A stretch of 53,329 bases of DNA from an uncultured Bacilli bacterium (GCA_947586825.1 CANPXU010000007.1:1-53329); one strand, 5' to 3'. Positions 1-53,329 are shown, counted from the first letter of the stretch. Program-made: numbers and translations. The notes: generated from the sequence alone by a model not told the origin.

Positions 1-57
1 GAAAATGAAGGGTATAAAAATGACTATTCATTGTCAATTTACATGGAGGCTATATGA
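1..57 (+). CDS. 3' end of an upstream gene (partial)
   Basis: The first reading frame is open from the first base to a TGA at 55-57 and encodes 18 residues ending in YMEAI. The stop overlaps the next start as ATGA (54-57), the usual sign of translational coupling, and the next gene's ribosome binding site GGAGGC (45-50) lies inside this frame. The protein begins outside the window and the tail is too short to identify. It probably forms an operon with the surface protein that follows. Confidence 0.55.
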   Translation, partial: ENEGYKNDYSLSIYMEAI

Positions 58-1349
58 AAAAGAAATATTTATTTCTATTTTTAATAATAATTTTAGTTTC
101 ATTTGTCTTAGGATTTAGTTTAAATAAAATAGAAAAGGATAATATTGTTACAATTAGTAAAAATGATAATAAATTAAATAGCAATATAGCAATTATGTAT
201 GAAGAAGACGGTGATTATAAAAGTAGCACAGATGGATCATGGCCTGATAATTATTATTTGAATCCTGAAAAAAGTAGTTGCAAAAGTGATACAACAATAG
301 GATATGATACTAATACAGATAAGATAATATTTAAAGGGAATCATCCAGACAGATGCATTATATATTTTGATAAAGAAATAACACTTGCTAATTACATAAA
401 AAGTATCTTTGTATATGATGGATATAACAATATCTATTATCATGATGCCAAAGGGGATTATATTAATTCTGATTTAGAGGCTGAAGACTTTTCTTATAGA
501 TACACAGGACCAAGTGAAGATGTTAATAATTATATTTGTTTTGGAAGCGAAGCAGCCATCTGCCCTGACGATAGTTTGTATAGGATAATTGGTCTTTTTA
601 AAAACGAAAGCGACATTTATGAAGCTAAAATAATTAAGGCTGATTATGCAACATATGAGGAAACTGGAACTGATGGAGCATATGTTTCAGAGATGATTAA
701 CTATAAAAATAATTTGAATTTTTACAGAGGAAAACAAGAAAATTTATCTAAAATTGGCTGGTACTTTTGGAATAAAAGCGATAATGGTAAGGTTGGTCAA
801 AATATTTGGGATACTAGTCTATTAAGTGTTGATAATTTACATAAAAATTATTTGAATAATTATCTAAAAAATAAAGAAAATGGCAAGTGGGTAGATTTTA
901 TAACATCTAATCATAAGTGGTACTTTTCGGCTTTTGAACACTCTATTATAGCTAGGCGTAATGCAAAAGATACTTATAAAAACGAAATATCTAAAAATAA
1001 TTTTATTGAGAGCCAAATAGGGCTAATATATGCCAGTGATTATATGTACTCTGCTTTGCCAAGTAATTGGGATAAAACCGGTTATAATAATGATGATGAG
1101 ACAAGAGATTATCGATCAAGTGTGGATGATAATTGGATATATATGGGACTACATGAATGGATATTATTTGCGTGTTCTAATGAAGCTAATTTAAATAGTA
1201 GAGCATTTTTTATCGGCGATAATGGCAGGATTAGTAACAATATTGTTACAGATTATGCTTTAGCTATTAGACCAGCAATGTACCTAAAAAGTGAAACTAA
1301 ATATTTATCTGGTAATGGAACATTAAATAATCCTTATAGGATTGCTTAA
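54..1349 (+). CDS. Membrane-tethered surface protein with C-terminal GNGT-NPY module
   Basis: This is a 431-residue secreted or membrane-tethered protein of unknown function. Residues 4-21 form one hydrophobic segment after a Lys-rich start (signal peptide or N-terminal anchor); no lipobox or LPXTG is present. The rest is a hydrophilic, Asn/Asp/Tyr-rich extracellular domain. A central NYICF...LYRIIG stretch and the C-terminal IRPAMYLKS...GNGT..NPYRI stretch recur in the proteins at 8842-10065 and 31165-32316, so this is one of three divergent paralogues here. The start is supported by GGAGGC five bases or so upstream and overlaps the preceding frame by four bases. The shared C-terminal module suggests a common fold, perhaps adhesive, but no catalytic motif is visible. 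Confidence 0.75.
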   Translation: MKKKYLFLFLIIILVSFVLGFSLNKIEKDNIVTISKNDNKLNSNIAIMYEEDGDYKSSTDGSWPDNYYLNPEKSSCKSDTTIGYDTNTDKIIFKGNHPDRCIIYFDKEITLANYIKSIFVYDGYNNIYYHDAKGDYINSDLEAEDFSYRYTGPSEDVNNYICFGSEAAICPDDSLYRIIGLFKNESDIYEAKIIKADYATYEETGTDGAYVSEMINYKNNLNFYRGKQENLSKIGWYFWNKSDNGKVGQNIWDTSLLSVDNLHKNYLNNYLKNKENGKWVDFITSNHKWYFSAFEHSIIARRNAKDTYKNEISKNNFIESQIGLIYASDYMYSALPSNWDKTGYNNDDETRDYRSSVDDNWIYMGLHEWILFACSNEANLNSRAFFIGDNGRISNNIVTDYALAIRPAMYLKSETKYLSGNGTLNNPYRIA

Positions 1350-1398
1350 TAATCATTAGTTGAAGTAATTTTTACGATTTATATTAATATTATTTAAT

Positions 1399-1626
1399 AT
1401 GAATATGTATTTATCAGAATTACAAGATAAAGATATCATATCTATGAAAACGGGACTTAATTATGGCCATGTTATTGATATTGAGATTGGTGATAATGGC
1501 CAAATAATATCCTTTGTGGTAGAAAATAGAAAGCTATTTCAAAGAAATTATAAAAAAGAAGAAATTACTTTTAAATATAGTGATATTGAAAAGATAGGCA
1601 AGGATGTTATACTTGTTAGAGTCTAA
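1399..1626 (+). CDS. ylmC: YlmC/YmxH-family PRC-barrel protein
   Basis: This 75-residue protein matches the small YlmC/YmxH family (PRC-barrel fold), often labelled sporulation protein. It opens with LSEL, followed by a D-I-I-S-M-K-T-G strand-turn, a GHVIDIEIGDNG hairpin and a C-terminal hydrophobic strand, as in the family, and it has family length. The molecular role is not established; PRC-barrels bind RNA or protein partners. No clear Shine-Dalgarno sequence precedes either possible start (ATG at 1399 or 1405). It sits just upstream of lspA, whose promoter appears to begin inside the end of this gene. Confidence 0.75.
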   Translation: MNMYLSELQDKDIISMKTGLNYGHVIDIEIGDNGQIISFVVENRKLFQRNYKKEEITFKYSDIEKIGKDVILVRV

Positions 1627-1641
1627 AAAGTATTATATAAT
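1613..1641 (+). promoter_or_regulatory. Promoter for lspA, probably giving a leaderless mRNA
   Basis: TTGTTA (1613-1618) and a perfect TATAAT (1636-1641) are separated by exactly 17 bases. The expected start point, about seven bases after the -10 box, falls at 1648, two bases before the lspA ATG at 1650. No Shine-Dalgarno sequence lies between them. Confidence 0.55.
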
Positions 1642-1649
1642 TAAGTCGT

Positions 1650-2162
1650 ATGAAAAAAATAAAGAACCTATTTAGTAAATTAGATATGCAAAAGAAAGTG
1701 GCACTTTTTACAATGCTATTTTTAATTGTGGATCAAGTAAGTAAGATAGTTTTAGATAGAGTAGTACCTCTTAATGTGACATATGCGATTGCCGATAGAT
1801 TTATTTATATTACTAAGAGTTATAACACAGGAATTGCTTGGTCAATGCTTGCCGATAGTCCTTATTTAATAATAGGCATATCGATTATTATTTTTATTCT
1901 TTTGCTTTTATATTTACCTAAATTTAAAGAAAATAAACGTAATATATTAGCTTTTTCCTTAATCTTTGGTGGTTTATTTGGTAATTTAATAGATAGACTC
2001 ATCTATGGTCATGTTATTGACTTTATTGACATTATGATATTTAATTATGATTATCCTATTTTTAACATTGCTGATAGTTTTGTTTTCATTGGCGTTATGT
2101 TATTAATATGGAGTATCTATTTAGGTGAAGATAATGAAAATAGAAGTAAAAGAAGAAAATAA
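1650..2162 (+). CDS. lspA: Lipoprotein signal peptidase (signal peptidase II)
   Basis: LspA is the aspartic membrane protease that removes the signal peptide from diacylglyceryl-modified prolipoproteins. The 170-residue protein has four hydrophobic segments (about 18-36, 72-89, 98-118, 138-157). It shows the family signatures: VDQVSK near residue 28, GNLIDR at 111, HVID with catalytic Asp124, and NIAD with catalytic Asp142. Length is normal. The next gene, rluD, starts inside its last codons, the classic lspA-rluD pairing of Bacillota. The start has no ribosome binding site but a well-formed promoter ends eight bases upstream, suggesting leaderless translation. Confidence 0.95.
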   Translation: MKKIKNLFSKLDMQKKVALFTMLFLIVDQVSKIVLDRVVPLNVTYAIADRFIYITKSYNTGIAWSMLADSPYLIIGISIIIFILLLLYLPKFKENKRNILAFSLIFGGLFGNLIDRLIYGHVIDFIDIMIFNYDYPIFNIADSFVFIGVMLLIWSIYLGEDNENRSKRRK

Positions 2163-3015
2163 TGATCGTTTAGATAAATACTTAAGTCTTAATACGGAAT
2201 TTTCACGTGCTCTTATAACTAAGATGCTTGATGCTGGCTTTATTTTAGTTAATGATGAGATTAAAAAGGGGAGTTATAAGCCTAAAATGGGCGATGAAAT
2301 AGAACTTGATGAAAGCTTTAAAATAGACACGGATATTTTGCCTGAAAAAATGAATTTAGATATCGTTTATGAAGACGATGATTTAATGGTTATCAATAAG
2401 CCATCGGGTCTTGTTGTGCATCCAGGCAGTGGTAATTATTCCCATACCTTAGTAAACGGCCTTATGTATTATACGAAAAACTTAAGTGATATAAATGGCT
2501 CTTCAAGAGTAGGTATAGTACACCGTATTGATAAGGATACTTCAGGACTAATGCTCGTAGCTAAGACTAATAAAGCTCATGAATTATTAGCAGATATGTT
2601 TAAAGAGCATTCCATTAAAAGAACTTATATTGCTCTTTTGGACGGTGAACTTCCTTATGATAAAGCTACGATAGATGCCCCGATTAAAAGAGATAGTAAT
2701 AACTTTAATAAGATGGGTGTCTTTAAAGATGGTAAAAAGGCTATTACTCATCTTAAAGTTTTAAAAAGATTCAAAGGGTATACTTTAGTAAGTCTTAATC
2801 TAGAAACAGGACGAACTCACCAAATAAGAGTGCATATGAAATATATAGGTTTTCCTATTTATAATGATCCAGTATATAATACTAAAGATGCGACCGAATT
2901 TGGCCAATTTTTACATTCTTGGAAGGTTGAATTTACGCATCCTATAACAGGTGAATGCCTTGAATTCACGGCAGAAATGCCTGAAGAAATGTCTGGTTTT
3001 ATAGCTAGCCTGTAA
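2134..3015 (+). CDS. rluD: 23S rRNA pseudouridine synthase, RluD family
   Basis: This is a pseudouridine synthase of the RluA/RluD family, expected to isomerise uridines in 23S rRNA. An N-terminal S4 RNA-binding domain (about residues 1-65) is followed by the catalytic domain. The catalytic Asp133 lies in the HRIDKDTSGL motif (canonical HRLD), and the RTHQIRVH motif is intact. The 293-residue length is normal. ATG at 2134 is preferred over an in-frame GTG at 2125 because AGGTGA lies about five bases before the ATG. The gene overlaps lspA by 29 bases, so the two are probably co-translated. RluD specificity (helix 69) is inferred from length and context. Confidence 0.9.
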   Translation: MKIEVKEENNDRLDKYLSLNTEFSRALITKMLDAGFILVNDEIKKGSYKPKMGDEIELDESFKIDTDILPEKMNLDIVYEDDDLMVINKPSGLVVHPGSGNYSHTLVNGLMYYTKNLSDINGSSRVGIVHRIDKDTSGLMLVAKTNKAHELLADMFKEHSIKRTYIALLDGELPYDKATIDAPIKRDSNNFNKMGVFKDGKKAITHLKVLKRFKGYTLVSLNLETGRTHQIRVHMKYIGFPIYNDPVYNTKDATEFGQFLHSWKVEFTHPITGECLEFTAEMPEEMSGFIASL

Positions 3016-3033
3016 GCTTTAGTTTTTCTTATT

Positions 3034-3060
3034 TTGAAAATAAACGTTGTATGGTATAAT
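3034..3060 (+). promoter_or_regulatory. Extended -10 promoter for the rhomboid gene
   Basis: TGGTATAAT (3052-3060) is a perfect extended -10 element. A TTGAAA (3034-3039) lies 15 bases upstream. It sits 20 bases before the rhomboid ATG, with a GGAAGGAAG ribosome binding site in between. Confidence 0.6.
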
Positions 3061-3080
3061 AACAAAGGAAGGAAGATAAT

Positions 3081-4259
3081 ATGAATATACGAAGAGAAGA
3101 TCAAGTACTTATGAGTTTAGTTCATTATTTCGTAACCAAAGAGAATTATTCACCAATCTTTGTACAAGGTGTTAAAGATGAAATTTGGCTTGAGAAACTT
3201 GATGGACCATATCGTGTGATTAGAATAAATAGTAATCGTATTTTTAATAATGAACAATTTAAGTTTGATCAATTTCGCATTAAAAATATCTTAAAACAAA
3301 TTAAGAGAAAGACTTTATCTTTTACGATAAATGCTTTAAATATAAATTTAAATGAAGATCCTGACGTTAAAGAAGAGGGTCTTAAAAATGTTGATAATCT
3401 ATCTATTAGTAATTTAGATGATGTTCAAAATAATAAAGAATTATTAGAAATATTCCCTGATATGCGTAATAGTATATATACTTCTGATGATGGATTAGAA
3501 CTATTATTTAATGTTACAAATGATATCAATGCTAGAACAGAAAGAGAAAATGCTAGATATAAACGTATTTTCAGCGGTAAGAAATGTTGGTTTACTTATT
3601 TTGTCATTGTAGCATGTCTTGTCATGTTTGCTGTTGAGTATGTTTTATTAAAAGGTAATTTTAATTCAAATGATGCTGTTGATATTCTTGGTATGCTTGG
3701 AGCTAACTGTGGTATATATTTACAAAATGGCTTTAGTAACATTCTTACCAGCTTAACTCAATCTTGGCGTCTTATTACTTATGCTTTCCTTCATGGTGGA
3801 TGGATGCACATTATAATGAATATGTATTCGCTTTTCATCATAGGGCCTCAGACAGAAGCTCGATATGGAACTAAAAGATTTATCTTTATTTATTTAATTA
3901 GTGCAGTATGTGGTGCTTTATTGAGTGCAGGACTAAATCCTAGCGTAATGTCTGTCGGAGCGTCAGGAGCTATCTTTGGTGTTTTAGGAGCCTTAGTATA
4001 CTTTGGCATGAAATTTAGACTTTATTTTAAAGATAGCTTACTAACAAGACTAATCCCGGTTATCGTTGTCAACCTTATCATGAGTTTCTTACCAGGAATC
4101 GATGCCTCATGTCATATTGGTGGCCTTATTGGTGGATATTTAGCTGCGATGGCAGTAGGCATACCTGAAACTGATAATAAACAAGATAGTTTAAATGGTT
4201 CAATTATCTTATTTATATTCATATTATTCTTATTATATTTAGCTTTTATTGGAATTTAA
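3081..4259 (+). CDS. Rhomboid-family intramembrane serine protease
   Basis: Rhomboid proteases cut membrane proteins within the bilayer using a Ser-His dyad. The 392-residue protein has a soluble N-terminal domain (about 1-168) and then six or seven membrane segments. The HGGWMHIIMN loop (238-247) supplies the oxyanion/L1 region, the GASGAIFG motif supplies Ser295, and the CHIGGLIGG motif supplies His345. The architecture resembles the Bacillus GluP (YqgP) class, but no tetratricopeptide repeats are visible at the C terminus, which ends about 30 residues after the last core helix. It is transcribed alone between rluD and rpsO from its own extended -10 promoter. Substrates are unknown. Confidence 0.93.
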   Translation: MNIRREDQVLMSLVHYFVTKENYSPIFVQGVKDEIWLEKLDGPYRVIRINSNRIFNNEQFKFDQFRIKNILKQIKRKTLSFTINALNINLNEDPDVKEEGLKNVDNLSISNLDDVQNNKELLEIFPDMRNSIYTSDDGLELLFNVTNDINARTERENARYKRIFSGKKCWFTYFVIVACLVMFAVEYVLLKGNFNSNDAVDILGMLGANCGIYLQNGFSNILTSLTQSWRLITYAFLHGGWMHIIMNMYSLFIIGPQTEARYGTKRFIFIYLISAVCGALLSAGLNPSVMSVGASGAIFGVLGALVYFGMKFRLYFKDSLLTRLIPVIVVNLIMSFLPGIDASCHIGGLIGGYLAAMAVGIPETDNKQDSLNGSIILFIFILFLLYLAFIGI

Positions 4260-4288
4260 TTGCATTTTTAAAATAAATGTAATATAAT
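4260..4288 (+). promoter_or_regulatory. Promoter for rpsO
   Basis: TATAAT (4283-4288) lies 17 bases after a weak -35 candidate TTGCAT (4260-4265), directly after the rhomboid stop codon. It would give an rpsO transcript with a leader of about 80 bases. Confidence 0.5.
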
Positions 4289-4294
4289 TTATAA

Positions 4295-4376
4295 AGACGT
4301 TTTTACTTAGTTTGGACTTTCTCCGAAATCCTTACTCAGTTTAAACGGATTATTAGAAAAAAGGAGGATTAATTAT
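4295..4376 (+). promoter_or_regulatory. Putative S15 (rpsO) mRNA leader
   Basis: The 82-base leader holds a 15-base imperfect direct repeat (4303-4317 and 4332-4346, 12 of 15 identical). AATCC (4327-4331) can pair with GGATT at 4347-4351 or with GGATT at 4366-4370, which is part of the Shine-Dalgarno region. Mutually exclusive pairing of this kind would suit the known autoregulation of rpsO by S15 in other bacteria. No match to a named leader family is claimed. Confidence 0.4.
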
Positions 4377-4646
4377 ATGGCTTTAGCAAAAGATGTTAAG
4401 TCTCAAATCGTTAAAGAATTTGGTAAGAATGAAAAAGACTGTGGTTCTGCCGAAGTTCAAGTTGCAATTTTAACTAAAGAAATTAATGAACTTACAGAAC
4501 ATTTAACTGTTCATAAACATGATTATCATTCTAAACGTGGTCTTTTAATGAAAGTAGGAAGAAGAAAAAAACTACTTGAATATCTTAAAAAGAATGACGT
4601 TAAGAGTTATAGAGAGTTAATAAAGAAATTAAATTTAAGAAAATAG
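4377..4646 (+). CDS. rpsO: 30S ribosomal protein S15
   Basis: S15 is a primary 16S rRNA-binding protein that organises the central domain of the small subunit. The 89-residue protein has exactly the family length. It contains the diagnostic GSAEVQVA segment, the LTEHL...[11 protein letters not shown] block (here [13 protein letters not shown]) and the basic [12 protein letters not shown] helix. AAAGGAGGATT provides a strong ribosome binding site. It is followed by pnp, as in most Bacillota, with a terminator between them that could act as an attenuator. Confidence 0.98.
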
Positions 4647-4676
4647 GCACTAACTTTTTAGTGTCTTTTTATTTTT
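4646..4676 (+). terminator. Intrinsic terminator after rpsO
   Basis: GGCACTAA (4646-4653) and TTAGTGTC (4658-4665) form an eight-base-pair stem with a CTTT loop, followed by a T-rich tract interrupted by one A. It begins at the last base of the rpsO stop codon and lies between rpsO and pnp, so pnp expression may depend on readthrough. Confidence 0.8.
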
Positions 4677-4692
4677 TGAAAGGATTAGTAGT

Positions 4693-6930
4693 ATGAAAAG
4701 AGAATTCAAATTAAACTTTTTAGGAAGAGATTTAGTGGTTGAAACTGGTGAACTTGCTAAACAAGCTAATGGTAGTGTCCTAGTAAGATATGGTGATACA
4801 GTTGTCCTTTCCGTTTGTGTTATGGGAAAAACTCCTGTAACTCAAGACTTCTTCCCATTACAAGTTTTATATCAAGAAAAATTATATTCAGTGGGTAAAA
4901 TACCTGGTGGATTTATTAAAAGGGAAGGAAGACCTACGGATGCAGCGACTCTTGCGGCAAGACTTATTGATAGACCGATAAGACCGATGTTTGATGAAAG
5001 AATCAGAAATGAAATTCAAGTAATTAATACCGTTTTATCTGTTGATCAAGATAATAGCCCAGAAATGGCAGCTTTATTTGGTACATCTCTATGTTTAGGC
5101 ATATCTGATATTCCATTTGATACACCAGTATCTGGCGTTATGGTAGGAATGGATGAAGATGGTAAGCTTATTATCAATCCTACGGTAGCTGAAGCTGAAA
5201 AATCACCACTTGCTTTAACAGTTGCCGGAACTGAAGAAGCTATATGTATGGTTGAAGCTGGAGCAAAAGAACTTTCGGAAAAACAAATGCTTGAAGCTTT
5301 AATGTTTGCTCATGAAAATATTAAAGAATTATGTAAATTCCAAGCTAAGATTATTCGTGAAATAGGTAAAGAAAAGAAGGTATTAGAGCCTGCGGTTCTA
5401 GATGAAGAAGTAGTAAAAGCTGTTGAAGAATTTGCTCAAAAGGATATGCTTGAGGCTATTCAAATTAAAGATAAAATTCAAAAATATGATCGCATCGAAG
5501 AAGTTAAAGCAAATACTATCAAATACTTTAGTGAAATATATGCTGATAAAGAAAATTTTGCTAAATTAATGCAAGATGTCGATAAGACTTTACTTAACAT
5601 CGAAGCTGGTGAAGTAAGAAGACTTATTATTGAAAAACATATTCGTCCTGATGGTCGTAAGATGGATGAAATTAGACCTTTATTTGCTGGCGTAGATATC
5701 TTACCTCGTACTCATGGTTCAGGATTATTCTCAAGAGGAGAAACGCAAGTCCTTGCAACCACAACTTTAGGACCTTTATCTGATCATCAAATTCTTGATG
5801 GTTTAGGTATTGAAGATACAAAAAGATTTATGCTTCACTATAATTTCCCTAACTTCTGTGTAGGTGAAATAGGAAGATATGGAAGTCCGGGAAGAAGAGA
5901 AATAGGCCATGGTGCTTTAGGTGAAAGAGCCCTTTTACAAGTTATTCCTTCCGAAGAAGAATTCCCTTATACAATTAGAGTAGTATCTGAAGTTTTAGAA
6001 AGTAATGGTTCATCAAGCCAAGCTACAATCTGTAGTGGATGTTTATCCTTAATGGCTGCGGGTGTTCCTATTAAGGCTCCTGTTGCCGGTATTGCCATGG
6101 GCTTAATCTCAAATGGTAAAAAATATACTATTTTAACCGATATCCAAGGTCTTGAAGATCATATGGGAGATATGGACTTTAAAGTTGCTGGTACTAAAGA
6201 TGGTATTACGGCTTTACAAATGGATATTAAAATTAAAGGTGTTACTAAAGCTATATTAAAAGAAGCTTTAGATGAAGCTAAGAAAGCTCGTTTAAAAATC
6301 TTAGATGTTATGGCAGATTGTATTAAAGAATCTCGTAAAGAATTATCACCATATGCTCCTAAAGTTGTAACATTTAATATTGACCCTGAAAAGATTAAAG
6401 ATGTTATTGGTAAGGGTGGAGATATGATAACAAAGATTATCCAAGATTCATCTAATGTTACATCAGTAAATGATAAAGATGCTGTTAAGATTGATATTGA
6501 AGATGATGGTAAAGTAATTATTTATCATAGCAATATGGATGTAATCAATAAAGCTAGAGCAATGATTGAAGATATCGTTAAAGAAGTTGTGGAAGGCGAA
6601 ATCTATACAGGTAAAGTTGTTAAAGTCGAGGACTTTGGTTGCTTCGTAGAATTATGGCCTGGTTGTGAAGGTTTAGTTCACGTATCTCAACTTGATTATA
6701 AACGAGTAGAAAAAGCTAGTGATATGTTTAAACCGGGCGATGAAATCGTTGTTAAATCACTAGGCTATGATAATCGTGGCCGTCTTAACTTATCTCGTAA
6801 AGAGGCTTTACCAAAACCAAAAGATAAAGATAAAGACAAGGATAAAGAAAAGTCTAAAGATAAAGAAGCCAAAAAAGATAAAGCTTCTAGTAAAAAAGCC
6901 AAAGAAACTAAGAAAGAAAGTGCTAAATAA
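4693..6930 (+). CDS. pnp: Polyribonucleotide nucleotidyltransferase (PNPase)
   Basis: PNPase degrades RNA 3' to 5' by phosphorolysis and is a central mRNA decay enzyme. The 745-residue protein has the complete order: first RNase PH domain (about 1-215), all-helical linker, second RNase PH domain (about 310-540) with [11 protein letters not shown] and DHMGDMDFK motifs, KH domain (about 555-615, with VIGKGGDMI) and S1 domain (about 625-692, starting EIYTGKVV). The C-terminal roughly 40 residues are an unusual Lys/Asp/Glu tail built on repeated KD and KE pairs, and may bind RNA or a partner. AAAGGA precedes the start by about eight bases. Confidence 0.98.
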
Positions 6931-6942
6931 AGCACTTTTTTT
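6917..6942 (+). terminator. Intrinsic terminator at the end of pnp
   Basis: AAAGTGCT (6917-6924) and AGCACTTT (6931-6938) flank a six-base loop that includes the pnp stop codon, followed by a run of seven Ts. Confidence 0.85.
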
Positions 6943-6979
6943 GTGAAATTAAATAGCAATAGCTTTATTATAAGTTTTG

Positions 6980-6988
6980 TGCTATAAT
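6980..6988 (+). promoter_or_regulatory. Extended -10 promoter for the metallophosphoesterase gene
   Basis: TGCTATAAT (6980-6988) is a perfect extended -10 box in the space after the pnp terminator. The predicted start point is near 6995. Confidence 0.55.
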
Positions 6989-7014
6989 CTTCCTTGTTGG
7001 TGAATTTTAAATTT

Positions 7015-7866
7015 ATGATAAAAAAAGAACATATTATTACTTCTCCTAAAGTAGATGATGAAAAAAATATAATGGTTTTATCAGACCTTCATTATAATAG
7101 TCAAAATGGTATTAATAAGTTGAGATTAGTTAATAAGACAGCTTTTACCGAAGATATAACTCATATTGTTATTCCTGGTGATTTATATGATGGAAGTGAT
7201 GAAAATATATATCGTAATAGCCATCGTATCACAGGTTTTTTAGATAGTATAAGTAGATATGCACCTGTATGTTATGTGCAAGGAAATAGTGAACAAGATT
7301 GTCGATATTTGCCTGACTTTTTATGGGATCCTGCTTCTTTTTTCTCTGGAGATGTTCATATTATTGGTAATTTGGATTCTATGTATAATCCTAATTACTC
7401 TTATTCTACAGGTGATGTCACAATAGTGGGCCTAGGTCTTGATAAGCGAATATATAAATTAGATGATAAACACAAACCTCAAGCTATTGCAAAATCCTAT
7501 AGTAAATGGTTTTCTATCCTAGATAGTACCCTTTGCAAAGATAGATTCAATATTTTAGTTTGTCATGATCCTATGGTAGGAGAATCATTAAGCTATTTAA
7601 ATATTGATCCTAATCTTTTTGATTTAATTATAACTGGCCATAAACATGGTGCTGTATATCCCGCGGATCTTGTTACTTTACTTGCAACATCTAAAGAATT
7701 ATCTTCTGAAGCTTTTCCTAAATATCAAGAAGGGTTTTATGATATTGATGGGGTAGGCGCTAAGATGTTTGTTTCTGGTGGTATAACAGAATATACATTA
7801 GAAAATAGCGAATTGGAAGCATCTCATGAAGGCACCATTGATTTTATAAGAATAAGAAAGCCTTAA
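7015..7866 (+). CDS. Calcineurin-like metallophosphoesterase
   Basis: This is a two-metal phosphoesterase. Metal-binding blocks appear in order: LSDLHYNS near residue 23, IPGDLYDG near 51, a GNSEQ block (family GNHD/E) near 92, VCHDPM near 182, and GHKHGA near 205. Substrates of the family range from phosphoproteins to nucleotides, so none is assigned. The start is uncertain: an in-frame TTG at 6994 begins at the expected transcription start, whereas ATG at 7015 follows GGTGA by 11 bases and is preferred. The protein is cytosolic, about 283 residues. The GNSEQ variant in place of GNHE is notable because it replaces a usual histidine. It is co-directional with the gene 18 bases downstream. Confidence 0.85.
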   Translation: MIKKEHIITSPKVDDEKNIMVLSDLHYNSQNGINKLRLVNKTAFTEDITHIVIPGDLYDGSDENIYRNSHRITGFLDSISRYAPVCYVQGNSEQDCRYLPDFLWDPASFFSGDVHIIGNLDSMYNPNYSYSTGDVTIVGLGLDKRIYKLDDKHKPQAIAKSYSKWFSILDSTLCKDRFNILVCHDPMVGESLSYLNIDPNLFDLIITGHKHGAVYPADLVTLLATSKELSSEAFPKYQEGFYDIDGVGAKMFVSGGITEYTLENSELEASHEGTIDFIRIRKP

Positions 7867-7884
7867 TTATAATAGGGAGGTATT

Positions 7885-8772
7885 ATGACTAAGAAAACTA
7901 AACCAAATTATAGGGGAGTAAAAAAATGCAGTTTGCCAGTATCATATAATGAAAATGATACATATAAATGGGTCTTTACTGAAGATAATAATATTTTTGA
8001 GTATGCTGAAATTTATGAAGCATTCAGTCATCTTATTAAGACAAGTTTAGAGTATAATTATGAGATTACTTATAAATATTATGATGCTTTAAAAAACTCT
8101 ATAAAAATTGAAACAGTAGCTATGCATTCTCATAATTTTAATGATGTTATAGAAACTCTTTACTATTATCCTGAATCTTTTAATATTCCTGAAAATGATA
8201 AAGATAATTATTCAGCTTCAGAATTAGCATTTCTAAAAAAGCTCCAAAATTATCTTTTATTAATGGGGCTTAAAGATAAAAGTGATTCTAAAGATATGAT
8301 TAACTTACATCGAAAATATAAAAATGAATTAAATTCTAAAAAATATTTTAAAGAATTAGTAAAATTGGAAAGAAAAGAAACTTTAGAAAGAGCTAATAAT
8401 AAGAAAGTAAGAACTTATCATGAAGCAGGATATTTCATGGCTTCAGATAATATCTTAGATGCCATCTTAAATAAAGAGAAAAATACAAGAATATTTAGAC
8501 AGTATTCATATAGCACTTCAAGAATTAAAGAAAGATATTTTATCTTAGATAACGATTATAATTATAAAGCCTTAATAGAGATAACTGATGAAAATATTAT
8601 TCCTTTTAAAGATTTAAAAGTTCCTGTGAAGGAATATAGATTAAATAGCGCAAAATCACTTCTTGAATATAAAGAAGAATTATTTGACTATTTTAAAGAA
8701 GATAATACAGAAGAGTTTACGGAAGATAGCCTAATAAGTATTGCTACTTTTAAAATAATTGAAAAGTATTAG
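7885..8772 (+). CDS. Hypothetical cytosolic protein
   Basis: This 295-residue protein is not recognised. It is hydrophilic, rich in Lys, Glu, Tyr and Asn, with no signal peptide or membrane segment. The middle (about residues 110-180) is strongly charged and likely helical. The start follows a strong AGGGAGG ribosome binding site. It lies 18 bases after the metallophosphoesterase gene and ends in a terminator, so the two probably share a transcript. No catalytic motif is visible. Confidence 0.7.
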   Translation: MTKKTKPNYRGVKKCSLPVSYNENDTYKWVFTEDNNIFEYAEIYEAFSHLIKTSLEYNYEITYKYYDALKNSIKIETVAMHSHNFNDVIETLYYYPESFNIPENDKDNYSASELAFLKKLQNYLLLMGLKDKSDSKDMINLHRKYKNELNSKKYFKELVKLERKETLERANNKKVRTYHEAGYFMASDNILDAILNKEKNTRIFRQYSYSTSRIKERYFILDNDYNYKALIEITDENIIPFKDLKVPVKEYRLNSAKSLLEYKEELFDYFKEDNTEEFTEDSLISIATFKIIEKY

Positions 8773-8798
8773 AGCTAGTAATTTTTACTAGCTTTTTT
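8773..8798 (+). terminator. Intrinsic terminator
   Basis: AGCTAGTAA (8773-8781) and TTACTAGCT (8785-8793) form a nine-base inverted repeat followed by a run of Ts, directly after the preceding stop codon. Confidence 0.85.
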
Positions 8799-8841
8799 CA
8801 TACTATTATAATATAATTTTATTTATAGGATAGTTGATAAT

Positions 8842-10065
8842 ATGAGAACAAGATTCAAAAGTGCACTATTAATGATCGTATTTTTAATCATTGGCTGTTT
8901 GGTTCTAGGTGGCTTTTATATTTCTTATGCTCATTTAATTGGCAAAGAGCCGTATATAAAGGTTTCAGGGCCTCTTTCTATAAATTTTGCTACAGGTAAT
9001 CACATTGAGGTAAAAGGTCATAAAACTAGTGAGATATCTATTATAAATGATTCTGATGAGGATGCTTATTACTATATTGAATTTAAGAACGTAAAAAATG
9101 TTATTAAAGCTAAATATAAAATAACTAATAATAATGATATTAATATTGAAAGTGAATTACTTCCTTATAATACTATTATTTCAAGTTATATTTTAATTAA
9201 AGCAGGTGAAGTAGAAAAGTTTACTTGCGAGTTTAGTTCAGATAGTGAAGAAGAATTTAGTTTAGATATTGATATCAATATGGAAACTTTAGAATCATCA
9301 AGCTTTGCCGATACGATAATTAAAAATAATGAAGTTAAGAAAAATCCTCTTACAAAAGTAGGGGCAGAAATAGCTACGGAAAATGAAGGATTAATAGAAT
9401 CAACAGATGATAATGGTACCACTTATTATTTTAGAGGCAATGTTGATAATAACTATGTTTCTATAAACGATTTAATATTTAGAATTGTTAGAATCAATGG
9501 TGATGGTTCTATTAGATTAGTTTTAAATGATAATTTAGAGAATTTAAGTGCATATTATGAAGAACATATAAACTTAGATAATACGGTGATAATTAATAAT
9601 TTAAAGAATTGGTTAATTACTGCTTTGGGAGAATATAATAATATTGTTGCAACCCAAAAATATTGTAATGATTTAACAAGAACTGATAAGGCTTATTTAG
9701 CCAATGAAAGACTTACAGTTGATAACATTCCAACATTTTACTGCTTAAGTGAACCATATTCTAGCAAGATAGCGCTTCTTACCGCTGATGAAATTGTTTA
9801 TGCAGGTGGAGTATATGGCGTATCTAATGAAAGCTTTTATTTATATAATGATGCTGCCTCTGCTAGCGCCTTTACAATGACATCATCTTTTGAAAATGCA
9901 GATGGAACTTATTTCGTTTTCTCGCTTGCTTCAGATGGCAGTCTTACGACAACTGCAGGAACGGCAATCGCGGGAGTTAGACCCGTTATTACGATTAATA
10001 AAACAGCTTCTGTAGTCAGTGGTAATGGCACTGTCAATAATCCGTACATTTTAGGGAACAATTAG
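8842..10065 (+). CDS. Membrane-tethered surface protein with C-terminal GNGT-NPY module
   Basis: The 407-residue protein has one N-terminal membrane segment (about 8-30) and a large outside part. Residues 35-160 look like a beta-sandwich, with alternating strands and an ISIINDSDEDAYYYIEF stretch. The C-terminal half has NYVSINDLIFRIVRING and ends with GVRPVI...SGNGTVNNPYIL, shared with the proteins at 54-1349 and 31165-32316. No LPXTG or lipobox is present, so anchoring is by the N-terminal helix. AGGATAG lies upstream of the start. Function unknown; a cell-surface structural or adhesive role is a guess from the architecture. Confidence 0.75.
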   Translation: MRTRFKSALLMIVFLIIGCLVLGGFYISYAHLIGKEPYIKVSGPLSINFATGNHIEVKGHKTSEISIINDSDEDAYYYIEFKNVKNVIKAKYKITNNNDINIESELLPYNTIISSYILIKAGEVEKFTCEFSSDSEEEFSLDIDINMETLESSSFADTIIKNNEVKKNPLTKVGAEIATENEGLIESTDDNGTTYYFRGNVDNNYVSINDLIFRIVRINGDGSIRLVLNDNLENLSAYYEEHINLDNTVIINNLKNWLITALGEYNNIVATQKYCNDLTRTDKAYLANERLTVDNIPTFYCLSEPYSSKIALLTADEIVYAGGVYGVSNESFYLYNDAASASAFTMTSSFENADGTYFVFSLASDGSLTTTAGTAIAGVRPVITINKTASVVSGNGTVNNPYILGNN

Positions 10066-10093
10066 TAAAGTACTTTAATATTTTACATTTTGT

Positions 10094-10102
10094 TGGTAAA
10101 AT
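10094..10102 (+). promoter_or_regulatory. Extended -10 promoter candidate
   Basis: TGGTAAAAT (10094-10102) fits an extended -10 element 20 bases before the ATG at 10122. A GGTGAG ribosome binding site lies between. Confidence 0.4.
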
Positions 10103-10121
10103 AACTATGTGGTGAGAAGTT

Positions 10122-10598
10122 ATGTTTGCTAATATAAGTGCATTTTTAAAAAGTATTACCTTTATAGATTATATCTTCTTTTTTTCCGTTATCTTTTTGA
10201 TTATTTTAGTAGTAAGTTTAATTTACTTTATTAAAATAAATGAAGAGATTATTGATTCAACAGAAAAGGTTGAAGATGCCGATAATTTAAAAGAAATAAT
10301 AAATAATATTAAGGCTACAGATCCTAAACCTATAACTTTTACACCATATGAAAAAGAACAAGAAGATAAAGCAATTATATCTTATGATGAACTGCTTAGT
10401 AATACAGGATCTTATGAACTTAACTATGTTAATGAAGAAGTAAAAGATGATTTAACGATTAAAAAAGTTGATTTAAATAATATTGCAAATCAAAATATGC
10501 AAATAGAAGTAACAAATAAAGAAGTACATCTTTTATCGCTTAAAAGAGAAGAAGAATTCTTAAAAGCATTAAAGGAGTTACAAAAAACTTTAAACTAG
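10122..10598 (+). CDS. Hypothetical single-pass membrane protein
   Basis: The 158-residue protein is not recognised. Residues 14-38 form one very hydrophobic helix rich in Phe, Ile, Leu and Val. The remaining 120 residues are charged and largely helical and would be cytosolic if the N terminus is outside. The last 35 residues (LLSLKREEEFLKALKELQK) look like an amphipathic or coiled-coil helix. It lies ten bases before mtaB, so it probably shares that transcript. Confidence 0.7.
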   Translation: MFANISAFLKSITFIDYIFFFSVIFLIILVVSLIYFIKINEEIIDSTEKVEDADNLKEIINNIKATDPKPITFTPYEKEQEDKAIISYDELLSNTGSYELNYVNEEVKDDLTIKKVDLNNIANQNMQIEVTNKEVHLLSLKREEEFLKALKELQKTLN

Positions 10599-10608
10599 GG
10601 GGCATTTT

Positions 10609-11844
10609 ATGAAATTTAACATTATAACTTTAGGCTGTAAAGTAAATGCTTATGAATCAAATTATATAAGTGAATCATTAGAAAATAATGGTTTTCTTTT
10701 TTGTGATGATTTTAAAGAAGCTGATATTATAATCATCAATACTTGTACAGTTACAGATACATCTGATAAGAAGAGTTTAAAAACGGTTCGAAGAGCAAGA
10801 AGAGAAAATCCTCATGCTATTTTAGTAGTATGTGGTTGCTCTTCCCAAAATAATAAAGAATTATACGAAAACATGGATATCGATATTCTTTTAGGCAATA
10901 AAAATAAATCACAAATAGTAAATATTATTAAAGAATATATTGAAGATAAAAATCGTTATGATTTCATTACTAGTGATCGAAATATTCCTTTTGAAGATAT
11001 GTTTATTACTAAATTTAATCAAGTAAGAGCCTATATTAAGATTCAAGATGGTTGTGATAACTTTTGTTCATATTGTATTATTCCTTTTGTTAGAGGCTCT
11101 ATTAGATTTAAAAATTATGATGAAGTTTTAAAAGAAGCTAAAGCTTTAGTAGATAAAGGTATCAAAGAAATCGTTTTAACAGGTATTCATACCGGCTCAT
11201 ATCATGATAGTGGTAAGGATTTAACGGATCTTATTAATGATTTAAGTAAGATCGAGGGTCTTAAAAGACTAAGACTTTCTAGTGTTGAGATAACAGAACT
11301 TGATGATAAATTCTTAAACATGCTTAAAGAAAATAAAGTCTTTTGTGATCATTTACATGTTCCACTTCAATCAGGCTGTGATGAAATGCTTAAGATTATG
11401 AACCGTAAATATGATACCACTTATTATGAAGATAAGATTAATAAAATAAGAAGTATTATCCCAAATATTGCTATTACAACCGATGTAATCGTAGGCCATA
11501 ACTATGAAACGGATGAGTTATTTCAAAAGACTTATGATTTTTGTAAGAAGATAAATTTTGCCAAGATTCATGTTTTCCCATACTCTAAAAGAACGGGCAC
11601 GGCAGCTTCCAGGATGGATGGGGAAGTAAAAGAAAATATCAAAAAGGAAAGAGCCCATAGGCTTATAGCACTTTCTGATAAGCTGGAAAAAGAATATTAT
11701 GATAAATTCAAAGGCCAAGAACATGAAGTTTTAATTGAAGAAATTAAAAATGGTAAAGCTATTGGGCATACATCTAACTATTTAAGAGTTGAACTTGATG
11801 AAAATCTTGAACCTGGGCAAATCTACACGAGGATAATTCCATGA
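10609..11844 (+). CDS. mtaB: tRNA ms2t6A methylthiotransferase MtaB
   Basis: MtaB is a radical-SAM enzyme that adds a methylthio group to t6A37 of ANN-decoding tRNAs. The N-terminal UPF0004 domain has cluster-binding cysteines at 10, 46 and about 77. The radical-SAM CxxxCxxC is at Cys149, Cys153 and Cys156 in GCDNFCSYC. The C-terminal TRAM domain (about 350-411) includes GQEHEVLIEE and ends EPGQIYTRI. The 411-residue length and the TLGCKVNAYES opening distinguish MtaB from MiaB and RimO. An AGGGGG ribosome binding site precedes the start. The stop overlaps recD2 by four bases. Confidence 0.93.
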   Translation: MKFNIITLGCKVNAYESNYISESLENNGFLFCDDFKEADIIIINTCTVTDTSDKKSLKTVRRARRENPHAILVVCGCSSQNNKELYENMDIDILLGNKNKSQIVNIIKEYIEDKNRYDFITSDRNIPFEDMFITKFNQVRAYIKIQDGCDNFCSYCIIPFVRGSIRFKNYDEVLKEAKALVDKGIKEIVLTGIHTGSYHDSGKDLTDLINDLSKIEGLKRLRLSSVEITELDDKFLNMLKENKVFCDHLHVPLQSGCDEMLKIMNRKYDTTYYEDKINKIRSIIPNIAITTDVIVGHNYETDELFQKTYDFCKKINFAKIHVFPYSKRTGTAASRMDGEVKENIKKERAHRLIALSDKLEKEYYDKFKGQEHEVLIEEIKNGKAIGHTSNYLRVELDENLEPGQIYTRIIP

Positions 11845-14036
11845 GTTATATCAAAGGAAAATTTACTAAAATATTATTTCAAAGTGAAGATACCAACTAT
11901 GTTGTATCTTTATTTCGCGTTAGAGAAACTGATGATGAGGATGTTAAACCATTTATTAATAAAACCATCAATGTTAATGGAACAATATTAGATCCTAGAC
12001 TTAATTATACTTATACTTTGATGGGTAGTTACATGAAGCATCCCAAGTATGACTATCAATATTCGTTTACTTCTTATGAAAGACAAGTACCTACGACGAC
12101 ATCGGATATAGTCGATTTTTTAGCTAGTCCTTTTGTCGAAGGCTGTGGTGATATCGTTGCCAAGAAAATTGTGGATAAGTTTGGTGATCAGGCTTTAATT
12201 AAAATTAGGGAAGATGTTAATAATCTTTTAGAAATCAAGGGCATGACCTTAATTAAAGCTATGAAGATTTATAAATCAGTCGTTAACTTTGAACAAAATG
12301 ATAAGATTATAGCCGATCTTAAAAACATTGGCTTTTCTTTAGAGGATGCTTCCAAGATTCTTAGTAAGCATAACATGGATATTGATGATATTTTAAATGG
12401 TAATCTTTATATTCTAAAAGATATATTTGAATTTAAGAAAATTGATGATATATATAAACTTACTTATGATGCCAATAGCCCTTTAAGATGTAAAGAGTGT
12501 ATCTTACAAAGTATGTTAGAGTTAAGCTTTAATGAAGGAAGTACTTACTATTTTAAAGAAGATATTTATAAAGCTGCCAGCGTTTTATATAATCTTAATA
12601 TTGAAAGCTCTTTATTTGAACAATATTTATCCGATTTAGCAGTAGAAAGTGAAATTGTTATTATTAATGATAAATATTATTTAGCTAAATACTATAATGA
12701 AGAAAAAGATGTTGCACATATGCTTTACAAAATCGCGGCATCGCCATCAAAAAAGGTACCTAATCTTGATGGTAAAATAGCTATGATTGAAAATGAATTA
12801 GGCTTTAAATATAATGAAGAGCAAAAGAAAGCTATTACCATGGCTTTAAGTAATAACCTTACCATTATATCCGGTGGCCCAGGTACTGGTAAAACGACGA
12901 TTATTAATGCAATTGTGCAATTATATATTTCGGAAAATAAACTTAATTCGATTGATATTTTAGAAAATGTATGTTTACTAGCTCCCACAGGTAGAGCAAG
13001 TAAAAGACTTGCTGTATCTACGAATTTACCGGCATCAACTATCCACCGAAAACTAAAGTGGCATAAAGATGCTGATGACTTTGAATATGGTCTTGATAAT
13101 AAACTGCCTGCCAAACTCGTTATTGTCGATGAAACCTCAATGATAGATATATCTTTAATGTATAGCTTACTTTGTGCTTTAAATGAAAACGTTAAACTTA
13201 TCTTAGTAGGAGATATTTATCAGCTTCCTTCTGTAGGGCCCGGCCTTGTATTACAAGATTTAATCAATAGTGATTTATTTAGTTATGCTCCTTTAAATAT
13301 TATTTATCGGCAAAGTGATAATTCCTATATCCCATTTCTGGCTAAAGATATTAAAATGCGTAATATAGATGAGGAATTCTTATATAAAAGAGATGATTAC
13401 AACTTTATCATTGCTGATGAAACCCAAATAATGGAAAAGATTATTGCATCGGTTAAATATGCTTTATCTAAAGGTATAAATGAAGATCGGATGCAAATCC
13501 TTGCTCCAATGTATAAAGGAGCAAATGGTATATATAACTTAAATATGAACTTACAAAAGATATATAATCCCGAAGATCCTTTAAAAGCCGAGATAAAATA
13601 TGGCGATAAAATATACAGAGAAAATGATAAAGTACTACAACTTGTTAATGATTCTGATAATCAAGTCTTTAATGGTGATATTGGTAAGATTCTAAGTATA
13701 GGTAAAAATAAACTGGGTAAAACGGAAATAAGAATTGATTTTGATGGGAATATTGTCTTTTATGAAAAGAAAGATTTAAAAAGTATTACGCATGCTTATG
13801 CTATAACAATTCATAAAAGCCAAGGTAGTGAATTTGAACATGTATTAATGCCCGTTTGTAAATCATATTACATAATGCTTTATAATAAACTTTTATATAC
13901 CGGGGTATCAAGAGCTAAGAAAAGCCTAACCATTATTGGCGAACCTCGAGCATTTACTCAAGGCATTCAAAACAATTATGCTTCCGAAAGAAAGACATCT
14001 TTAATAGGTCATTTAACTTATGAATTTAATGCATAA
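11841..14036 (+). CDS. recD2: RecD2-family SF1B DNA helicase
   Basis: RecD2 is a 5' to 3' DNA helicase active in DNA repair and replication-fork maintenance in bacteria lacking RecBC. The 731-residue protein has an N-terminal OB-like domain (about 1-85), helix-hairpin-helix segments (about 90-210), Walker A GGPGTGKT at 345-352, Walker B VDETSMID near 430, and a C-terminal UvrD-like motif AYAITIHKSQGSEF near 660. Length matches the family. It starts inside the mtaB stop (ATGA), suggesting translational coupling. The Gram-positive addiction of recD2 to mtaB is not a standard pairing, so the link may be only positional. Confidence 0.95.
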   Translation: MSYIKGKFTKILFQSEDTNYVVSLFRVRETDDEDVKPFINKTINVNGTILDPRLNYTYTLMGSYMKHPKYDYQYSFTSYERQVPTTTSDIVDFLASPFVEGCGDIVAKKIVDKFGDQALIKIREDVNNLLEIKGMTLIKAMKIYKSVVNFEQNDKIIADLKNIGFSLEDASKILSKHNMDIDDILNGNLYILKDIFEFKKIDDIYKLTYDANSPLRCKECILQSMLELSFNEGSTYYFKEDIYKAASVLYNLNIESSLFEQYLSDLAVESEIVIINDKYYLAKYYNEEKDVAHMLYKIAASPSKKVPNLDGKIAMIENELGFKYNEEQKKAITMALSNNLTIISGGPGTGKTTIINAIVQLYISENKLNSIDILENVCLLAPTGRASKRLAVSTNLPASTIHRKLKWHKDADDFEYGLDNKLPAKLVIVDETSMIDISLMYSLLCALNENVKLILVGDIYQLPSVGPGLVLQDLINSDLFSYAPLNIIYRQSDNSYIPFLAKDIKMRNIDEEFLYKRDDYNFIIADETQIMEKIIASVKYALSKGINEDRMQILAPMYKGANGIYNLNMNLQKIYNPEDPLKAEIKYGDKIYRENDKVLQLVNDSDNQVFNGDIGKILSIGKNKLGKTEIRIDFDGNIVFYEKKDLKSITHAYAITIHKSQGSEFEHVLMPVCKSYYIMLYNKLLYTGVSRAKKSLTIIGEPRAFTQGIQNNYASERKTSLIGHLTYEFNA

Positions 14037-14076
14037 ATAAAAATAAATAGCTAATACTAATAGGGAGGTGTTAGTT

Positions 14077-14232
14077 ATGAAAAATGTAATGAGCGTAATT
14101 GGAACAGGAATGCTTATGATGGGAGCAGGTTATGGTGCTTATAGATTTATTTGTGATAACAAAGGCAAGATGATGAAATCTATGAAGAAGAAAATGAAAC
14201 AAAGTCCCTATACAAATAGTTCAAGTAATTAA
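14077..14232 (+). CDS. Small hydrophobic/cationic protein (51 residues)
   Basis: A 51-residue ORF follows a strong AGGGAGGTG ribosome binding site seven bases upstream and is closed by a terminator, so it is very likely expressed. Residues 4-24 are hydrophobic, Met/Gly-rich (SVIGTGMLMMGAGYGAYRF), and residues 29-41 are a Lys/Met-rich cationic tail. This looks like a single-pass small membrane protein with a basic cytosolic end. It resembles the short YtxH/DUF3918-like small membrane proteins in pattern only; no family is assigned. It lies 40 bases after recD2. Confidence 0.65.
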   Translation: MKNVMSVIGTGMLMMGAGYGAYRFICDNKGKMMKSMKKKMKQSPYTNSSSN

Positions 14233-14240
14233 TAACTAGA

Positions 14241-14273
14241 AAAGACAAGCGATTAAACTTGTCTTTTTATTTT
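14241..14273 (+). terminator. Intrinsic terminator after the 51-residue ORF
   Basis: AAAGACAAG (14241-14249) and CTTGTCTTT (14258-14266) form a nine-base-pair stem with an eight-base loop, followed by a T-rich run. Confidence 0.88.
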
Positions 14274-14285
14274 CAATCGGGATAA

Positions 14286-14364
14286 TTTATTACTCGCACC
14301 ACCCGAGAGCGAGAAAAATTGTCGCCCAGAATATTTTATTACTCGCACCATCTGGGAGCGAGAA
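14286..14364. repeat. Two GC-rich hairpin repeats in the 14.2-14.6 kb intergenic gap
   Basis: The 408-base gap between the small ORF and the 179-residue gene holds two copies of a 30-base unit, at 14286-14315 and 14335-14364. They share TTTATTACTCGCACCA and end in GAGCGAGAA. Each copy can fold through CTCGC/GCGAG. A second, overlapping pairing joins TCGCCCAGA (14322-14330) with TCTGGG(A)GCGA (14351-14361). Local GC content stands out in this AT-rich sequence. No ORF with a ribosome binding site lies in the gap. Confidence 0.7.
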
Positions 14365-14411
14365 CATTTTCCTATGTGCTTTCAATATAAAACATATTTT
14401 GCTCATTGTCA

Positions 14412-14514
14412 ACATATAAGAAATTGAAGAAAAAAGAACTATTGGTGCAAAATGGTCACCGCAAGTTCTTTTACACTTATATCAAAAGTAGTGTGGTATG
14501 TCAAATATTTCTTT
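14412..14514. repeat. Left copy of direct repeat flanking the 179-residue gene
   Basis: About 100 bases here match 15161-15264. Shared blocks in order are ACATATA, AAAAAGAACTAT, AAAATGG, CAAGTTCTTTTA, ATCAAAA and TGTCAAATATTTCT. The AAAAGAACT and AGTTCTTTT arms form a terminator-like hairpin in both copies. In the right copy the homology starts inside the 3' end of the 179-residue gene, so this left copy may be the leftover 3' end of a lost paralogue. Confidence 0.7.
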
Positions 14515-14640
14515 TAATGACAAAGAATTTTTAAAAATGTGCTAAACAAAAAAGGAAATTTAAGCTTTATGCGTAATGTATATATATGAAAGGACGAATT
14601 ATACTTATTAAATTAATATAAGAGTTCAGGTTTAAAATAT

Positions 14641-15180
14641 ATGGTACGATATAAAGATTACACTAATGCAGTACAAATAGGATATTGGAATGGAAAGCTG
14701 AAATATTGTAGGGATATTACTTCAATATGGTTAGGTGTTAAAAGCGAAAAGAATAAGGTAATTATACCTAAAGTCGGGGAAGAAATAAAATATAAAGGGA
14801 AAAAATATAAAATAGAAAATAAACACATTAAATTAGAATTTAAAAATGGTGAAAAAGAATTTGCTGATATCATTTCAAAGCTAACTAATAAAAAAATAGA
14901 ATTATTTCCTAGATTTGATTATTTTAAATCGGTGGATGCTAAAATAGGCAAAGACTATGTTGATTTTAAAATAACAACAAGTGGAACCGATAAATTTATT
15001 TTTAAGAATATTAATGATGCAAAAGAGCAATCAAAAAATTTTTTGTTTTGGATTAAAAATAAAAAAGTTACAGAAGATATAATTAAATATCAAATAGATA
15101 ATGTTTTTAGAAGAGTAAAGTCAATAAAAATTATTGGATACTATATTGGTGAAAAAATATACATATATCAAAGAAAATAA
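14641..15180 (+). CDS. Orphan hypothetical protein between direct repeats
   Basis: The 179-residue protein is not recognised. It is very basic (Lys-rich), soluble, with no signal peptide, and probably mixed alpha/beta. It has many short strands of the type KYKIENKHIKLEF and a C-terminal IKIIGYYIGEKIYIYQ strand pair. Codon use is heavily A-rich even for this genome. The ribosome binding site is weak (AGG about 13 bases upstream). It is flanked by two imperfect direct repeats of about 100 bases, the right one overlapping its stop codon and forming its terminator. This suggests a tandem duplication followed by loss, or a cassette, rather than a core gene. Confidence 0.6.
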   Translation: MVRYKDYTNAVQIGYWNGKLKYCRDITSIWLGVKSEKNKVIIPKVGEEIKYKGKKYKIENKHIKLEFKNGEKEFADIISKLTNKKIELFPRFDYFKSVDAKIGKDYVDFKITTSGTDKFIFKNINDAKEQSKNFLFWIKNKKVTEDIIKYQIDNVFRRVKSIKIIGYYIGEKIYIYQRK

Positions 15181-15264
15181 AAAGAACTATCGGAAAAAAT
15201 GGCTTCCTCAAGTTCTTTTATGCTTACATTTTATCAAAAATAATATAATGTGTCAAATATTTCT
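15161..15264. repeat. Right copy of direct repeat flanking the 179-residue gene
   Basis: This matches 14412-14514 in block order and spacing. It spans the last six codons or so of the 179-residue gene, its stop codon and a hairpin (AAAAGAACT at 15180-15188, AGTTCTTTT at 15211-15219) that would act as its terminator. Confidence 0.7.
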
Positions 15265-15308
15265 ATATCAATATTATATGCAAAAATAATTATTTTATAT
15301 AGTAAGTA

Positions 15309-15317
15309 TGTTACAAT
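15309..15317 (+). promoter_or_regulatory. Extended -10 promoter for bile salt hydrolase
   Basis: TGTTACAAT (15309-15317) is an extended -10 element 40 bases before the hydrolase start. A strong AAAGGAAGG ribosome binding site lies between. No clear -35 box is seen. Confidence 0.5.
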
Positions 15318-15356
15318 AGAATTACTAGTGTATGACTAGAAAGGAAGGTAAATATT

Positions 15357-16331
15357 ATGTGTACAGCAGTAACTTATTATACAAAAGATCATTATTTTGG
15401 CAGAAACTTAGACTTGGAGTATTCTTATAAAGAAACAGTAACAATTACGCCAAGAAATTATGTATTTAATTTTAGAAACGGAAAAGCATTAAAAAATCAT
15501 TATGCCATGATAGGCATGGCTTATGTCGCAGGAGATTATCCCTTATATTATGATGCTATTAACGAAAAAGGCCTAGGCATGGCAGGTTTAAATTTCCCTG
15601 GCAATGCTGATTATAAAGAACTTGATCCTAATAAAGAAAATGTAGCTCCTTTTGAATTTATACCTTATGTATTAACAAATTGTGCTACTACTGGCGAAGC
15701 TAAAGAACTACTTACTAAAATAAACATTGCAAATATTAATTTTAGTGATGAACTTCCAGCTTCACCCCTTCATTGGATTATAGCTGATAAAGAAAGTTCT
15801 ATAACAGTAGAAAGTGTTAAAGATGGATTAAAGATTTATGATAATCCTGTTGGCGTACTTACTAATAATCCATGTTTTGATATGCATATGTTTAATTTAA
15901 ATAATTATATGGCTTTATCTATTGAAAGTCCTGTTAATAACTTTAGTAAGAAATTAAATTTTGATACTTATAGTAGGGGAATGGGTGCTTTAGGTTTGCC
16001 TGGAGATTTATCCTCTGCTTCAAGATTTGTTAAAGCTACATTTACGAAGATGAATTCATTATCTGGTGATTCAGAGTCTGAAAGTATAAGCCAATTTTTC
16101 CATATTTTAGGTTCTGTCGATCAACAAAGAGGATGTGTTCATATGGGCGAAGATAAATATGAAATAACTATTTATACTTCATGTTGTAATATGGATAAAG
16201 GTATTTATTACTATACAACTTATGAGAACAGCCAAATAACAGGTGTAGATATGCACAAAGAAAATCTTGAAGGCTCTAGTTTAGTAAATTATGATTTAAT
16301 CAAAGGTCAACAAATAAAGATGCAAAACTAA
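15357..16331 (+). CDS. bsh: Choloylglycine hydrolase (bile salt hydrolase)
   Basis: This Ntn-hydrolase (C59 family) hydrolyses the amide bond of conjugated bile salts; related enzymes cut penicillin V. After Met removal, Cys2 becomes the N-terminal nucleophile (MCTAV). Expected partners are present: Arg16 and Asp19 (GRNLD), Asn79 (AGLNFPG), Asn170/171 (LTNNP) and Arg223 (SASRFV). Asn in the AGLNF motif, where penicillin V acylases usually have Tyr, favours bile salts. The 324-residue length is normal and no signal peptide is present, so the enzyme is cytosolic. It is transcribed alone and points to a gut habitat. Substrate preference is inference. Confidence 0.93.
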   Translation: MCTAVTYYTKDHYFGRNLDLEYSYKETVTITPRNYVFNFRNGKALKNHYAMIGMAYVAGDYPLYYDAINEKGLGMAGLNFPGNADYKELDPNKENVAPFEFIPYVLTNCATTGEAKELLTKINIANINFSDELPASPLHWIIADKESSITVESVKDGLKIYDNPVGVLTNNPCFDMHMFNLNNYMALSIESPVNNFSKKLNFDTYSRGMGALGLPGDLSSASRFVKATFTKMNSLSGDSESESISQFFHILGSVDQQRGCVHMGEDKYEITIYTSCCNMDKGIYYYTTYENSQITGVDMHKENLEGSSLVNYDLIKGQQIKMQN

Positions 16332-16356
16332 TAGCAAGTAAGAGTTAATAACCTTT

Positions 16357-16460
16357 TAGCTAATTGACTTCACAATGTTAGGTATGATAAAATTTTATTT
16401 AGGATAGATAGTAATCCGAAAATAGTCTAATTACTAATGTTGTATTGTGAAGTTAAGCTA
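16357..16460. ncRNA. Folded intergenic element with long inverted repeat (possible leader RNA)
   Basis: Outer arms at 16357-16376 and 16444-16460 pair through ACTTCACAAT/ATTGTGAAGT and TAGCT/AGCTA. An inner seven-base stem pairs TAGTAAT (16409-16415) with ATTACTA (16430-16436). The palindrome ATAAAATTTTAT lies between (16387-16398). A terminator follows 38 bases downstream, before the 472-residue surface protein gene. The order resembles a cis-regulatory leader, but I cannot match it to a known riboswitch class. It could instead be a small non-autonomous mobile repeat. Confidence 0.4.
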
Positions 16461-16497
16461 TTATTAAAGCTAGTATAAATTGCTAAATAATATCAAT

Positions 16498-16523
16498 AAT
16501 TGCTTAATTTTAAGCAATTTTTT
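16498..16523 (+). terminator. Intrinsic terminator upstream of the 472-residue surface gene
   Basis: AATTGCTTA (16498-16506) and TAAGCAATT (16511-16519) form a perfect nine-base-pair stem with an ATTT loop and six Ts. A near copy of its left arm (AATTGCTAA, 16478-16486) could compete for the right arm, which would allow antitermination. Confidence 0.8.
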
Positions 16524-16582
16524 GATGGCTAAAAGCATATTAGTTAAGATAGATTATTAAAGAAGAGGAAGGAGTAAAAAAG

Positions 16583-18001
16583 ATGACAGAAACATCTAAC
16601 AAGAAAGAAAAAATATTAATTATTGCGGCTGTAGTGATAATGGTTTTATTAGCAGGTATTTTTCTAGTAATTCAATTATCATCAAAGGAATATCTTGTGA
16701 AGTTTAACACAAATGGAGGTAGTCCTATTGAATCAGTCAAAGTAAAAGAAAATCATAAGGTGGAGAAACCTGATGATCCTACAAAGAATGGATATATCTT
16801 TGCGGGTTGGTATTATAATGACAAAGAGTTTGATTTTGACACTAAGATAACTAAAGACATAACTTTAGAGGCTTACTGGTCAGAAAACGGTATAATACTA
16901 AATACTAATAAGATGAGCATTCTTTTGGGAGACGAAAAGAAAGTAGGAATATTATCATTACCTGAGGACGTTAAAATGCAAGATTTAGTATATTCGTCAA
17001 GTGATGAAGAGGTACTAACGGTAGACGCTGAAGGTAATATTAAAACATTAAAAGAAGGTACTGCTACTATAACTATTAAGACTAAAGATGGTAAGCATAC
17101 TGTTAAGTTAGAAATAACAGTTACCAAAGAAGAAGTATACCCTAAAACTATTGCTATATTTGGTTTTGAAACAATGGCAATAGGGGAAACTATAAGACTA
17201 GGAATAACTTATGAACCTGATGATGCAACCAATTTGAATTTTAAATGGACAAGTGATAATACAGCAGTAGCAACTGTTGATCAACTTGGTAATGTTACAG
17301 GCGTAGGAGAAGGAAAAGCGACTATCACTGCTGAAAGTGAAAATGGTTTAACAGCTACTCATTCTATATCAGTATATAAATATGAAGCTCCTAATCAAGG
17401 AGAAACTAAGCCAAATGATAATAAACCTAACCCGACTCCAGGTCCAACTCCGGACCCAACCCCTGAACCGACTCCAGACCCAACACCGGATCCGACTCCA
17501 ACTGAAGTAACAGGTGTTACAATCTCTGGACAAAATGAGGTAAACGTTGGCTCTACAATTATTTTAAGTGCTAGTGTTACACCAGCAAATGCTACTAATA
17601 AAACTTTGACTTGGTCAAGTAACAATACTGGAGTAGCAACTGTTGATCAAAATGGTAGAGTAACAGGCGTAAGTGAAGGAACTGCAACAATAACAGCAAC
17701 AGCAGCAAATGGCAAATCTGTTACCTATGATGTGAAAGTACATTCAGTATATACGATATACATTACAGCTATTCCTCTTGAGGGTGGTTCACTAAATATG
17801 GGCTCAATTCAATATAATTATAAAGTAATGAAGGATGCTAGAGAACTTCTTAAAACAGAGTTTAAAGGCTTTACCTATAATGGTGTTGCAGTTTCAAGTG
17901 CATCATCTACTGTTCCACTTGCCGCTATAGGAGAGAGTAAAACTGCAGAGCTTAAATTAAGTGATAACTCAATTGTTACTGCATCAGTTATAATGCAATA
18001 A
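16583..18001 (+). CDS. Membrane-anchored InlB-repeat/Big_2 surface protein
   Basis: The 472-residue surface protein has an N-terminal membrane anchor (residues 10-32) after a short cytosolic start. Then come an InlB B-repeat (37-99, FNTNGG...FAGWYY...AYW), two Big_2 immunoglobulin-like domains (about 104-183 and 186-267), a Pro-Thr-Asp/Glu linker (281-307), a third Big_2 domain (308-387) and an 85-residue C-terminal domain that I do not recognise. InlB repeats and Big_2 domains are typical spacers in adhesins. GGAAGGAG precedes the start. A folded element and terminator lie upstream. It is followed after 24 bases by the 2040-residue secreted protein, so the two are probably co-expressed. Confidence 0.9.
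   Translation: MTETSNKKEKILIIAAVVIMVLLAGIFLVIQLSSKEYLVKFNTNGGSPIESVKVKENHKVEKPDDPTKNGYIFAGWYYNDKEFDFDTKITKDITLEAYWSENGIILNTNKMSILLGDEKKVGILSLPEDVKMQDLVYSSSDEEVLTVDAEGNIKTLKEGTATITIKTKDGKHTVKLEITVTKEEVYPKTIAIFGFETMAIGETIRLGITYEPDDATNLNFKWTSDNTAVATVDQLGNVTGVGEGKATITAESENGLTATHSISVYKYEAPNQGETKPNDNKPNPTPGPTPDPTPEPTPDPTPDPTPTEVTGVTISGQNEVNVGSTIILSASVTPANATNKTLTWSSNNTGVATVDQNGRVTGVSEGTATITATAANGKSVTYDVKVHSVYTIYITAIPLEGGSLNMGSIQYNYKVMKDARELLKTEFKGFTYNGVAVSSASSTVPLAAIGESKTAELKLSDNSIVTASVIMQ
17423..17503. repeat. Short tandem DNA repeat encoding a Pro-Thr linker
   Basis: This is a degenerate 12-base tandem repeat of the form CC-ACT-CC-GA, encoding repeated PTPD/PTPE units between Big_2 domains two and three. 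The GC content is locally high. Such repeats are prone to slippage and length variation. Confidence 0.75.
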
Positions 18002-18025
18002 TAGAATTAGAAGGAGAAGTTATTT

Positions 18026-21000
18026 ATGAGAAAATACGGAAAATTTATCATACTTACTATAGCATTGTTCTTTAGCTCGATGCTTCCATGCTTTGCTAAA
18101 AAAATGACACTTACTGATTTAGAAAAAGAGCTTGAGAATTTGGTGCCAGGAGCAGGATATGTCTATATTGTTGGTGAATATGCATTTACATCTGAATATA
18201 AAATAGAATTATCAGATATTGTCCTTGCCTCTAATAGTATGAATAATGAAGGAAATAAGACAGATAAAACTAAAGTTAATATTTATCAATTAATAAGAAA
18301 ACTTGATGAAGATTATAATCCTGTAGGCCTTGAAAAGGCCGCTAATGCTTTAGGCACAGCAGAATTACCTGAAACTTTTGATATTCGCTATATTGATTAT
18401 AATCATATTGGTGAAACCACACCAACGAATGTTGAATTTAATGTTGATAGTCCTACATATGAAACTTATAAAAATGTTTTAAGTGAAAAATTAGGATTCG
18501 AAACTTCTGAGTTTTATAGTGGAAATTTAACTAATGAAAATGGCAAAATAAAAGGAATTCTTTTAAGAAAAAGTATTGATGATGTTAGCCTTAATGCTGA
18601 TGATAAAGCAAAATATGCTAAAGCTCAATACTTTTTAGCTTATGTAATTGAGGTACCGGGAGCTACAAATAAGACAACGGTTAAAAAAACTGGCCTTGAT
18701 GGAATTCAAACTGCGATTCCTTTGTCAGCTTTTGATGTTCCTGTTGGGACACCTGATAAAACTCCGGGAATTGTTATTTTAACTCCAATTGATTTAGAAA
18801 AAATAAAGGATAATAAAAAAATAATTTATACCATTGATTTAGATGGTGATGAAGATTTATATGGCCCCTATGACTATGTTATTGATTTAAGTGAACTTAC
18901 ATTTCAAACTGATTCAAAGGCTACTATAAATGAGACAAATGCAGATATTATTACAGAAGCTGATAAAAAAGTTTTTACTGATGATTGGGGTTATGATTCG
19001 AGTCTAAATAATAATGTTACTATCAGTAGTCAAGAAAATAATACATATAAAGTAAGTGGCAAATTAGTAGAACAAACTCTTAGAAAGGGTGTTTACGATG
19101 AAGGAGAAGAAACGGGCTATTATTTTGATTTTACTTTTGCTTTAGAAAATAATAAAAGTAAAAAGGCCGTTATTTCTTCTTTAAAGTCTCCGGAAAATAA
19201 CCTTGGAAATATTGAAAAAACTTTTACAACAGAAGAATATGATGAAAATGGTAATTTAACTATTTTAATTAGAATTGATCCTAGTAAAAATTGTGGAGAT
19301 GATGGATCTTGCAAAGCTTATTTTAGTGTTGATTTAGACGGTGATGAAGCTGCATATTTACCAGTTGTTTATACTCTTGATTATAGTGGTGTAACTGAAG
19401 AAAAATCTTCAATATTTACTGTTGCTGAAATGGCTTCAGAAGAAAAAGACAAATTTGGTGATGATGGTTGGTATAATACCACTGATGGATACTCTGTAAC
19501 TGTTAAACAAGATGAAAATGATTCAAAAAAATACTATGTAAGCGGGGTTCTCCCAATTATTGAAGATAGTGATCGGGATGGCGAATCTCAAAAACCCGAC
19601 TTTAATGGTAATGGTAGTTTATTATATTATTTAGGGTTAGGCTTAAAGCTTGCTAATGCTCCCGAAAATTACGGAACAACAGGTGACTCTACGATTAATA
19701 TATTGTTTGAACATGATGCTTTAGCTAAGGAATTTAAAAAGAAGATTGATAGTTCTGATTTCGGAACATCAAAAACCGTATATATTCTAAAAGCTTTAAA
19801 AGCTAGTGGATCTGATGGTAGTGCATTAACTCCTGCTGAAAAATATTTTGAAATTACAGTAGATTTAGATGGTGATGGCACTGAATATGCACCATATACA
19901 GTAACAGTTGATTATGCTGGCTTAATGTTTCAAGATGAGTCTAAAGGCTGTGCTGAAACTGAAAAATTTGACGAAGCTGAACTTGCTTCTCATGAACCTG
20001 AAAAAACAGAACTTAATGGTTATGGTTTTAAATTTGAACCAGTTGCTGATGTAACCATTAATTCTGATGAAATATCTGGAACAATAAAAGAGCAATCTTT
20101 AAATAATGGATTTATGAATAATACTGGTTATTTTGTTCCAGTAAAGATTTCAGTACCAATTGAAGAAGAATGGTTTGCACCATTTAAAGATAAATGGACA
20201 ATTGCTCTTTATGACGAAAATGGTTCAAAGAAAGAGGCTTATAAGCCTAATGAACATGAACAAGAGCAAGGTTGGGTATTGGCCTTATTAAGACTTGATA
20301 GAAATAAAGAAGATAATAAAGTTGTAAAATATGAAATAGACTTTGATGGTGATGGTAAAGCTTTTTTACCATATACTTACGAAATATCATATAAAGATTT
20401 AACATTTAAATCTGAAAATAAAATAAGTTATAATTTCTTTAATGAAGCTACTGGTAAAAATGAAAATAGAGAAGTAGTTACATATGAAGGAGATTTAATA
20501 TCTGATACTATATCATCAGAGTTTGATGATTTTGAATATCATGATTTTACCGGTTGGTATAGAGAAGACTCTGCTACTTTGTTTGATTTTGATAACTCTA
20601 CTACGGGTAAAGATGAAGATTTATCTTTAAAAGCACATTGGACCCTTGATGTCGATAAATTCTTGGAGGACGTTGTTGCTGATTTAGCAGATCCAAAGTC
20701 TACTATATCAAATGATTATACTGATATTTTTGAAGTAACTAAAGCTGACAATGCAATTACATTTAAAGTGCTTGATTATACTACTAAATTAAGTGAACTA
20801 AAGGAAACATCAATTCCGGGAGCTATTGCTTATATATTACAAAGAGGAGAAATAAAAGATATTACGCTTTCTGTCGGAGAAGGTAATGAAGTTAAATTCA
20901 CTAAAGAAGGAGCTAATAATCTAGTAATTTCAAAAACTGCTTTAGATGATGACGGCAAAGCATTAAAGGCAAAGATTCAAGATGGTGCTCAAGCTTTATT

Positions 21001-24000
21001 TGTAAAGGTGCTCGGCGGAGCTGATGCTGAGCAAAACATGACATTAAATGCTATGGCTCTTGCTAAAGAAAATAATAACTTTACTATTTCAATAGGAAAG
21101 TTAGATGATACTGTATCATTAATGAGTGATGCTCCTACTGATTATAAATTTAATTTTACAACTGATGTTGCTGGCGTAACAAGTGAAGAACAACTAAAAA
21201 ATGCTTTAACAAGTGAAAGTGTTTCTCATATTCAAATATTACAAGGATTTACTGTAAAAGATACATGCAATGTGAATAGAGATGTTGTAATAACTGGTAA
21301 ACATGAAGGCGGTAATTACACTCTTACTGCTGATAGTGGTGTAGAAAATATATTTAATGTTAATTCTAGCAATGTAACTATCGAAAATGTTAAATTAAAG
21401 GCTGCTACTAAAGATGCTATAGTCCTTAGTAATGGTTCTCTTACTACAAAAGATGTAACAATAGAATATGCTGATGAAAAAATACCTGAAACTGTAGAAG
21501 CAGGTATTAAAGTTGAGGCAGGAACTCTTACAGCCTCAAATATGACATTTGCAAAAGAACATTATAACACCCCTCTTGTTAAGGCTAAAGACAATGTTAC
21601 TTCCATAAAATTAACGGATAATGGTGGTCTTACAGCAGTTCCTAAAGATAAAGTAGTAATTACACTTAACAAAGAAGGTAGTGATAGTCAAAAGGAAGAA
21701 TCTGATGGATACAAATATTATCATAACGATTCTCATAATGCTAAAATTTATGCTACTGAATTAATAACTCATGAGGGTGGTGCAAGACATCACTTTATAA
21801 AATATAATTATTATAATGAAAATGTAACTCCTATTGATGGTACAAAAGTTAATCAATATGGTACTTTTACTTCTGAGGGCAAACAATTTACAATGTATGG
21901 TTACACAGAAAAAAGTTATCAAATCCTTTATGATAAAGATACAATTGAGGAGAAAGCACCTAGTGATGGGGTAATTAAAAAAGATGATTTAAAAGCCACT
22001 AGTGATAAAGGATATTGGGTTGTTTATGCCGTTGATGAAGCTCCTGGAGCAGCTAGGGTTACAGATAAAGCCTCTTTATTAGCAGCTCTTACTGATTCAA
22101 CAAAAACAAGTATTTACATTCCTGATAAAACTGAAATCGATATGGAAGATGGAGATTTAGAAATTAATAATAACATTTCCATTTATACTAAGAGTTCAAA
22201 TCCTGCTACAATAAAGAATATTGGAAAAATTACAATTAATGCTAATGATGTATCATTTAATAGAATAAATCTTGAAGTTAATGGTGAAAGTACTGAAGGT
22301 AGTGGTCTAATTGAAGTAAAGGGCAAAAAATTCTCTTTCTGGCAAGGTGGATTAAAAAATACAGGAGAAAAAGTAGATTACGCTATTAAGTATACAAATG
22401 ATGAATCTGTTGTTGATATAAGATATATGGGCGCTGGTTCTACTGGTTTTGATGGAACAAACATTACTGAAGCTTATATCTATGTAGAGGGTAAAATTAC
22501 TGATGGTTCAGATTTATATTTAAATAATTTTAAAAATGGTCCAAAAGGAGCTATCATCATAAATGGTTTTGAAGGAGCTAATAAAGAAGATGATATCTAT
22601 GGTATCAGATTCTTAAGTAATACTGTTAGCACAACGGATTACGCTATGATGTTAACAAGTAGTGTATCTGGCCAAACGGGTGATATTCGATTTGGCAAAG
22701 GTAAGATTATAGTTGAATATAATGATAGTAATAAAAATTTTAATGGTATCGACTTATTAGTAGACGATCCAAAGAATGTAACAATAATTTACAAAAATAC
22801 TGAAACATCTGAAACTCAAGACACTGCTCCTGCAGGTGGAAGTGGAATAAAGGTTTCCACTTCTGTCCAAAGTTCTTCGCCAATTGAAACTACTATTAGT
22901 GGATTGTCACAAAATGAAGAAGGAACTTATTCAGGAACACTTACCCAAGATGAAGATGGTAAATTTTATCTGCCACTTGTTATAACATCAAGTCAATTAC
23001 AAGATAGAAAATCTAAAGTTAAAATAACTGATCCTAATGAAAATACTACTGAATATTTATATACAAGCTCTAATGAAAATGGTTATACAACTATTGCAAA
23101 CATTGCTAATAGTTGGCCTTTAAAAGCTATTTCATCTATTCAAGCAATTAGCGAGGCTGCACCTCAAAATAACGGAACGATGAAAATTAATCTTGAGGCC
23201 CTTAAAGCTTCAAAAGCCAAAGAAGGAAAAGTTTATACTATTGCTTTTGATTATGATGGTGATGGATCTTATGATGAACCTCAAACAATTGATTATAGTG
23301 AAGTAAAAACAGAAGAAGAAATTATTCTTGACGCAGCTAAAAATACACAAGATGCCAAGAGCTTAACTGTAACAAAAAATAATAAAATTAATGGTTTAGA
23401 AGAAAATTTCTCTTATCAATATGATACTGAAAAAGATGTAACTTTATATAGAGAGAATAATGAAGATAAAGAATATACTTTTAGGTATAATAAGGTTGAT
23501 ACTACTCATAATGGAGATATAATTATAGCTGTTAGAAAATCCGTTGAAGCAGATACTAATACTTGCAAAAATGACATTTGTATTCCAACAATTAATGGCT
23601 GGGCTTTTGCTAACTTTTTTAAGAAGGTTAGTAGAGGATATCATGAATTCTCATTACTTCAAGATCTTATAAAGAAAGATAATGAAATAGTAGATGCTAT
23701 AAGTAAAGTATCTAAGGTTCAAGATCAAGAACATAAATATGAGGTAACATTAAACCAAAAAAGATTAAATGATTGGTTAAATAATGCATATTTAAGTAGT
23801 GAATATTTTGATCCAGATCAAAAGGATAATAGCACATCTCCTGATGAAGGTAATACTGATGACAATGCTGTTGTACTTGAAGTTGAACTTGATGAAAATG
23901 ACAAGTATATAGTTAGTATAAAAACAAAAGCAAACTTTACTGTAACTTCAAATGAAGGTCAAAAGCATGATGATAACAAGATAGATGTAAAATTTGAAAA

Positions 24001-24148
24001 CCCTAATAATACAACTATTAAAAATGCGTTAGAATTCCTAGGCGAATCTGAAGGCACGCAAGCCACTTTAGATGAAATTAAAGAATTCTATGAGGCTTGT
24101 AAAAAATGGCATACTGTTCAAACAGGAGCTACAATATTCGAAGAATAA
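18026..24148 (+). CDS. Giant secreted repeat protein (2040 residues)
   Basis: The protein begins with a signal peptide (residues 1-24, cleavage near CFA-KK). Four tandem units of about 165 residues each end in a DLDGDG..Y.PY....DY..L.F signature, at about 271, 436, 613 and 772; a fifth, weaker copy lies near 1741. An InlB B-repeat follows at about 799-873. Segments near 1050-1210 and 1345-1600 show the short repeated strands of a right-handed beta-helix (pectate-lyase-like). No LPXTG, lipobox or membrane anchor is seen at the C terminus (ends ATIFEE), so it is secreted or held by another protein. GAAGGAGAAG is the ribosome binding site. Adhesion or glycan binding is likely but not shown. Confidence 0.88.
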   Translation: MRKYGKFIILTIALFFSSMLPCFAKKMTLTDLEKELENLVPGAGYVYIVGEYAFTSEYKIELSDIVLASNSMNNEGNKTDKTKVNIYQLIRKLDEDYNPVGLEKAANALGTAELPETFDIRYIDYNHIGETTPTNVEFNVDSPTYETYKNVLSEKLGFETSEFYSGNLTNENGKIKGILLRKSIDDVSLNADDKAKYAKAQYFLAYVIEVPGATNKTTVKKTGLDGIQTAIPLSAFDVPVGTPDKTPGIVILTPIDLEKIKDNKKIIYTIDLDGDEDLYGPYDYVIDLSELTFQTDSKATINETNADIITEADKKVFTDDWGYDSSLNNNVTISSQENNTYKVSGKLVEQTLRKGVYDEGEETGYYFDFTFALENNKSKKAVISSLKSPENNLGNIEKTFTTEEYDENGNLTILIRIDPSKNCGDDGSCKAYFSVDLDGDEAAYLPVVYTLDYSGVTEEKSSIFTVAEMASEEKDKFGDDGWYNTTDGYSVTVKQDENDSKKYYVSGVLPIIEDSDRDGESQKPDFNGNGSLLYYLGLGLKLANAPENYGTTGDSTINILFEHDALAKEFKKKIDSSDFGTSKTVYILKALKASGSDGSALTPAEKYFEITVDLDGDGTEYAPYTVTVDYAGLMFQDESKGCAETEKFDEAELASHEPEKTELNGYGFKFEPVADVTINSDEISGTIKEQSLNNGFMNNTGYFVPVKISVPIEEEWFAPFKDKWTIALYDENGSKKEAYKPNEHEQEQGWVLALLRLDRNKEDNKVVKYEIDFDGDGKAFLPYTYEISYKDLTFKSENKISYNFFNEATGKNENREVVTYEGDLISDTISSEFDDFEYHDFTGWYREDSATLFDFDNSTTGKDEDLSLKAHWTLDVDKFLEDVVADLADPKSTISNDYTDIFEVTKADNAITFKVLDYTTKLSELKETSIPGAIAYILQRGEIKDITLSVGEGNEVKFTKEGANNLVISKTALDDDGKALKAKIQDGAQALFVKVLGGADAEQNMTLNAMALAKENNNFTISIGKLDDTVSLMSDAPTDYKFNFTTDVAGVTSEEQLKNALTSESVSHIQILQGFTVKDTCNVNRDVVITGKHEGGNYTLTADSGVENIFNVNSSNVTIENVKLKAATKDAIVLSNGSLTTKDVTIEYADEKIPETVEAGIKVEAGTLTASNMTFAKEHYNTPLVKAKDNVTSIKLTDNGGLTAVPKDKVVITLNKEGSDSQKEESDGYKYYHNDSHNAKIYATELITHEGGARHHFIKYNYYNENVTPIDGTKVNQYGTFTSEGKQFTMYGYTEKSYQILYDKDTIEEKAPSDGVIKKDDLKATSDKGYWVVYAVDEAPGAARVTDKASLLAALTDSTKTSIYIPDKTEIDMEDGDLEINNNISIYTKSSNPATIKNIGKITINANDVSFNRINLEVNGESTEGSGLIEVKGKKFSFWQGGLKNTGEKVDYAIKYTNDESVVDIRYMGAGSTGFDGTNITEAYIYVEGKITDGSDLYLNNFKNGPKGAIIINGFEGANKEDDIYGIRFLSNTVSTTDYAMMLTSSVSGQTGDIRFGKGKIIVEYNDSNKNFNGIDLLVDDPKNVTIIYKNTETSETQDTAPAGGSGIKVSTSVQSSSPIETTISGLSQNEEGTYSGTLTQDEDGKFYLPLVITSSQLQDRKSKVKITDPNENTTEYLYTSSNENGYTTIANIANSWPLKAISSIQAISEAAPQNNGTMKINLEALKASKAKEGKVYTIAFDYDGDGSYDEPQTIDYSEVKTEEEIILDAAKNTQDAKSLTVTKNNKINGLEENFSYQYDTEKDVTLYRENNEDKEYTFRYNKVDTTHNGDIIIAVRKSVEADTNTCKNDICIPTINGWAFANFFKKVSRGYHEFSLLQDLIKKDNEIVDAISKVSKVQDQEHKYEVTLNQKRLNDWLNNAYLSSEYFDPDQKDNSTSPDEGNTDDNAVVLEVELDENDKYIVSIKTKANFTVTSNEGQKHDDNKIDVKFENPNNTTIKNALEFLGESEGTQATLDEIKEFYEACKKWHTVQTGATIFEE

Positions 24149-24182
24149 AAAGGTGTGATATTTTATACCACACCTTTCTTTA
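24149..24182 (+). terminator. Intrinsic terminator after the giant secreted protein
   Basis: AAAGGTGTG (24149-24157) and CACACCTTT (24169-24177) form a nine-base-pair stem, extended by inner pairing of TATA. A short T-rich tail follows. Confidence 0.85.
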
Positions 24183-24198
24183 TCTATAAAGGAGTTAA

Positions 24199-24762
24199 AT
24201 GAAGAAGTTAATTATATTATTATCTATTATGGTATTATGTATGCCTATAGAAACTAAAGCAGTTGCAACTAATTCATCTTATGATAATATAAAGGTGTAT
24301 TTATTCTATGGCGATGATTGTAAAGATTGCGATAAAGCTAAAGACTGGCTTGAAAATGAATTAAAAAATCATGATAGAGTTAGATCAGCACTTATTAATA
24401 TCGAAAATGATGATAAGCTTTATAAAGATGTTAAAAAAGTTTTAGATATCAAAAAAGATAATGAGCCAGTTCTAATCTTAGGATCAAATTATTTTGTAGG
24501 ATATAATGACAAAACTAAAAATAATTTGACGGAAGCAATTAAAGCTTATGAAGATGCTAAAGATTATTGTGATATTGTAAGTAAGATTCAAAATGATGAA
24601 GATACTAATAGCTGTTTAGAACAAAATAAAGATATATATGAAGTAAAAGAAGTTCCTATAGCTTTAGTAATAGGTATTAGTGCTGGAGTTTTAGTTATTG
24701 CTATAGCTCTTTGCACATTCATAATTATAAAAAAGAAGAGAAAGAAAGCGGATAAAAAATAA
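24199..24762 (+). CDS. Membrane-tethered thioredoxin-like protein
   Basis: The 187-residue protein has a signal peptide (1-21), a thioredoxin/glutaredoxin-like domain with a CxxC pair (Cys41 and Cys44 in GDDCKDC) near the start of the fold, and a C-terminal membrane helix (about 152-177) followed by a Lys-rich cytosolic tail. The domain would face outside. The KVYLFYGDDC strand leading into CxxC and a later PVLILG segment fit a thioredoxin fold. A role in disulfide chemistry of surface proteins is plausible, since it follows two surface genes. Two further cysteines (about 128 and 139) might form an internal disulfide. AAAGGAG is the ribosome binding site. Confidence 0.75.
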   Translation: MKKLIILLSIMVLCMPIETKAVATNSSYDNIKVYLFYGDDCKDCDKAKDWLENELKNHDRVRSALINIENDDKLYKDVKKVLDIKKDNEPVLILGSNYFVGYNDKTKNNLTEAIKAYEDAKDYCDIVSKIQNDEDTNSCLEQNKDIYEVKEVPIALVIGISAGVLVIAIALCTFIIIKKKRKKADKK

Positions 24763-24776
24763 TCTGCTTTTTATTT
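24745..24776 (+). terminator. Intrinsic terminator after the thioredoxin-like gene
   Basis: AAAGCGGAT (24745-24753) and ATCTGCTTT (24762-24770) pair with one G-U, followed by a T-rich tract. The stem overlaps the last codons and stop codon. Confidence 0.8.
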
Positions 24777-24847
24777 GCTTTAAATTAGCTTTTTCATAGA
24801 CTTATTGACTAAATTTTATTATAATATCATCTCGAGGTGCTAAAGAC

Positions 24848-25732
24848 ATGGAGAAGTATTCATCTAGTCTTTCCATAAGTGAAAAGAGCGATATTATTAG
24901 AAAAAATTATAAAACCGCGAGTAGCTTAAATAGAAGAAGCGTTTCTTTGCGTGCTCCAAATTCTTTTGTAGAAAGCCCTACTAAACCTAAGGAAGAAATT
25001 ATAAAAGTATCAGAGCCAGATGAAAAGTTTGCTTTACTATATCAAAGAGTTCTTACAGCTTCTATCGATGATATTCCCAAAGTTATATCAAGTGTTATAT
25101 CTCCAAGTAATCTTAACTATACAAGATATATAAATATGCTTAAGCTTGCTATTATAAAAGAGATAACGGATCTTAGTAATATTGCTTTTGAAAATAATTC
25201 TTTAGATGATGAAGAAGTTCAAACTATGTATGATGAATTATTAGATACTTATGAAGCTATTGATGGGCTTGAAGAGGAAGAAGAGTTAATAGCTAGTTCC
25301 GAGGGTAGTACCAATACTTTATTCTTTAGAACTTCTTTAAATAGAGTAGTTCTTTATGAAGAGATTGATAAAGATATACCTAGTGATATGTATGATAAAG
25401 TATTAGAGCTTTTATACTGTCTTATAAGCGGTCATTTTAAAGGCCTAAAGTATTTAGCTGCTAAAAAGATGTTTGAGGTAAGACTTGATGAAATAAGAAT
25501 TACATTTGTTAGACTTAGTAGAAATAAATTCTTATTATTAAATTGTTTTTTAAAGAAATATACTACAAATAAAGAATATCGAGAAAGACTTTCTCGAATA
25601 AGAGATCAATACCTTGATGAAAAAGATGACTATGTAAAAAGATGCAATGATCCAGACTTTATTGCAATGCATCAAAAGTATCTTGAGGATATTATCGCTT
25701 TATGTGAAACAGAAAAACGAGGCATAAAATGA
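24848..25732 (+). CDS. Hypothetical cytosolic protein
   Basis: The 294-residue protein is not recognised. It has no signal peptide or membrane helix. The first 55 residues are Ser/Lys/Arg-rich and probably disordered. The remainder is predicted helical, rich in Leu, Asp and Glu, with repeated amphipathic segments (for example 60-130 and 185-285). GAGGTG lies about nine bases before the start. The stop overlaps the next gene by four bases (ATGA), so the two are almost certainly translated together and may form a complex. Confidence 0.7.
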   Translation: MEKYSSSLSISEKSDIIRKNYKTASSLNRRSVSLRAPNSFVESPTKPKEEIIKVSEPDEKFALLYQRVLTASIDDIPKVISSVISPSNLNYTRYINMLKLAIIKEITDLSNIAFENNSLDDEEVQTMYDELLDTYEAIDGLEEEEELIASSEGSTNTLFFRTSLNRVVLYEEIDKDIPSDMYDKVLELLYCLISGHFKGLKYLAAKKMFEVRLDEIRITFVRLSRNKFLLLNCFLKKYTTNKEYRERLSRIRDQYLDEKDDYVKRCNDPDFIAMHQKYLEDIIALCETEKRGIK

Positions 25733-27537
25733 ACATAGTTGAGTATTTAAATAGTAAAAAGAAAACTCCTGAGGAAGTATGCCCTAAACTTTATGCCGGA
25801 ATAACGTTTCTTGATTCTTTCTTTAATAATTTTAAAGATCCATTAAGAATTATAGCTAAAACATCCGTAAAAGATTTATGCCTTGCGTACTTCACTTGTG
25901 TCTCGGCTAAAAATTATGACAGTTTTATTTTATTAGTTAATAAATATGAAGACTTGTTTGAAGATGAGAATGTTGATCTTTTTGTAATATTATTAATTTT
26001 ATGTACTAATAAAGAGTTTGTGAGTTCCTTTAAATCTGGTAGGGCCGATAAAGATGAATTAAAAAAATCTATTGCTCAAATGGCAGCTTCTTATAATATT
26101 CCCAAACAAGCAGGTATTAAGTTTATATTTAGATTTATTAGGAATATAAAAGATATAAATACCTTTATAACGATATTTCAAAAAATTAATTTTCGGGTAG
26201 ATAATGCTGCAGAATTAATAGCAATTATATATACACATGATGACATAAGAAAAACTCATGACGATTACGGAGCTGATGGCGAATTTGATGAAGAAAAATT
26301 TGATAAAGAAATCATGGAAGCTGAAAAAGATATTGGTAATATCCGTGAGTGCTGTGGCTACTTTAAAGAAGTCTATACTAATAGTCGCAGGAAATATGCT
26401 GATGAAATAAGAAAGATAAATGGCTTTAATAATATTTTACAAAAAATCATCGATATTCTTCGAAAAAATCCTAGTTATGTCAAACCTGATGTTATGGATA
26501 GTATCTTAGCTTTAGAAGTAGATGATGAAATAAAACATACAATATTAGACTATATTTATAGCCTTAATTCTAAATCGGAAAGGGAAATCATAAAATCATA
26601 TGATGACTTTGTAATCAGCTCTAGATATGCTTTAAAAGGTATTTTAAAAGACTATGGCATTAACATATATAGTTTATCAGGAGAAGAGATTGAGGCTTTA
26701 TGCCAAATGCATAGTCTTGAGTTAAGGGGTATTTTAGATTTTTTCTTTAAATTCCAAATTCCACTTCCTAGTATTTCAAGTATTACATCTTATGATTTAA
26801 ATGTTATTCAAAAGATAGCAAGTCTTTTGCAAAATGGGATATTAACTACTTCTTTCGTGGCAAGAAACATAAGTATTTTGGAAAAAGATAATCCTGATTA
26901 TAAAATGCTTATTGCTAATTTAAATCTTTTAGCAAATAGTGACATTAATATTAAGAATTATCCTAATAGTCTAGATATTTTATTAAATGATTTATCTTAT
27001 GCTTTAATGCTTTTAGAAAGATATGGTATTAGTATAAATAATAAAACAACTGATATCTCTTTTCTAAATAAACCAATGCTTGAAGCCAAGCTTGATCTTT
27101 TACTAGAGTGGGGTAAAGATATAACTATAATGGCAAATTATGATGACTTAAATGATTCTTATGAAGTTTTATACTTTAAACTTTTATCTTCATCTTTAGG
27201 CTTTGAATATACGCCAGATACTTATAGTATTTTTATGCCAAGTGATTTAATGCCTGATTCAGATGCCCTTGTACCTGAAGACTTAGCTACAAAATTTAGA
27301 GAAAATGTCGTTTATAGTCCGCTTCCTGAGTCATTTAATGATTATGTCGTAAATCAAAATGCCTTATCCTTTAAGGGGGTATATATTTCCCTTCATAGAG
27401 TATGTAAAAACCTTAGTGTTATCGATGCAAATGACCAAGAGCAAGTCTTTTATGCGATCATCTATCATGGCCATTATAATTTAAATCAAATTAATATTAT
27501 TAAAGAGGAACTTGCAAAAGCTCTTAATAGAGCATAA
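25729..27537 (+). CDS. Hypothetical large helical cytosolic protein
   Basis: The 602-residue protein is not recognised. It lacks signal peptide, membrane segments and nucleotide-binding motifs. The sequence is Leu/Ile/Asn/Lys-rich and appears almost wholly helical, in the manner of alpha-solenoid scaffolds. It starts inside the stop of the preceding hypothetical gene, pointing to a two-gene unit. The last codons carry the left arm of a terminator-like structure. Confidence 0.7.
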   Translation: MNIVEYLNSKKKTPEEVCPKLYAGITFLDSFFNNFKDPLRIIAKTSVKDLCLAYFTCVSAKNYDSFILLVNKYEDLFEDENVDLFVILLILCTNKEFVSSFKSGRADKDELKKSIAQMAASYNIPKQAGIKFIFRFIRNIKDINTFITIFQKINFRVDNAAELIAIIYTHDDIRKTHDDYGADGEFDEEKFDKEIMEAEKDIGNIRECCGYFKEVYTNSRRKYADEIRKINGFNNILQKIIDILRKNPSYVKPDVMDSILALEVDDEIKHTILDYIYSLNSKSEREIIKSYDDFVISSRYALKGILKDYGINIYSLSGEEIEALCQMHSLELRGILDFFFKFQIPLPSISSITSYDLNVIQKIASLLQNGILTTSFVARNISILEKDNPDYKMLIANLNLLANSDINIKNYPNSLDILLNDLSYALMLLERYGISINNKTTDISFLNKPMLEAKLDLLLEWGKDITIMANYDDLNDSYEVLYFKLLSSSLGFEYTPDTYSIFMPSDLMPDSDALVPEDLATKFRENVVYSPLPESFNDYVVNQNALSFKGVYISLHRVCKNLSVIDANDQEQVFYAIIYHGHYNLNQINIIKEELAKALNRA

Positions 27538-27563
27538 AAGATTTGAAAGTATCCTCTTTTTTT
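27502..27563 (+). terminator. Branched terminator-like hairpin
   Basis: AAAGAGGA (27502-27509) pairs with TCCTCTTT (27552-27559), enclosing a small GCTCT/AGAGC hairpin around 27520-27533. A run of seven Ts follows. It overlaps the promoter of the next gene. Confidence 0.5.
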
Positions 27564-27571
27564 GCTACAAT
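27543..27571 (+). promoter_or_regulatory. Promoter giving a leaderless mRNA for the YgjP-like gene
   Basis: TTGAAA (27543-27548), a 17-base spacer ending in TGC, and TACAAT (27566-27571) form a good promoter. The predicted start point coincides with the ATG at 27578, so the transcript would have no leader or ribosome binding site. Confidence 0.6.
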
Positions 27572-27577
27572 GAAAGT

Positions 27578-28210
27578 ATGAATATAAAGTTAGGAAATAA
27601 CACAATTTTAGTCACCGTTGTATATAAGAATAATCGTAATATGTATTTTCGCTTTAATGAAAATGCTGATTTAATTGTGACTTGTCCTAAAGGCACCTTA
27701 GATGAAGAAATCGTAAAGCTTATTAAGAAAAATGAATCTTCACTACTTAAGATGTATAATACCGCATTAGATAAGAAAAATTATAATGAAAAATTCTATT
27801 TACTAGGTAAAGAATATAAAAGAGTCTTTGATGAAAAATATGATGAAGTTAAAATCGAAGGTGATTTTATTTATGCTAAAGACGATACAGCTTTAGAAAA
27901 ATATGTTAAAGATAAATATACGGAAGTATTTACTAAAGAAGCCGAAGTTTGTGCTAAATGTTTTAAAAATCTTCCAGAATATAAATTAAAGTTTAGATTT
28001 ATGAGAACAAGATGGGGAGTTAATAACTCAAGAGATATTAGTATTACTTTAAATACGGAACTTATTAAAAAAGATGAAAGATTAATTGACTATGTCATTA
28101 TTCATGAAATGGCACATTTTTATGAACACAATCATTCTAAAGATTTTTGGAATATTGTGTCTTTAGCGTGTCCAGATTATAAAGAAAGGAGAAAAGCACT
28201 AAGAAAATGA
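27578..28210 (+). CDS. YgjP-like (DUF45) zinc metallopeptidase-fold protein
   Basis: The 210-residue protein matches the YgjP/DUF45 family. The zinc motif HEMAH lies at 176-180 with a further His at 186 in EHNHSKDFW. The upstream RTRWGVNN block (about 143-150) and C-terminal PDYKERRKAL are family hallmarks. Family members are predicted cytosolic metallopeptidases; substrates are not established. ATG at 27578 is chosen over one 66 bases upstream because the earlier one lies inside the previous gene and the promoter points exactly to 27578. The stop overlaps the next gene as ATGA. Confidence 0.88.
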   Translation: MNIKLGNNTILVTVVYKNNRNMYFRFNENADLIVTCPKGTLDEEIVKLIKKNESSLLKMYNTALDKKNYNEKFYLLGKEYKRVFDEKYDEVKIEGDFIYAKDDTALEKYVKDKYTEVFTKEAEVCAKCFKNLPEYKLKFRFMRTRWGVNNSRDISITLNTELIKKDERLIDYVIIHEMAHFYEHNHSKDFWNIVSLACPDYKERRKALRK

Positions 28211-28926
28211 AAATAACCAGTACGAGCAATGAGAAAGTTTTAGCGTGGGCAAAACTTAAGATGAAAAAGTATCGGGATATTGAAAATACTTTTTTAGTCG
28301 AAGGTGATAATTTAGTACGTGAAGCCCTAAAAAAAGGAATAGTTAAAGAGATAATTGCTACTTATGATACGATGTTTGATGTACCAAGCTATGTTGTAAA
28401 CGAAAAGATAATGACTAAACTTTCCATGATGGTTAATCCTCCGAGTATAATGGCCGTATGTAGTTATATCTTGCCTGATAATATCGAAGGAAGGGTTTTA
28501 CTCCTTGATAGAATACAAGATCCGGGCAATTTAGGAACGATTATAAGATCAGCGGTGGCCTTTAATTTTGATACCATCATTATTAGTGAAGACTCTGTTG
28601 ATATGTATAACGAAAAAGTTATTAGAGCATCCGAAGGTATGATATTTCACATTAATATCATTAAAAGTGATTTAGAAAGCATGATTGATCTTTTAAAACG
28701 CAAAGGTTATAAGATTATTGGTACTGATGTTCATGGTGGTAAGAAGGTAAAAGAATATAAAGATAGTAATTATGCCTTTATTATTGGCAATGAAGGAAAT
28801 GGTATGAGTATTGAAATTAAAGAGTTATGTGATGCTTTTGTTTATATTCCCATATCTAAAACTGTTGAAAGCTTAAATGCGGCCGTGGCGGCTTCAATAA
28901 TTATGTATGAGGCCTCAAATGAATGA
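28207..28926 (+). CDS. SpoU/TrmH-family RNA 2'-O-methyltransferase
   Basis: This SPOUT methyltransferase would 2'-O-methylate a ribose in rRNA or tRNA. An N-terminal substrate-binding domain (about 1-85, VEGDNLVREAL) is followed by the knotted SPOUT domain with motif 1 DPGNLGTIIRSA (about 106), motif 2 IIGNEGNGMS (about 192) and motif 3 IPISKTVESLNAAVAASI (about 214). The closest type is the RlmB/YsgA group acting on 23S rRNA, but the target base cannot be told from sequence. It starts within the stop of the YgjP-like gene and overlaps rimM by eight bases. Confidence 0.9.
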   Translation: MKITSTSNEKVLAWAKLKMKKYRDIENTFLVEGDNLVREALKKGIVKEIIATYDTMFDVPSYVVNEKIMTKLSMMVNPPSIMAVCSYILPDNIEGRVLLLDRIQDPGNLGTIIRSAVAFNFDTIIISEDSVDMYNEKVIRASEGMIFHINIIKSDLESMIDLLKRKGYKIIGTDVHGGKKVKEYKDSNYAFIIGNEGNGMSIEIKELCDAFVYIPISKTVESLNAAVAASIIMYEASNE

Positions 28927-29401
28927 TTTATATGTTGGTACAATAACGGGGTGCCATGGTATTAAAGGTGAACTTAAAATATTATCGGATTTTGAATATA
29001 AAGAAAGAGTTTTTACTAAAGGCTTTCCCCTTATAATTGATGATAATATTTATAAAATAACTTCGGTAAGAGTTCATAAAAATTTCTTTTTAATTACGAT
29101 TGATGATTTATATGATATTAATGAAGTAAATCACTTAATAAATAAAGATGTGTATATTAAAAGATGTGATTTACCTCTAAATGAAAGTGAATATCTACTT
29201 AATGATTTAATGGGAGCAAAAGTATTTGATAATAATGAAGATATTGGCATGGTTACCGATATTGTTTTAGGTAAAAATAATAATTTTGTAAAAGTAGATA
29301 ATAGTTTCTTAATTCCTCTTATAAGTGAATATATCGCTTATTTTGATGAAAAAAGTAATATTTTGTATACAAAAAATGGTAAAAGTCTAAAAATATCATA
29401 A
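28919..29401 (+). CDS. rimM: 16S rRNA processing protein RimM
   Basis: RimM assists maturation of the 30S head and binds S19. The 160-residue protein has the N-terminal RimM domain (VGTITGCHGIKGELKI) and a C-terminal PRC-barrel (about 90-160, LLNDLMGAKVFDNN..IG..TDI and IPLISEYI). ATG at 28919 is preferred over an in-frame ATG at 28907 because TGAGG sits six bases before it. It overlaps the preceding methyltransferase gene and is followed by trmD, as in many bacteria, but rpsP and rplS are not adjacent. Confidence 0.93.
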   Translation: MNDLYVGTITGCHGIKGELKILSDFEYKERVFTKGFPLIIDDNIYKITSVRVHKNFFLITIDDLYDINEVNHLINKDVYIKRCDLPLNESEYLLNDLMGAKVFDNNEDIGMVTDIVLGKNNNFVKVDNSFLIPLISEYIAYFDEKSNILYTKNGKSLKIS

Positions 29402-29407
29402 TTTTTA

Positions 29408-29416
29408 TGATATACT
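29408..29416 (+). promoter_or_regulatory. Extended -10 promoter candidate for trmD
   Basis: TGATATACT (29408-29416) lies in the 41-base gap between rimM and trmD, 26 bases before the trmD start. This would allow trmD to be transcribed separately. Confidence 0.4.
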
Positions 29417-29442
29417 TTATTTAATGGGCGAGGGAGGTTTTT

Positions 29443-30117
29443 ATGAGAATTGACATTTTAACTCTATTCCCTGATATGCTTACAGGCTTTTTAAATGAAT
29501 CTATTATTAAAAGAGCTATAGCAGATAACAAAGTTACTATTAATTTAATAGATTATCGTAAGTATACCAAGCTAAATAATAATCAAGTTGATGATACTGC
29601 TTTTGGTGGTGGCGCTGGCATGGTTATTATGTGCGAGCCTATTGTTCTTGCCCTTGAAGACATTAAAACGGATGATAGTCACATTATATTACTTGATCCT
29701 AAGGGTAAATTATATAAGCAAAAAGAAGCTAAAAGATTAAAAGAATATAAACATTTAATCCTTATATGTGGCCATTATGAAGGTATTGATGAAAGAATTA
29801 AAAACTATGTAGATGAAGTAATATCAATTGGCGACTATATTCTTACGGGTGGTGAACTAGCTTCTGCTATCATAACGGATAGTGTTGTAAGATTGCTTCC
29901 GGGTGTTATTACTTCTGAATCTTTAGATAGTGAAAGTTTTGATGAAAATTTACTAGATTATCCTGTATATACCAAACCCCGTAACTTTAGAGGTTATGAA
30001 GTTCCTGAAGTACTTCTTTCAGGTAATCATAAATTAATAGATGAATATCGGTATAATGAAAGAGTAAGACTTACTAAAGAAAATAGACCCGATTTAATAG
30101 GTGATAAAGATGAGTAA
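29443..30117 (+). CDS. trmD: tRNA (guanine-N1)-methyltransferase TrmD
   Basis: TrmD makes m1G37 in tRNAs and prevents +1 frameshifting. The 224-residue SPOUT protein has MRIDILTLFPDM at the start, the DDTAFGGGAGM loop, the GHYEGIDERI motif and the DYILTGGELA and LLPGVI motifs forming the knotted SAM site. Length is slightly short but complete through the C-terminal helical domain. GAGGGAGG is a strong ribosome binding site. The stop overlaps the next small gene. Confidence 0.96.
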   Translation: MRIDILTLFPDMLTGFLNESIIKRAIADNKVTINLIDYRKYTKLNNNQVDDTAFGGGAGMVIMCEPIVLALEDIKTDDSHIILLDPKGKLYKQKEAKRLKEYKHLILICGHYEGIDERIKNYVDEVISIGDYILTGGELASAIITDSVVRLLPGVITSESLDSESFDENLLDYPVYTKPRNFRGYEVPEVLLSGNHKLIDEYRYNERVRLTKENRPDLIGDKDE

Positions 30118-30508
30118 TTATATAATTTTAAAAGATAATGAGGAAAAACAAATTGTTAAAGTAACTGCTGAAAATTACTATACTTTTACGCCTAAATCTA
30201 AAACAAAAGAAAGTGTTACTTATATTACAATTTATGATTATGATAAAATTTGTAAAATTGTTTTAAAAAAATTAATGATTAAATATCAAAAGCTTATTAA
30301 TATGCTAAATGATATTAATGGAGAAGATGATTCATCTTCTAATTATGCTCAATGCCTAGATGAATTAAATAAATTATATGATATGATTGAGTACAAATAT
30401 AAAAAGTATTTAAAACAAGAACTGTATAATAAATTTATTGAAGATTTAAGCAACTTAAAAGAATTTATTGTCATTGGTGTAGAAAATAAAAACACTATAA
30501 GGAGATAA
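30110..30508 (+). CDS. Hypothetical small cytosolic protein
   Basis: The 132-residue protein is not recognised. The first 45 residues are strand-rich; the rest is a pair of long Lys/Leu/Tyr-rich helices around a short acidic Ser-rich loop near residue 70. No membrane segment is seen. ATG at 30110, inside the trmD end, is chosen because AGGTGA lies five bases upstream; a GTG nine bases earlier is in frame but poorly placed. It is probably coupled to trmD and to the next gene, two bases downstream. Confidence 0.65.
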   Translation: MSNYIILKDNEEKQIVKVTAENYYTFTPKSKTKESVTYITIYDYDKICKIVLKKLMIKYQKLINMLNDINGEDDSSSNYAQCLDELNKLYDMIEYKYKKYLKQELYNKFIEDLSNLKEFIVIGVENKNTIRR

Positions 30509-30510
30509 TA

Positions 30511-31098
30511 ATGGGTGATAATAGTAGTCTTAAAGAAGAACAATTAAAAGCTGCAATGGAAATGCAAGAAATGGGTATAGATCCCGACCAAATAATGGTA
30601 ACGTACACCCCAGAGGAATTCCACGAGATGTATAATGGTCCAGAAGACGTTCATTTTGAACTGACAGAAGAAAATATAGATGCATTTCCTATTTCACTGC
30701 TTGGCTGTAGTTCGGTTTTACGTGGCTACGATTTGAGCGTAAATGCTTTTGGGAATCCTTTTAACCAAAATATAGTGGATTTATATAATAGAACAATCAG
30801 AAAAGCTCTAACAAATGCCGATGAATGTGATTATTCAGTAAGACAACTTGTAATGCAAATAGATATACAAAGTACACTTGATAAAGCTATTGCTGCGGCC
30901 TTGGCTTATTACATGGAAGAATTTGAAGCCGATGAACGAGCTTATGAATCTGCGATTAACACAATGCAAAAAGCTGAACTTGCTAGTGATATGCGCCGAA
31001 GTAAGATGGTAGTAGATAGAGTTGTCTTTACTAAAAATGGTAATGATGATCTTACTAAATTCCTTCAAGAGTTATTATATGATATAAGGGAAAGATGA
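30511..31098 (+). CDS. Hypothetical acidic cytosolic protein
   Basis: The 195-residue protein is not recognised. It is acidic and Met-rich at the start, with no membrane helix. Residues 10-45 contain QEMGIDPDQIMVTYTPEEF, followed by a helical second half (about 95-195). It is the last gene of the rimM/trmD cluster with AAGGAGAT before its start. Its codon use resembles its neighbours. Confidence 0.65.
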   Translation: MGDNSSLKEEQLKAAMEMQEMGIDPDQIMVTYTPEEFHEMYNGPEDVHFELTEENIDAFPISLLGCSSVLRGYDLSVNAFGNPFNQNIVDLYNRTIRKALTNADECDYSVRQLVMQIDIQSTLDKAIAAALAYYMEEFEADERAYESAINTMQKAELASDMRRSKMVVDRVVFTKNGNDDLTKFLQELLYDIRER

Positions 31099-31134
31099 GC
31101 GATTATCTTTTTTTAATTGCTAATCTTTCTAAAA

Positions 31135-31143
31135 TGTTATACA
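31135..31143 (+). promoter_or_regulatory. Extended -10 promoter candidate for the third surface protein
   Basis: TGTTATACA (31135-31143) lies 21 bases before the ATG at 31165, with an AGGGTAG ribosome binding site in between. Confidence 0.4.
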
Positions 31144-31164
31144 ATTACATTAGGGTAGAATAAT

Positions 31165-32316
31165 ATGAAAAAGAGTAATAGAAAATGTGTGATGTCTAGT
31201 AAAAATGCGGTTACTTTAATTATCGTGACTGCTATTTGTATCTTGTTAGTTATAATTGGTTTATGCAGTGTTTTAAATCGTTATTTTGATAACAAAGAAA
31301 ATCGTGAAGAAGGTTTAAGACCAACTTTTTATGCTGATGAATTAACAAAAATGGATATTATAGTTCCACCTGGTAAAGAGAATAATGAAATTAATAGTAT
31401 TGACTACAAAATCTCTTTACAAAACAAAAACGATGTAACTAGTGTTTGTCGTTATAATTTATATTATTATTGGGATGAAAATCCTGAGGGTTACTATCGT
31501 GATGACCACCAAGATTCAATTACTCTAACTGGTGCTTTAAATGATCATATTATTTTTGAAAATATTGAATTAAAAGATTATAATTTAGGTGATTTAAGAA
31601 CCTTATTAGCGTCTTATTATATTATTAATGATGGTAATGAAATAACTAATCAAAATTGGCATATCACATCATATTTTCATGGTAATCAAATTTCAGAAAC
31701 TATAAATAATAGGAATTTCCCTGGTAGTATTGGTGTTGAAGAAGTTATATGTACTGAAGCTATCTATTTAAAAGATCAAAATATTAGCCAAGATAATAAT
31801 TATATTTGTTTAAACTCTAGAGATGAATTCTGTGCTGAAGAAGATTTATATGAAATTATTAGTATGGATGAAGATGGTATTAAAGTTGTAAGAACTAAAG
31901 CTTTTGGTATTTCTTCATGGAACAATGATTTATTACCAAGACTTGAAGAAGCATTTCTAGATACTGATGGTAAATATATACGAGGAATGACTTTAGCACA
32001 TAATTGGTCTTTATATGATGAAGAGAATTTAAATGCTAGTATTCAAACTCTTGAAGAACATGAAAATAATGCCGAAAATAAAGTAGTAAGTAAAGTAGGT
32101 CTTTTATCATTAAGTGATTATAGACGCTTAAAAGATTTAAATGGATATAATAAACCATATCTTCTTTTATCTGATACAGGACTAGTTCTTAATATGGATG
32201 GGTCTTTAGCTAAAACTAGTACTACCGGATATGTATATCCTGTTTTATATCTTGATTTAAGTGCTGTAGTATCTAAAGGTGATGGTACTTGGGGAAATCC
32301 ATATTTTGTAAATTAA
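31165..32316 (+). CDS. Membrane-tethered surface protein with C-terminal NPY module
   Basis: The 383-residue protein has a short basic cytosolic start, one membrane helix (about 15-36) and an outside region. The NYICLNSRDEFCAEEDLYEII stretch (split here as NYICLNS and EEDLYEII) parallels NYICF...LYRII in the 54-1349 protein. The end, YPVLYLDLSAVVSKGDGT..NPYFV, parallels both paralogues. Two Cys lie in the same relative place as in the first paralogue, suggesting a conserved disulfide. A Pro/Asp-rich linker follows the anchor. Function unknown; likely a surface structural or adhesive protein. It is transcribed from its own promoter. Confidence 0.75.
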   Translation: MKKSNRKCVMSSKNAVTLIIVTAICILLVIIGLCSVLNRYFDNKENREEGLRPTFYADELTKMDIIVPPGKENNEINSIDYKISLQNKNDVTSVCRYNLYYYWDENPEGYYRDDHQDSITLTGALNDHIIFENIELKDYNLGDLRTLLASYYIINDGNEITNQNWHITSYFHGNQISETINNRNFPGSIGVEEVICTEAIYLKDQNISQDNNYICLNSRDEFCAEEDLYEIISMDEDGIKVVRTKAFGISSWNNDLLPRLEEAFLDTDGKYIRGMTLAHNWSLYDEENLNASIQTLEEHENNAENKVVSKVGLLSLSDYRRLKDLNGYNKPYLLLSDTGLVLNMDGSLAKTSTTGYVYPVLYLDLSAVVSKGDGTWGNPYFVN

Positions 32317-32339
32317 ATATGTAATTTCTTTAAAAAGTA

Positions 32340-32348
32340 TGTTATAGT
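32340..32348 (+). promoter_or_regulatory. Extended -10 promoter for nusB
   Basis: TGTTATAGT (32340-32348) lies 22 bases before the nusB ATG, followed by a TTAGGAG ribosome binding site. Confidence 0.5.
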
Positions 32349-32370
32349 AATAGAGTTTTAGGAGATATAT

Positions 32371-32769
32371 ATGGCATATACAAGAAGTTATTTAAGAGAA
32401 AAAGCAATGATTATTATCTATCAAATTAGCATAGATGAAGAAAATAAAATTGATTATGATTTAGATGCTAAGATAAGAGAAAATCTTGAAGTAGATAATG
32501 AATTTGTTAAAGAGATTGTTTATGGCGTTGAAACATATAAAGGTGAGCTTGATAAAATTGCTAATGAGCATATGGTAGACTGGGATATCAGTCGAATTGA
32601 TAAAACCGGTAAAGCCATATTAGAGATAGCTTTGTTTGAGCTTAAGTATACTGATACTCCAGAGGTTGTTGTTATAAATGAAGCTATTGAGCTTGCTAAA
32701 AAATACAGCGATGATTCAGTAAGAAAGATTATTAATGCCGTTTTGGATAAAGTAATAAAAGAAATGTAA
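32371..32769 (+). CDS. nusB: Transcription antitermination factor NusB
   Basis: NusB binds boxA RNA with S10 (NusE) and promotes antitermination on rRNA operons. The 132-residue all-helical protein has family length, with the typical RSYLREKAMIIIYQ first helix, an FVKEIVYGV block, and the conserved ILEIALFELKYTDTPEVVVINEAIELAKKYS end region (in parts). It heads the nusB-xseA-xseB group, a common Bacillota order. Confidence 0.92.
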   Translation: MAYTRSYLREKAMIIIYQISIDEENKIDYDLDAKIRENLEVDNEFVKEIVYGVETYKGELDKIANEHMVDWDISRIDKTGKAILEIALFELKYTDTPEVVVINEAIELAKKYSDDSVRKIINAVLDKVIKEM

Positions 32770-32785
32770 ACAGTAGGAGACTAAA

Positions 32786-34051
32786 ATGGAACATGAATAT
32801 TTAAAAGTAAGTGAGATTAATAATTATATCAAAATGATTTTAGATGGTGATCCATTTTTAGGTAAAGTCTTTATATCTGGTGAAATATCTAATTTTAAAA
32901 ATCATACTCGCGGACATTTATATTTTTCCCTAAAAGATGAAGGGGGAAGAATTAATGCCGTGATGTTTGCAAGTAGCGCCAAAAATTTAACATTCGTGCC
33001 TGAAGATGGAATGAATGTTTTAGTTGAAGGAAGAATAAGTGCTTATCCAGCAACAGGAAGCTACCAAATATATGTTGATAAAATGGAAATGGATGGCATT
33101 GGCAAACTATTTATTGAATATGAAAAGCTAAAGAAAAAGCTAGAGCAAGAAGGCCTATTTTCACCCGAACATAAAAAGAAGATTCCTAGATATCCGAACC
33201 GGATAGGTGTAGTTACGGCTTCAACGGGAGCTGCTGTTCGAGATATCATTTCAACTATTAAAAGAAGATATCCTATCTGTGAAGTAATTTTATTTCCAAG
33301 TCTAGTTCAAGGCGATGGAGCAAAAGATAATATTGTTAAACAAATAAAAATTGCTGATAGTTATAATTTAGACACCTTAATCGTGGGTCGCGGTGGAGGT
33401 TCTATTGAAGATCTATGGGCTTTTAATGAAGAATGTGTAGCTAGAGCTATATATGAGTGTAATACGCCCATCATTAGTGCCGTAGGGCATGAGATAGATT
33501 TTACAATTGCGGATTTCGTAGCTGATTTAAGAGCTCCAACTCCAACGGGAGCAGCTGAAATGGCTGTGCCTACAATCATGGATGTTAATGCTTTAATCGA
33601 AAATTATACGATTCGTCTTAATAAATTTATCAAAAATATGATTAATGAAAAGTTTATTAGATTAGAAAGATTTAAAAGATCCTATATTCTAAAAAATCCA
33701 ATGAGTATTTATGAAATAAAGGAACAAAAAGTAGATAATTTAATAGACAATGCTAGAAATAATATTTTAAACATTTTGTATAACAAAGAAAAAAGAGCTC
33801 GTGAAATTATGACAAGCTCTATCTTGCAAAATCCTATGTCTTTAATTGAAAAAAAAGAAAATAAGTTATCACTTTTAATAAATAGTCTTAAACTATTAAA
33901 TCCATTAGGAATACTGGAAAAAGGTTATAGTATTATCAAAAGTGATAATGAAGTAATAAAAGATGCTAGTAAACTTAAACAGGGTAGTAATATTGAGATA
34001 AAGATGCACGCTGGAGAAGTTTCAGCAACAGTTATGGAGGTTAGAAAATGA
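32786..34051 (+). CDS. xseA: Exodeoxyribonuclease VII large subunit
   Basis: XseA is the catalytic subunit of exonuclease VII, which degrades single-stranded DNA from both ends. The 421-residue protein begins with the OB-fold DNA-binding domain (about 1-100, VFISGEISNFK..TRGHLYFSLKD) and continues with the exonuclease domain, which has VVTASTGAAVRDI, GRGGGSIEDLWAFN and PIISAVGHEIDFTI motifs. A long helical region follows. Its end overlaps xseB by four bases. A ribosome binding site GTAGGAG lies upstream. Confidence 0.96.
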   Translation: MEHEYLKVSEINNYIKMILDGDPFLGKVFISGEISNFKNHTRGHLYFSLKDEGGRINAVMFASSAKNLTFVPEDGMNVLVEGRISAYPATGSYQIYVDKMEMDGIGKLFIEYEKLKKKLEQEGLFSPEHKKKIPRYPNRIGVVTASTGAAVRDIISTIKRRYPICEVILFPSLVQGDGAKDNIVKQIKIADSYNLDTLIVGRGGGSIEDLWAFNEECVARAIYECNTPIISAVGHEIDFTIADFVADLRAPTPTGAAEMAVPTIMDVNALIENYTIRLNKFIKNMINEKFIRLERFKRSYILKNPMSIYEIKEQKVDNLIDNARNNILNILYNKEKRAREIMTSSILQNPMSLIEKKENKLSLLINSLKLLNPLGILEKGYSIIKSDNEVIKDASKLKQGSNIEIKMHAGEVSATVMEVRK

Positions 34052-34272
34052 AAGAAGAAAAAACTTTTGAAAGTGCTTTAGATAATCTTGAAAAGATTGT
34101 TAAAGAACTAGAAAATGGTAATATTGATTTAGACAATGCTATTAAAAAGTATACAGAAGCTATGGAATTGTCTAAGTATTGTTCAGAAAAATTAAAAGAT
34201 GCTACTGATAAGGTAAATAAAATATTAACGGAAAATGGTGAACTAAAAGATTTTGAAGTTGAAAATAGCTAA
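34048..34272 (+). CDS. xseB: Exodeoxyribonuclease VII small subunit
   Basis: XseB is the small helical subunit that binds many copies to XseA. The 74-residue protein has the typical FESALDNLEKIVKELENG opening and the LDNAIKKYTEAMELSKYC helix. Length is normal. It starts in the xseA stop (ATGA overlap), giving the expected coupled synthesis. Confidence 0.95.
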   Translation: MKEEKTFESALDNLEKIVKELENGNIDLDNAIKKYTEAMELSKYCSEKLKDATDKVNKILTENGELKDFEVENS

Positions 34273-34287
34273 ATTAGCTATTTTTTT
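34264..34287 (+). terminator. Intrinsic terminator after xseB
   Basis: AATAGCT (34264-34270) and AGCTATT (34276-34282) form a stem over the stop codon, followed by seven Ts. Confidence 0.8.
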
Positions 34288-34352
34288 GTTGCCTTTTAAT
34301 TGTACTTTAACTAATTTTTTGATAAAATGATAATAGTAGGAGTATGGTAAAT

Positions 34353-37300
34353 ATGAAGCATATTAGATCACTTCTTTTTTGCTTATTAATAGTGATTGTC
34401 ATTTTAATAAATATACCATCTAAAGATGCTTTTCAAAAAGCTGATACTCCTGACTTAAGTAAAACTGCGGAAGCAGGTATATTAAACCCTAAATGGGAAT
34501 ATTACAATAGTTTATCTGATGAAGAAAAAGCTAAATGGCAAGCTGCTCCAGAAAAGTATATTATTCCAAGTGATGGTGCTGGGAGCGATGATTATAGTGT
34601 CAAAATGAAAGCCTATGCTCCAATAGCTTATTCAGCAAGTCTTCCTGCAAAGGTTGATTTAAGAAACTATAATGGTCATAATTATGTGACGGCGGTTGAA
34701 TCACAAGGTGGCCTTGGTATTTGTTGGGCTTTTGCATCTAACGAAGCATTAGAATCAAATATGCTTATGCATTCTAAAGGAACTTTAGATTTTTCCGAAA
34801 GACAACTTGACTATGCGGCTGCGAAAAATACTACTATTTATAAAGAGGGATTTAACCCTTATGCTTCAGCCAATTCTCGAAATATTGGCGAAGGTGGTAC
34901 TTTTAATAGTGCCGCTAGATATATGGCGATGGGACTTGGCGCTGTTAAAATGACTGGCGTATGGTCAACTTGGAATGAAAGCAAAGCGGCAGTCAACATT
35001 AAAGATGCTTTAAGTTTAAATAATACCTCTTATTTAGTAACTGATTATGTAAAATTTCCAGATATTACTAGAAATGCTTCTTCAGTAGATAAAGAAAATT
35101 GGCGTAAGAAAATAAAAACACATCTTATACAAAATGGTGCTGTATATATTTCTACTTTATCTCCTGAAAAATCGGCTGCTAAGGGTTGCTATGTTGATCA
35201 AGCATCTAATGGTATGTCAGGCTTATTAAACTGGAATGAAAGTTGTGAGAGTAGTTTTGCTACATCTACTTATAAAGGCACTCATGCTATGGCCATTATT
35301 GGTTGGGATGATAACTATTCTCTTACTTATTGCTCATATAAAAATGGTGATACAAAAGTCGGTGTTAGCAATTCTAATTGTGTAGCTGATGGTGGCAAAT
35401 ATAATTCTGTAACTGGTGCTTGGATACTTAAAAATTCATGGGGAAGCTTAACACCATATATTTATTTAGCTTATGATTCTGATTATTTAGAGGCAGCAGG
35501 TATCATTAATGTTGTTACCAAAGACTTTGATAATTCATATAGTACTTTTGGCCCTGTAAGTATAACTAATGTTACAGGTCATAAAGTTGAAGCTTTATTT
35601 CAAAAACCAAGACCTACAGAAACTTTAAAAAGAGTATCATTTGAAACTTCTACAACCCAAGATGTAACTTATAATGTTTACTATGGCGATAAAAATACGA
35701 AAAACTTTATAGGTAGTGTAAAAGTAGATACACCTGGAAGATATAGTGTAGAAGCCGGAGATGCTTTATTAACTCAAGAAGACTTTACTATCTATGTTGA
35801 GCCATCTGTTGGTAATGCATATACTCAACCATCAAAAATATATGCTTTTACTAAAAATACTCAAAAAGATCCTAGTGCTACTACTTATTTTGAAATAACA
35901 AGCCCTAAATGGCAAAGCAATGGCACTTATAAATATAATATAAAAACGAGAGTTATAAACTTAGATACTGGTACTAAATTATCTTTTATAGTTAAAGATG
36001 TATATGATAATACAATTGTTAATTATACTGATGATCAATCATATGTAGTCGCAGGAGCTTACGAAGGAGTTGTTGTTTTACCTAGTAAACTTGCTAATAA
36101 CTCAATTTATTATATTGAAACTTATGCTAATGGCAAATTAATTGGTAAAAATTCCTTTGCTACAGGTATATCTTTAAGTAGTGTTAATAAATCAGGAACT
36201 TTATATTATGTCCTTAAAAATGAAGCAGATTTAAAATATATGACTACTTTACAATATAAGTTTAGTAACTTTACTCTTACCAATGATATTACTTTAACAA
36301 GTACTAATTTTGAACCTTTAGGAAGAAATACTGTTGATCAATTCCGAGGAAAACTTGATGGTAGTAATCATGCAATAAATAATTTACAAGTAAATAACTC
36401 TAATGCAGGTTTATTCTTTAAAATTGAAGCCAACATTAGTAATTTAAAAATTAAAAATGTAAATATAACCTCTACCGGTACTTCTTCAGGCGTTCTTGCA
36501 AGTGAGTCAAATCATTCAACTATTAAAAATGTTTTAACTGAAGGTATGATGAATTCAACGAGCACTACGGGTTACATTGGTGGAATCGTAGGGTATGCTG
36601 AAAATACGGATTTTATAAATGTTGTCAATGAAACTAGTTTAGTAGGAGGAAAGCCTGGCGCCATTACAGGATATTTTGGAAGTTATTCAACGATAACTAA
36701 TGCATTAAACCAAGGATTAATTTCCCAAAATAATTCTGTAGCCTCAACATTTTTCTATACACTTGCTTTAAAGAGTAATACACTAGAAAATTTAGTTGAT
36801 TTAGCTATTGAAAATGATGCTAAGTGTGGAACCCCTATTAGTTATTCAAGCAGTCAATTAACTGTTAAAAATGTAGTGTATCCAAGAGAAGATAAATGTA
36901 GTTATATTGGTACTGCTGTTGATAAAAATAACTTAAAATCGGCTTCTACATACTCGAGTTTCGGTTATGATTGGTCAACAAGTAATGGGTTACCATATAT
37001 TAAAGAAAATCCTGTAATTTATATTACTAGCTTTACACCAATAGGTGCCAAAAATCTGTTTGTAGGTGTAAACTCTGTGATGGAAATTAGCCCAACCCCT
37101 TCAAATGCAACCTATAAAGGTGTAACATTAAAGAGTAACAATGAAAATATTGTAAAAGTAGTAAATGGTAATCAATTGCAAGGTGTATCTACTGGTAAAG
37201 CAACTGTTTCTGTTACTACGGCTGATGGAACATATATAACTAAAGAAGCAACAGTTTACGTTTTAGATGATACATTGAAGCAAAGATTTAGTGATGGCTA

Positions 37301-37649
37301 TTTATTTATCCCTGAAAATTCTACACCAAGCAGTTTAAGTAATGGTCAGTATACTGTTACCGCTTCCAAGAATGATATTGGAACGGGAACAAACCTTACT
37401 TATAAACTTGGTAGTCAGGTAGTAGGTTCTTTTGTAGCAGTAGTAAAAGGCGATTTAAATGGTAATGGTAAAGTCCAAGCTGATGATATATTACTGATGA
37501 AAAGGCACATATTAAAACTGGATAATGCAAATCCCCTTAGTGCCGCTCAAATAAAGGCAGGGGATATAACAGGCTCAGGTATATCAGCTATTGGCATATT
37601 AAAAATGCAAAGACATATTTTAAGACTAGATGGAGGAGGTGAACTTTAA
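34353..37649 (+). CDS. Secreted papain-like cysteine protease with C-terminal dockerin-like module
   Basis: The protein of about 1098 residues has a signal sequence (1-23) and a short pro-region. A C1A papain-like domain (about 98-390) has oxyanion Gln118, nucleophile Cys124 (GICWAF), His311 (THAMAIIGW) and Asn361 (KNSWG). Next are beta-rich segments, GLUG-like repeats (about 700-830), a Big_2-like domain (about 925-1005) and a dockerin-like end (1032-1098). The first dockerin repeat (GDLNGNGKV...D..LMKRHIL) keeps Ca-type positions; the second (GDITGSG...LKMQRHIL) is one residue shorter and lacks the last Asp. ATG at 34353 is preferred over 34344, which lies only two bases after AGGAG. The gene overlaps the cohesin gene by one base. 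Confidence 0.93.
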   Translation: MKHIRSLLFCLLIVIVILINIPSKDAFQKADTPDLSKTAEAGILNPKWEYYNSLSDEEKAKWQAAPEKYIIPSDGAGSDDYSVKMKAYAPIAYSASLPAKVDLRNYNGHNYVTAVESQGGLGICWAFASNEALESNMLMHSKGTLDFSERQLDYAAAKNTTIYKEGFNPYASANSRNIGEGGTFNSAARYMAMGLGAVKMTGVWSTWNESKAAVNIKDALSLNNTSYLVTDYVKFPDITRNASSVDKENWRKKIKTHLIQNGAVYISTLSPEKSAAKGCYVDQASNGMSGLLNWNESCESSFATSTYKGTHAMAIIGWDDNYSLTYCSYKNGDTKVGVSNSNCVADGGKYNSVTGAWILKNSWGSLTPYIYLAYDSDYLEAAGIINVVTKDFDNSYSTFGPVSITNVTGHKVEALFQKPRPTETLKRVSFETSTTQDVTYNVYYGDKNTKNFIGSVKVDTPGRYSVEAGDALLTQEDFTIYVEPSVGNAYTQPSKIYAFTKNTQKDPSATTYFEITSPKWQSNGTYKYNIKTRVINLDTGTKLSFIVKDVYDNTIVNYTDDQSYVVAGAYEGVVVLPSKLANNSIYYIETYANGKLIGKNSFATGISLSSVNKSGTLYYVLKNEADLKYMTTLQYKFSNFTLTNDITLTSTNFEPLGRNTVDQFRGKLDGSNHAINNLQVNNSNAGLFFKIEANISNLKIKNVNITSTGTSSGVLASESNHSTIKNVLTEGMMNSTSTTGYIGGIVGYAENTDFINVVNETSLVGGKPGAITGYFGSYSTITNALNQGLISQNNSVASTFFYTLALKSNTLENLVDLAIENDAKCGTPISYSSSQLTVKNVVYPREDKCSYIGTAVDKNNLKSASTYSSFGYDWSTSNGLPYIKENPVIYITSFTPIGAKNLFVGVNSVMEISPTPSNATYKGVTLKSNNENIVKVVNGNQLQGVSTGKATVSVTTADGTYITKEATVYVLDDTLKQRFSDGYLFIPENSTPSSLSNGQYTVTASKNDIGTGTNLTYKLGSQVVGSFVAVVKGDLNGNGKVQADDILLMKRHILKLDNANPLSAAQIKAGDITGSGISAIGILKMQRHILRLDGGGEL

Positions 37650-40117
37650 TGAGAAAATTTATAAAAAGTGCTGCAATAATTGCTATTATAAGCATTCTTA
37701 TAAGTATTCCTTTTTTTGCTAAAGCTGCTGGAACTGTCAGCTATTCCATAAGTTCATCTAGCGCTAGTGTCTATCCTGGGTCAACCTTTACGGTATCTGT
37801 TTATATATCTGGTGCTAACGCTCGTCTAGCTAGTAATACAATTACGATAAATTATGATACTAGTAAGTTCCAATACGTATCTTATAGTGTACCTGCGCCT
37901 GCTACAAGTGCAGATGTAATGGTTAATACAATGAGTGGTAGTGTAATTTATTTATATACCGATAGTAAAGGTGGAATGAATCCTTTAAATAATGGTGTTG
38001 TAGCAACCTTTACTTTTAAAGCTTTAAGTAGCTATGGTGCCGGCAATATTAGTTTTGTTGCTGAAGGTGCTGCTGATCAAAATGCGAGTAGCTATAATAT
38101 AAGCAAGGCAACAGGATCTACTAGTGTTAATATAGTATCTCCTCCTGTAATAAGTTCTAATAATTATTTAAGTTCAATAACAGTTGCTGGCGGTTCTCTT
38201 TCTCCAGCATTTAATCGAAATACAACTTCATATAGTATTGTAGTAGATGCTGCCGATACAACCATTAATGCTACAGCAGAAGATGGTACAGCAACTATTC
38301 AAGGAACAGGTTATACAGCCTTAAATTTTGGTTTAAATACTTTCTATGTAACTTGTACGGCTGCAAATGGTACATCTAGGACATATATATTAAATATTAC
38401 AAGACCTGTAAAAGGTTCTACGAATACATCATTATATTCTTTATCTGTTAGTAATACTTCTATTTCCTATAACGGAGGTTATACCTATTCAGCAACGGTA
38501 GATAATTCAGTAAAAAAAGTTAAAATTGATGCTAGAGCTGTTGATAGTAAAACTTCTCTTAAAGGAACTGGAATTCAGTATTTAAGCGTTGGTGAAAATA
38601 ATTTTGTGGTAACTGCTATATCAGAAAGTGGTATAACAGCCTCATATAATATTGTCATTACTAGAAAGAGTAAAGGATTTGGGGGTAATAAAGACCCTGA
38701 ACCAGAAAAGGATCCTGAAAAGGAAGAAAATAAATCTGATAGTAATCTATTAAAGAGTTTAGAGGTTACAGGAGCAACATTTAAATTTAATAAAGATCGT
38801 TTTGATTATTATTTAACTGTTCCATATACACAAGAAACACTAGAAATTAATTATGAAGCTGAAAGCGAAAGTGCGATTGTTAGAGTTAATGCTGAAAGTA
38901 CTTTAAAAGTTGGAAGCAATGTTGCTATCATCGAGGTTGAAGCTGAAAATGGTGATGTTAAAACATATCAAATTGTCATAACAAGAAATGATGAAGTAGC
39001 AATTACTGAATATACTCCTGAGGCGATAATTGCTGCGCTTGATAATCAACTTGAAGTAGTAGTCGCTGTTGATGCAAATTCTGATAGTATGCTTCTTGAT
39101 GAGTCCATACTTACTAAACTAAAAGAGACTAAAAAGCTACTTACAATTAAGATTTTAGATGAATTTGGTAATATCCAAGAAGTAATAATTATAAATGGCG
39201 CAGATATAACTGATACTTCAACATTATCTTTAGATTTAATACGTAATATTACTGATAAAAAATTACTTCAATCATTAGATTCTAGTTATATAAGTGTTAA
39301 TACTAAGGGATCTAATATCCCTGATAATACAATATTTAGACATTATATTGATTCTATTAAAGATAAATTTATCTTATATTATATTGAAAAAGGCGATGTA
39401 GCTACCCAAAAATTGGAAATCAAAAATGGCTATGTTGAGTTTACTTTAAATAATAATGCTAATTATGCTATCGTTAAAATGCCTGCAGAAGCCAAAGATC
39501 CAGTCGTTGAAAAACCAGAAGAAAAGCCGGTCAAAATTGAAGATGATGGTATAGGTTTTGGTAAGTGGATTATATTTGGTAGTGGTACTATTGCTTTGGC
39601 AGGAAGTGCTGCTGGAGTAGCATATATCATTAGAAAGAAGAAAAGTATTATTGATGGTGCCGAAGTTGAATATCTTGACTTAGAACCTGAAAACAATGCA
39701 GTTGCTGCTCCTGCTGTAGATAATAGTGCTGTCGATACTATTCCAGCAATGGATACACTTGATATTGACGTTGAGACATTATCTTCTGAACCAGCAGTAG
39801 AGATGTTAGCAATTCCTGATCCTTCGATTACTCCTAAAGATGAAACAACAGGTGCTAAAGAAAACTACCATTATGAATGGCAAAAGGAATATTTTACCAA
39901 AAAGGAAAAAGAGGATAAAATTAAGGCAGATCTTAATGAGTTATTAGATCCTAAATATGAAATAAAACCTATCTTAAGTGCTGAAGCAATTGCGGATACT
40001 TTTGTAGATGTCAAAATTGATTTTGATTTTGAACCTATCGATAATAGTGTATCAGTAACGGCTGAAGAAAGTGTTGAATCTTTAGAAAATAGCACTATAG
40101 AAGTAAATCAAAACTAG
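37649..40117 (+). CDS. Membrane-anchored cohesin-domain scaffold protein
   Basis: The 822-residue protein has a signal peptide (1-26), a cohesin-like domain (about 28-164: PGSTFTVSVYISGA, ITINYDTSKFQYVSY, GVVATFTFKA), three cadherin-like beta-sandwich domains (about 173-252, 260-340, 367-447) with a charged Pro/Glu/Lys linker at 341-365, a further domain (450-625), a membrane helix (640-662), and a 160-residue acidic cytosolic tail. It would display a cohesin outside. It starts on the last base of the dockerin-protease stop codon after a very strong GGAGGAGG ribosome binding site, so the two are coupled. Cohesins bind dockerins, so the neighbour is the obvious partner. The long inner tail is unusual for a scaffoldin. 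Confidence 0.9.
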   Translation: MRKFIKSAAIIAIISILISIPFFAKAAGTVSYSISSSSASVYPGSTFTVSVYISGANARLASNTITINYDTSKFQYVSYSVPAPATSADVMVNTMSGSVIYLYTDSKGGMNPLNNGVVATFTFKALSSYGAGNISFVAEGAADQNASSYNISKATGSTSVNIVSPPVISSNNYLSSITVAGGSLSPAFNRNTTSYSIVVDAADTTINATAEDGTATIQGTGYTALNFGLNTFYVTCTAANGTSRTYILNITRPVKGSTNTSLYSLSVSNTSISYNGGYTYSATVDNSVKKVKIDARAVDSKTSLKGTGIQYLSVGENNFVVTAISESGITASYNIVITRKSKGFGGNKDPEPEKDPEKEENKSDSNLLKSLEVTGATFKFNKDRFDYYLTVPYTQETLEINYEAESESAIVRVNAESTLKVGSNVAIIEVEAENGDVKTYQIVITRNDEVAITEYTPEAIIAALDNQLEVVVAVDANSDSMLLDESILTKLKETKKLLTIKILDEFGNIQEVIIINGADITDTSTLSLDLIRNITDKKLLQSLDSSYISVNTKGSNIPDNTIFRHYIDSIKDKFILYYIEKGDVATQKLEIKNGYVEFTLNNNANYAIVKMPAEAKDPVVEKPEEKPVKIEDDGIGFGKWIIFGSGTIALAGSAAGVAYIIRKKKSIIDGAEVEYLDLEPENNAVAAPAVDNSAVDTIPAMDTLDIDVETLSSEPAVEMLAIPDPSITPKDETTGAKENYHYEWQKEYFTKKEKEDKIKADLNELLDPKYEIKPILSAEAIADTFVDVKIDFDFEPIDNSVSVTAEESVESLENSTIEVNQN

Positions 40118-40175
40118 GAAGTTATTTCCAATATATTAAATTATAAATAGTTAATAATAAATAATGTGATGAAGT

Positions 40176-41132
40176 ATGAAAAAGATATTATTGTTATTAA
40201 CTATTTTATTTTGGCCTAGTACTACTTTAGCGTACTCTCATTTCATTATTCCTGGAGGGCAAAGTATTGGTGTTGAAGTAGATACCAAGGGAGTAATGGT
40301 TATAGGCTTTTATAAAATCGATAATGAATATAATAAATCAGATTTACAAATTGGTGACTATATTATTAAAATAAATGATAATGAGGTATCCAGTTTGGAA
40401 GATTTAACAAATAGTATTGAAAAATACTCAAGCGATGGAAAAGTTAAAATGACATATATAAGAGATAATAAAGAATATACTTGTGATTTTAAGATTATAA
40501 ATTCTGAAGGAAAATATAAAACTGGTTTATATGTTAAAGATGGTATAAAAGGTATAGGAACTTTATCTTATATAGATCCTCAGACTAATATTTATGGTGC
40601 TTTAGGTCATGAAATTATCGAAGGTAATACAAGTATTAAGGTAAATATATCAGATGGTTATATTTTCCCTAGTTACATAACCGGAATTGAAAAAAGCTCA
40701 CCAGGCAAGGCAGGAAGCAAAATAGCTACGTTTGATTATGAGATTCGCTATGGCGATATAATTAAAAATACTGATTATGGTATATTTGGTGTCTACGATA
40801 ATCCTAAAGGAGAAGTAATGGAAGTAGGTACTCCTAAAATAGGAGAAGCCTATATTAGAACCGTATTAAAAAATGATAAAGTAGAAGAGTATTCTATAGA
40901 GATAACTAAGATAAATGATACTTCTAAAACTAAAAATATAACATTTAAAATAAATAGTAATGAATTACTTGAAAAAACCGGTGGGGTAGTTCAAGGTATG
41001 AGTGGATCACCTATAATCCAAAATAATAAAATCGTTGGTGTATTAACTCATGTTATCGTTGATAACCCTTCAACTGGATATGGAATATTTATAACTAAGA
41101 TGCTTGAAGAAGGCGATAAAAGTAAGAATTAA
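40176..41132 (+). CDS. spoIVB: SpoIVB-like S55-family serine protease with PDZ domain
   Basis: SpoIVB is a secreted signalling protease that activates SpoIVFB during sporulation in Bacillus. The 318-residue protein has a signal sequence (1-19), a PDZ domain (about 30-105, LQIGDYIIKIN) and an S55 domain with His145 (GALGHEI) and Ser276 (QGMSGSP), plus the GVLTHVIVDNPSTGYG strand. As I recall, B. subtilis uses His236, Asp363 and Ser378; the position 15 residues before the Ser is Ser261 here, not Asp. Activity may be altered. It follows the cohesin gene after 58 bases. No other core sporulation gene is in the window, so a role outside sporulation is possible. Confidence 0.85.
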   Translation: MKKILLLLTILFWPSTTLAYSHFIIPGGQSIGVEVDTKGVMVIGFYKIDNEYNKSDLQIGDYIIKINDNEVSSLEDLTNSIEKYSSDGKVKMTYIRDNKEYTCDFKIINSEGKYKTGLYVKDGIKGIGTLSYIDPQTNIYGALGHEIIEGNTSIKVNISDGYIFPSYITGIEKSSPGKAGSKIATFDYEIRYGDIIKNTDYGIFGVYDNPKGEVMEVGTPKIGEAYIRTVLKNDKVEEYSIEITKINDTSKTKNITFKINSNELLEKTGGVVQGMSGSPIIQNNKIVGVLTHVIVDNPSTGYGIFITKMLEEGDKSKN

Positions 41133-41154
41133 AAACAAAATTCTTACTTTTTTT
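41119..41154 (+). terminator. Intrinsic terminator after the SpoIVB-like gene
   Basis: AAAGTAAGAATT (41119-41130) and AATTCTTACTTT (41139-41150) form a perfect 12-base-pair stem over the stop codon, followed by a T-rich run. Confidence 0.92.
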
Positions 41155-41214
41155 ATTATTGTAAAAAGCATAAATTAATAGTATATTAATCATAAGAGGA
41201 GTGATGATGTAAAG

Positions 41215-41634
41215 ATGTGGCTTGTATGGCTAATTATTGTATTGGTACTGGCATTTATTGAAATATCCACGGTTAATTTAGTATCGATTTGGTTTATAGC
41301 AAGTGGTTTAGTTTCTTTAATAGTATCAATCTTTTATGATAATTTTTACGTCCAATTTGCTATCTTTGTAGTCCTAGGTATAGTTTTATTACTTACTACC
41401 AGAAAGTTCTTAGAAAAGCTAATAAAACCTAAAGAAGTTAAAACTAATCTTGATCGCGTCGTAGGGATGGAAGCTATTGTTACCGAGGATATTAAAAAGC
41501 ATGCAATTGGTGAAGTAAAAGTTGATGGCAAAAAATGGAGTGCTGAAAGTAAAGAAAACTTAAAAGTCGGTGATGAAGTTATCGTTGAAGAGATAAATGG
41601 TGTTAAATTAATTGTTAGAAAGAAGGAGGATTAA
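41215..41634 (+). CDS. NfeD-family membrane protein
   Basis: The 139-residue short NfeD has two or three membrane helices (about 3-60) and a C-terminal OB-fold (about 80-139; VGMEAIVTEDI..GEVKVDGKKWSAES). Short NfeD proteins partner with SPFH proteins in membrane microdomains. The best-placed start for AGAGGAG is an ATG-ATG-TAA mini-frame at 41204-41212; the true start lies 13 bases from that site. The next gene, SPFH, starts two bases after the stop. Confidence 0.9.
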   Translation: MWLVWLIIVLVLAFIEISTVNLVSIWFIASGLVSLIVSIFYDNFYVQFAIFVVLGIVLLLTTRKFLEKLIKPKEVKTNLDRVVGMEAIVTEDIKKHAIGEVKVDGKKWSAESKENLKVGDEVIVEEINGVKLIVRKKED

Positions 41635-41636
41635 AT

Positions 41637-42530
41637 ATGCCATTTTTAATTGTTATTTTAGTTATTATTGTTTTATTAGTTATACCTAATATTAAAATTG
41701 TACCTCAAGCAAAAAGCTATGTTATTGAAAGACTAGGTTCATATTATACAACTTGGAAAAATGGGTTACATTTTAAGATACCTTTTATTGATAGAGTATC
41801 TAATGTAGTAACTTTAAAGGAGATTGTTAAAGATTTTGATCCACAACCTGTTATTACTAAAGATAATGTTACAATGCAAATTGATACAGTTGTATATTTT
41901 CAAATTACTGATCCTAAATTATATACATATGGTGTTGAGTTCCCTGTCAGTGCTATTGAAAATTTAACTGCTACAACTCTTCGTAATATAATTGGTGAAC
42001 TTGAACTAGATCAAACTCTTACTTCAAGAGATATTATTAATTCTAAAATGCGTTCTATTCTTGATGAAGCAACTGACCCATGGGGTATTAAAGTAAATAG
42101 AGTAGAGGTTAAAAATATTTTACCTCCTAAAGATATTCAAGAAGCTATGGAAAAACAAATGCGTGCTGAAAGAGAACGTCGTGAGAAGATACTTCAAGCA
42201 GAAGGAGAAAAGAAATCTAGTATCCTTATTGCTGAAGGCGAAAAAGAAAGTGCTATTCTAAGAGCTGAGGCAGAAAAAGAAGCTAGAATCAAAAGAGCCG
42301 AAGGTGAAGCTGAAGCATTACTTAAGATTAAAACGGCTGAAGCCGAAGGCATTAAGCTTTTAAAAGATGCCAAAGCTGACAATTCCGTTCTTACTCTTAA
42401 GAGTTATGAAACACTTGCTAATATGGCCAATGGTCAAGCTACTAAAATTATTGTTCCAAGTGATTTACAATCTATTGCCACTATCGGTACTACCATTAAA
42501 GAAATGATGAGTGATAATAAGTCAAAGTAA
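41637..42530 (+). CDS. SPFH/band-7 membrane protein
   Basis: The 297-residue protein has an N-terminal membrane helix (about 2-17), a band-7 domain (about 20-180: PQAKSYVIERLG, ITKDNVTMQIDTVVYFQI, TLRNIIGELELDQTLTSR) and a coiled coil (about 160-250) rich in repeated AEGE and AEAE units. It is the QmcA/stomatin-type class rather than true flotillin. SPFH proteins form large cages at the membrane and control proteases or raft-like domains. It forms a pair with NfeD after a strong AAGGAGG site. Confidence 0.92.
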   Translation: MPFLIVILVIIVLLVIPNIKIVPQAKSYVIERLGSYYTTWKNGLHFKIPFIDRVSNVVTLKEIVKDFDPQPVITKDNVTMQIDTVVYFQITDPKLYTYGVEFPVSAIENLTATTLRNIIGELELDQTLTSRDIINSKMRSILDEATDPWGIKVNRVEVKNILPPKDIQEAMEKQMRAERERREKILQAEGEKKSSILIAEGEKESAILRAEAEKEARIKRAEGEAEALLKIKTAEAEGIKLLKDAKADNSVLTLKSYETLANMANGQATKIIVPSDLQSIATIGTTIKEMMSDNKSK

Positions 42531-42552
42531 TACTTTGGCTTTTTCTTTTTTA
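42520..42552 (+). terminator. Intrinsic terminator after the SPFH gene
   Basis: AGTCAAAG (42520-42527) and CTTTGGCT (42533-42540) pair with one G-U and an inner TA/TA; a pyrimidine-rich T run follows. Confidence 0.8.
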
Positions 42553-42638
42553 TATTAATAATATATATGGCAAGTAAACATTATTAAATAGACTTTTAAG
42601 CATAAAAATGATATTATTAAAATAGGGTGAGATTATAA

Positions 42639-43517
42639 ATGGTATGTCCAAAGTGTGGTAAAAATACTCCAGATAATAAAGACTTTTGTGATCATTGCGG
42701 TGCTGCATTAATTGGACCACAAAGTATATACTTAAACGAGCCTAATTCAAGTAATAAAATTGATAAGAATAATATAAGTTCTATAACAGGAATTGATATA
42801 AATGAAATAAGCCAAAGTACTTCAGCTTTTAATGATTTTAATATGTCTATGCAAGACATTGATGGATCTAAAAATAAAACAGAAATTAAGATTAAAGTAG
42901 ATTTTAAACTAATTCTTTTATTTATTTTAATTCTTATTATAATGGCATTATCTATATATATTATGAAAAGACCAGATGATGTTAGTAATACAGCATCTTC
43001 TGGCAGTTCTAATACTGAAAAGTGCGAAGATAAAGTTGTTACTGAAACTAAATATATTGGTCATAAAGTTACTACTACTAACTATACTTTTACAATGCCT
43101 GATGGTTATGAATATAACGAGCATACTAATACTGGGAATGTAATTATTCGTGGTAATGGTGTTGAAATGATTGTTTATCCTACATCAACAGGACGAATTG
43201 ATAGTATAACAAGTGGAGTAGTAGAGACTAAATATAAAGAATACTCTGATGCCTCTATTGAAGAAACTACTTTAAATCAAAGAAAAATATATATTGTAAG
43301 TTATTCAACAAAGGGTACTTATTATTTTGACTTTTATTACCAATTTTCTGGTGAAAAGATATTATATGGTCAAGCTAAATCTAGTGATAAGAATAAACTA
43401 ACTAGTACAGAAGTACGTAATATAATTTCTTCTTTTGGTATAAGACAAGCTTATGGAAACTTTAATTATGATCCATCAGGATTTAACCAAGAAAATGTTT
43501 TATCTTCTCTTAGATAG
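42639..43517 (+). CDS. Zinc-ribbon membrane protein
   Basis: The 292-residue protein opens with a zinc ribbon (Cys3, Cys6, Cys17 and Cys20: CPKC...CDHC), then a disordered Ser/Asn-rich stretch, a membrane helix (about 90-110) and an outside domain of about 180 residues rich in Thr, Ser and Tyr. The zinc ribbon would be cytosolic. The layout is common among Bacillota zinc-ribbon membrane proteins of unknown role. The outer part has NYTFTMPDGYEY..., suggesting a DUF-type beta domain. It precedes ffh by 41 bases. Confidence 0.8.
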   Translation: MVCPKCGKNTPDNKDFCDHCGAALIGPQSIYLNEPNSSNKIDKNNISSITGIDINEISQSTSAFNDFNMSMQDIDGSKNKTEIKIKVDFKLILLFILILIIMALSIYIMKRPDDVSNTASSGSSNTEKCEDKVVTETKYIGHKVTTTNYTFTMPDGYEYNEHTNTGNVIIRGNGVEMIVYPTSTGRIDSITSGVVETKYKEYSDASIEETTLNQRKIYIVSYSTKGTYYFDFYYQFSGEKILYGQAKSSDKNKLTSTEVRNIISSFGIRQAYGNFNYDPSGFNQENVLSSLR

Positions 43518-43558
43518 ACACTTATGATAAAATAACATAATGAAAAAGGTGGGATAAT

Positions 43559-44866
43559 ATGTTTGATTATCTTGGCGATAGACTTTCTAATGCCATTAAA
43601 AATATCCGTAAAATGGGTAAAATTACGGAAGATAATATATCTGAAGCTATGCGAGAAATTCGGATGGCTCTTTTGGAAGCTGATGTAAATTACCAAGTAG
43701 TTAAAGAATTTACAGAAAGCGTTAAAGAAAAGGCTTTAGGAGCCGAGGTTGCTAAAAGTTTAAAACCTGATGAACTATTTATCAGTATTGTTAAAGATGA
43801 ACTAGTCTCTTTATTAGGCGAAACGGAAAGTGCATTAGAAGTAGATAAAAAACCAACTTTACTAATGCTTGTAGGTCTTCAAGGAAGTGGTAAAACTACT
43901 ACAGCTGGAAAGCTTGCTAATTATGTTCGTAAAAAATTTAATAAAAGACCTTTATTAGTTGCCTGTGATATATATCGTCCTGCAGCTATTGAGCAACTTG
44001 AAGTTATAGGTAAACAGTTAGATGTTCCCGTTTATAAAAAGGATACTAAAGATGTTTGTGAAATAGTTAAAGAAGCTTTAGAGTATGCCAAAGAAGAGCA
44101 CTTAGACTATATTATAATCGATACTGCCGGAAGATTACAAATTGATGATACTTTAATGGCTGAATTACAAAGACTTGAAAGTAGCTTTAATATTGATGAA
44201 AAGATATTAGTTATTGATGCTATGGTGGGTCAAGATGCTATTAATGTTATTAATGGATTTAATAATTCTTTACATTTAACAGGTTCAATACTAACTAAGA
44301 TGGATAGTAATACTAAGGGTGGTGTGGCTCTTTGTGTTAGACATTTAACTAATGTACCTATTAAGTTTATTGGTAATAGTGAAAAACTTGATGGTTTAAC
44401 AACTTTTGATCCTGAAAGAATGGCTGAAAGAATTCTTGATATGGGGGATATCCTTTCCATATCTGAAAAAGTTGAAGAGGTAATAAGCGAAGAAGAAGCT
44501 AAAGCTGATATTAGTAAAATCCGTAAAGGAAATTATGATTTGAATGACTTCTTAAATAATTTAAAACAAATTAAAAAACTAGGACCTCTTGAAAATATCT
44601 TAAAGATGCTTCCAGGAGCTCGAAAGATGGGCTTAAACCAAATTAATATTGATCCTAAAGAAATGGCTCATATCGAGGCTATAGTACTTTCTATGACGCC
44701 TTATGAAAGAAAAAATCCAGACATATTAAAAGCAACACGCAAGATGCGTATTGCTAAAGGCTCAGGTCGATCTGTTGAAGAAGTTAATCGTTTATTAAAG
44801 CAATTTGATGAAATGAAGAAAATGATGAAGATGGTTGCTAATGGTAATATGAATTTACCTTTTTAA
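43559..44866 (+). CDS. ffh: Signal recognition particle GTPase Ffh
   Basis: Ffh binds 4.5S RNA and signal sequences and delivers ribosomes to FtsY. The 435-residue protein has an N domain (1-95), a GTPase G domain with G1 GLQGSGKTTT (106-115), DIYRPAAIEQL, DTAGRLQID and TKMDSNTKGG motifs, and a Met-rich C-terminal M domain (about 300-435; MRIAKGSGRSVEEVNRLLKQF). AAGGTGGG is the ribosome binding site. Its end overlaps the convergent minus-strand gene by 12 bases. No ylxM gene precedes it. Confidence 0.97.
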   Translation: MFDYLGDRLSNAIKNIRKMGKITEDNISEAMREIRMALLEADVNYQVVKEFTESVKEKALGAEVAKSLKPDELFISIVKDELVSLLGETESALEVDKKPTLLMLVGLQGSGKTTTAGKLANYVRKKFNKRPLLVACDIYRPAAIEQLEVIGKQLDVPVYKKDTKDVCEIVKEALEYAKEEHLDYIIIDTAGRLQIDDTLMAELQRLESSFNIDEKILVIDAMVGQDAINVINGFNNSLHLTGSILTKMDSNTKGGVALCVRHLTNVPIKFIGNSEKLDGLTTFDPERMAERILDMGDILSISEKVEEVISEEEAKADISKIRKGNYDLNDFLNNLKQIKKLGPLENILKMLPGARKMGLNQINIDPKEMAHIEAIVLSMTPYERKNPDILKATRKMRIAKGSGRSVEEVNRLLKQFDEMKKMMKMVANGNMNLPF

Positions 44867-45907
44867 GCTTCTTGCAAAATCTTCTAAATGTTCACCCGCG
44901 GTGATTCCCATTTGGCTAATAGCTCGATTGGTTTCACCCGCGGTTTTTTTATTGCTTAAAATTATTCTTTTATATAAATCAAAAGCAGCTTTAGGATCTT
45001 GTAAATATATTTGGTATAGTTCAATAGCAATTAATGCTGAATAGCCATATGGTGTATCATACTCAATGGGATATGATAATAATCGCTTTATGTAATAAGC
45101 TCTCATATCAGTATAATCTACTCGAGCTTGTTCAATAATACTTCGCATATTAACTTTTTTGTGCTCACTATGCATCTCACCAACCATATCACATAAATCG
45201 CTAACTTCTAAAAATAATCTAGCACAATCAAGTACTTCATTATAAATCTTCTTCATTTCGATTGCAGCTTCTTTTTTATAAGATGAATTTTGCATAAACC
45301 AGTTATTGGCTACTAACTCCATAAAGATACTTTCAATTTCATCAAAAACAATATTATCTTCACTATCAAGTTCAAAACCTCGATAGCCAAAAGCTGTTGC
45401 ATGAGCAAATTCATGAGTAAGAACTGCTAACATCTCATAATTTGATGTATCTATAACATCTATTAAAACATCTTTAGCTTTTGGAGAACAATAACAATGT
45501 CCAGAATAACCAGAAGCTTGATTTTTTTTATTAGGAGAAACTACCATTAAATTAGTATATCTTTTATCAAAGATTGGTCTAAAACAATTATATACCTCTG
45601 CATCAGAATCAGCATAAAAGAAATTCATAAGTCTTAAAGCTTCATTAATAGATATCTTTGAACTATTTGATTTAAATCGCATATATTTAAGTTCTGGAGT
45701 TGCAATTTGATCAAAAACAGGGTATACAAAAGGATTATTAGCTATAAAACTAATATCTCTACTTAAAACCCGCAAAGCTCCTTGTTTCTCTACCGATGTA
45801 TCTCTTTTATATTCTAAAAAAGCAAAGGCTTCTTCAAATTCAGGAGAAATATCTGGATCAAGCATATAACTAGTAATTAATTTTTCATCCCATACGTATT
45901 TAGTCAT
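44855..45907 (-). CDS. M3-like zinc metallopeptidase
   Basis: The 350-residue protein has the HExxH zinc motif HEFAH at 165-169 and a third-ligand candidate Glu190 in DEIESIFMEL, which fits the M3 (oligoendopeptidase F) pattern E-x-x-S-x-x-x-E. It is about 60% of PepF length: the N-terminal helical region is reduced. No signal peptide, so it is cytosolic. The C-terminal tail (LEDFARSLKR) also resembles M3 ends. A TAGE tetrapeptide occurs twice near the end, encoded by identical DNA. A promoter and a leader hairpin precede it. It converges on ffh with 12 bases shared and no visible terminator. Confidence 0.8.
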   Translation of the reverse strand: MTKYVWDEKLITSYMLDPDISPEFEEAFAFLEYKRDTSVEKQGALRVLSRDISFIANNPFVYPVFDQIATPELKYMRFKSNSSKISINEALRLMNFFYADSDAEVYNCFRPIFDKRYTNLMVVSPNKKNQASGYSGHCYCSPKAKDVLIDVIDTSNYEMLAVLTHEFAHATAFGYRGFELDSEDNIVFDEIESIFMELVANNWFMQNSSYKKEAAIEMKKIYNEVLDCARLFLEVSDLCDMVGEMHSEHKKVNMRSIIEQARVDYTDMRAYYIKRLLSYPIEYDTPYGYSALIAIELYQIYLQDPKAAFDLYKRIILSNKKTAGETNRAISQMGITAGEHLEDFARSLKR

Positions 45908-45910
45908 TTT

Positions 45911-45930
45911 AAACCCCCAAAACAGGGTTT
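45911..45930 (-). promoter_or_regulatory. Leader hairpin covering the peptidase ribosome binding site
   Basis: On the minus strand AAACCC pairs with GGGTTT around a TGTTTTGG loop; the right arm contains the GGGGGT Shine-Dalgarno-like sequence just before the ATG at 45907. The stem could limit translation. Confidence 0.45.
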
Positions 45931-45959
45931 ATTATACTATTTATTAATATATATTTCAA
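45931..45959 (-). promoter_or_regulatory. Promoter for the M3-like peptidase gene
   Basis: On the minus strand, TTGAAA (45959-45954), a 17-base spacer and TATAAT (45936-45931) form a near-consensus promoter. Confidence 0.75.
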
Positions 45960-45961
45960 TT

Positions 45962-45990
45962 AAAAAAGCTTTCTTTTTAGGGAAAGCTTT
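45962..45990 (-). terminator. Terminator of the GspE-type ATPase gene
   Basis: On the minus strand AAAGCTTTC (45990-45982) and GAAAGCTTT (45973-45965) form a nine-base-pair stem with an eight-base loop, ending in a T run. It begins inside the ATPase stop codon. Confidence 0.85.
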
Positions 45991-47527
45991 ATAATGAATC
46001 AACTTCTAAGCTTTGAATTTCAGCACTAGGAGCATTAGTATAATTTACTTGAGTATTATCCATAAGGATATTTACACCTGGATTATTAATTTCATCTAGG
46101 GTAGGCACGGTAGGAACAGCAGGCATAGTAGGTGCTGGAGTTGGTGCAGGAGTAGGGACTTCCACAATAGGAGCTACGTTTTGAGTTGTTATTGTAGCCT
46201 CAGGAGTAGGAGCATTCTCTATTACAGGTTGTACATTGTTACTAGCCGATAGAGGAGTAACTTCAGCTTGAACGCCTTCAACCGTATCAAGGTCACTTCC
46301 AATAAAGGCTTTTTTAACTTCTTCATCATTTTTACCAAAATCTTCTTCGACACTAATAACTCTTAATACTTCATCAATACTTGTAACACCTTGGATTACT
46401 TTTAATAAGCCATCTTGAAGTAAAGTTTTAGTTTTTTGCTTTTCATAAACGAGTTCTCTTAAGTTTTCTTTTCTAAGATTACTTGTAATAGCATCTCTGA
46501 CATCTTGGTTAATAATTAATACTTCGTGTAAACCAGCTCTACCACGATAACCTTTGATACAATTATCACAGCCTACAGGTTCATAAATTGATTCTACATC
46601 TATATTTAATACTTTTTGAAATAAGTTTTTTTCATAAGGTGTCGTAGTTCTACTTCTACGACACATTGGGCAAAGTCTTTTAACAAGTCTTTGAGAAAGA
46701 ACCCCTGTTAAAGCTGAACCTAATAAGTATCTTTCAATTTCCATATCCAAAAGTCTTTCGATAGTATTAAGGGAGTTATTGGTGTGGATTGTAGAAAGGA
46801 CTAAGTGGCCAGTGATTGAGGCTCTAACAGCGATACGAGCAGTTTCATCATCACGAATTTCTCCGATCATTATTACATCGGGGTCTTGACGTAAGATACT
46901 TCTTAAGGTTGTATTAAAGTCTAGACCAATTTCGCTCATAACTTGTACTTGGTTAATACCTTGAATTTTCATTTCTACTGGGTCTTCAACAGTTATAATA
47001 TTTCTTTCAGGTGTATTTAAAAGTTGTAGCATGGTATATACAGTAGTAGATTTACCAGTACCAGTAGCACCAGTAACTAGAATAATACCATTGGGTTTAG
47101 CAAGTAACTTTTTGATTTTTTCATAGTTTTCTTCTGTAAGACCTATATTTTCAAGTCCAGATGAAGAAAGTGTATAGTCAAGGATTCTTATAACGATTTT
47201 CTCGCCATGAATAGTAGGAAGAGAAGAGACCCGGAGGTCAAGTTGTCTTCCTGCATCAATACCTTTAATAGCACCATCTTGAGGAAGACGCATTTCCGTT
47301 ATATTCATACCACTTATAATTTTAATTCTGGTAGATAAGTTTTTACGAATAGAATCAGGAATTTTAGCGTAGTCATGTAGTTCACCATCGATACGTATTC
47401 TGACATTAATAGAATCATCATCAGGGTCAAAGTGAATATCTGATGCGAATTTATTAATGGCATCCATTAGAATTTCATTAACAATATCTACAACGGGTTT
47501 ATTATCGTAATCAAACTCTCTAAACAT
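45989..47527 (-). CDS. GspE/PilB-type secretion ATPase with Pro-rich C-terminal tail
   Basis: This hexameric ATPase family drives type IV pilus or type II-like assembly, or DNA uptake. The 512-residue protein has the AAA-type motor: Walker A GATGTGKS (153-160), Asp box, Walker B DPDVIMIGEIRD (215-226), His box HLVLSTIHTN (241-250) and the zinc tetra-Cys C286, C289, C320, C323. The N-terminal MshEN domain of long GspEs is missing, as in ComGA-like forms. Residues 405-512 form an unusual Ala/Pro/Thr/Val-rich disordered tail. No pilus partner is in the window. It has its own strong promoter and terminator, so it is a single-gene unit. Confidence 0.93.
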   Translation of the reverse strand: MFREFDYDNKPVVDIVNEILMDAINKFASDIHFDPDDDSINVRIRIDGELHDYAKIPDSIRKNLSTRIKIISGMNITEMRLPQDGAIKGIDAGRQLDLRVSSLPTIHGEKIVIRILDYTLSSSGLENIGLTEENYEKIKKLLAKPNGIILVTGATGTGKSTTVYTMLQLLNTPERNIITVEDPVEMKIQGINQVQVMSEIGLDFNTTLRSILRQDPDVIMIGEIRDDETARIAVRASITGHLVLSTIHTNNSLNTIERLLDMEIERYLLGSALTGVLSQRLVKRLCPMCRRSRTTTPYEKNLFQKVLNIDVESIYEPVGCDNCIKGYRGRAGLHEVLIINQDVRDAITSNLRKENLRELVYEKQKTKTLLQDGLLKVIQGVTSIDEVLRVISVEEDFGKNDEEVKKAFIGSDLDTVEGVQAEVTPLSASNNVQPVIENAPTPEATITTQNVAPIVEVPTPAPTPAPTMPAVPTVPTLDEINNPGVNILMDNTQVNYTNAPSAEIQSLEVDSL

Positions 47528-47568
47528 ACGCTATCACATTAGTCCTTTACTATTTTTATTCTATAATA

Positions 47569-47597
47569 ATTATAATAGAGATACACTATATTTTCAA
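47569..47597 (-). promoter_or_regulatory. Promoter for the GspE-type ATPase gene
   Basis: On the minus strand TTGAAA (47597-47592), a 17-base spacer and TATAAT (47574-47569) form a near-consensus promoter 41 bases before the ATG. Ribosome binding site candidates (AAAGGA, GTGAT) are poorly spaced. Confidence 0.75.
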
Positions 47598-47675
47598 TTA
47601 TAAATTTATATTTAATAGTATTTTCCTAAAATTATCTATTTATTATATTTTAGGCGAAAAAGTGGGAATATTTCC

Positions 47676-47704
47676 TAGACATAGGAATATTGTTGTGGTA
47701 TAAT
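47676..47704 (+). promoter_or_regulatory. Promoter for rplS with overlapping inverted repeat
   Basis: TAGACA (47676-47681), a 17-base spacer and an extended -10 TGGTATAAT (47696-47704) form a strong promoter. An imperfect inverted repeat, AATATTTCCTA and TAGGAATATT around a GACA centre (about 47668-47691), covers the -35 box and could be an operator. Confidence 0.75.
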
Positions 47705-47723
47705 GTTTGCAGCCCAAAAGGTA

Positions 47724-47756
47724 TGTAATCCGCTTACTTTTATGATAATGATTACA
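47724..47756 (+). promoter_or_regulatory. rplS mRNA leader hairpin (L19-leader-like)
   Basis: TGTAATC (47724-47730) and GATTACA (47750-47756) form a seven-base-pair stem with a 19-base loop in the roughly 75-base leader between promoter and rplS. Position suits an L19 autoregulatory leader, known in Bacillota; the family match is from position only. Confidence 0.5.
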
Positions 47757-47786
47757 GGTAATATTTTTTTAGAAAGAGGTGGAATA

Positions 47787-48128
47787 ATGGCTAATTTAGT
47801 TGATAGAATCAACGAAAAACATATCCGTAAGGATATACCAGAATTTCGCGTAGGAGATACTGTTAGAGTAGATGTTTGGGTAAAAGAAGGAAAAAAGGAA
47901 AGAATCCAAGCCTTTGAAGGTCTAGTAATAGCTAAAAAGGGTGGAAGTGTTTCAGAAACATTCTCAGTAAGAAAGAAAAGTGGAACTGTTTCTGTAATAA
48001 GAATTTTCCCTGTTAATGCACCTACTATTGATAAGATAACGGTTATTAAGAAAGGTAAAGTTAGAAGAGCTAAGCTTAACTTTATCAAAGATATGCGAAA
48101 AGAATACAAAGTTAAGGAAAGAAATTAA
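47787..48128 (+). CDS. rplS: 50S ribosomal protein L19
   Basis: L19 sits at the 30S-50S interface. The 113-residue protein has family length and shows the motifs FRVGDTVRV, GKKERIQAFEGLVI, SVSETFSVRKKSGT and KVRRAKL. The start ATG at 47787 follows AGAGGTGG; an in-frame ATG at 47703 lies within the -10 box and is rejected. It is a monocistronic gene here, away from rimM-trmD. Confidence 0.97.
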   Translation: MANLVDRINEKHIRKDIPEFRVGDTVRVDVWVKEGKKERIQAFEGLVIAKKGGSVSETFSVRKKSGTVSVIRIFPVNAPTIDKITVIKKGKVRRAKLNFIKDMRKEYKVKERN

Positions 48129-48147
48129 TCTTTCCTTAATTTTTTTA
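48112..48147 (+). terminator. Intrinsic terminator after rplS
   Basis: TTAAGGAAAG (48112-48121) and CTTTCCTTAA (48130-48139) form a perfect ten-base-pair stem with an eight-base loop and a run of Ts. It overlaps the rplS stop codon. Confidence 0.95.
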
Positions 48148-48166
48148 TGCCATAAAATATATATCA

Positions 48167-48175
48167 TGATATAAT
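48167..48175 (+). promoter_or_regulatory. Extended -10 promoter for lepB
   Basis: TGATATAAT (48167-48175) is a perfect extended -10 box, 46 bases before the lepB start. Confidence 0.6.
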
Positions 48176-48221
48176 ATTAAGGTAGCGAGCAAAATAAAAA
48201 TGATAAAGTGAGGCAAATATT

Positions 48222-48704
48222 TTGAAATTTATAAAAGAACTTTTACCATATATTATAATTGTTGTGGTAGTAATATTAATTAGAACATTTATTATAACTC
48301 CTGTTAAAGTATCAGGTGATTCTATGGAAAAGACTCTTTCTAATGGATATATAATGCTTTTAAATAAAGTGTCTTCTGTTGAAAGAGAAGATATTGTTGT
48401 TATCGATAAAAGATTTGCCGGAGATGATGTAATTATTAAAAGAATTATTGGACTACCCGGTGAAACTATAAAGTGTGAAGATGATGTTATTTATATTAAT
48501 GGTAAGAAGTTTAAAGATTCTCATGCTTATGGTATAACAACTGACTTTGAAGAGGTAACTTTAAAAGAAGATGAGTATTTTGTTTTAGGAGATAATAGAG
48601 TTGTTTCTAATGATTCTCGTTATTTAGGACCTGTAAAAAAAGAATATATCGAAGGTACTACTGATATTATAATTTATCCTTTTAGTAAGTTTGGGAAAGT
48701 TTAG
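48222..48704 (+). CDS. lepB: Signal peptidase I
   Basis: Signal peptidase I releases secreted proteins from their signal peptides using a Ser-Lys dyad. The 160-residue protein has an N-terminal membrane anchor (about 8-24), catalytic Ser34 in GDSM and Lys73 in IIKRIIGLPGE, and the GDNR box near 130. Size fits the short Gram-positive type. A TTG start at 48222 is chosen because GTGAGG lies eight bases upstream and the reading frame opens directly with the basic-hydrophobic anchor; no ATG gives a complete anchor. It is probably co-transcribed with the next gene, three bases later. Confidence 0.93.
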   Translation: MKFIKELLPYIIIVVVVILIRTFIITPVKVSGDSMEKTLSNGYIMLLNKVSSVEREDIVVIDKRFAGDDVIIKRIIGLPGETIKCEDDVIYINGKKFKDSHAYGITTDFEEVTLKEDEYFVLGDNRVVSNDSRYLGPVKKEYIEGTTDIIIYPFSKFGKV

Positions 48705-48707
48705 TTT

Positions 48708-49904
48708 ATGCTAAATATAAGTTATAAAAAAAGTGCCGTTAACTTTTTAAATAAGCAATTTAATACGTATATAAACATGAAAAATATTTGCTCAATCTGT
48801 GATAATGATGTATATACGGTAACTATGATAATTAGCAAGGTAATAAAATATGCTTTACTTAATTATAATAATGGATCATTAAGTTTATCTATACGAGATT
48901 TTATTGGTAAGCTTCCTTTGATAGATATTGCTTATGCTTCTTTAAGTCAAGAAAAAAAGGGATTAAGCTTCTTTAAAAAAGCTAGTTTAGTACCACCTTA
49001 TGCTCTAGATAGTGATATTGATTTATTAGATTTACCAGGATTAATATTACCTGATTTGGCATTTATTGAAAAAGTGTGTGCCGATAATAAGCAATACGAT
49101 GAAATACTATCCCGTAGGGATAAAGAAAGAGAAGAAAAACTAGATACTTTAATGGGCTTTAAGCCTACAGCTTTTAACTATGTAACTGAGGAAATTGTTT
49201 ATTTAAATGAAGAGTTTAATTATGATGGCTTACAACTAACGGGAGATGTTATTACAGATTTTAGATATCTATATAATGATGAAAGATATGAAAAGTCCGG
49301 ACTTTTAAACCGAAAATATAGTGATAATTTAACGGATATTATAAATGCTAGAGATATATCTCTTTTTAAAAAGGGAAGTTTATATTTTATTAGTAATGGA
49401 AGACATCGAATATTGTATTTGCTTGCCCGTGGTAATAATGTAGCAATTAGAGCCTCTGTATCAAAAAGAATTGAAAACGAAAGATTAAATGATATTTTAC
49501 TAAAGCTTCAAGAAGTAATTAGTTTTGAAGTATTTAAAGCTAATCCTTATAGCGATGATGAAGTAATATGCATCATTTATAAAGGAAATTTATATGAATT
49601 AAGTACGCTAGCTGAACTTGAAGAATTTGCCAGTTCTTATGATACTTATCCTGCTATAAGGCCATTTGTAGGTAAAAATATTGACAAAGAACAAGTAGAT
49701 GAATGGGTATATAGTATTGTAGATTATTGTACAAGCTATGGCTTAAATATTTTGGAAATGTCTTTTTGCGATTTAATTGAACACATGGGTGTTGCTGCAA
49801 CAATTAACTTGTATGAAGCTTATTTAGTAGTTGGAGCATTAAGAAATAAAGAAAGAATCGATAAAGAGATAAAAGAACTAGACAAAGAAGAATTAAATAG
49901 ATAA
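48708..49904 (+). CDS. Hypothetical protein with ParB/sulfiredoxin-like motif
   Basis: The 398-residue cytosolic protein is not fully recognised. Residues 205-255 resemble the ParB/Srx fold: a strand (LFKKGSLYFI), the S-NGRHRI motif (229-235, like G-x-H-R in ParB boxes), a helix (LYLLARGNN) and a following strand VAIRASV. The remaining domains are unknown and helical at the C-terminal end. It lies three bases after lepB and 25 bases before the DUF362 gene. A nuclease, NTPase or DNA-binding role is possible from the fold but not shown. Confidence 0.65.
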   Translation: MLNISYKKSAVNFLNKQFNTYINMKNICSICDNDVYTVTMIISKVIKYALLNYNNGSLSLSIRDFIGKLPLIDIAYASLSQEKKGLSFFKKASLVPPYALDSDIDLLDLPGLILPDLAFIEKVCADNKQYDEILSRRDKEREEKLDTLMGFKPTAFNYVTEEIVYLNEEFNYDGLQLTGDVITDFRYLYNDERYEKSGLLNRKYSDNLTDIINARDISLFKKGSLYFISNGRHRILYLLARGNNVAIRASVSKRIENERLNDILLKLQEVISFEVFKANPYSDDEVICIIYKGNLYELSTLAELEEFASSYDTYPAIRPFVGKNIDKEQVDEWVYSIVDYCTSYGLNILEMSFCDLIEHMGVAATINLYEAYLVVGALRNKERIDKEIKELDKEELNR

Positions 49905-49929
49905 AATTTAGATAAGAAAGGAAATTAAA

Positions 49930-50808
49930 ATGGATAAAGTTAAAGTATATTTTACTAGGGAAATTACTCCAGAAAATATAGTTAAGATGTATGATGCATT
50001 AGGAATTAGTTTACAAGGAAAGGTAGCTGTAAAATTGCACTCAGGAGAAGATGGTAACCAAAACTTCCTAAAGCCTGAAATGTTAAAGGATATAATTGAG
50101 CATGTTCATGGTACAGTAGTGGAGTGTAATACTGCTTATGATGGAGCAAGGGATACTACAGAAAAACATACTAAACTAATGGAAAAACATGGTTGGAGTA
50201 AATATTTTGATGTTGATATTATGGATAGCGAGGGACCTGATACTGAACTTGATATCCCAAATGGTAAAGTGATAAAAAAGAACTATGTAGGAAAAAATTT
50301 AAATAATTATGATAGCATGCTTGTGTTATCACACTTTAAAGGACACCCAATGGGAGGCTTTGGTGGAGCTTTAAAGCAACTTTCTATTGGTATTGCTTCT
50401 TCTAAGGGAAAAAGATATATCCATTGTTGCGGAAATGATGGCTCTTATGAAGATATGTTCCATCAAAATCAAGATAGTTTCCTAGAGTCAATGGCTGATG
50501 CAGCTTCTTCTGTAGTCAAAAAATTCGAGGGAAACATAGCTTATATTAATGTTATGGCAAATCTATCTGTAGACTGTGATTGCTGTGCTACTGCCGAAGA
50601 CCCTTGTATGAAGGATATTGGCATTTTAGCAAGTCTAGACCCAGTAGCAATCGATCAAGCTTGTATTGATTTAATTAAAAATTCTACTGATCCAGGTAAA
50701 GATCATTTCCTTGAAAGAGTATCATCTCGTCATGGAGAGCATATTATTGATGCGGCTTACGATTTAGGAGCCGGCAATAAGGAATACGAACTAATTGAAA
50801 TTAAATAA
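49930..50808 (+). CDS. DUF362-family protein
   Basis: The 292-residue protein matches the DUF362 family, which often accompanies Fe-S proteins, through VAVKLHSGEDGN, LSHFKGHPMGGFGGALKQLSIG (in two parts) and ILASLDPVAIDQACIDLI. The ferredoxin domain often fused to DUF362 proteins is absent, but a cluster of cysteines (CDCC...CM, about 217-228, plus a CC pair near 178) could bind a metal or Fe-S cluster. Cytosolic; reaction unknown. AAGAAAGG precedes the start. It ends in a tetraloop terminator. Confidence 0.88.
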   Translation: MDKVKVYFTREITPENIVKMYDALGISLQGKVAVKLHSGEDGNQNFLKPEMLKDIIEHVHGTVVECNTAYDGARDTTEKHTKLMEKHGWSKYFDVDIMDSEGPDTELDIPNGKVIKKNYVGKNLNNYDSMLVLSHFKGHPMGGFGGALKQLSIGIASSKGKRYIHCCGNDGSYEDMFHQNQDSFLESMADAASSVVKKFEGNIAYINVMANLSVDCDCCATAEDPCMKDIGILASLDPVAIDQACIDLIKNSTDPGKDHFLERVSSRHGEHIIDAAYDLGAGNKEYELIEIK

Positions 50809-50827
50809 AGGCTTCGGCCTTTTTTTA
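50807..50827 (+). terminator. UUCG-tetraloop terminator after the DUF362 gene
   Basis: AAAGGC (50807-50812), a TTCG loop (50813-50816) and GCCTTT (50817-50822) are followed by a run of Ts. It overlaps the stop codon by two bases. Confidence 0.92.
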
Positions 50828-50836
50828 TGCTATAAT
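50828..50836 (+). promoter_or_regulatory. Extended -10 promoter for the UDG-fold gene
   Basis: TGCTATAAT (50828-50836) begins just after the tetraloop terminator and lies 20 bases before the next ATG. Confidence 0.6.
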
Positions 50837-50855
50837 TTTAAAGAAAGGTTTTAAT

Positions 50856-51521
50856 ATGGATATTACGGAACTTAATAAAAAATACGATGCCCTTCAAAGA
50901 AAGTACGGAGCCAAAAATTTAAATGCTATTTATAATGGAGGATGCACCGATCATCCCGATATTTGTTTCGTTTTTATGAACCCCACAGGTAAAAATATTG
51001 CTTCTGATAAAAATTGGGATGGACTAAGATCACCTTGGCTTGGAACTAAAAATATTTGGGATTTATTTTATGCTGTCAATCTTTTAGATAAGAATATATA
51101 TGAAGAGATAAAAAAGAGAAAGCCTTTAGAATGGACTAAAGAATTTTGTAATCAAGTATATGATAATGTAAAAAAGCATAAATTCTTTATTACTAATTTA
51201 GGCAAGTGTACCCAAATTGATGCTAGACCTTTACCTGATGCCGTTTATAAAGAATACCTTCATCTCCTAGAAAAAGAAATTGATCTTATAAAACCTAAAG
51301 TTATTATTTTATTTGGTAATCAAGTAAGTAGTATTGTTTTAAATGAAAAGGTGATGGTATCTCAAACTCGTAAAAAGGCATACTCTAAAATTATTAATAA
51401 AAATCCCTATAAATGTTTCTGTGTATATTATCCGGTTGGTAATGGCCGATTTAACATTGATAAATCGATTGAGGATATTAAGTGGATAATAAAAAATATT
51501 CATAATGATGTATTAGTTTAA
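50856..51521 (+). CDS. Uracil-DNA glycosylase-superfamily protein
   Basis: The 221-residue protein shows the UDG superfamily layout: a motif-1-like strand and loop (FVFMNPTGKN, about 38-47, in place of GEAPG), an FITNLGKC strand, a helix leading to the IKPKVIILFGNQV strand, and a YYPVGNGRFN loop near 192-200 in place of the HPS motif. The four Fe-S cysteines of families 4 and 5 are not apparent, and the catalytic Asp/Asn of motif 1 is replaced by Asn42. DNA-repair function is therefore uncertain; it may be a divergent member with another substrate. AAAGG is the ribosome binding site. Confidence 0.75.
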   Translation: MDITELNKKYDALQRKYGAKNLNAIYNGGCTDHPDICFVFMNPTGKNIASDKNWDGLRSPWLGTKNIWDLFYAVNLLDKNIYEEIKKRKPLEWTKEFCNQVYDNVKKHKFFITNLGKCTQIDARPLPDAVYKEYLHLLEKEIDLIKPKVIILFGNQVSSIVLNEKVMVSQTRKKAYSKIINKNPYKCFCVYYPVGNGRFNIDKSIEDIKWIIKNIHNDVLV

Positions 51522-51555
51522 GCTTTTTTCTCCATATTATCTATAGGAGGAATAT

Positions 51556-51747
51556 ATGACACAAAAAGAATTATCTTATATGGAAGATGCTGTAAAACAT
51601 GAAGAAAATTTAGCATCAATAATTGAAGAATCTATTAATCTTTTAGATGATGAAAATCTTATATCTTTTATGCAAAAACAAATGAATAATCATAAAGATA
51701 TGCAAAAGAAATTAATGATGCTAATGGAGGAAAAGGCAAATGAATAA
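51556..51747 (+). CDS. CotF-like small helical protein
   Basis: The 63-residue protein resembles short CotF/spore-coat-like proteins: the start MTQKELSYMEDAVKHEENL and a second helix with HKDMQKKL fit the ferritin-like two-helix pattern. AGGAGG is a strong ribosome binding site. It overlaps the next CotF-like gene by eight bases, so they are expressed together. The family is best known from spore coats but occurs in other Bacillota too. Confidence 0.6.
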   Translation: MTQKELSYMEDAVKHEENLASIIEESINLLDDENLISFMQKQMNNHKDMQKKLMMLMEEKANE

Positions 51748-51988
51748 TAACTTAATAATGGAAAATTATCTATTAAACTTAAAAAGTACTGTTGAGGTCT
51801 TTGTTCATGGTACACTTGAAAGCTCTAATGAAGAAGTAAGAAAAGTCTTGAAAAAAGGCTTAGATATGATTATGCAAGCTCAAGCCGACACTTTTGATAC
51901 CATGGCTGAATATGGTTGGTATACAGTTGAAAATATTAAAGTCAAAGATATTTGTAAAACATTAAATAAACTTCAAAGTAATAATTAA
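51740..51988 (+). CDS. CotF-like small helical protein
   Basis: The 82-residue protein has the CotF-like pattern: a first helix with LLNLKSTVEVFVHGTLESSNEEVRK (in parts), then a long second helix and a characteristic GWYTVENIK ending (compare the GWY motif in CotF proteins). It starts inside the preceding gene's last codons (ATG at 51740) after GGAGG. Cytosolic. A role in spore coat or in another ferritin-like complex is inferred from similarity only. Confidence 0.65.
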   Translation: MNNNLIMENYLLNLKSTVEVFVHGTLESSNEEVRKVLKKGLDMIMQAQADTFDTMAEYGWYTVENIKVKDICKTLNKLQSNN

Positions 51989-52015
51989 AGTAGACTCATA
52001 AAGTTTACTTTTTTT
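51987..52015 (+). terminator. Intrinsic terminator after the CotF-like pair
   Basis: AAAGTAGACT (51987-51996) and AGTTTACTTT (52002-52011) pair with one G-U, followed by Ts. Confidence 0.85.
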
Positions 52016-52038
52016 GTGATAACTCTTTACAAGTAAAC
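52003..52038. promoter_or_regulatory. Inverted repeat upstream of the XRE regulator
   Basis: GTTTACTT (52003-52010) and AAGTAAAC (52031-52038) are perfect inverted repeats separated by 20 bases in the region before the XRE gene. They could be an autoregulatory operator, though one arm is also part of the terminator. Confidence 0.35.
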
Positions 52039-52099
52039 TAACAGTGTGTTTAAAAATAACTAAATTATTGTTATATTTATTATGAAAAAAGGAGTAAAT

Positions 52100-53308
52100 A
52101 TGGACCAAGAAAAGATCGGAAAATTTATTGCGGAATGTCGTAAAGAAAAAGGTTTAACCCAAGAGGTACTCGCCAAAAAATTAAATATTACGAAAAATGC
52201 AGTGAGTAAATGGGAAAGGGGCTTAAGTTTTCCTGATGTATCTTTATTTAAAAAGATATGTTCTGAGCTTGATATTAGTTTAGAAGAACTAATTAATGGT
52301 GAAAAAGATAATAGTGATAATGCTAAAGAAAAAGCAATGGTTTCCGTTTTAAAAGCCAAAAATAAACTAAAAAAGAAAGCAGCTATTATTTTGACAATTC
52401 TATCCATTATTTTTGTGGCTATTATATTAGGTCTTGTTTATTATCATTTTAATTTGCAAATTAATTTAATCACAGATTCTGATTATTTATATGAAGATGC
52501 CATAAAGTATATGAAAAAGGAAGCATTTAAAAATGATCCTGATGCTTCAGAAAAAGATTTTAATGTTTTCTATAGTTATTATGGATTTGGTATCGAAGAA
52601 AAAGAAGAATATAAATATGCTTATATGTGGATTTATTCCTCAGCTTATTTCCTTGAGGGAGAAGATTCTGTAGCTTTAGGATCGGCAAGTTCTCTTCCTT
52701 GCAAAGCTACCTTTAAAGATGATAAAATTATTAATATTGAATATCCTAAAGATGGGTCATATTATACATCATCCATTAAAGAGATGTTTCCTAAAGTTAT
52801 TGCTACCCAAATACTAAATTTTGAAAAAACAGAAAATTATAAAAAATTATATAAAGAAATAGATGATAGAAAATATAAATATTATGATTATTTAAATTTA
52901 GATATGAGTAAACTAACAATTGATGATATTACTTATGATGATATGATTTTTAGAATAGAAATAGGTAATAAATCTTGTGTTCCTGTTTTACTAACCGTTT
53001 ACAAAAACAATCGTTATACATTATCAACAGAATATTATAGTTGTAAGCCGTGGGAGGCGTGTACTTTAGCTCTAAGATATTCTAAAGTAGAAGAAGGCAC
53101 TTATGACTATGATGTAATGCAAATCATAAAACATAGTGTTGATGCTAATAATATGCAATTTCCTATGGATAATTTACCAAAATATGAAATTTATTCTGGA
53201 ACTTGGTGGCAGTTTATTACTGATGATGATAATAAATACTTAACTGAATTTTTAGAATCTATTAATGTTGATTTAAATAGGTGTGCTAAACCTGATTATA
53301 ATAACTAA
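52100..53308 (+). CDS. Membrane-bound XRE-family transcription regulator
   Basis: The 402-residue protein has an N-terminal HTH_3 DNA-binding domain (about 7-62: GKFIAECRKEKGLTQEVLA, then KNAVSKWERG), a basic linker, a single membrane helix (about 94-116) and a 285-residue outer domain. It could sense an outside signal and regulate transcription from the membrane. ATG at 52100 follows AAAGGAG; an ATG 18 bases earlier is rejected because the ribosome binding site would lie inside it. The outer domain is not recognised; it has several Tyr/Asp-rich stretches. Confidence 0.85.
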   Translation: MDQEKIGKFIAECRKEKGLTQEVLAKKLNITKNAVSKWERGLSFPDVSLFKKICSELDISLEELINGEKDNSDNAKEKAMVSVLKAKNKLKKKAAIILTILSIIFVAIILGLVYYHFNLQINLITDSDYLYEDAIKYMKKEAFKNDPDASEKDFNVFYSYYGFGIEEKEEYKYAYMWIYSSAYFLEGEDSVALGSASSLPCKATFKDDKIINIEYPKDGSYYTSSIKEMFPKVIATQILNFEKTENYKKLYKEIDDRKYKYYDYLNLDMSKLTIDDITYDDMIFRIEIGNKSCVPVLLTVYKNNRYTLSTEYYSCKPWEACTLALRYSKVEEGTYDYDVMQIIKHSVDANNMQFPMDNLPKYEIYSGTWWQFITDDDNKYLTEFLESINVDLNRCAKPDYNN

Positions 53309-53315
53309 GTAAAAC

Positions 53316-53329
53316 GAGGAGCAATCCTC
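53316..53329 (+). terminator. Probable terminator stem cut by the window edge
   Basis: GAGGA (53316-53320), GCAA loop and TCCTC (53325-53329) form a five-base-pair tetraloop stem; an AAAAC stretch precedes it. Any T run lies beyond the window. Confidence 0.5.

What the first reader, a model, noticed from the sequence alone, without database searches (positions are those of the whole stretch)
34353..40117. Coupled dockerin-tailed protease and cohesin-displaying membrane anchor
A papain-like protease (Gln118/Cys124/His311/Asn361) ends in a dockerin-like pair of repeats. The next gene, sharing one base with its stop codon, begins with a cohesin-like domain on a three-cadherin-like stalk with a membrane anchor. 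Established knowledge: cohesins bind dockerins. Inference: the cell secretes the protease and then docks it on its own surface, a one-enzyme cellulosome-like system aimed at proteins rather than glycans. The 160-residue cytosolic tail of the scaffold is unexpected for such an anchor and could signal binding.
Basis: partly seen in the sequence, partly recalled or inferred. Interest (0 to 1): 0.85.

Follow-up and report, generated by a model that had tools for sequence, protein, structure and literature searches.

The report
Private docking pairs tether surface enzymes
A tiny uncultured gut-type bacterium secretes a protein-cutting enzyme with a molecular plug and, from the very next gene, makes a membrane protein with the matching socket; the same plug-and-socket gene pairing recurs across its relatives, mostly on a cell-wall-cutting enzyme, so cohesin-dockerin docking here looks like a routine way to fix single enzymes to the cell rather than a cellulose-digesting machine.

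Summary
ORF 34344-37649 is a C1 (papain) protease with all four catalytic residues and a C-terminal type I dockerin. ORF 37649-40117 starts on the last base of its stop codon and encodes signal peptide, cohesin, three cadherin-like domains, a membrane helix and a 161-residue tail. The cohesin is supported by Pfam on the isolated domain and by an AlphaFold model whose best PDB matches are almost all cohesins.

It is one case of a wider pattern. The same genome has a second pair: a dockerin-tailed SagB/Atl-like peptidoglycan glucosaminidase followed by its own cohesin anchor. That pair recurs across the bacterial family (anchor in 100 of 145 genomes) and reaches Lachnospiraceae and other Clostridia. 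Papain-dockerin-plus-anchor pairs occur in at least ten genera.

Over 137 glucosaminidase pairs, the dockerin co-varies with the neighbour's cohesin (partial r 0.55), not with the rest of the anchor. The ten top co-varying dockerin positions are 10, 11, 13, 17 and 18 of both repeats; four of those five are published specificity positions.

Best reading: private, one-to-one, gene-pair-encoded docking of secreted enzymes to the membrane, not a cellulosome. Binding of the window pair itself is inferred; its dockerin has lost the second calcium loop. Docking geometry was not resolved.

The parts
34344..37649 (+). C1 (papain-like) protease with C-terminal dockerin, 1101 aa; likely start 34353
34641..35444 (+). 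Peptidase_C1 domain, residues 100-367; Gln121, Cys127, His314, Asn364
   Evidence: Pfam PF00112 E 5.6e-8; residues located
36336..36545 (+). Peptidase_M26_N match, residues 665-734
   Evidence: Pfam PF05342 E 4.1e-8
37446..37619 (+). Type I dockerin, residues 1035-1092; first Ca loop intact, second degenerate
   Evidence: Pfam PF00404 36-37 bits; sequence comparison
37649..40117 (+). Cohesin-bearing membrane anchor, 822 aa, start codon overlapping the protease stop codon by one base
37751..38134 (+). Cohesin domain, residues 35-162
   Evidence: Pfam PF00963 50-51 bits; AlphaFold plus Foldseek to cohesins
38168..38986 (+). Stalk of three Cadherin-like domains, about residues 174-446
   Evidence: Pfam PF12733, three stretches, E 4.4e-19; first copy located
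39566..39631 (+). Membrane helix, about residues 640-661 (WIIFGSGTIALAGSAAGVAYII then RKKK)
   Evidence: read from the sequence; borderline hydropathy, below the threshold used
39632..40114 (+). Cytosolic tail, 161 residues, with the stretch KADLNELLDPKYEIKPILSAEAIADTFVDVKIDFDFEP that is nearly the same in congener G007

Best explanation
The two genes are a self-contained docking couple. The protease is secreted and its C-terminal dockerin binds the cohesin at the tip of the membrane protein encoded by the next, translationally coupled gene, so the protease is held on a cadherin-like stalk at the outside of the cell's own membrane. The pair is one of several private, gene-pair-encoded docking couples in this bacterial family; the widespread one tethers a SagB/Atl-like peptidoglycan glucosaminidase. 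Shown here: domains, catalytic residues, cohesin fold (modelled), gene pairing across many genera, a membrane-helix rather than sortase-type end in the glucosaminidase anchors, and dockerin-cohesin covariation in the glucosaminidase pairs. Inferred: physical binding in the window pair, its one-to-one specificity, and the biological substrate of the protease.
For: Dockerin and cohesin HMM matches and cohesin fold. Same-genus relatives G007 and G254 keep both genes; synteny (xseA upstream, S55 peptidase downstream) was checked in G007. Papain-dockerin plus anchor pairs in ten further genomes of other genera: G044, G032, G115, G157, G245, G198, G012, G156, G192, G178. 49 tandem pairs by Pfam alone in 46 genomes; 88 of 91 dockerin loci examined have a complete downstream ORF of this kind; all 82 glucosaminidase ORFs in the named relatives have the anchor next door, 80 of them with a dockerin. 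Covariation: dockerin vs cohesin partial r 0.55 over 137 pairs, against -0.09 for dockerin vs cadherin and 0.03 for GH73 vs cohesin; 0.54 after stricter thinning and 0.47 within the main cohesin cluster. The ten dockerin positions with most excess mutual information to the cohesin are 10, 11, 13, 17, 18 of both repeats; positions 10, 11, 17, 18, 22 are published specificity determinants (PMC5748583). C-terminal membrane helix in 154 of 157 glucosaminidase anchors, LPXTG in none.
Against: No direct binding evidence for the window pair. Second calcium loop of its dockerin is degenerate. Among 16 non-redundant non-glucosaminidase pairs the dockerin-cohesin correlation is weak and not significant (r 0.13, p 0.14); the r 0.67 came from close orthologues. 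Profile matching ranked the window's cognate cohesin third of 21 (a congener's cohesin ranked first), with mean rank over all pairs near chance (9.1 vs 11). AlphaFold of a stop-read-through dockerin-cohesin chain from a relative folded both domains (pLDDT 92.9) but did not fix their docking (pTM 0.59).
Confidence: 0.8

Rival explanations
1. The anchor is a shared dock: its cohesin also takes the glucosaminidase and the M60-like peptidase, making a small mixed-enzyme complex like a mini-cellulosome.
For: Three dockerin-type proteins and two cohesins in an incomplete genome (82%); one relative, G044, has three dockerin ORFs in tandem before one anchor.
Against: Each cohesin anchor sits behind its own dockerin gene; the two dockerins of this genome differ strongly (distance 0.76, cohesins 0.81) including at specificity positions; within most dockerins the two repeats match each other far better than foreign repeats (76.8 vs 31.6); the M60 dockerin is weak and below the Pfam cut-off in the whole-protein scan.
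Confidence: 0.1
2. The docking function is lost: the dockerin is degenerate and the anchor's cohesin binds something else or serves only as an adhesin tip.
For: Second calcium loop lost; C. perfringens cohesin-like modules and cohesin-fold domains in other proteins appear among the fold matches.
Against: Both genes and their one-base overlap are kept in three species; the first calcium loop and the helix residues of both repeats remain; the cohesin is the best Pfam-scoring one in the family sample.
Confidence: 0.07
3. The cohesin and dockerin act between cells, holding neighbours or captured foreign enzymes.
For: Both partners are predicted to face outward.
Against: Tight gene pairing and, in the sister pairs, within-genome covariation point to partners made by one cell.
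Confidence: 0.03

Closest known systems
Cellulosome (Acetivibrio thermocellus, Ruminococcus flavefaciens)
   Same: Type I dockerin on a secreted enzyme, cohesin on a surface protein; dockerin-bearing peptidases, serpins and a subtilisin-like protease are known there (PMC3573020)
   Different: Single-cohesin membrane protein encoded next to one enzyme, no multi-cohesin scaffold, no cellulose-binding module found, no polysaccharidase cargo in the pair
Clostridium perfringens cohesin-dockerin toxin and glycosidase complexes
   Same: Non-cellulosomal; best structural matches of the relatives' cohesin model are C. perfringens cohesins 2w1n, 2jh2, 2vo8
   Different: There the cohesin and dockerin sit on different secreted enzymes (from memory and PMC12997984); here the cohesin is on a dedicated membrane anchor
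Limousia mucinolysome (PMC12997984)
   Same: Gut Bacillota, dockerin-bearing peptidases
   Different: Multi-scaffoldin system for mucin with a sortase-type anchor (cSca5); the pairs here are single-cohesin and membrane-helix anchored
S. aureus SagB-SpdC (for the sister pair)
   Same: GH73 glucosaminidase held at the membrane by a partner protein (PMC12272431); best PDB profile match of the dockerin enzymes is 6u0o_B, E 4.6e-34, which I take from memory to be SagB
   Different: SpdC is an unrelated multi-pass membrane protein; here the link would be dockerin-cohesin

Membership tests
Papain-like protease (C1) | C1 fold and Gln/Cys/His/Asn catalytic set | tested here: met
   PF00112 E 5.6e-8; Q121, C127, H314, N364
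Type I dockerin | Two tandem loop-helix repeats at the protein end | tested here: met
   PF00404 31-37 bits, cut-off 22.9
Type I dockerin | Calcium-coordinating residues 1, 3, 5, 9, 12 in both loops | tested here: not met
   Repeat 1 largely kept (D, N, N, Q, D); repeat 2 has one deletion and T, S, S, G at 3, 5, 9, 12; loop likewise degenerate in G007 and G254
Type I dockerin | Binds a cohesin | not testable with these tools
   Needs binding assay or multimer prediction
Cohesin | Cohesin sequence profile | tested here: met
   PF00963 51 bits on the isolated domain, cut-off 24.1; not listed in the full-length scan
Cohesin | Nine-stranded cohesin beta-sandwich | tested here: met
   Model with nine strands; the best 35 Foldseek matches are cohesins or cohesin-containing scaffoldins and complexes, TM about 0.6-0.7
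Cellulosome | Scaffoldin with several cohesins | tested here: not met
   One cohesin per anchor; only two cohesins found in the genome
Cellulosome | Many dockerin-bearing polysaccharidases | tested here: not met
   Three dockerin-type proteins: C1 protease, GH73 glucosaminidase, M60 peptidase; genome 82% complete
Sortase-anchored scaffoldin | LPXTG-type sorting signal | tested here: not met
   None in the last 60 residues of 157 glucosaminidase-pair anchors; none seen by eye in the window anchor, which ends in a membrane helix plus cytosolic tail

The most novel reading that the evidence does not exclude
Cohesin-dockerin is, in a large group of small-genome Bacilli and in part of the Clostridia, a housekeeping cell-envelope module: gene-pair-encoded, mutually specific plug-and-socket couples that fix single secreted enzymes to the membrane, above all a SagB-like peptidoglycan hydrolase, with proteases as a repeated second use.
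Probability: 0.65. Interest if true: 0.85.

Novelty: new variant of a known kind. Interest (0 to 1): 0.75.

Why it matters
Genomes with both cohesins and dockerins are read as carrying cellulosome-like complexes (4333 human gut MAGs in PMC12997984). If single-pair systems like these are common, part of that count is enzyme tethering instead, largely of a cell-wall hydrolase. The pairs also give well over a hundred natural, co-varying cohesin-dockerin couples for learning specificity rules, and suggest a dockable form of membrane-held glucosaminidase, a job that SagB-SpdC does in S. aureus. Four literature searches for dockerin or cohesin together with glucosaminidase, peptidoglycan-hydrolase, GH73 or RF39 terms found no description of it in the open-access library (of the hits only a few were opened); subscription papers were not searched.

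Tried and rejected
Sortase replacement: rejected, sortases in 129 of 145 family genomes and five in this one. Fusion fold as a stand-in for a complex: both domains fold, docking unresolved. Non-glucosaminidase covariation: r 0.67 fell to 0.13, p 0.14, after removing close orthologues, so it is not used. Profile matching of cognate pairs: close to chance overall. The full alignments A1 and A2 were too diverse for the genome-contig scan; a nine-sequence subset worked. Third dockerin (M60-like peptidase on C24): weak, internal, and no cohesin neighbour matched. The literature searches are partial: the library lacks most subscription papers.

Full report
What was claimed and what is there. The two ORFs at 34344-37649 and 37649-40117 are as described. 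The first is a C1 protease with its catalytic set and a C-terminal type I dockerin. The second has a signal peptide, a cohesin, three cadherin-like domains, a further uncharacterised region, a membrane helix and a 161-residue tail. Its cohesin scores 51 bits on the isolated domain and 50.3 bits in the six-frame search, though the full-length scan did not list it. An AlphaFold model of the domain (pLDDT 76, pTM 0.75) matches cohesins in nearly all of its best PDB hits. The stop and start codons share one base behind a strong ribosome-binding sequence, so the genes are probably translationally coupled.

A second pair in the same genome. On contig 1 a dockerin-tailed protein with SH3 and cadherin-like domains is followed by a second cohesin anchor. 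Relatives of that enzyme form alignment A1, whose profile matches SagB- and Atl-type GH73 glucosaminidases in the PDB (6u0o_B, E 4.6e-34; Autolysin E). Most A1 members miss the Pfam glucosaminidase model (2 of 73 hit), so the GH73 call rests on the PDB profile match.

The pattern in the family. In 145 family genomes, Pfam finds dockerins in 109 and cohesins in 73. Of these, 49 dockerin-cohesin gene pairs in 46 genomes have the cohesin 90-158 nt downstream on the same strand. I then fetched 91 dockerin loci, 47 Pfam-paired and 44 not, the latter chosen with ORF lengths of 450-800 aa. 88 have a complete downstream ORF of anchor type; L050 runs into a contig end, and L119 and L124 have none. A profile of the anchors finds one in 100 of 145 genomes at E 1e-30 or better, and in other families of the class. 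A named scan gave 80 relatives labelled Bacilli, Tenericutes, Erysipelotrichaceae, Candidatus Onthousia, Lachnospiraceae and other Clostridia. All 82 glucosaminidase ORFs in them are followed by an anchor-type ORF, and 80 carry a dockerin. That scan was ranked with a dockerin-containing query, so it favours such genes. Pfam calls the cohesin in only 14 of 80 anchors, but a model of one such anchor domain, in a read-through chain from L162, matches C. perfringens and other cohesins. A shorter N-terminal domain in another part of the family remains of uncertain fold.

Papain pairs elsewhere. The window protease matches 19 of 291 family genomes. In one search a papain-dockerin ORF followed by an anchor was found in G007 and G254 (same genus as the window) and in G044, G032, G115, G157, G245, G198, G012, G156, G192 and G178. 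In G044 three dockerin-ended ORFs in tandem, all with papain-type matches, precede one anchor.

Evidence that the partners bind. Over 137 thinned glucosaminidase pairs, dockerin distances track cohesin distances (r 0.61; partial r 0.55 after removing the catalytic domain and the rest of the anchor). The dockerin-cadherin and GH73-cohesin partial values are -0.09 and 0.03. The result survives stricter thinning (0.54, n 110) and holds within the two largest cohesin clusters (0.47 and 0.40), but not in the third, small one (0.10, n 14). The dockerin positions with the most excess mutual information to the cohesin are 10, 11, 13, 17 and 18 in both repeats; the cadherin and the rest of the anchor show no such enrichment. 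Positions 10, 11, 17, 18 and 22 are published dockerin specificity determinants (PMC5748583). Position 13 is not on that list. The two repeats of a dockerin resemble each other far more than repeats of other dockerins, consistent with two equivalent binding faces that change together.

Limits for the window pair itself. The covariation is in the glucosaminidase pairs. In 16 non-redundant pairs with other cargo it is not significant. The window dockerin has lost its second calcium loop, as have its two congeners, so it may bind in one orientation only. No interface was predicted.

How it most likely works. The protease is secreted and held by its dockerin on the cohesin of the neighbouring membrane protein. 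In the glucosaminidase pairs, 154 of 157 anchors have a C-terminal membrane helix and none an LPXTG signal, although the family has sortases. The enzymes of those pairs mostly have only an N-terminal hydrophobic stretch, so without the anchor they would be expected to leave the cell. What the protease cuts is unknown. The M26_N match is only a domain resemblance.

Known or new. Cohesin-dockerin binding, dockerin-bearing proteases and surface anchors with a single cohesin are known separately. A private, gene-pair-encoded docking of single enzymes to the membrane, conserved across a family and mostly serving a peptidoglycan hydrolase, was not found in the papers searched.

Noticed in passing
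L096-L105 and similar loci (anchors without a Pfam cohesin hit): Anchors with a shorter N-terminal domain (GKFSVTSSNxSVLSGG type) are paired with very canonical dockerins; whether this is a reduced cohesin or another fold was not tested.
   Followed up: partly
G126:C10, G010:C8, G131:C4, G083:C6, G029:C27 (L142 for G126): Giant ORFs of roughly 2,870-2,920 aa carry a cohesin and a dockerin in one chain.
   Followed up: no
L263, L262, L259, L260: Other dockerin genes precede their own anchors: large Big_2 or cadherin-repeat proteins, and one with leucine-rich-like repeats.
   Followed up: partly
window 40176-41132: S55/SpoIVB-like peptidase with a PDZ domain directly downstream of the pair, kept in congener G007.
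   Followed up: no
window 18026-24148 and 16583-18001: A 2040-aa protein with only a weak pectate-lyase-like adhesive domain match, next to a 472-aa protein with three Big_2 domains.
   Followed up: no
L007 907-6084 (-): M60-like peptidase with fn3 and F5/8 domains and a weak internal dockerin; no cohesin-type gene matched beside it.
   Followed up: partly
L206, L219: Two Lachnospiraceae glucosaminidases lack the dockerin but are still followed by an anchor-type gene.
   Followed up: no
window 39632-40114: The anchor's cytosolic tail holds a stretch nearly identical in congener G007, KADLxxLLDPKYEIxPILSAEAIAD, of unknown role.
   Followed up: no
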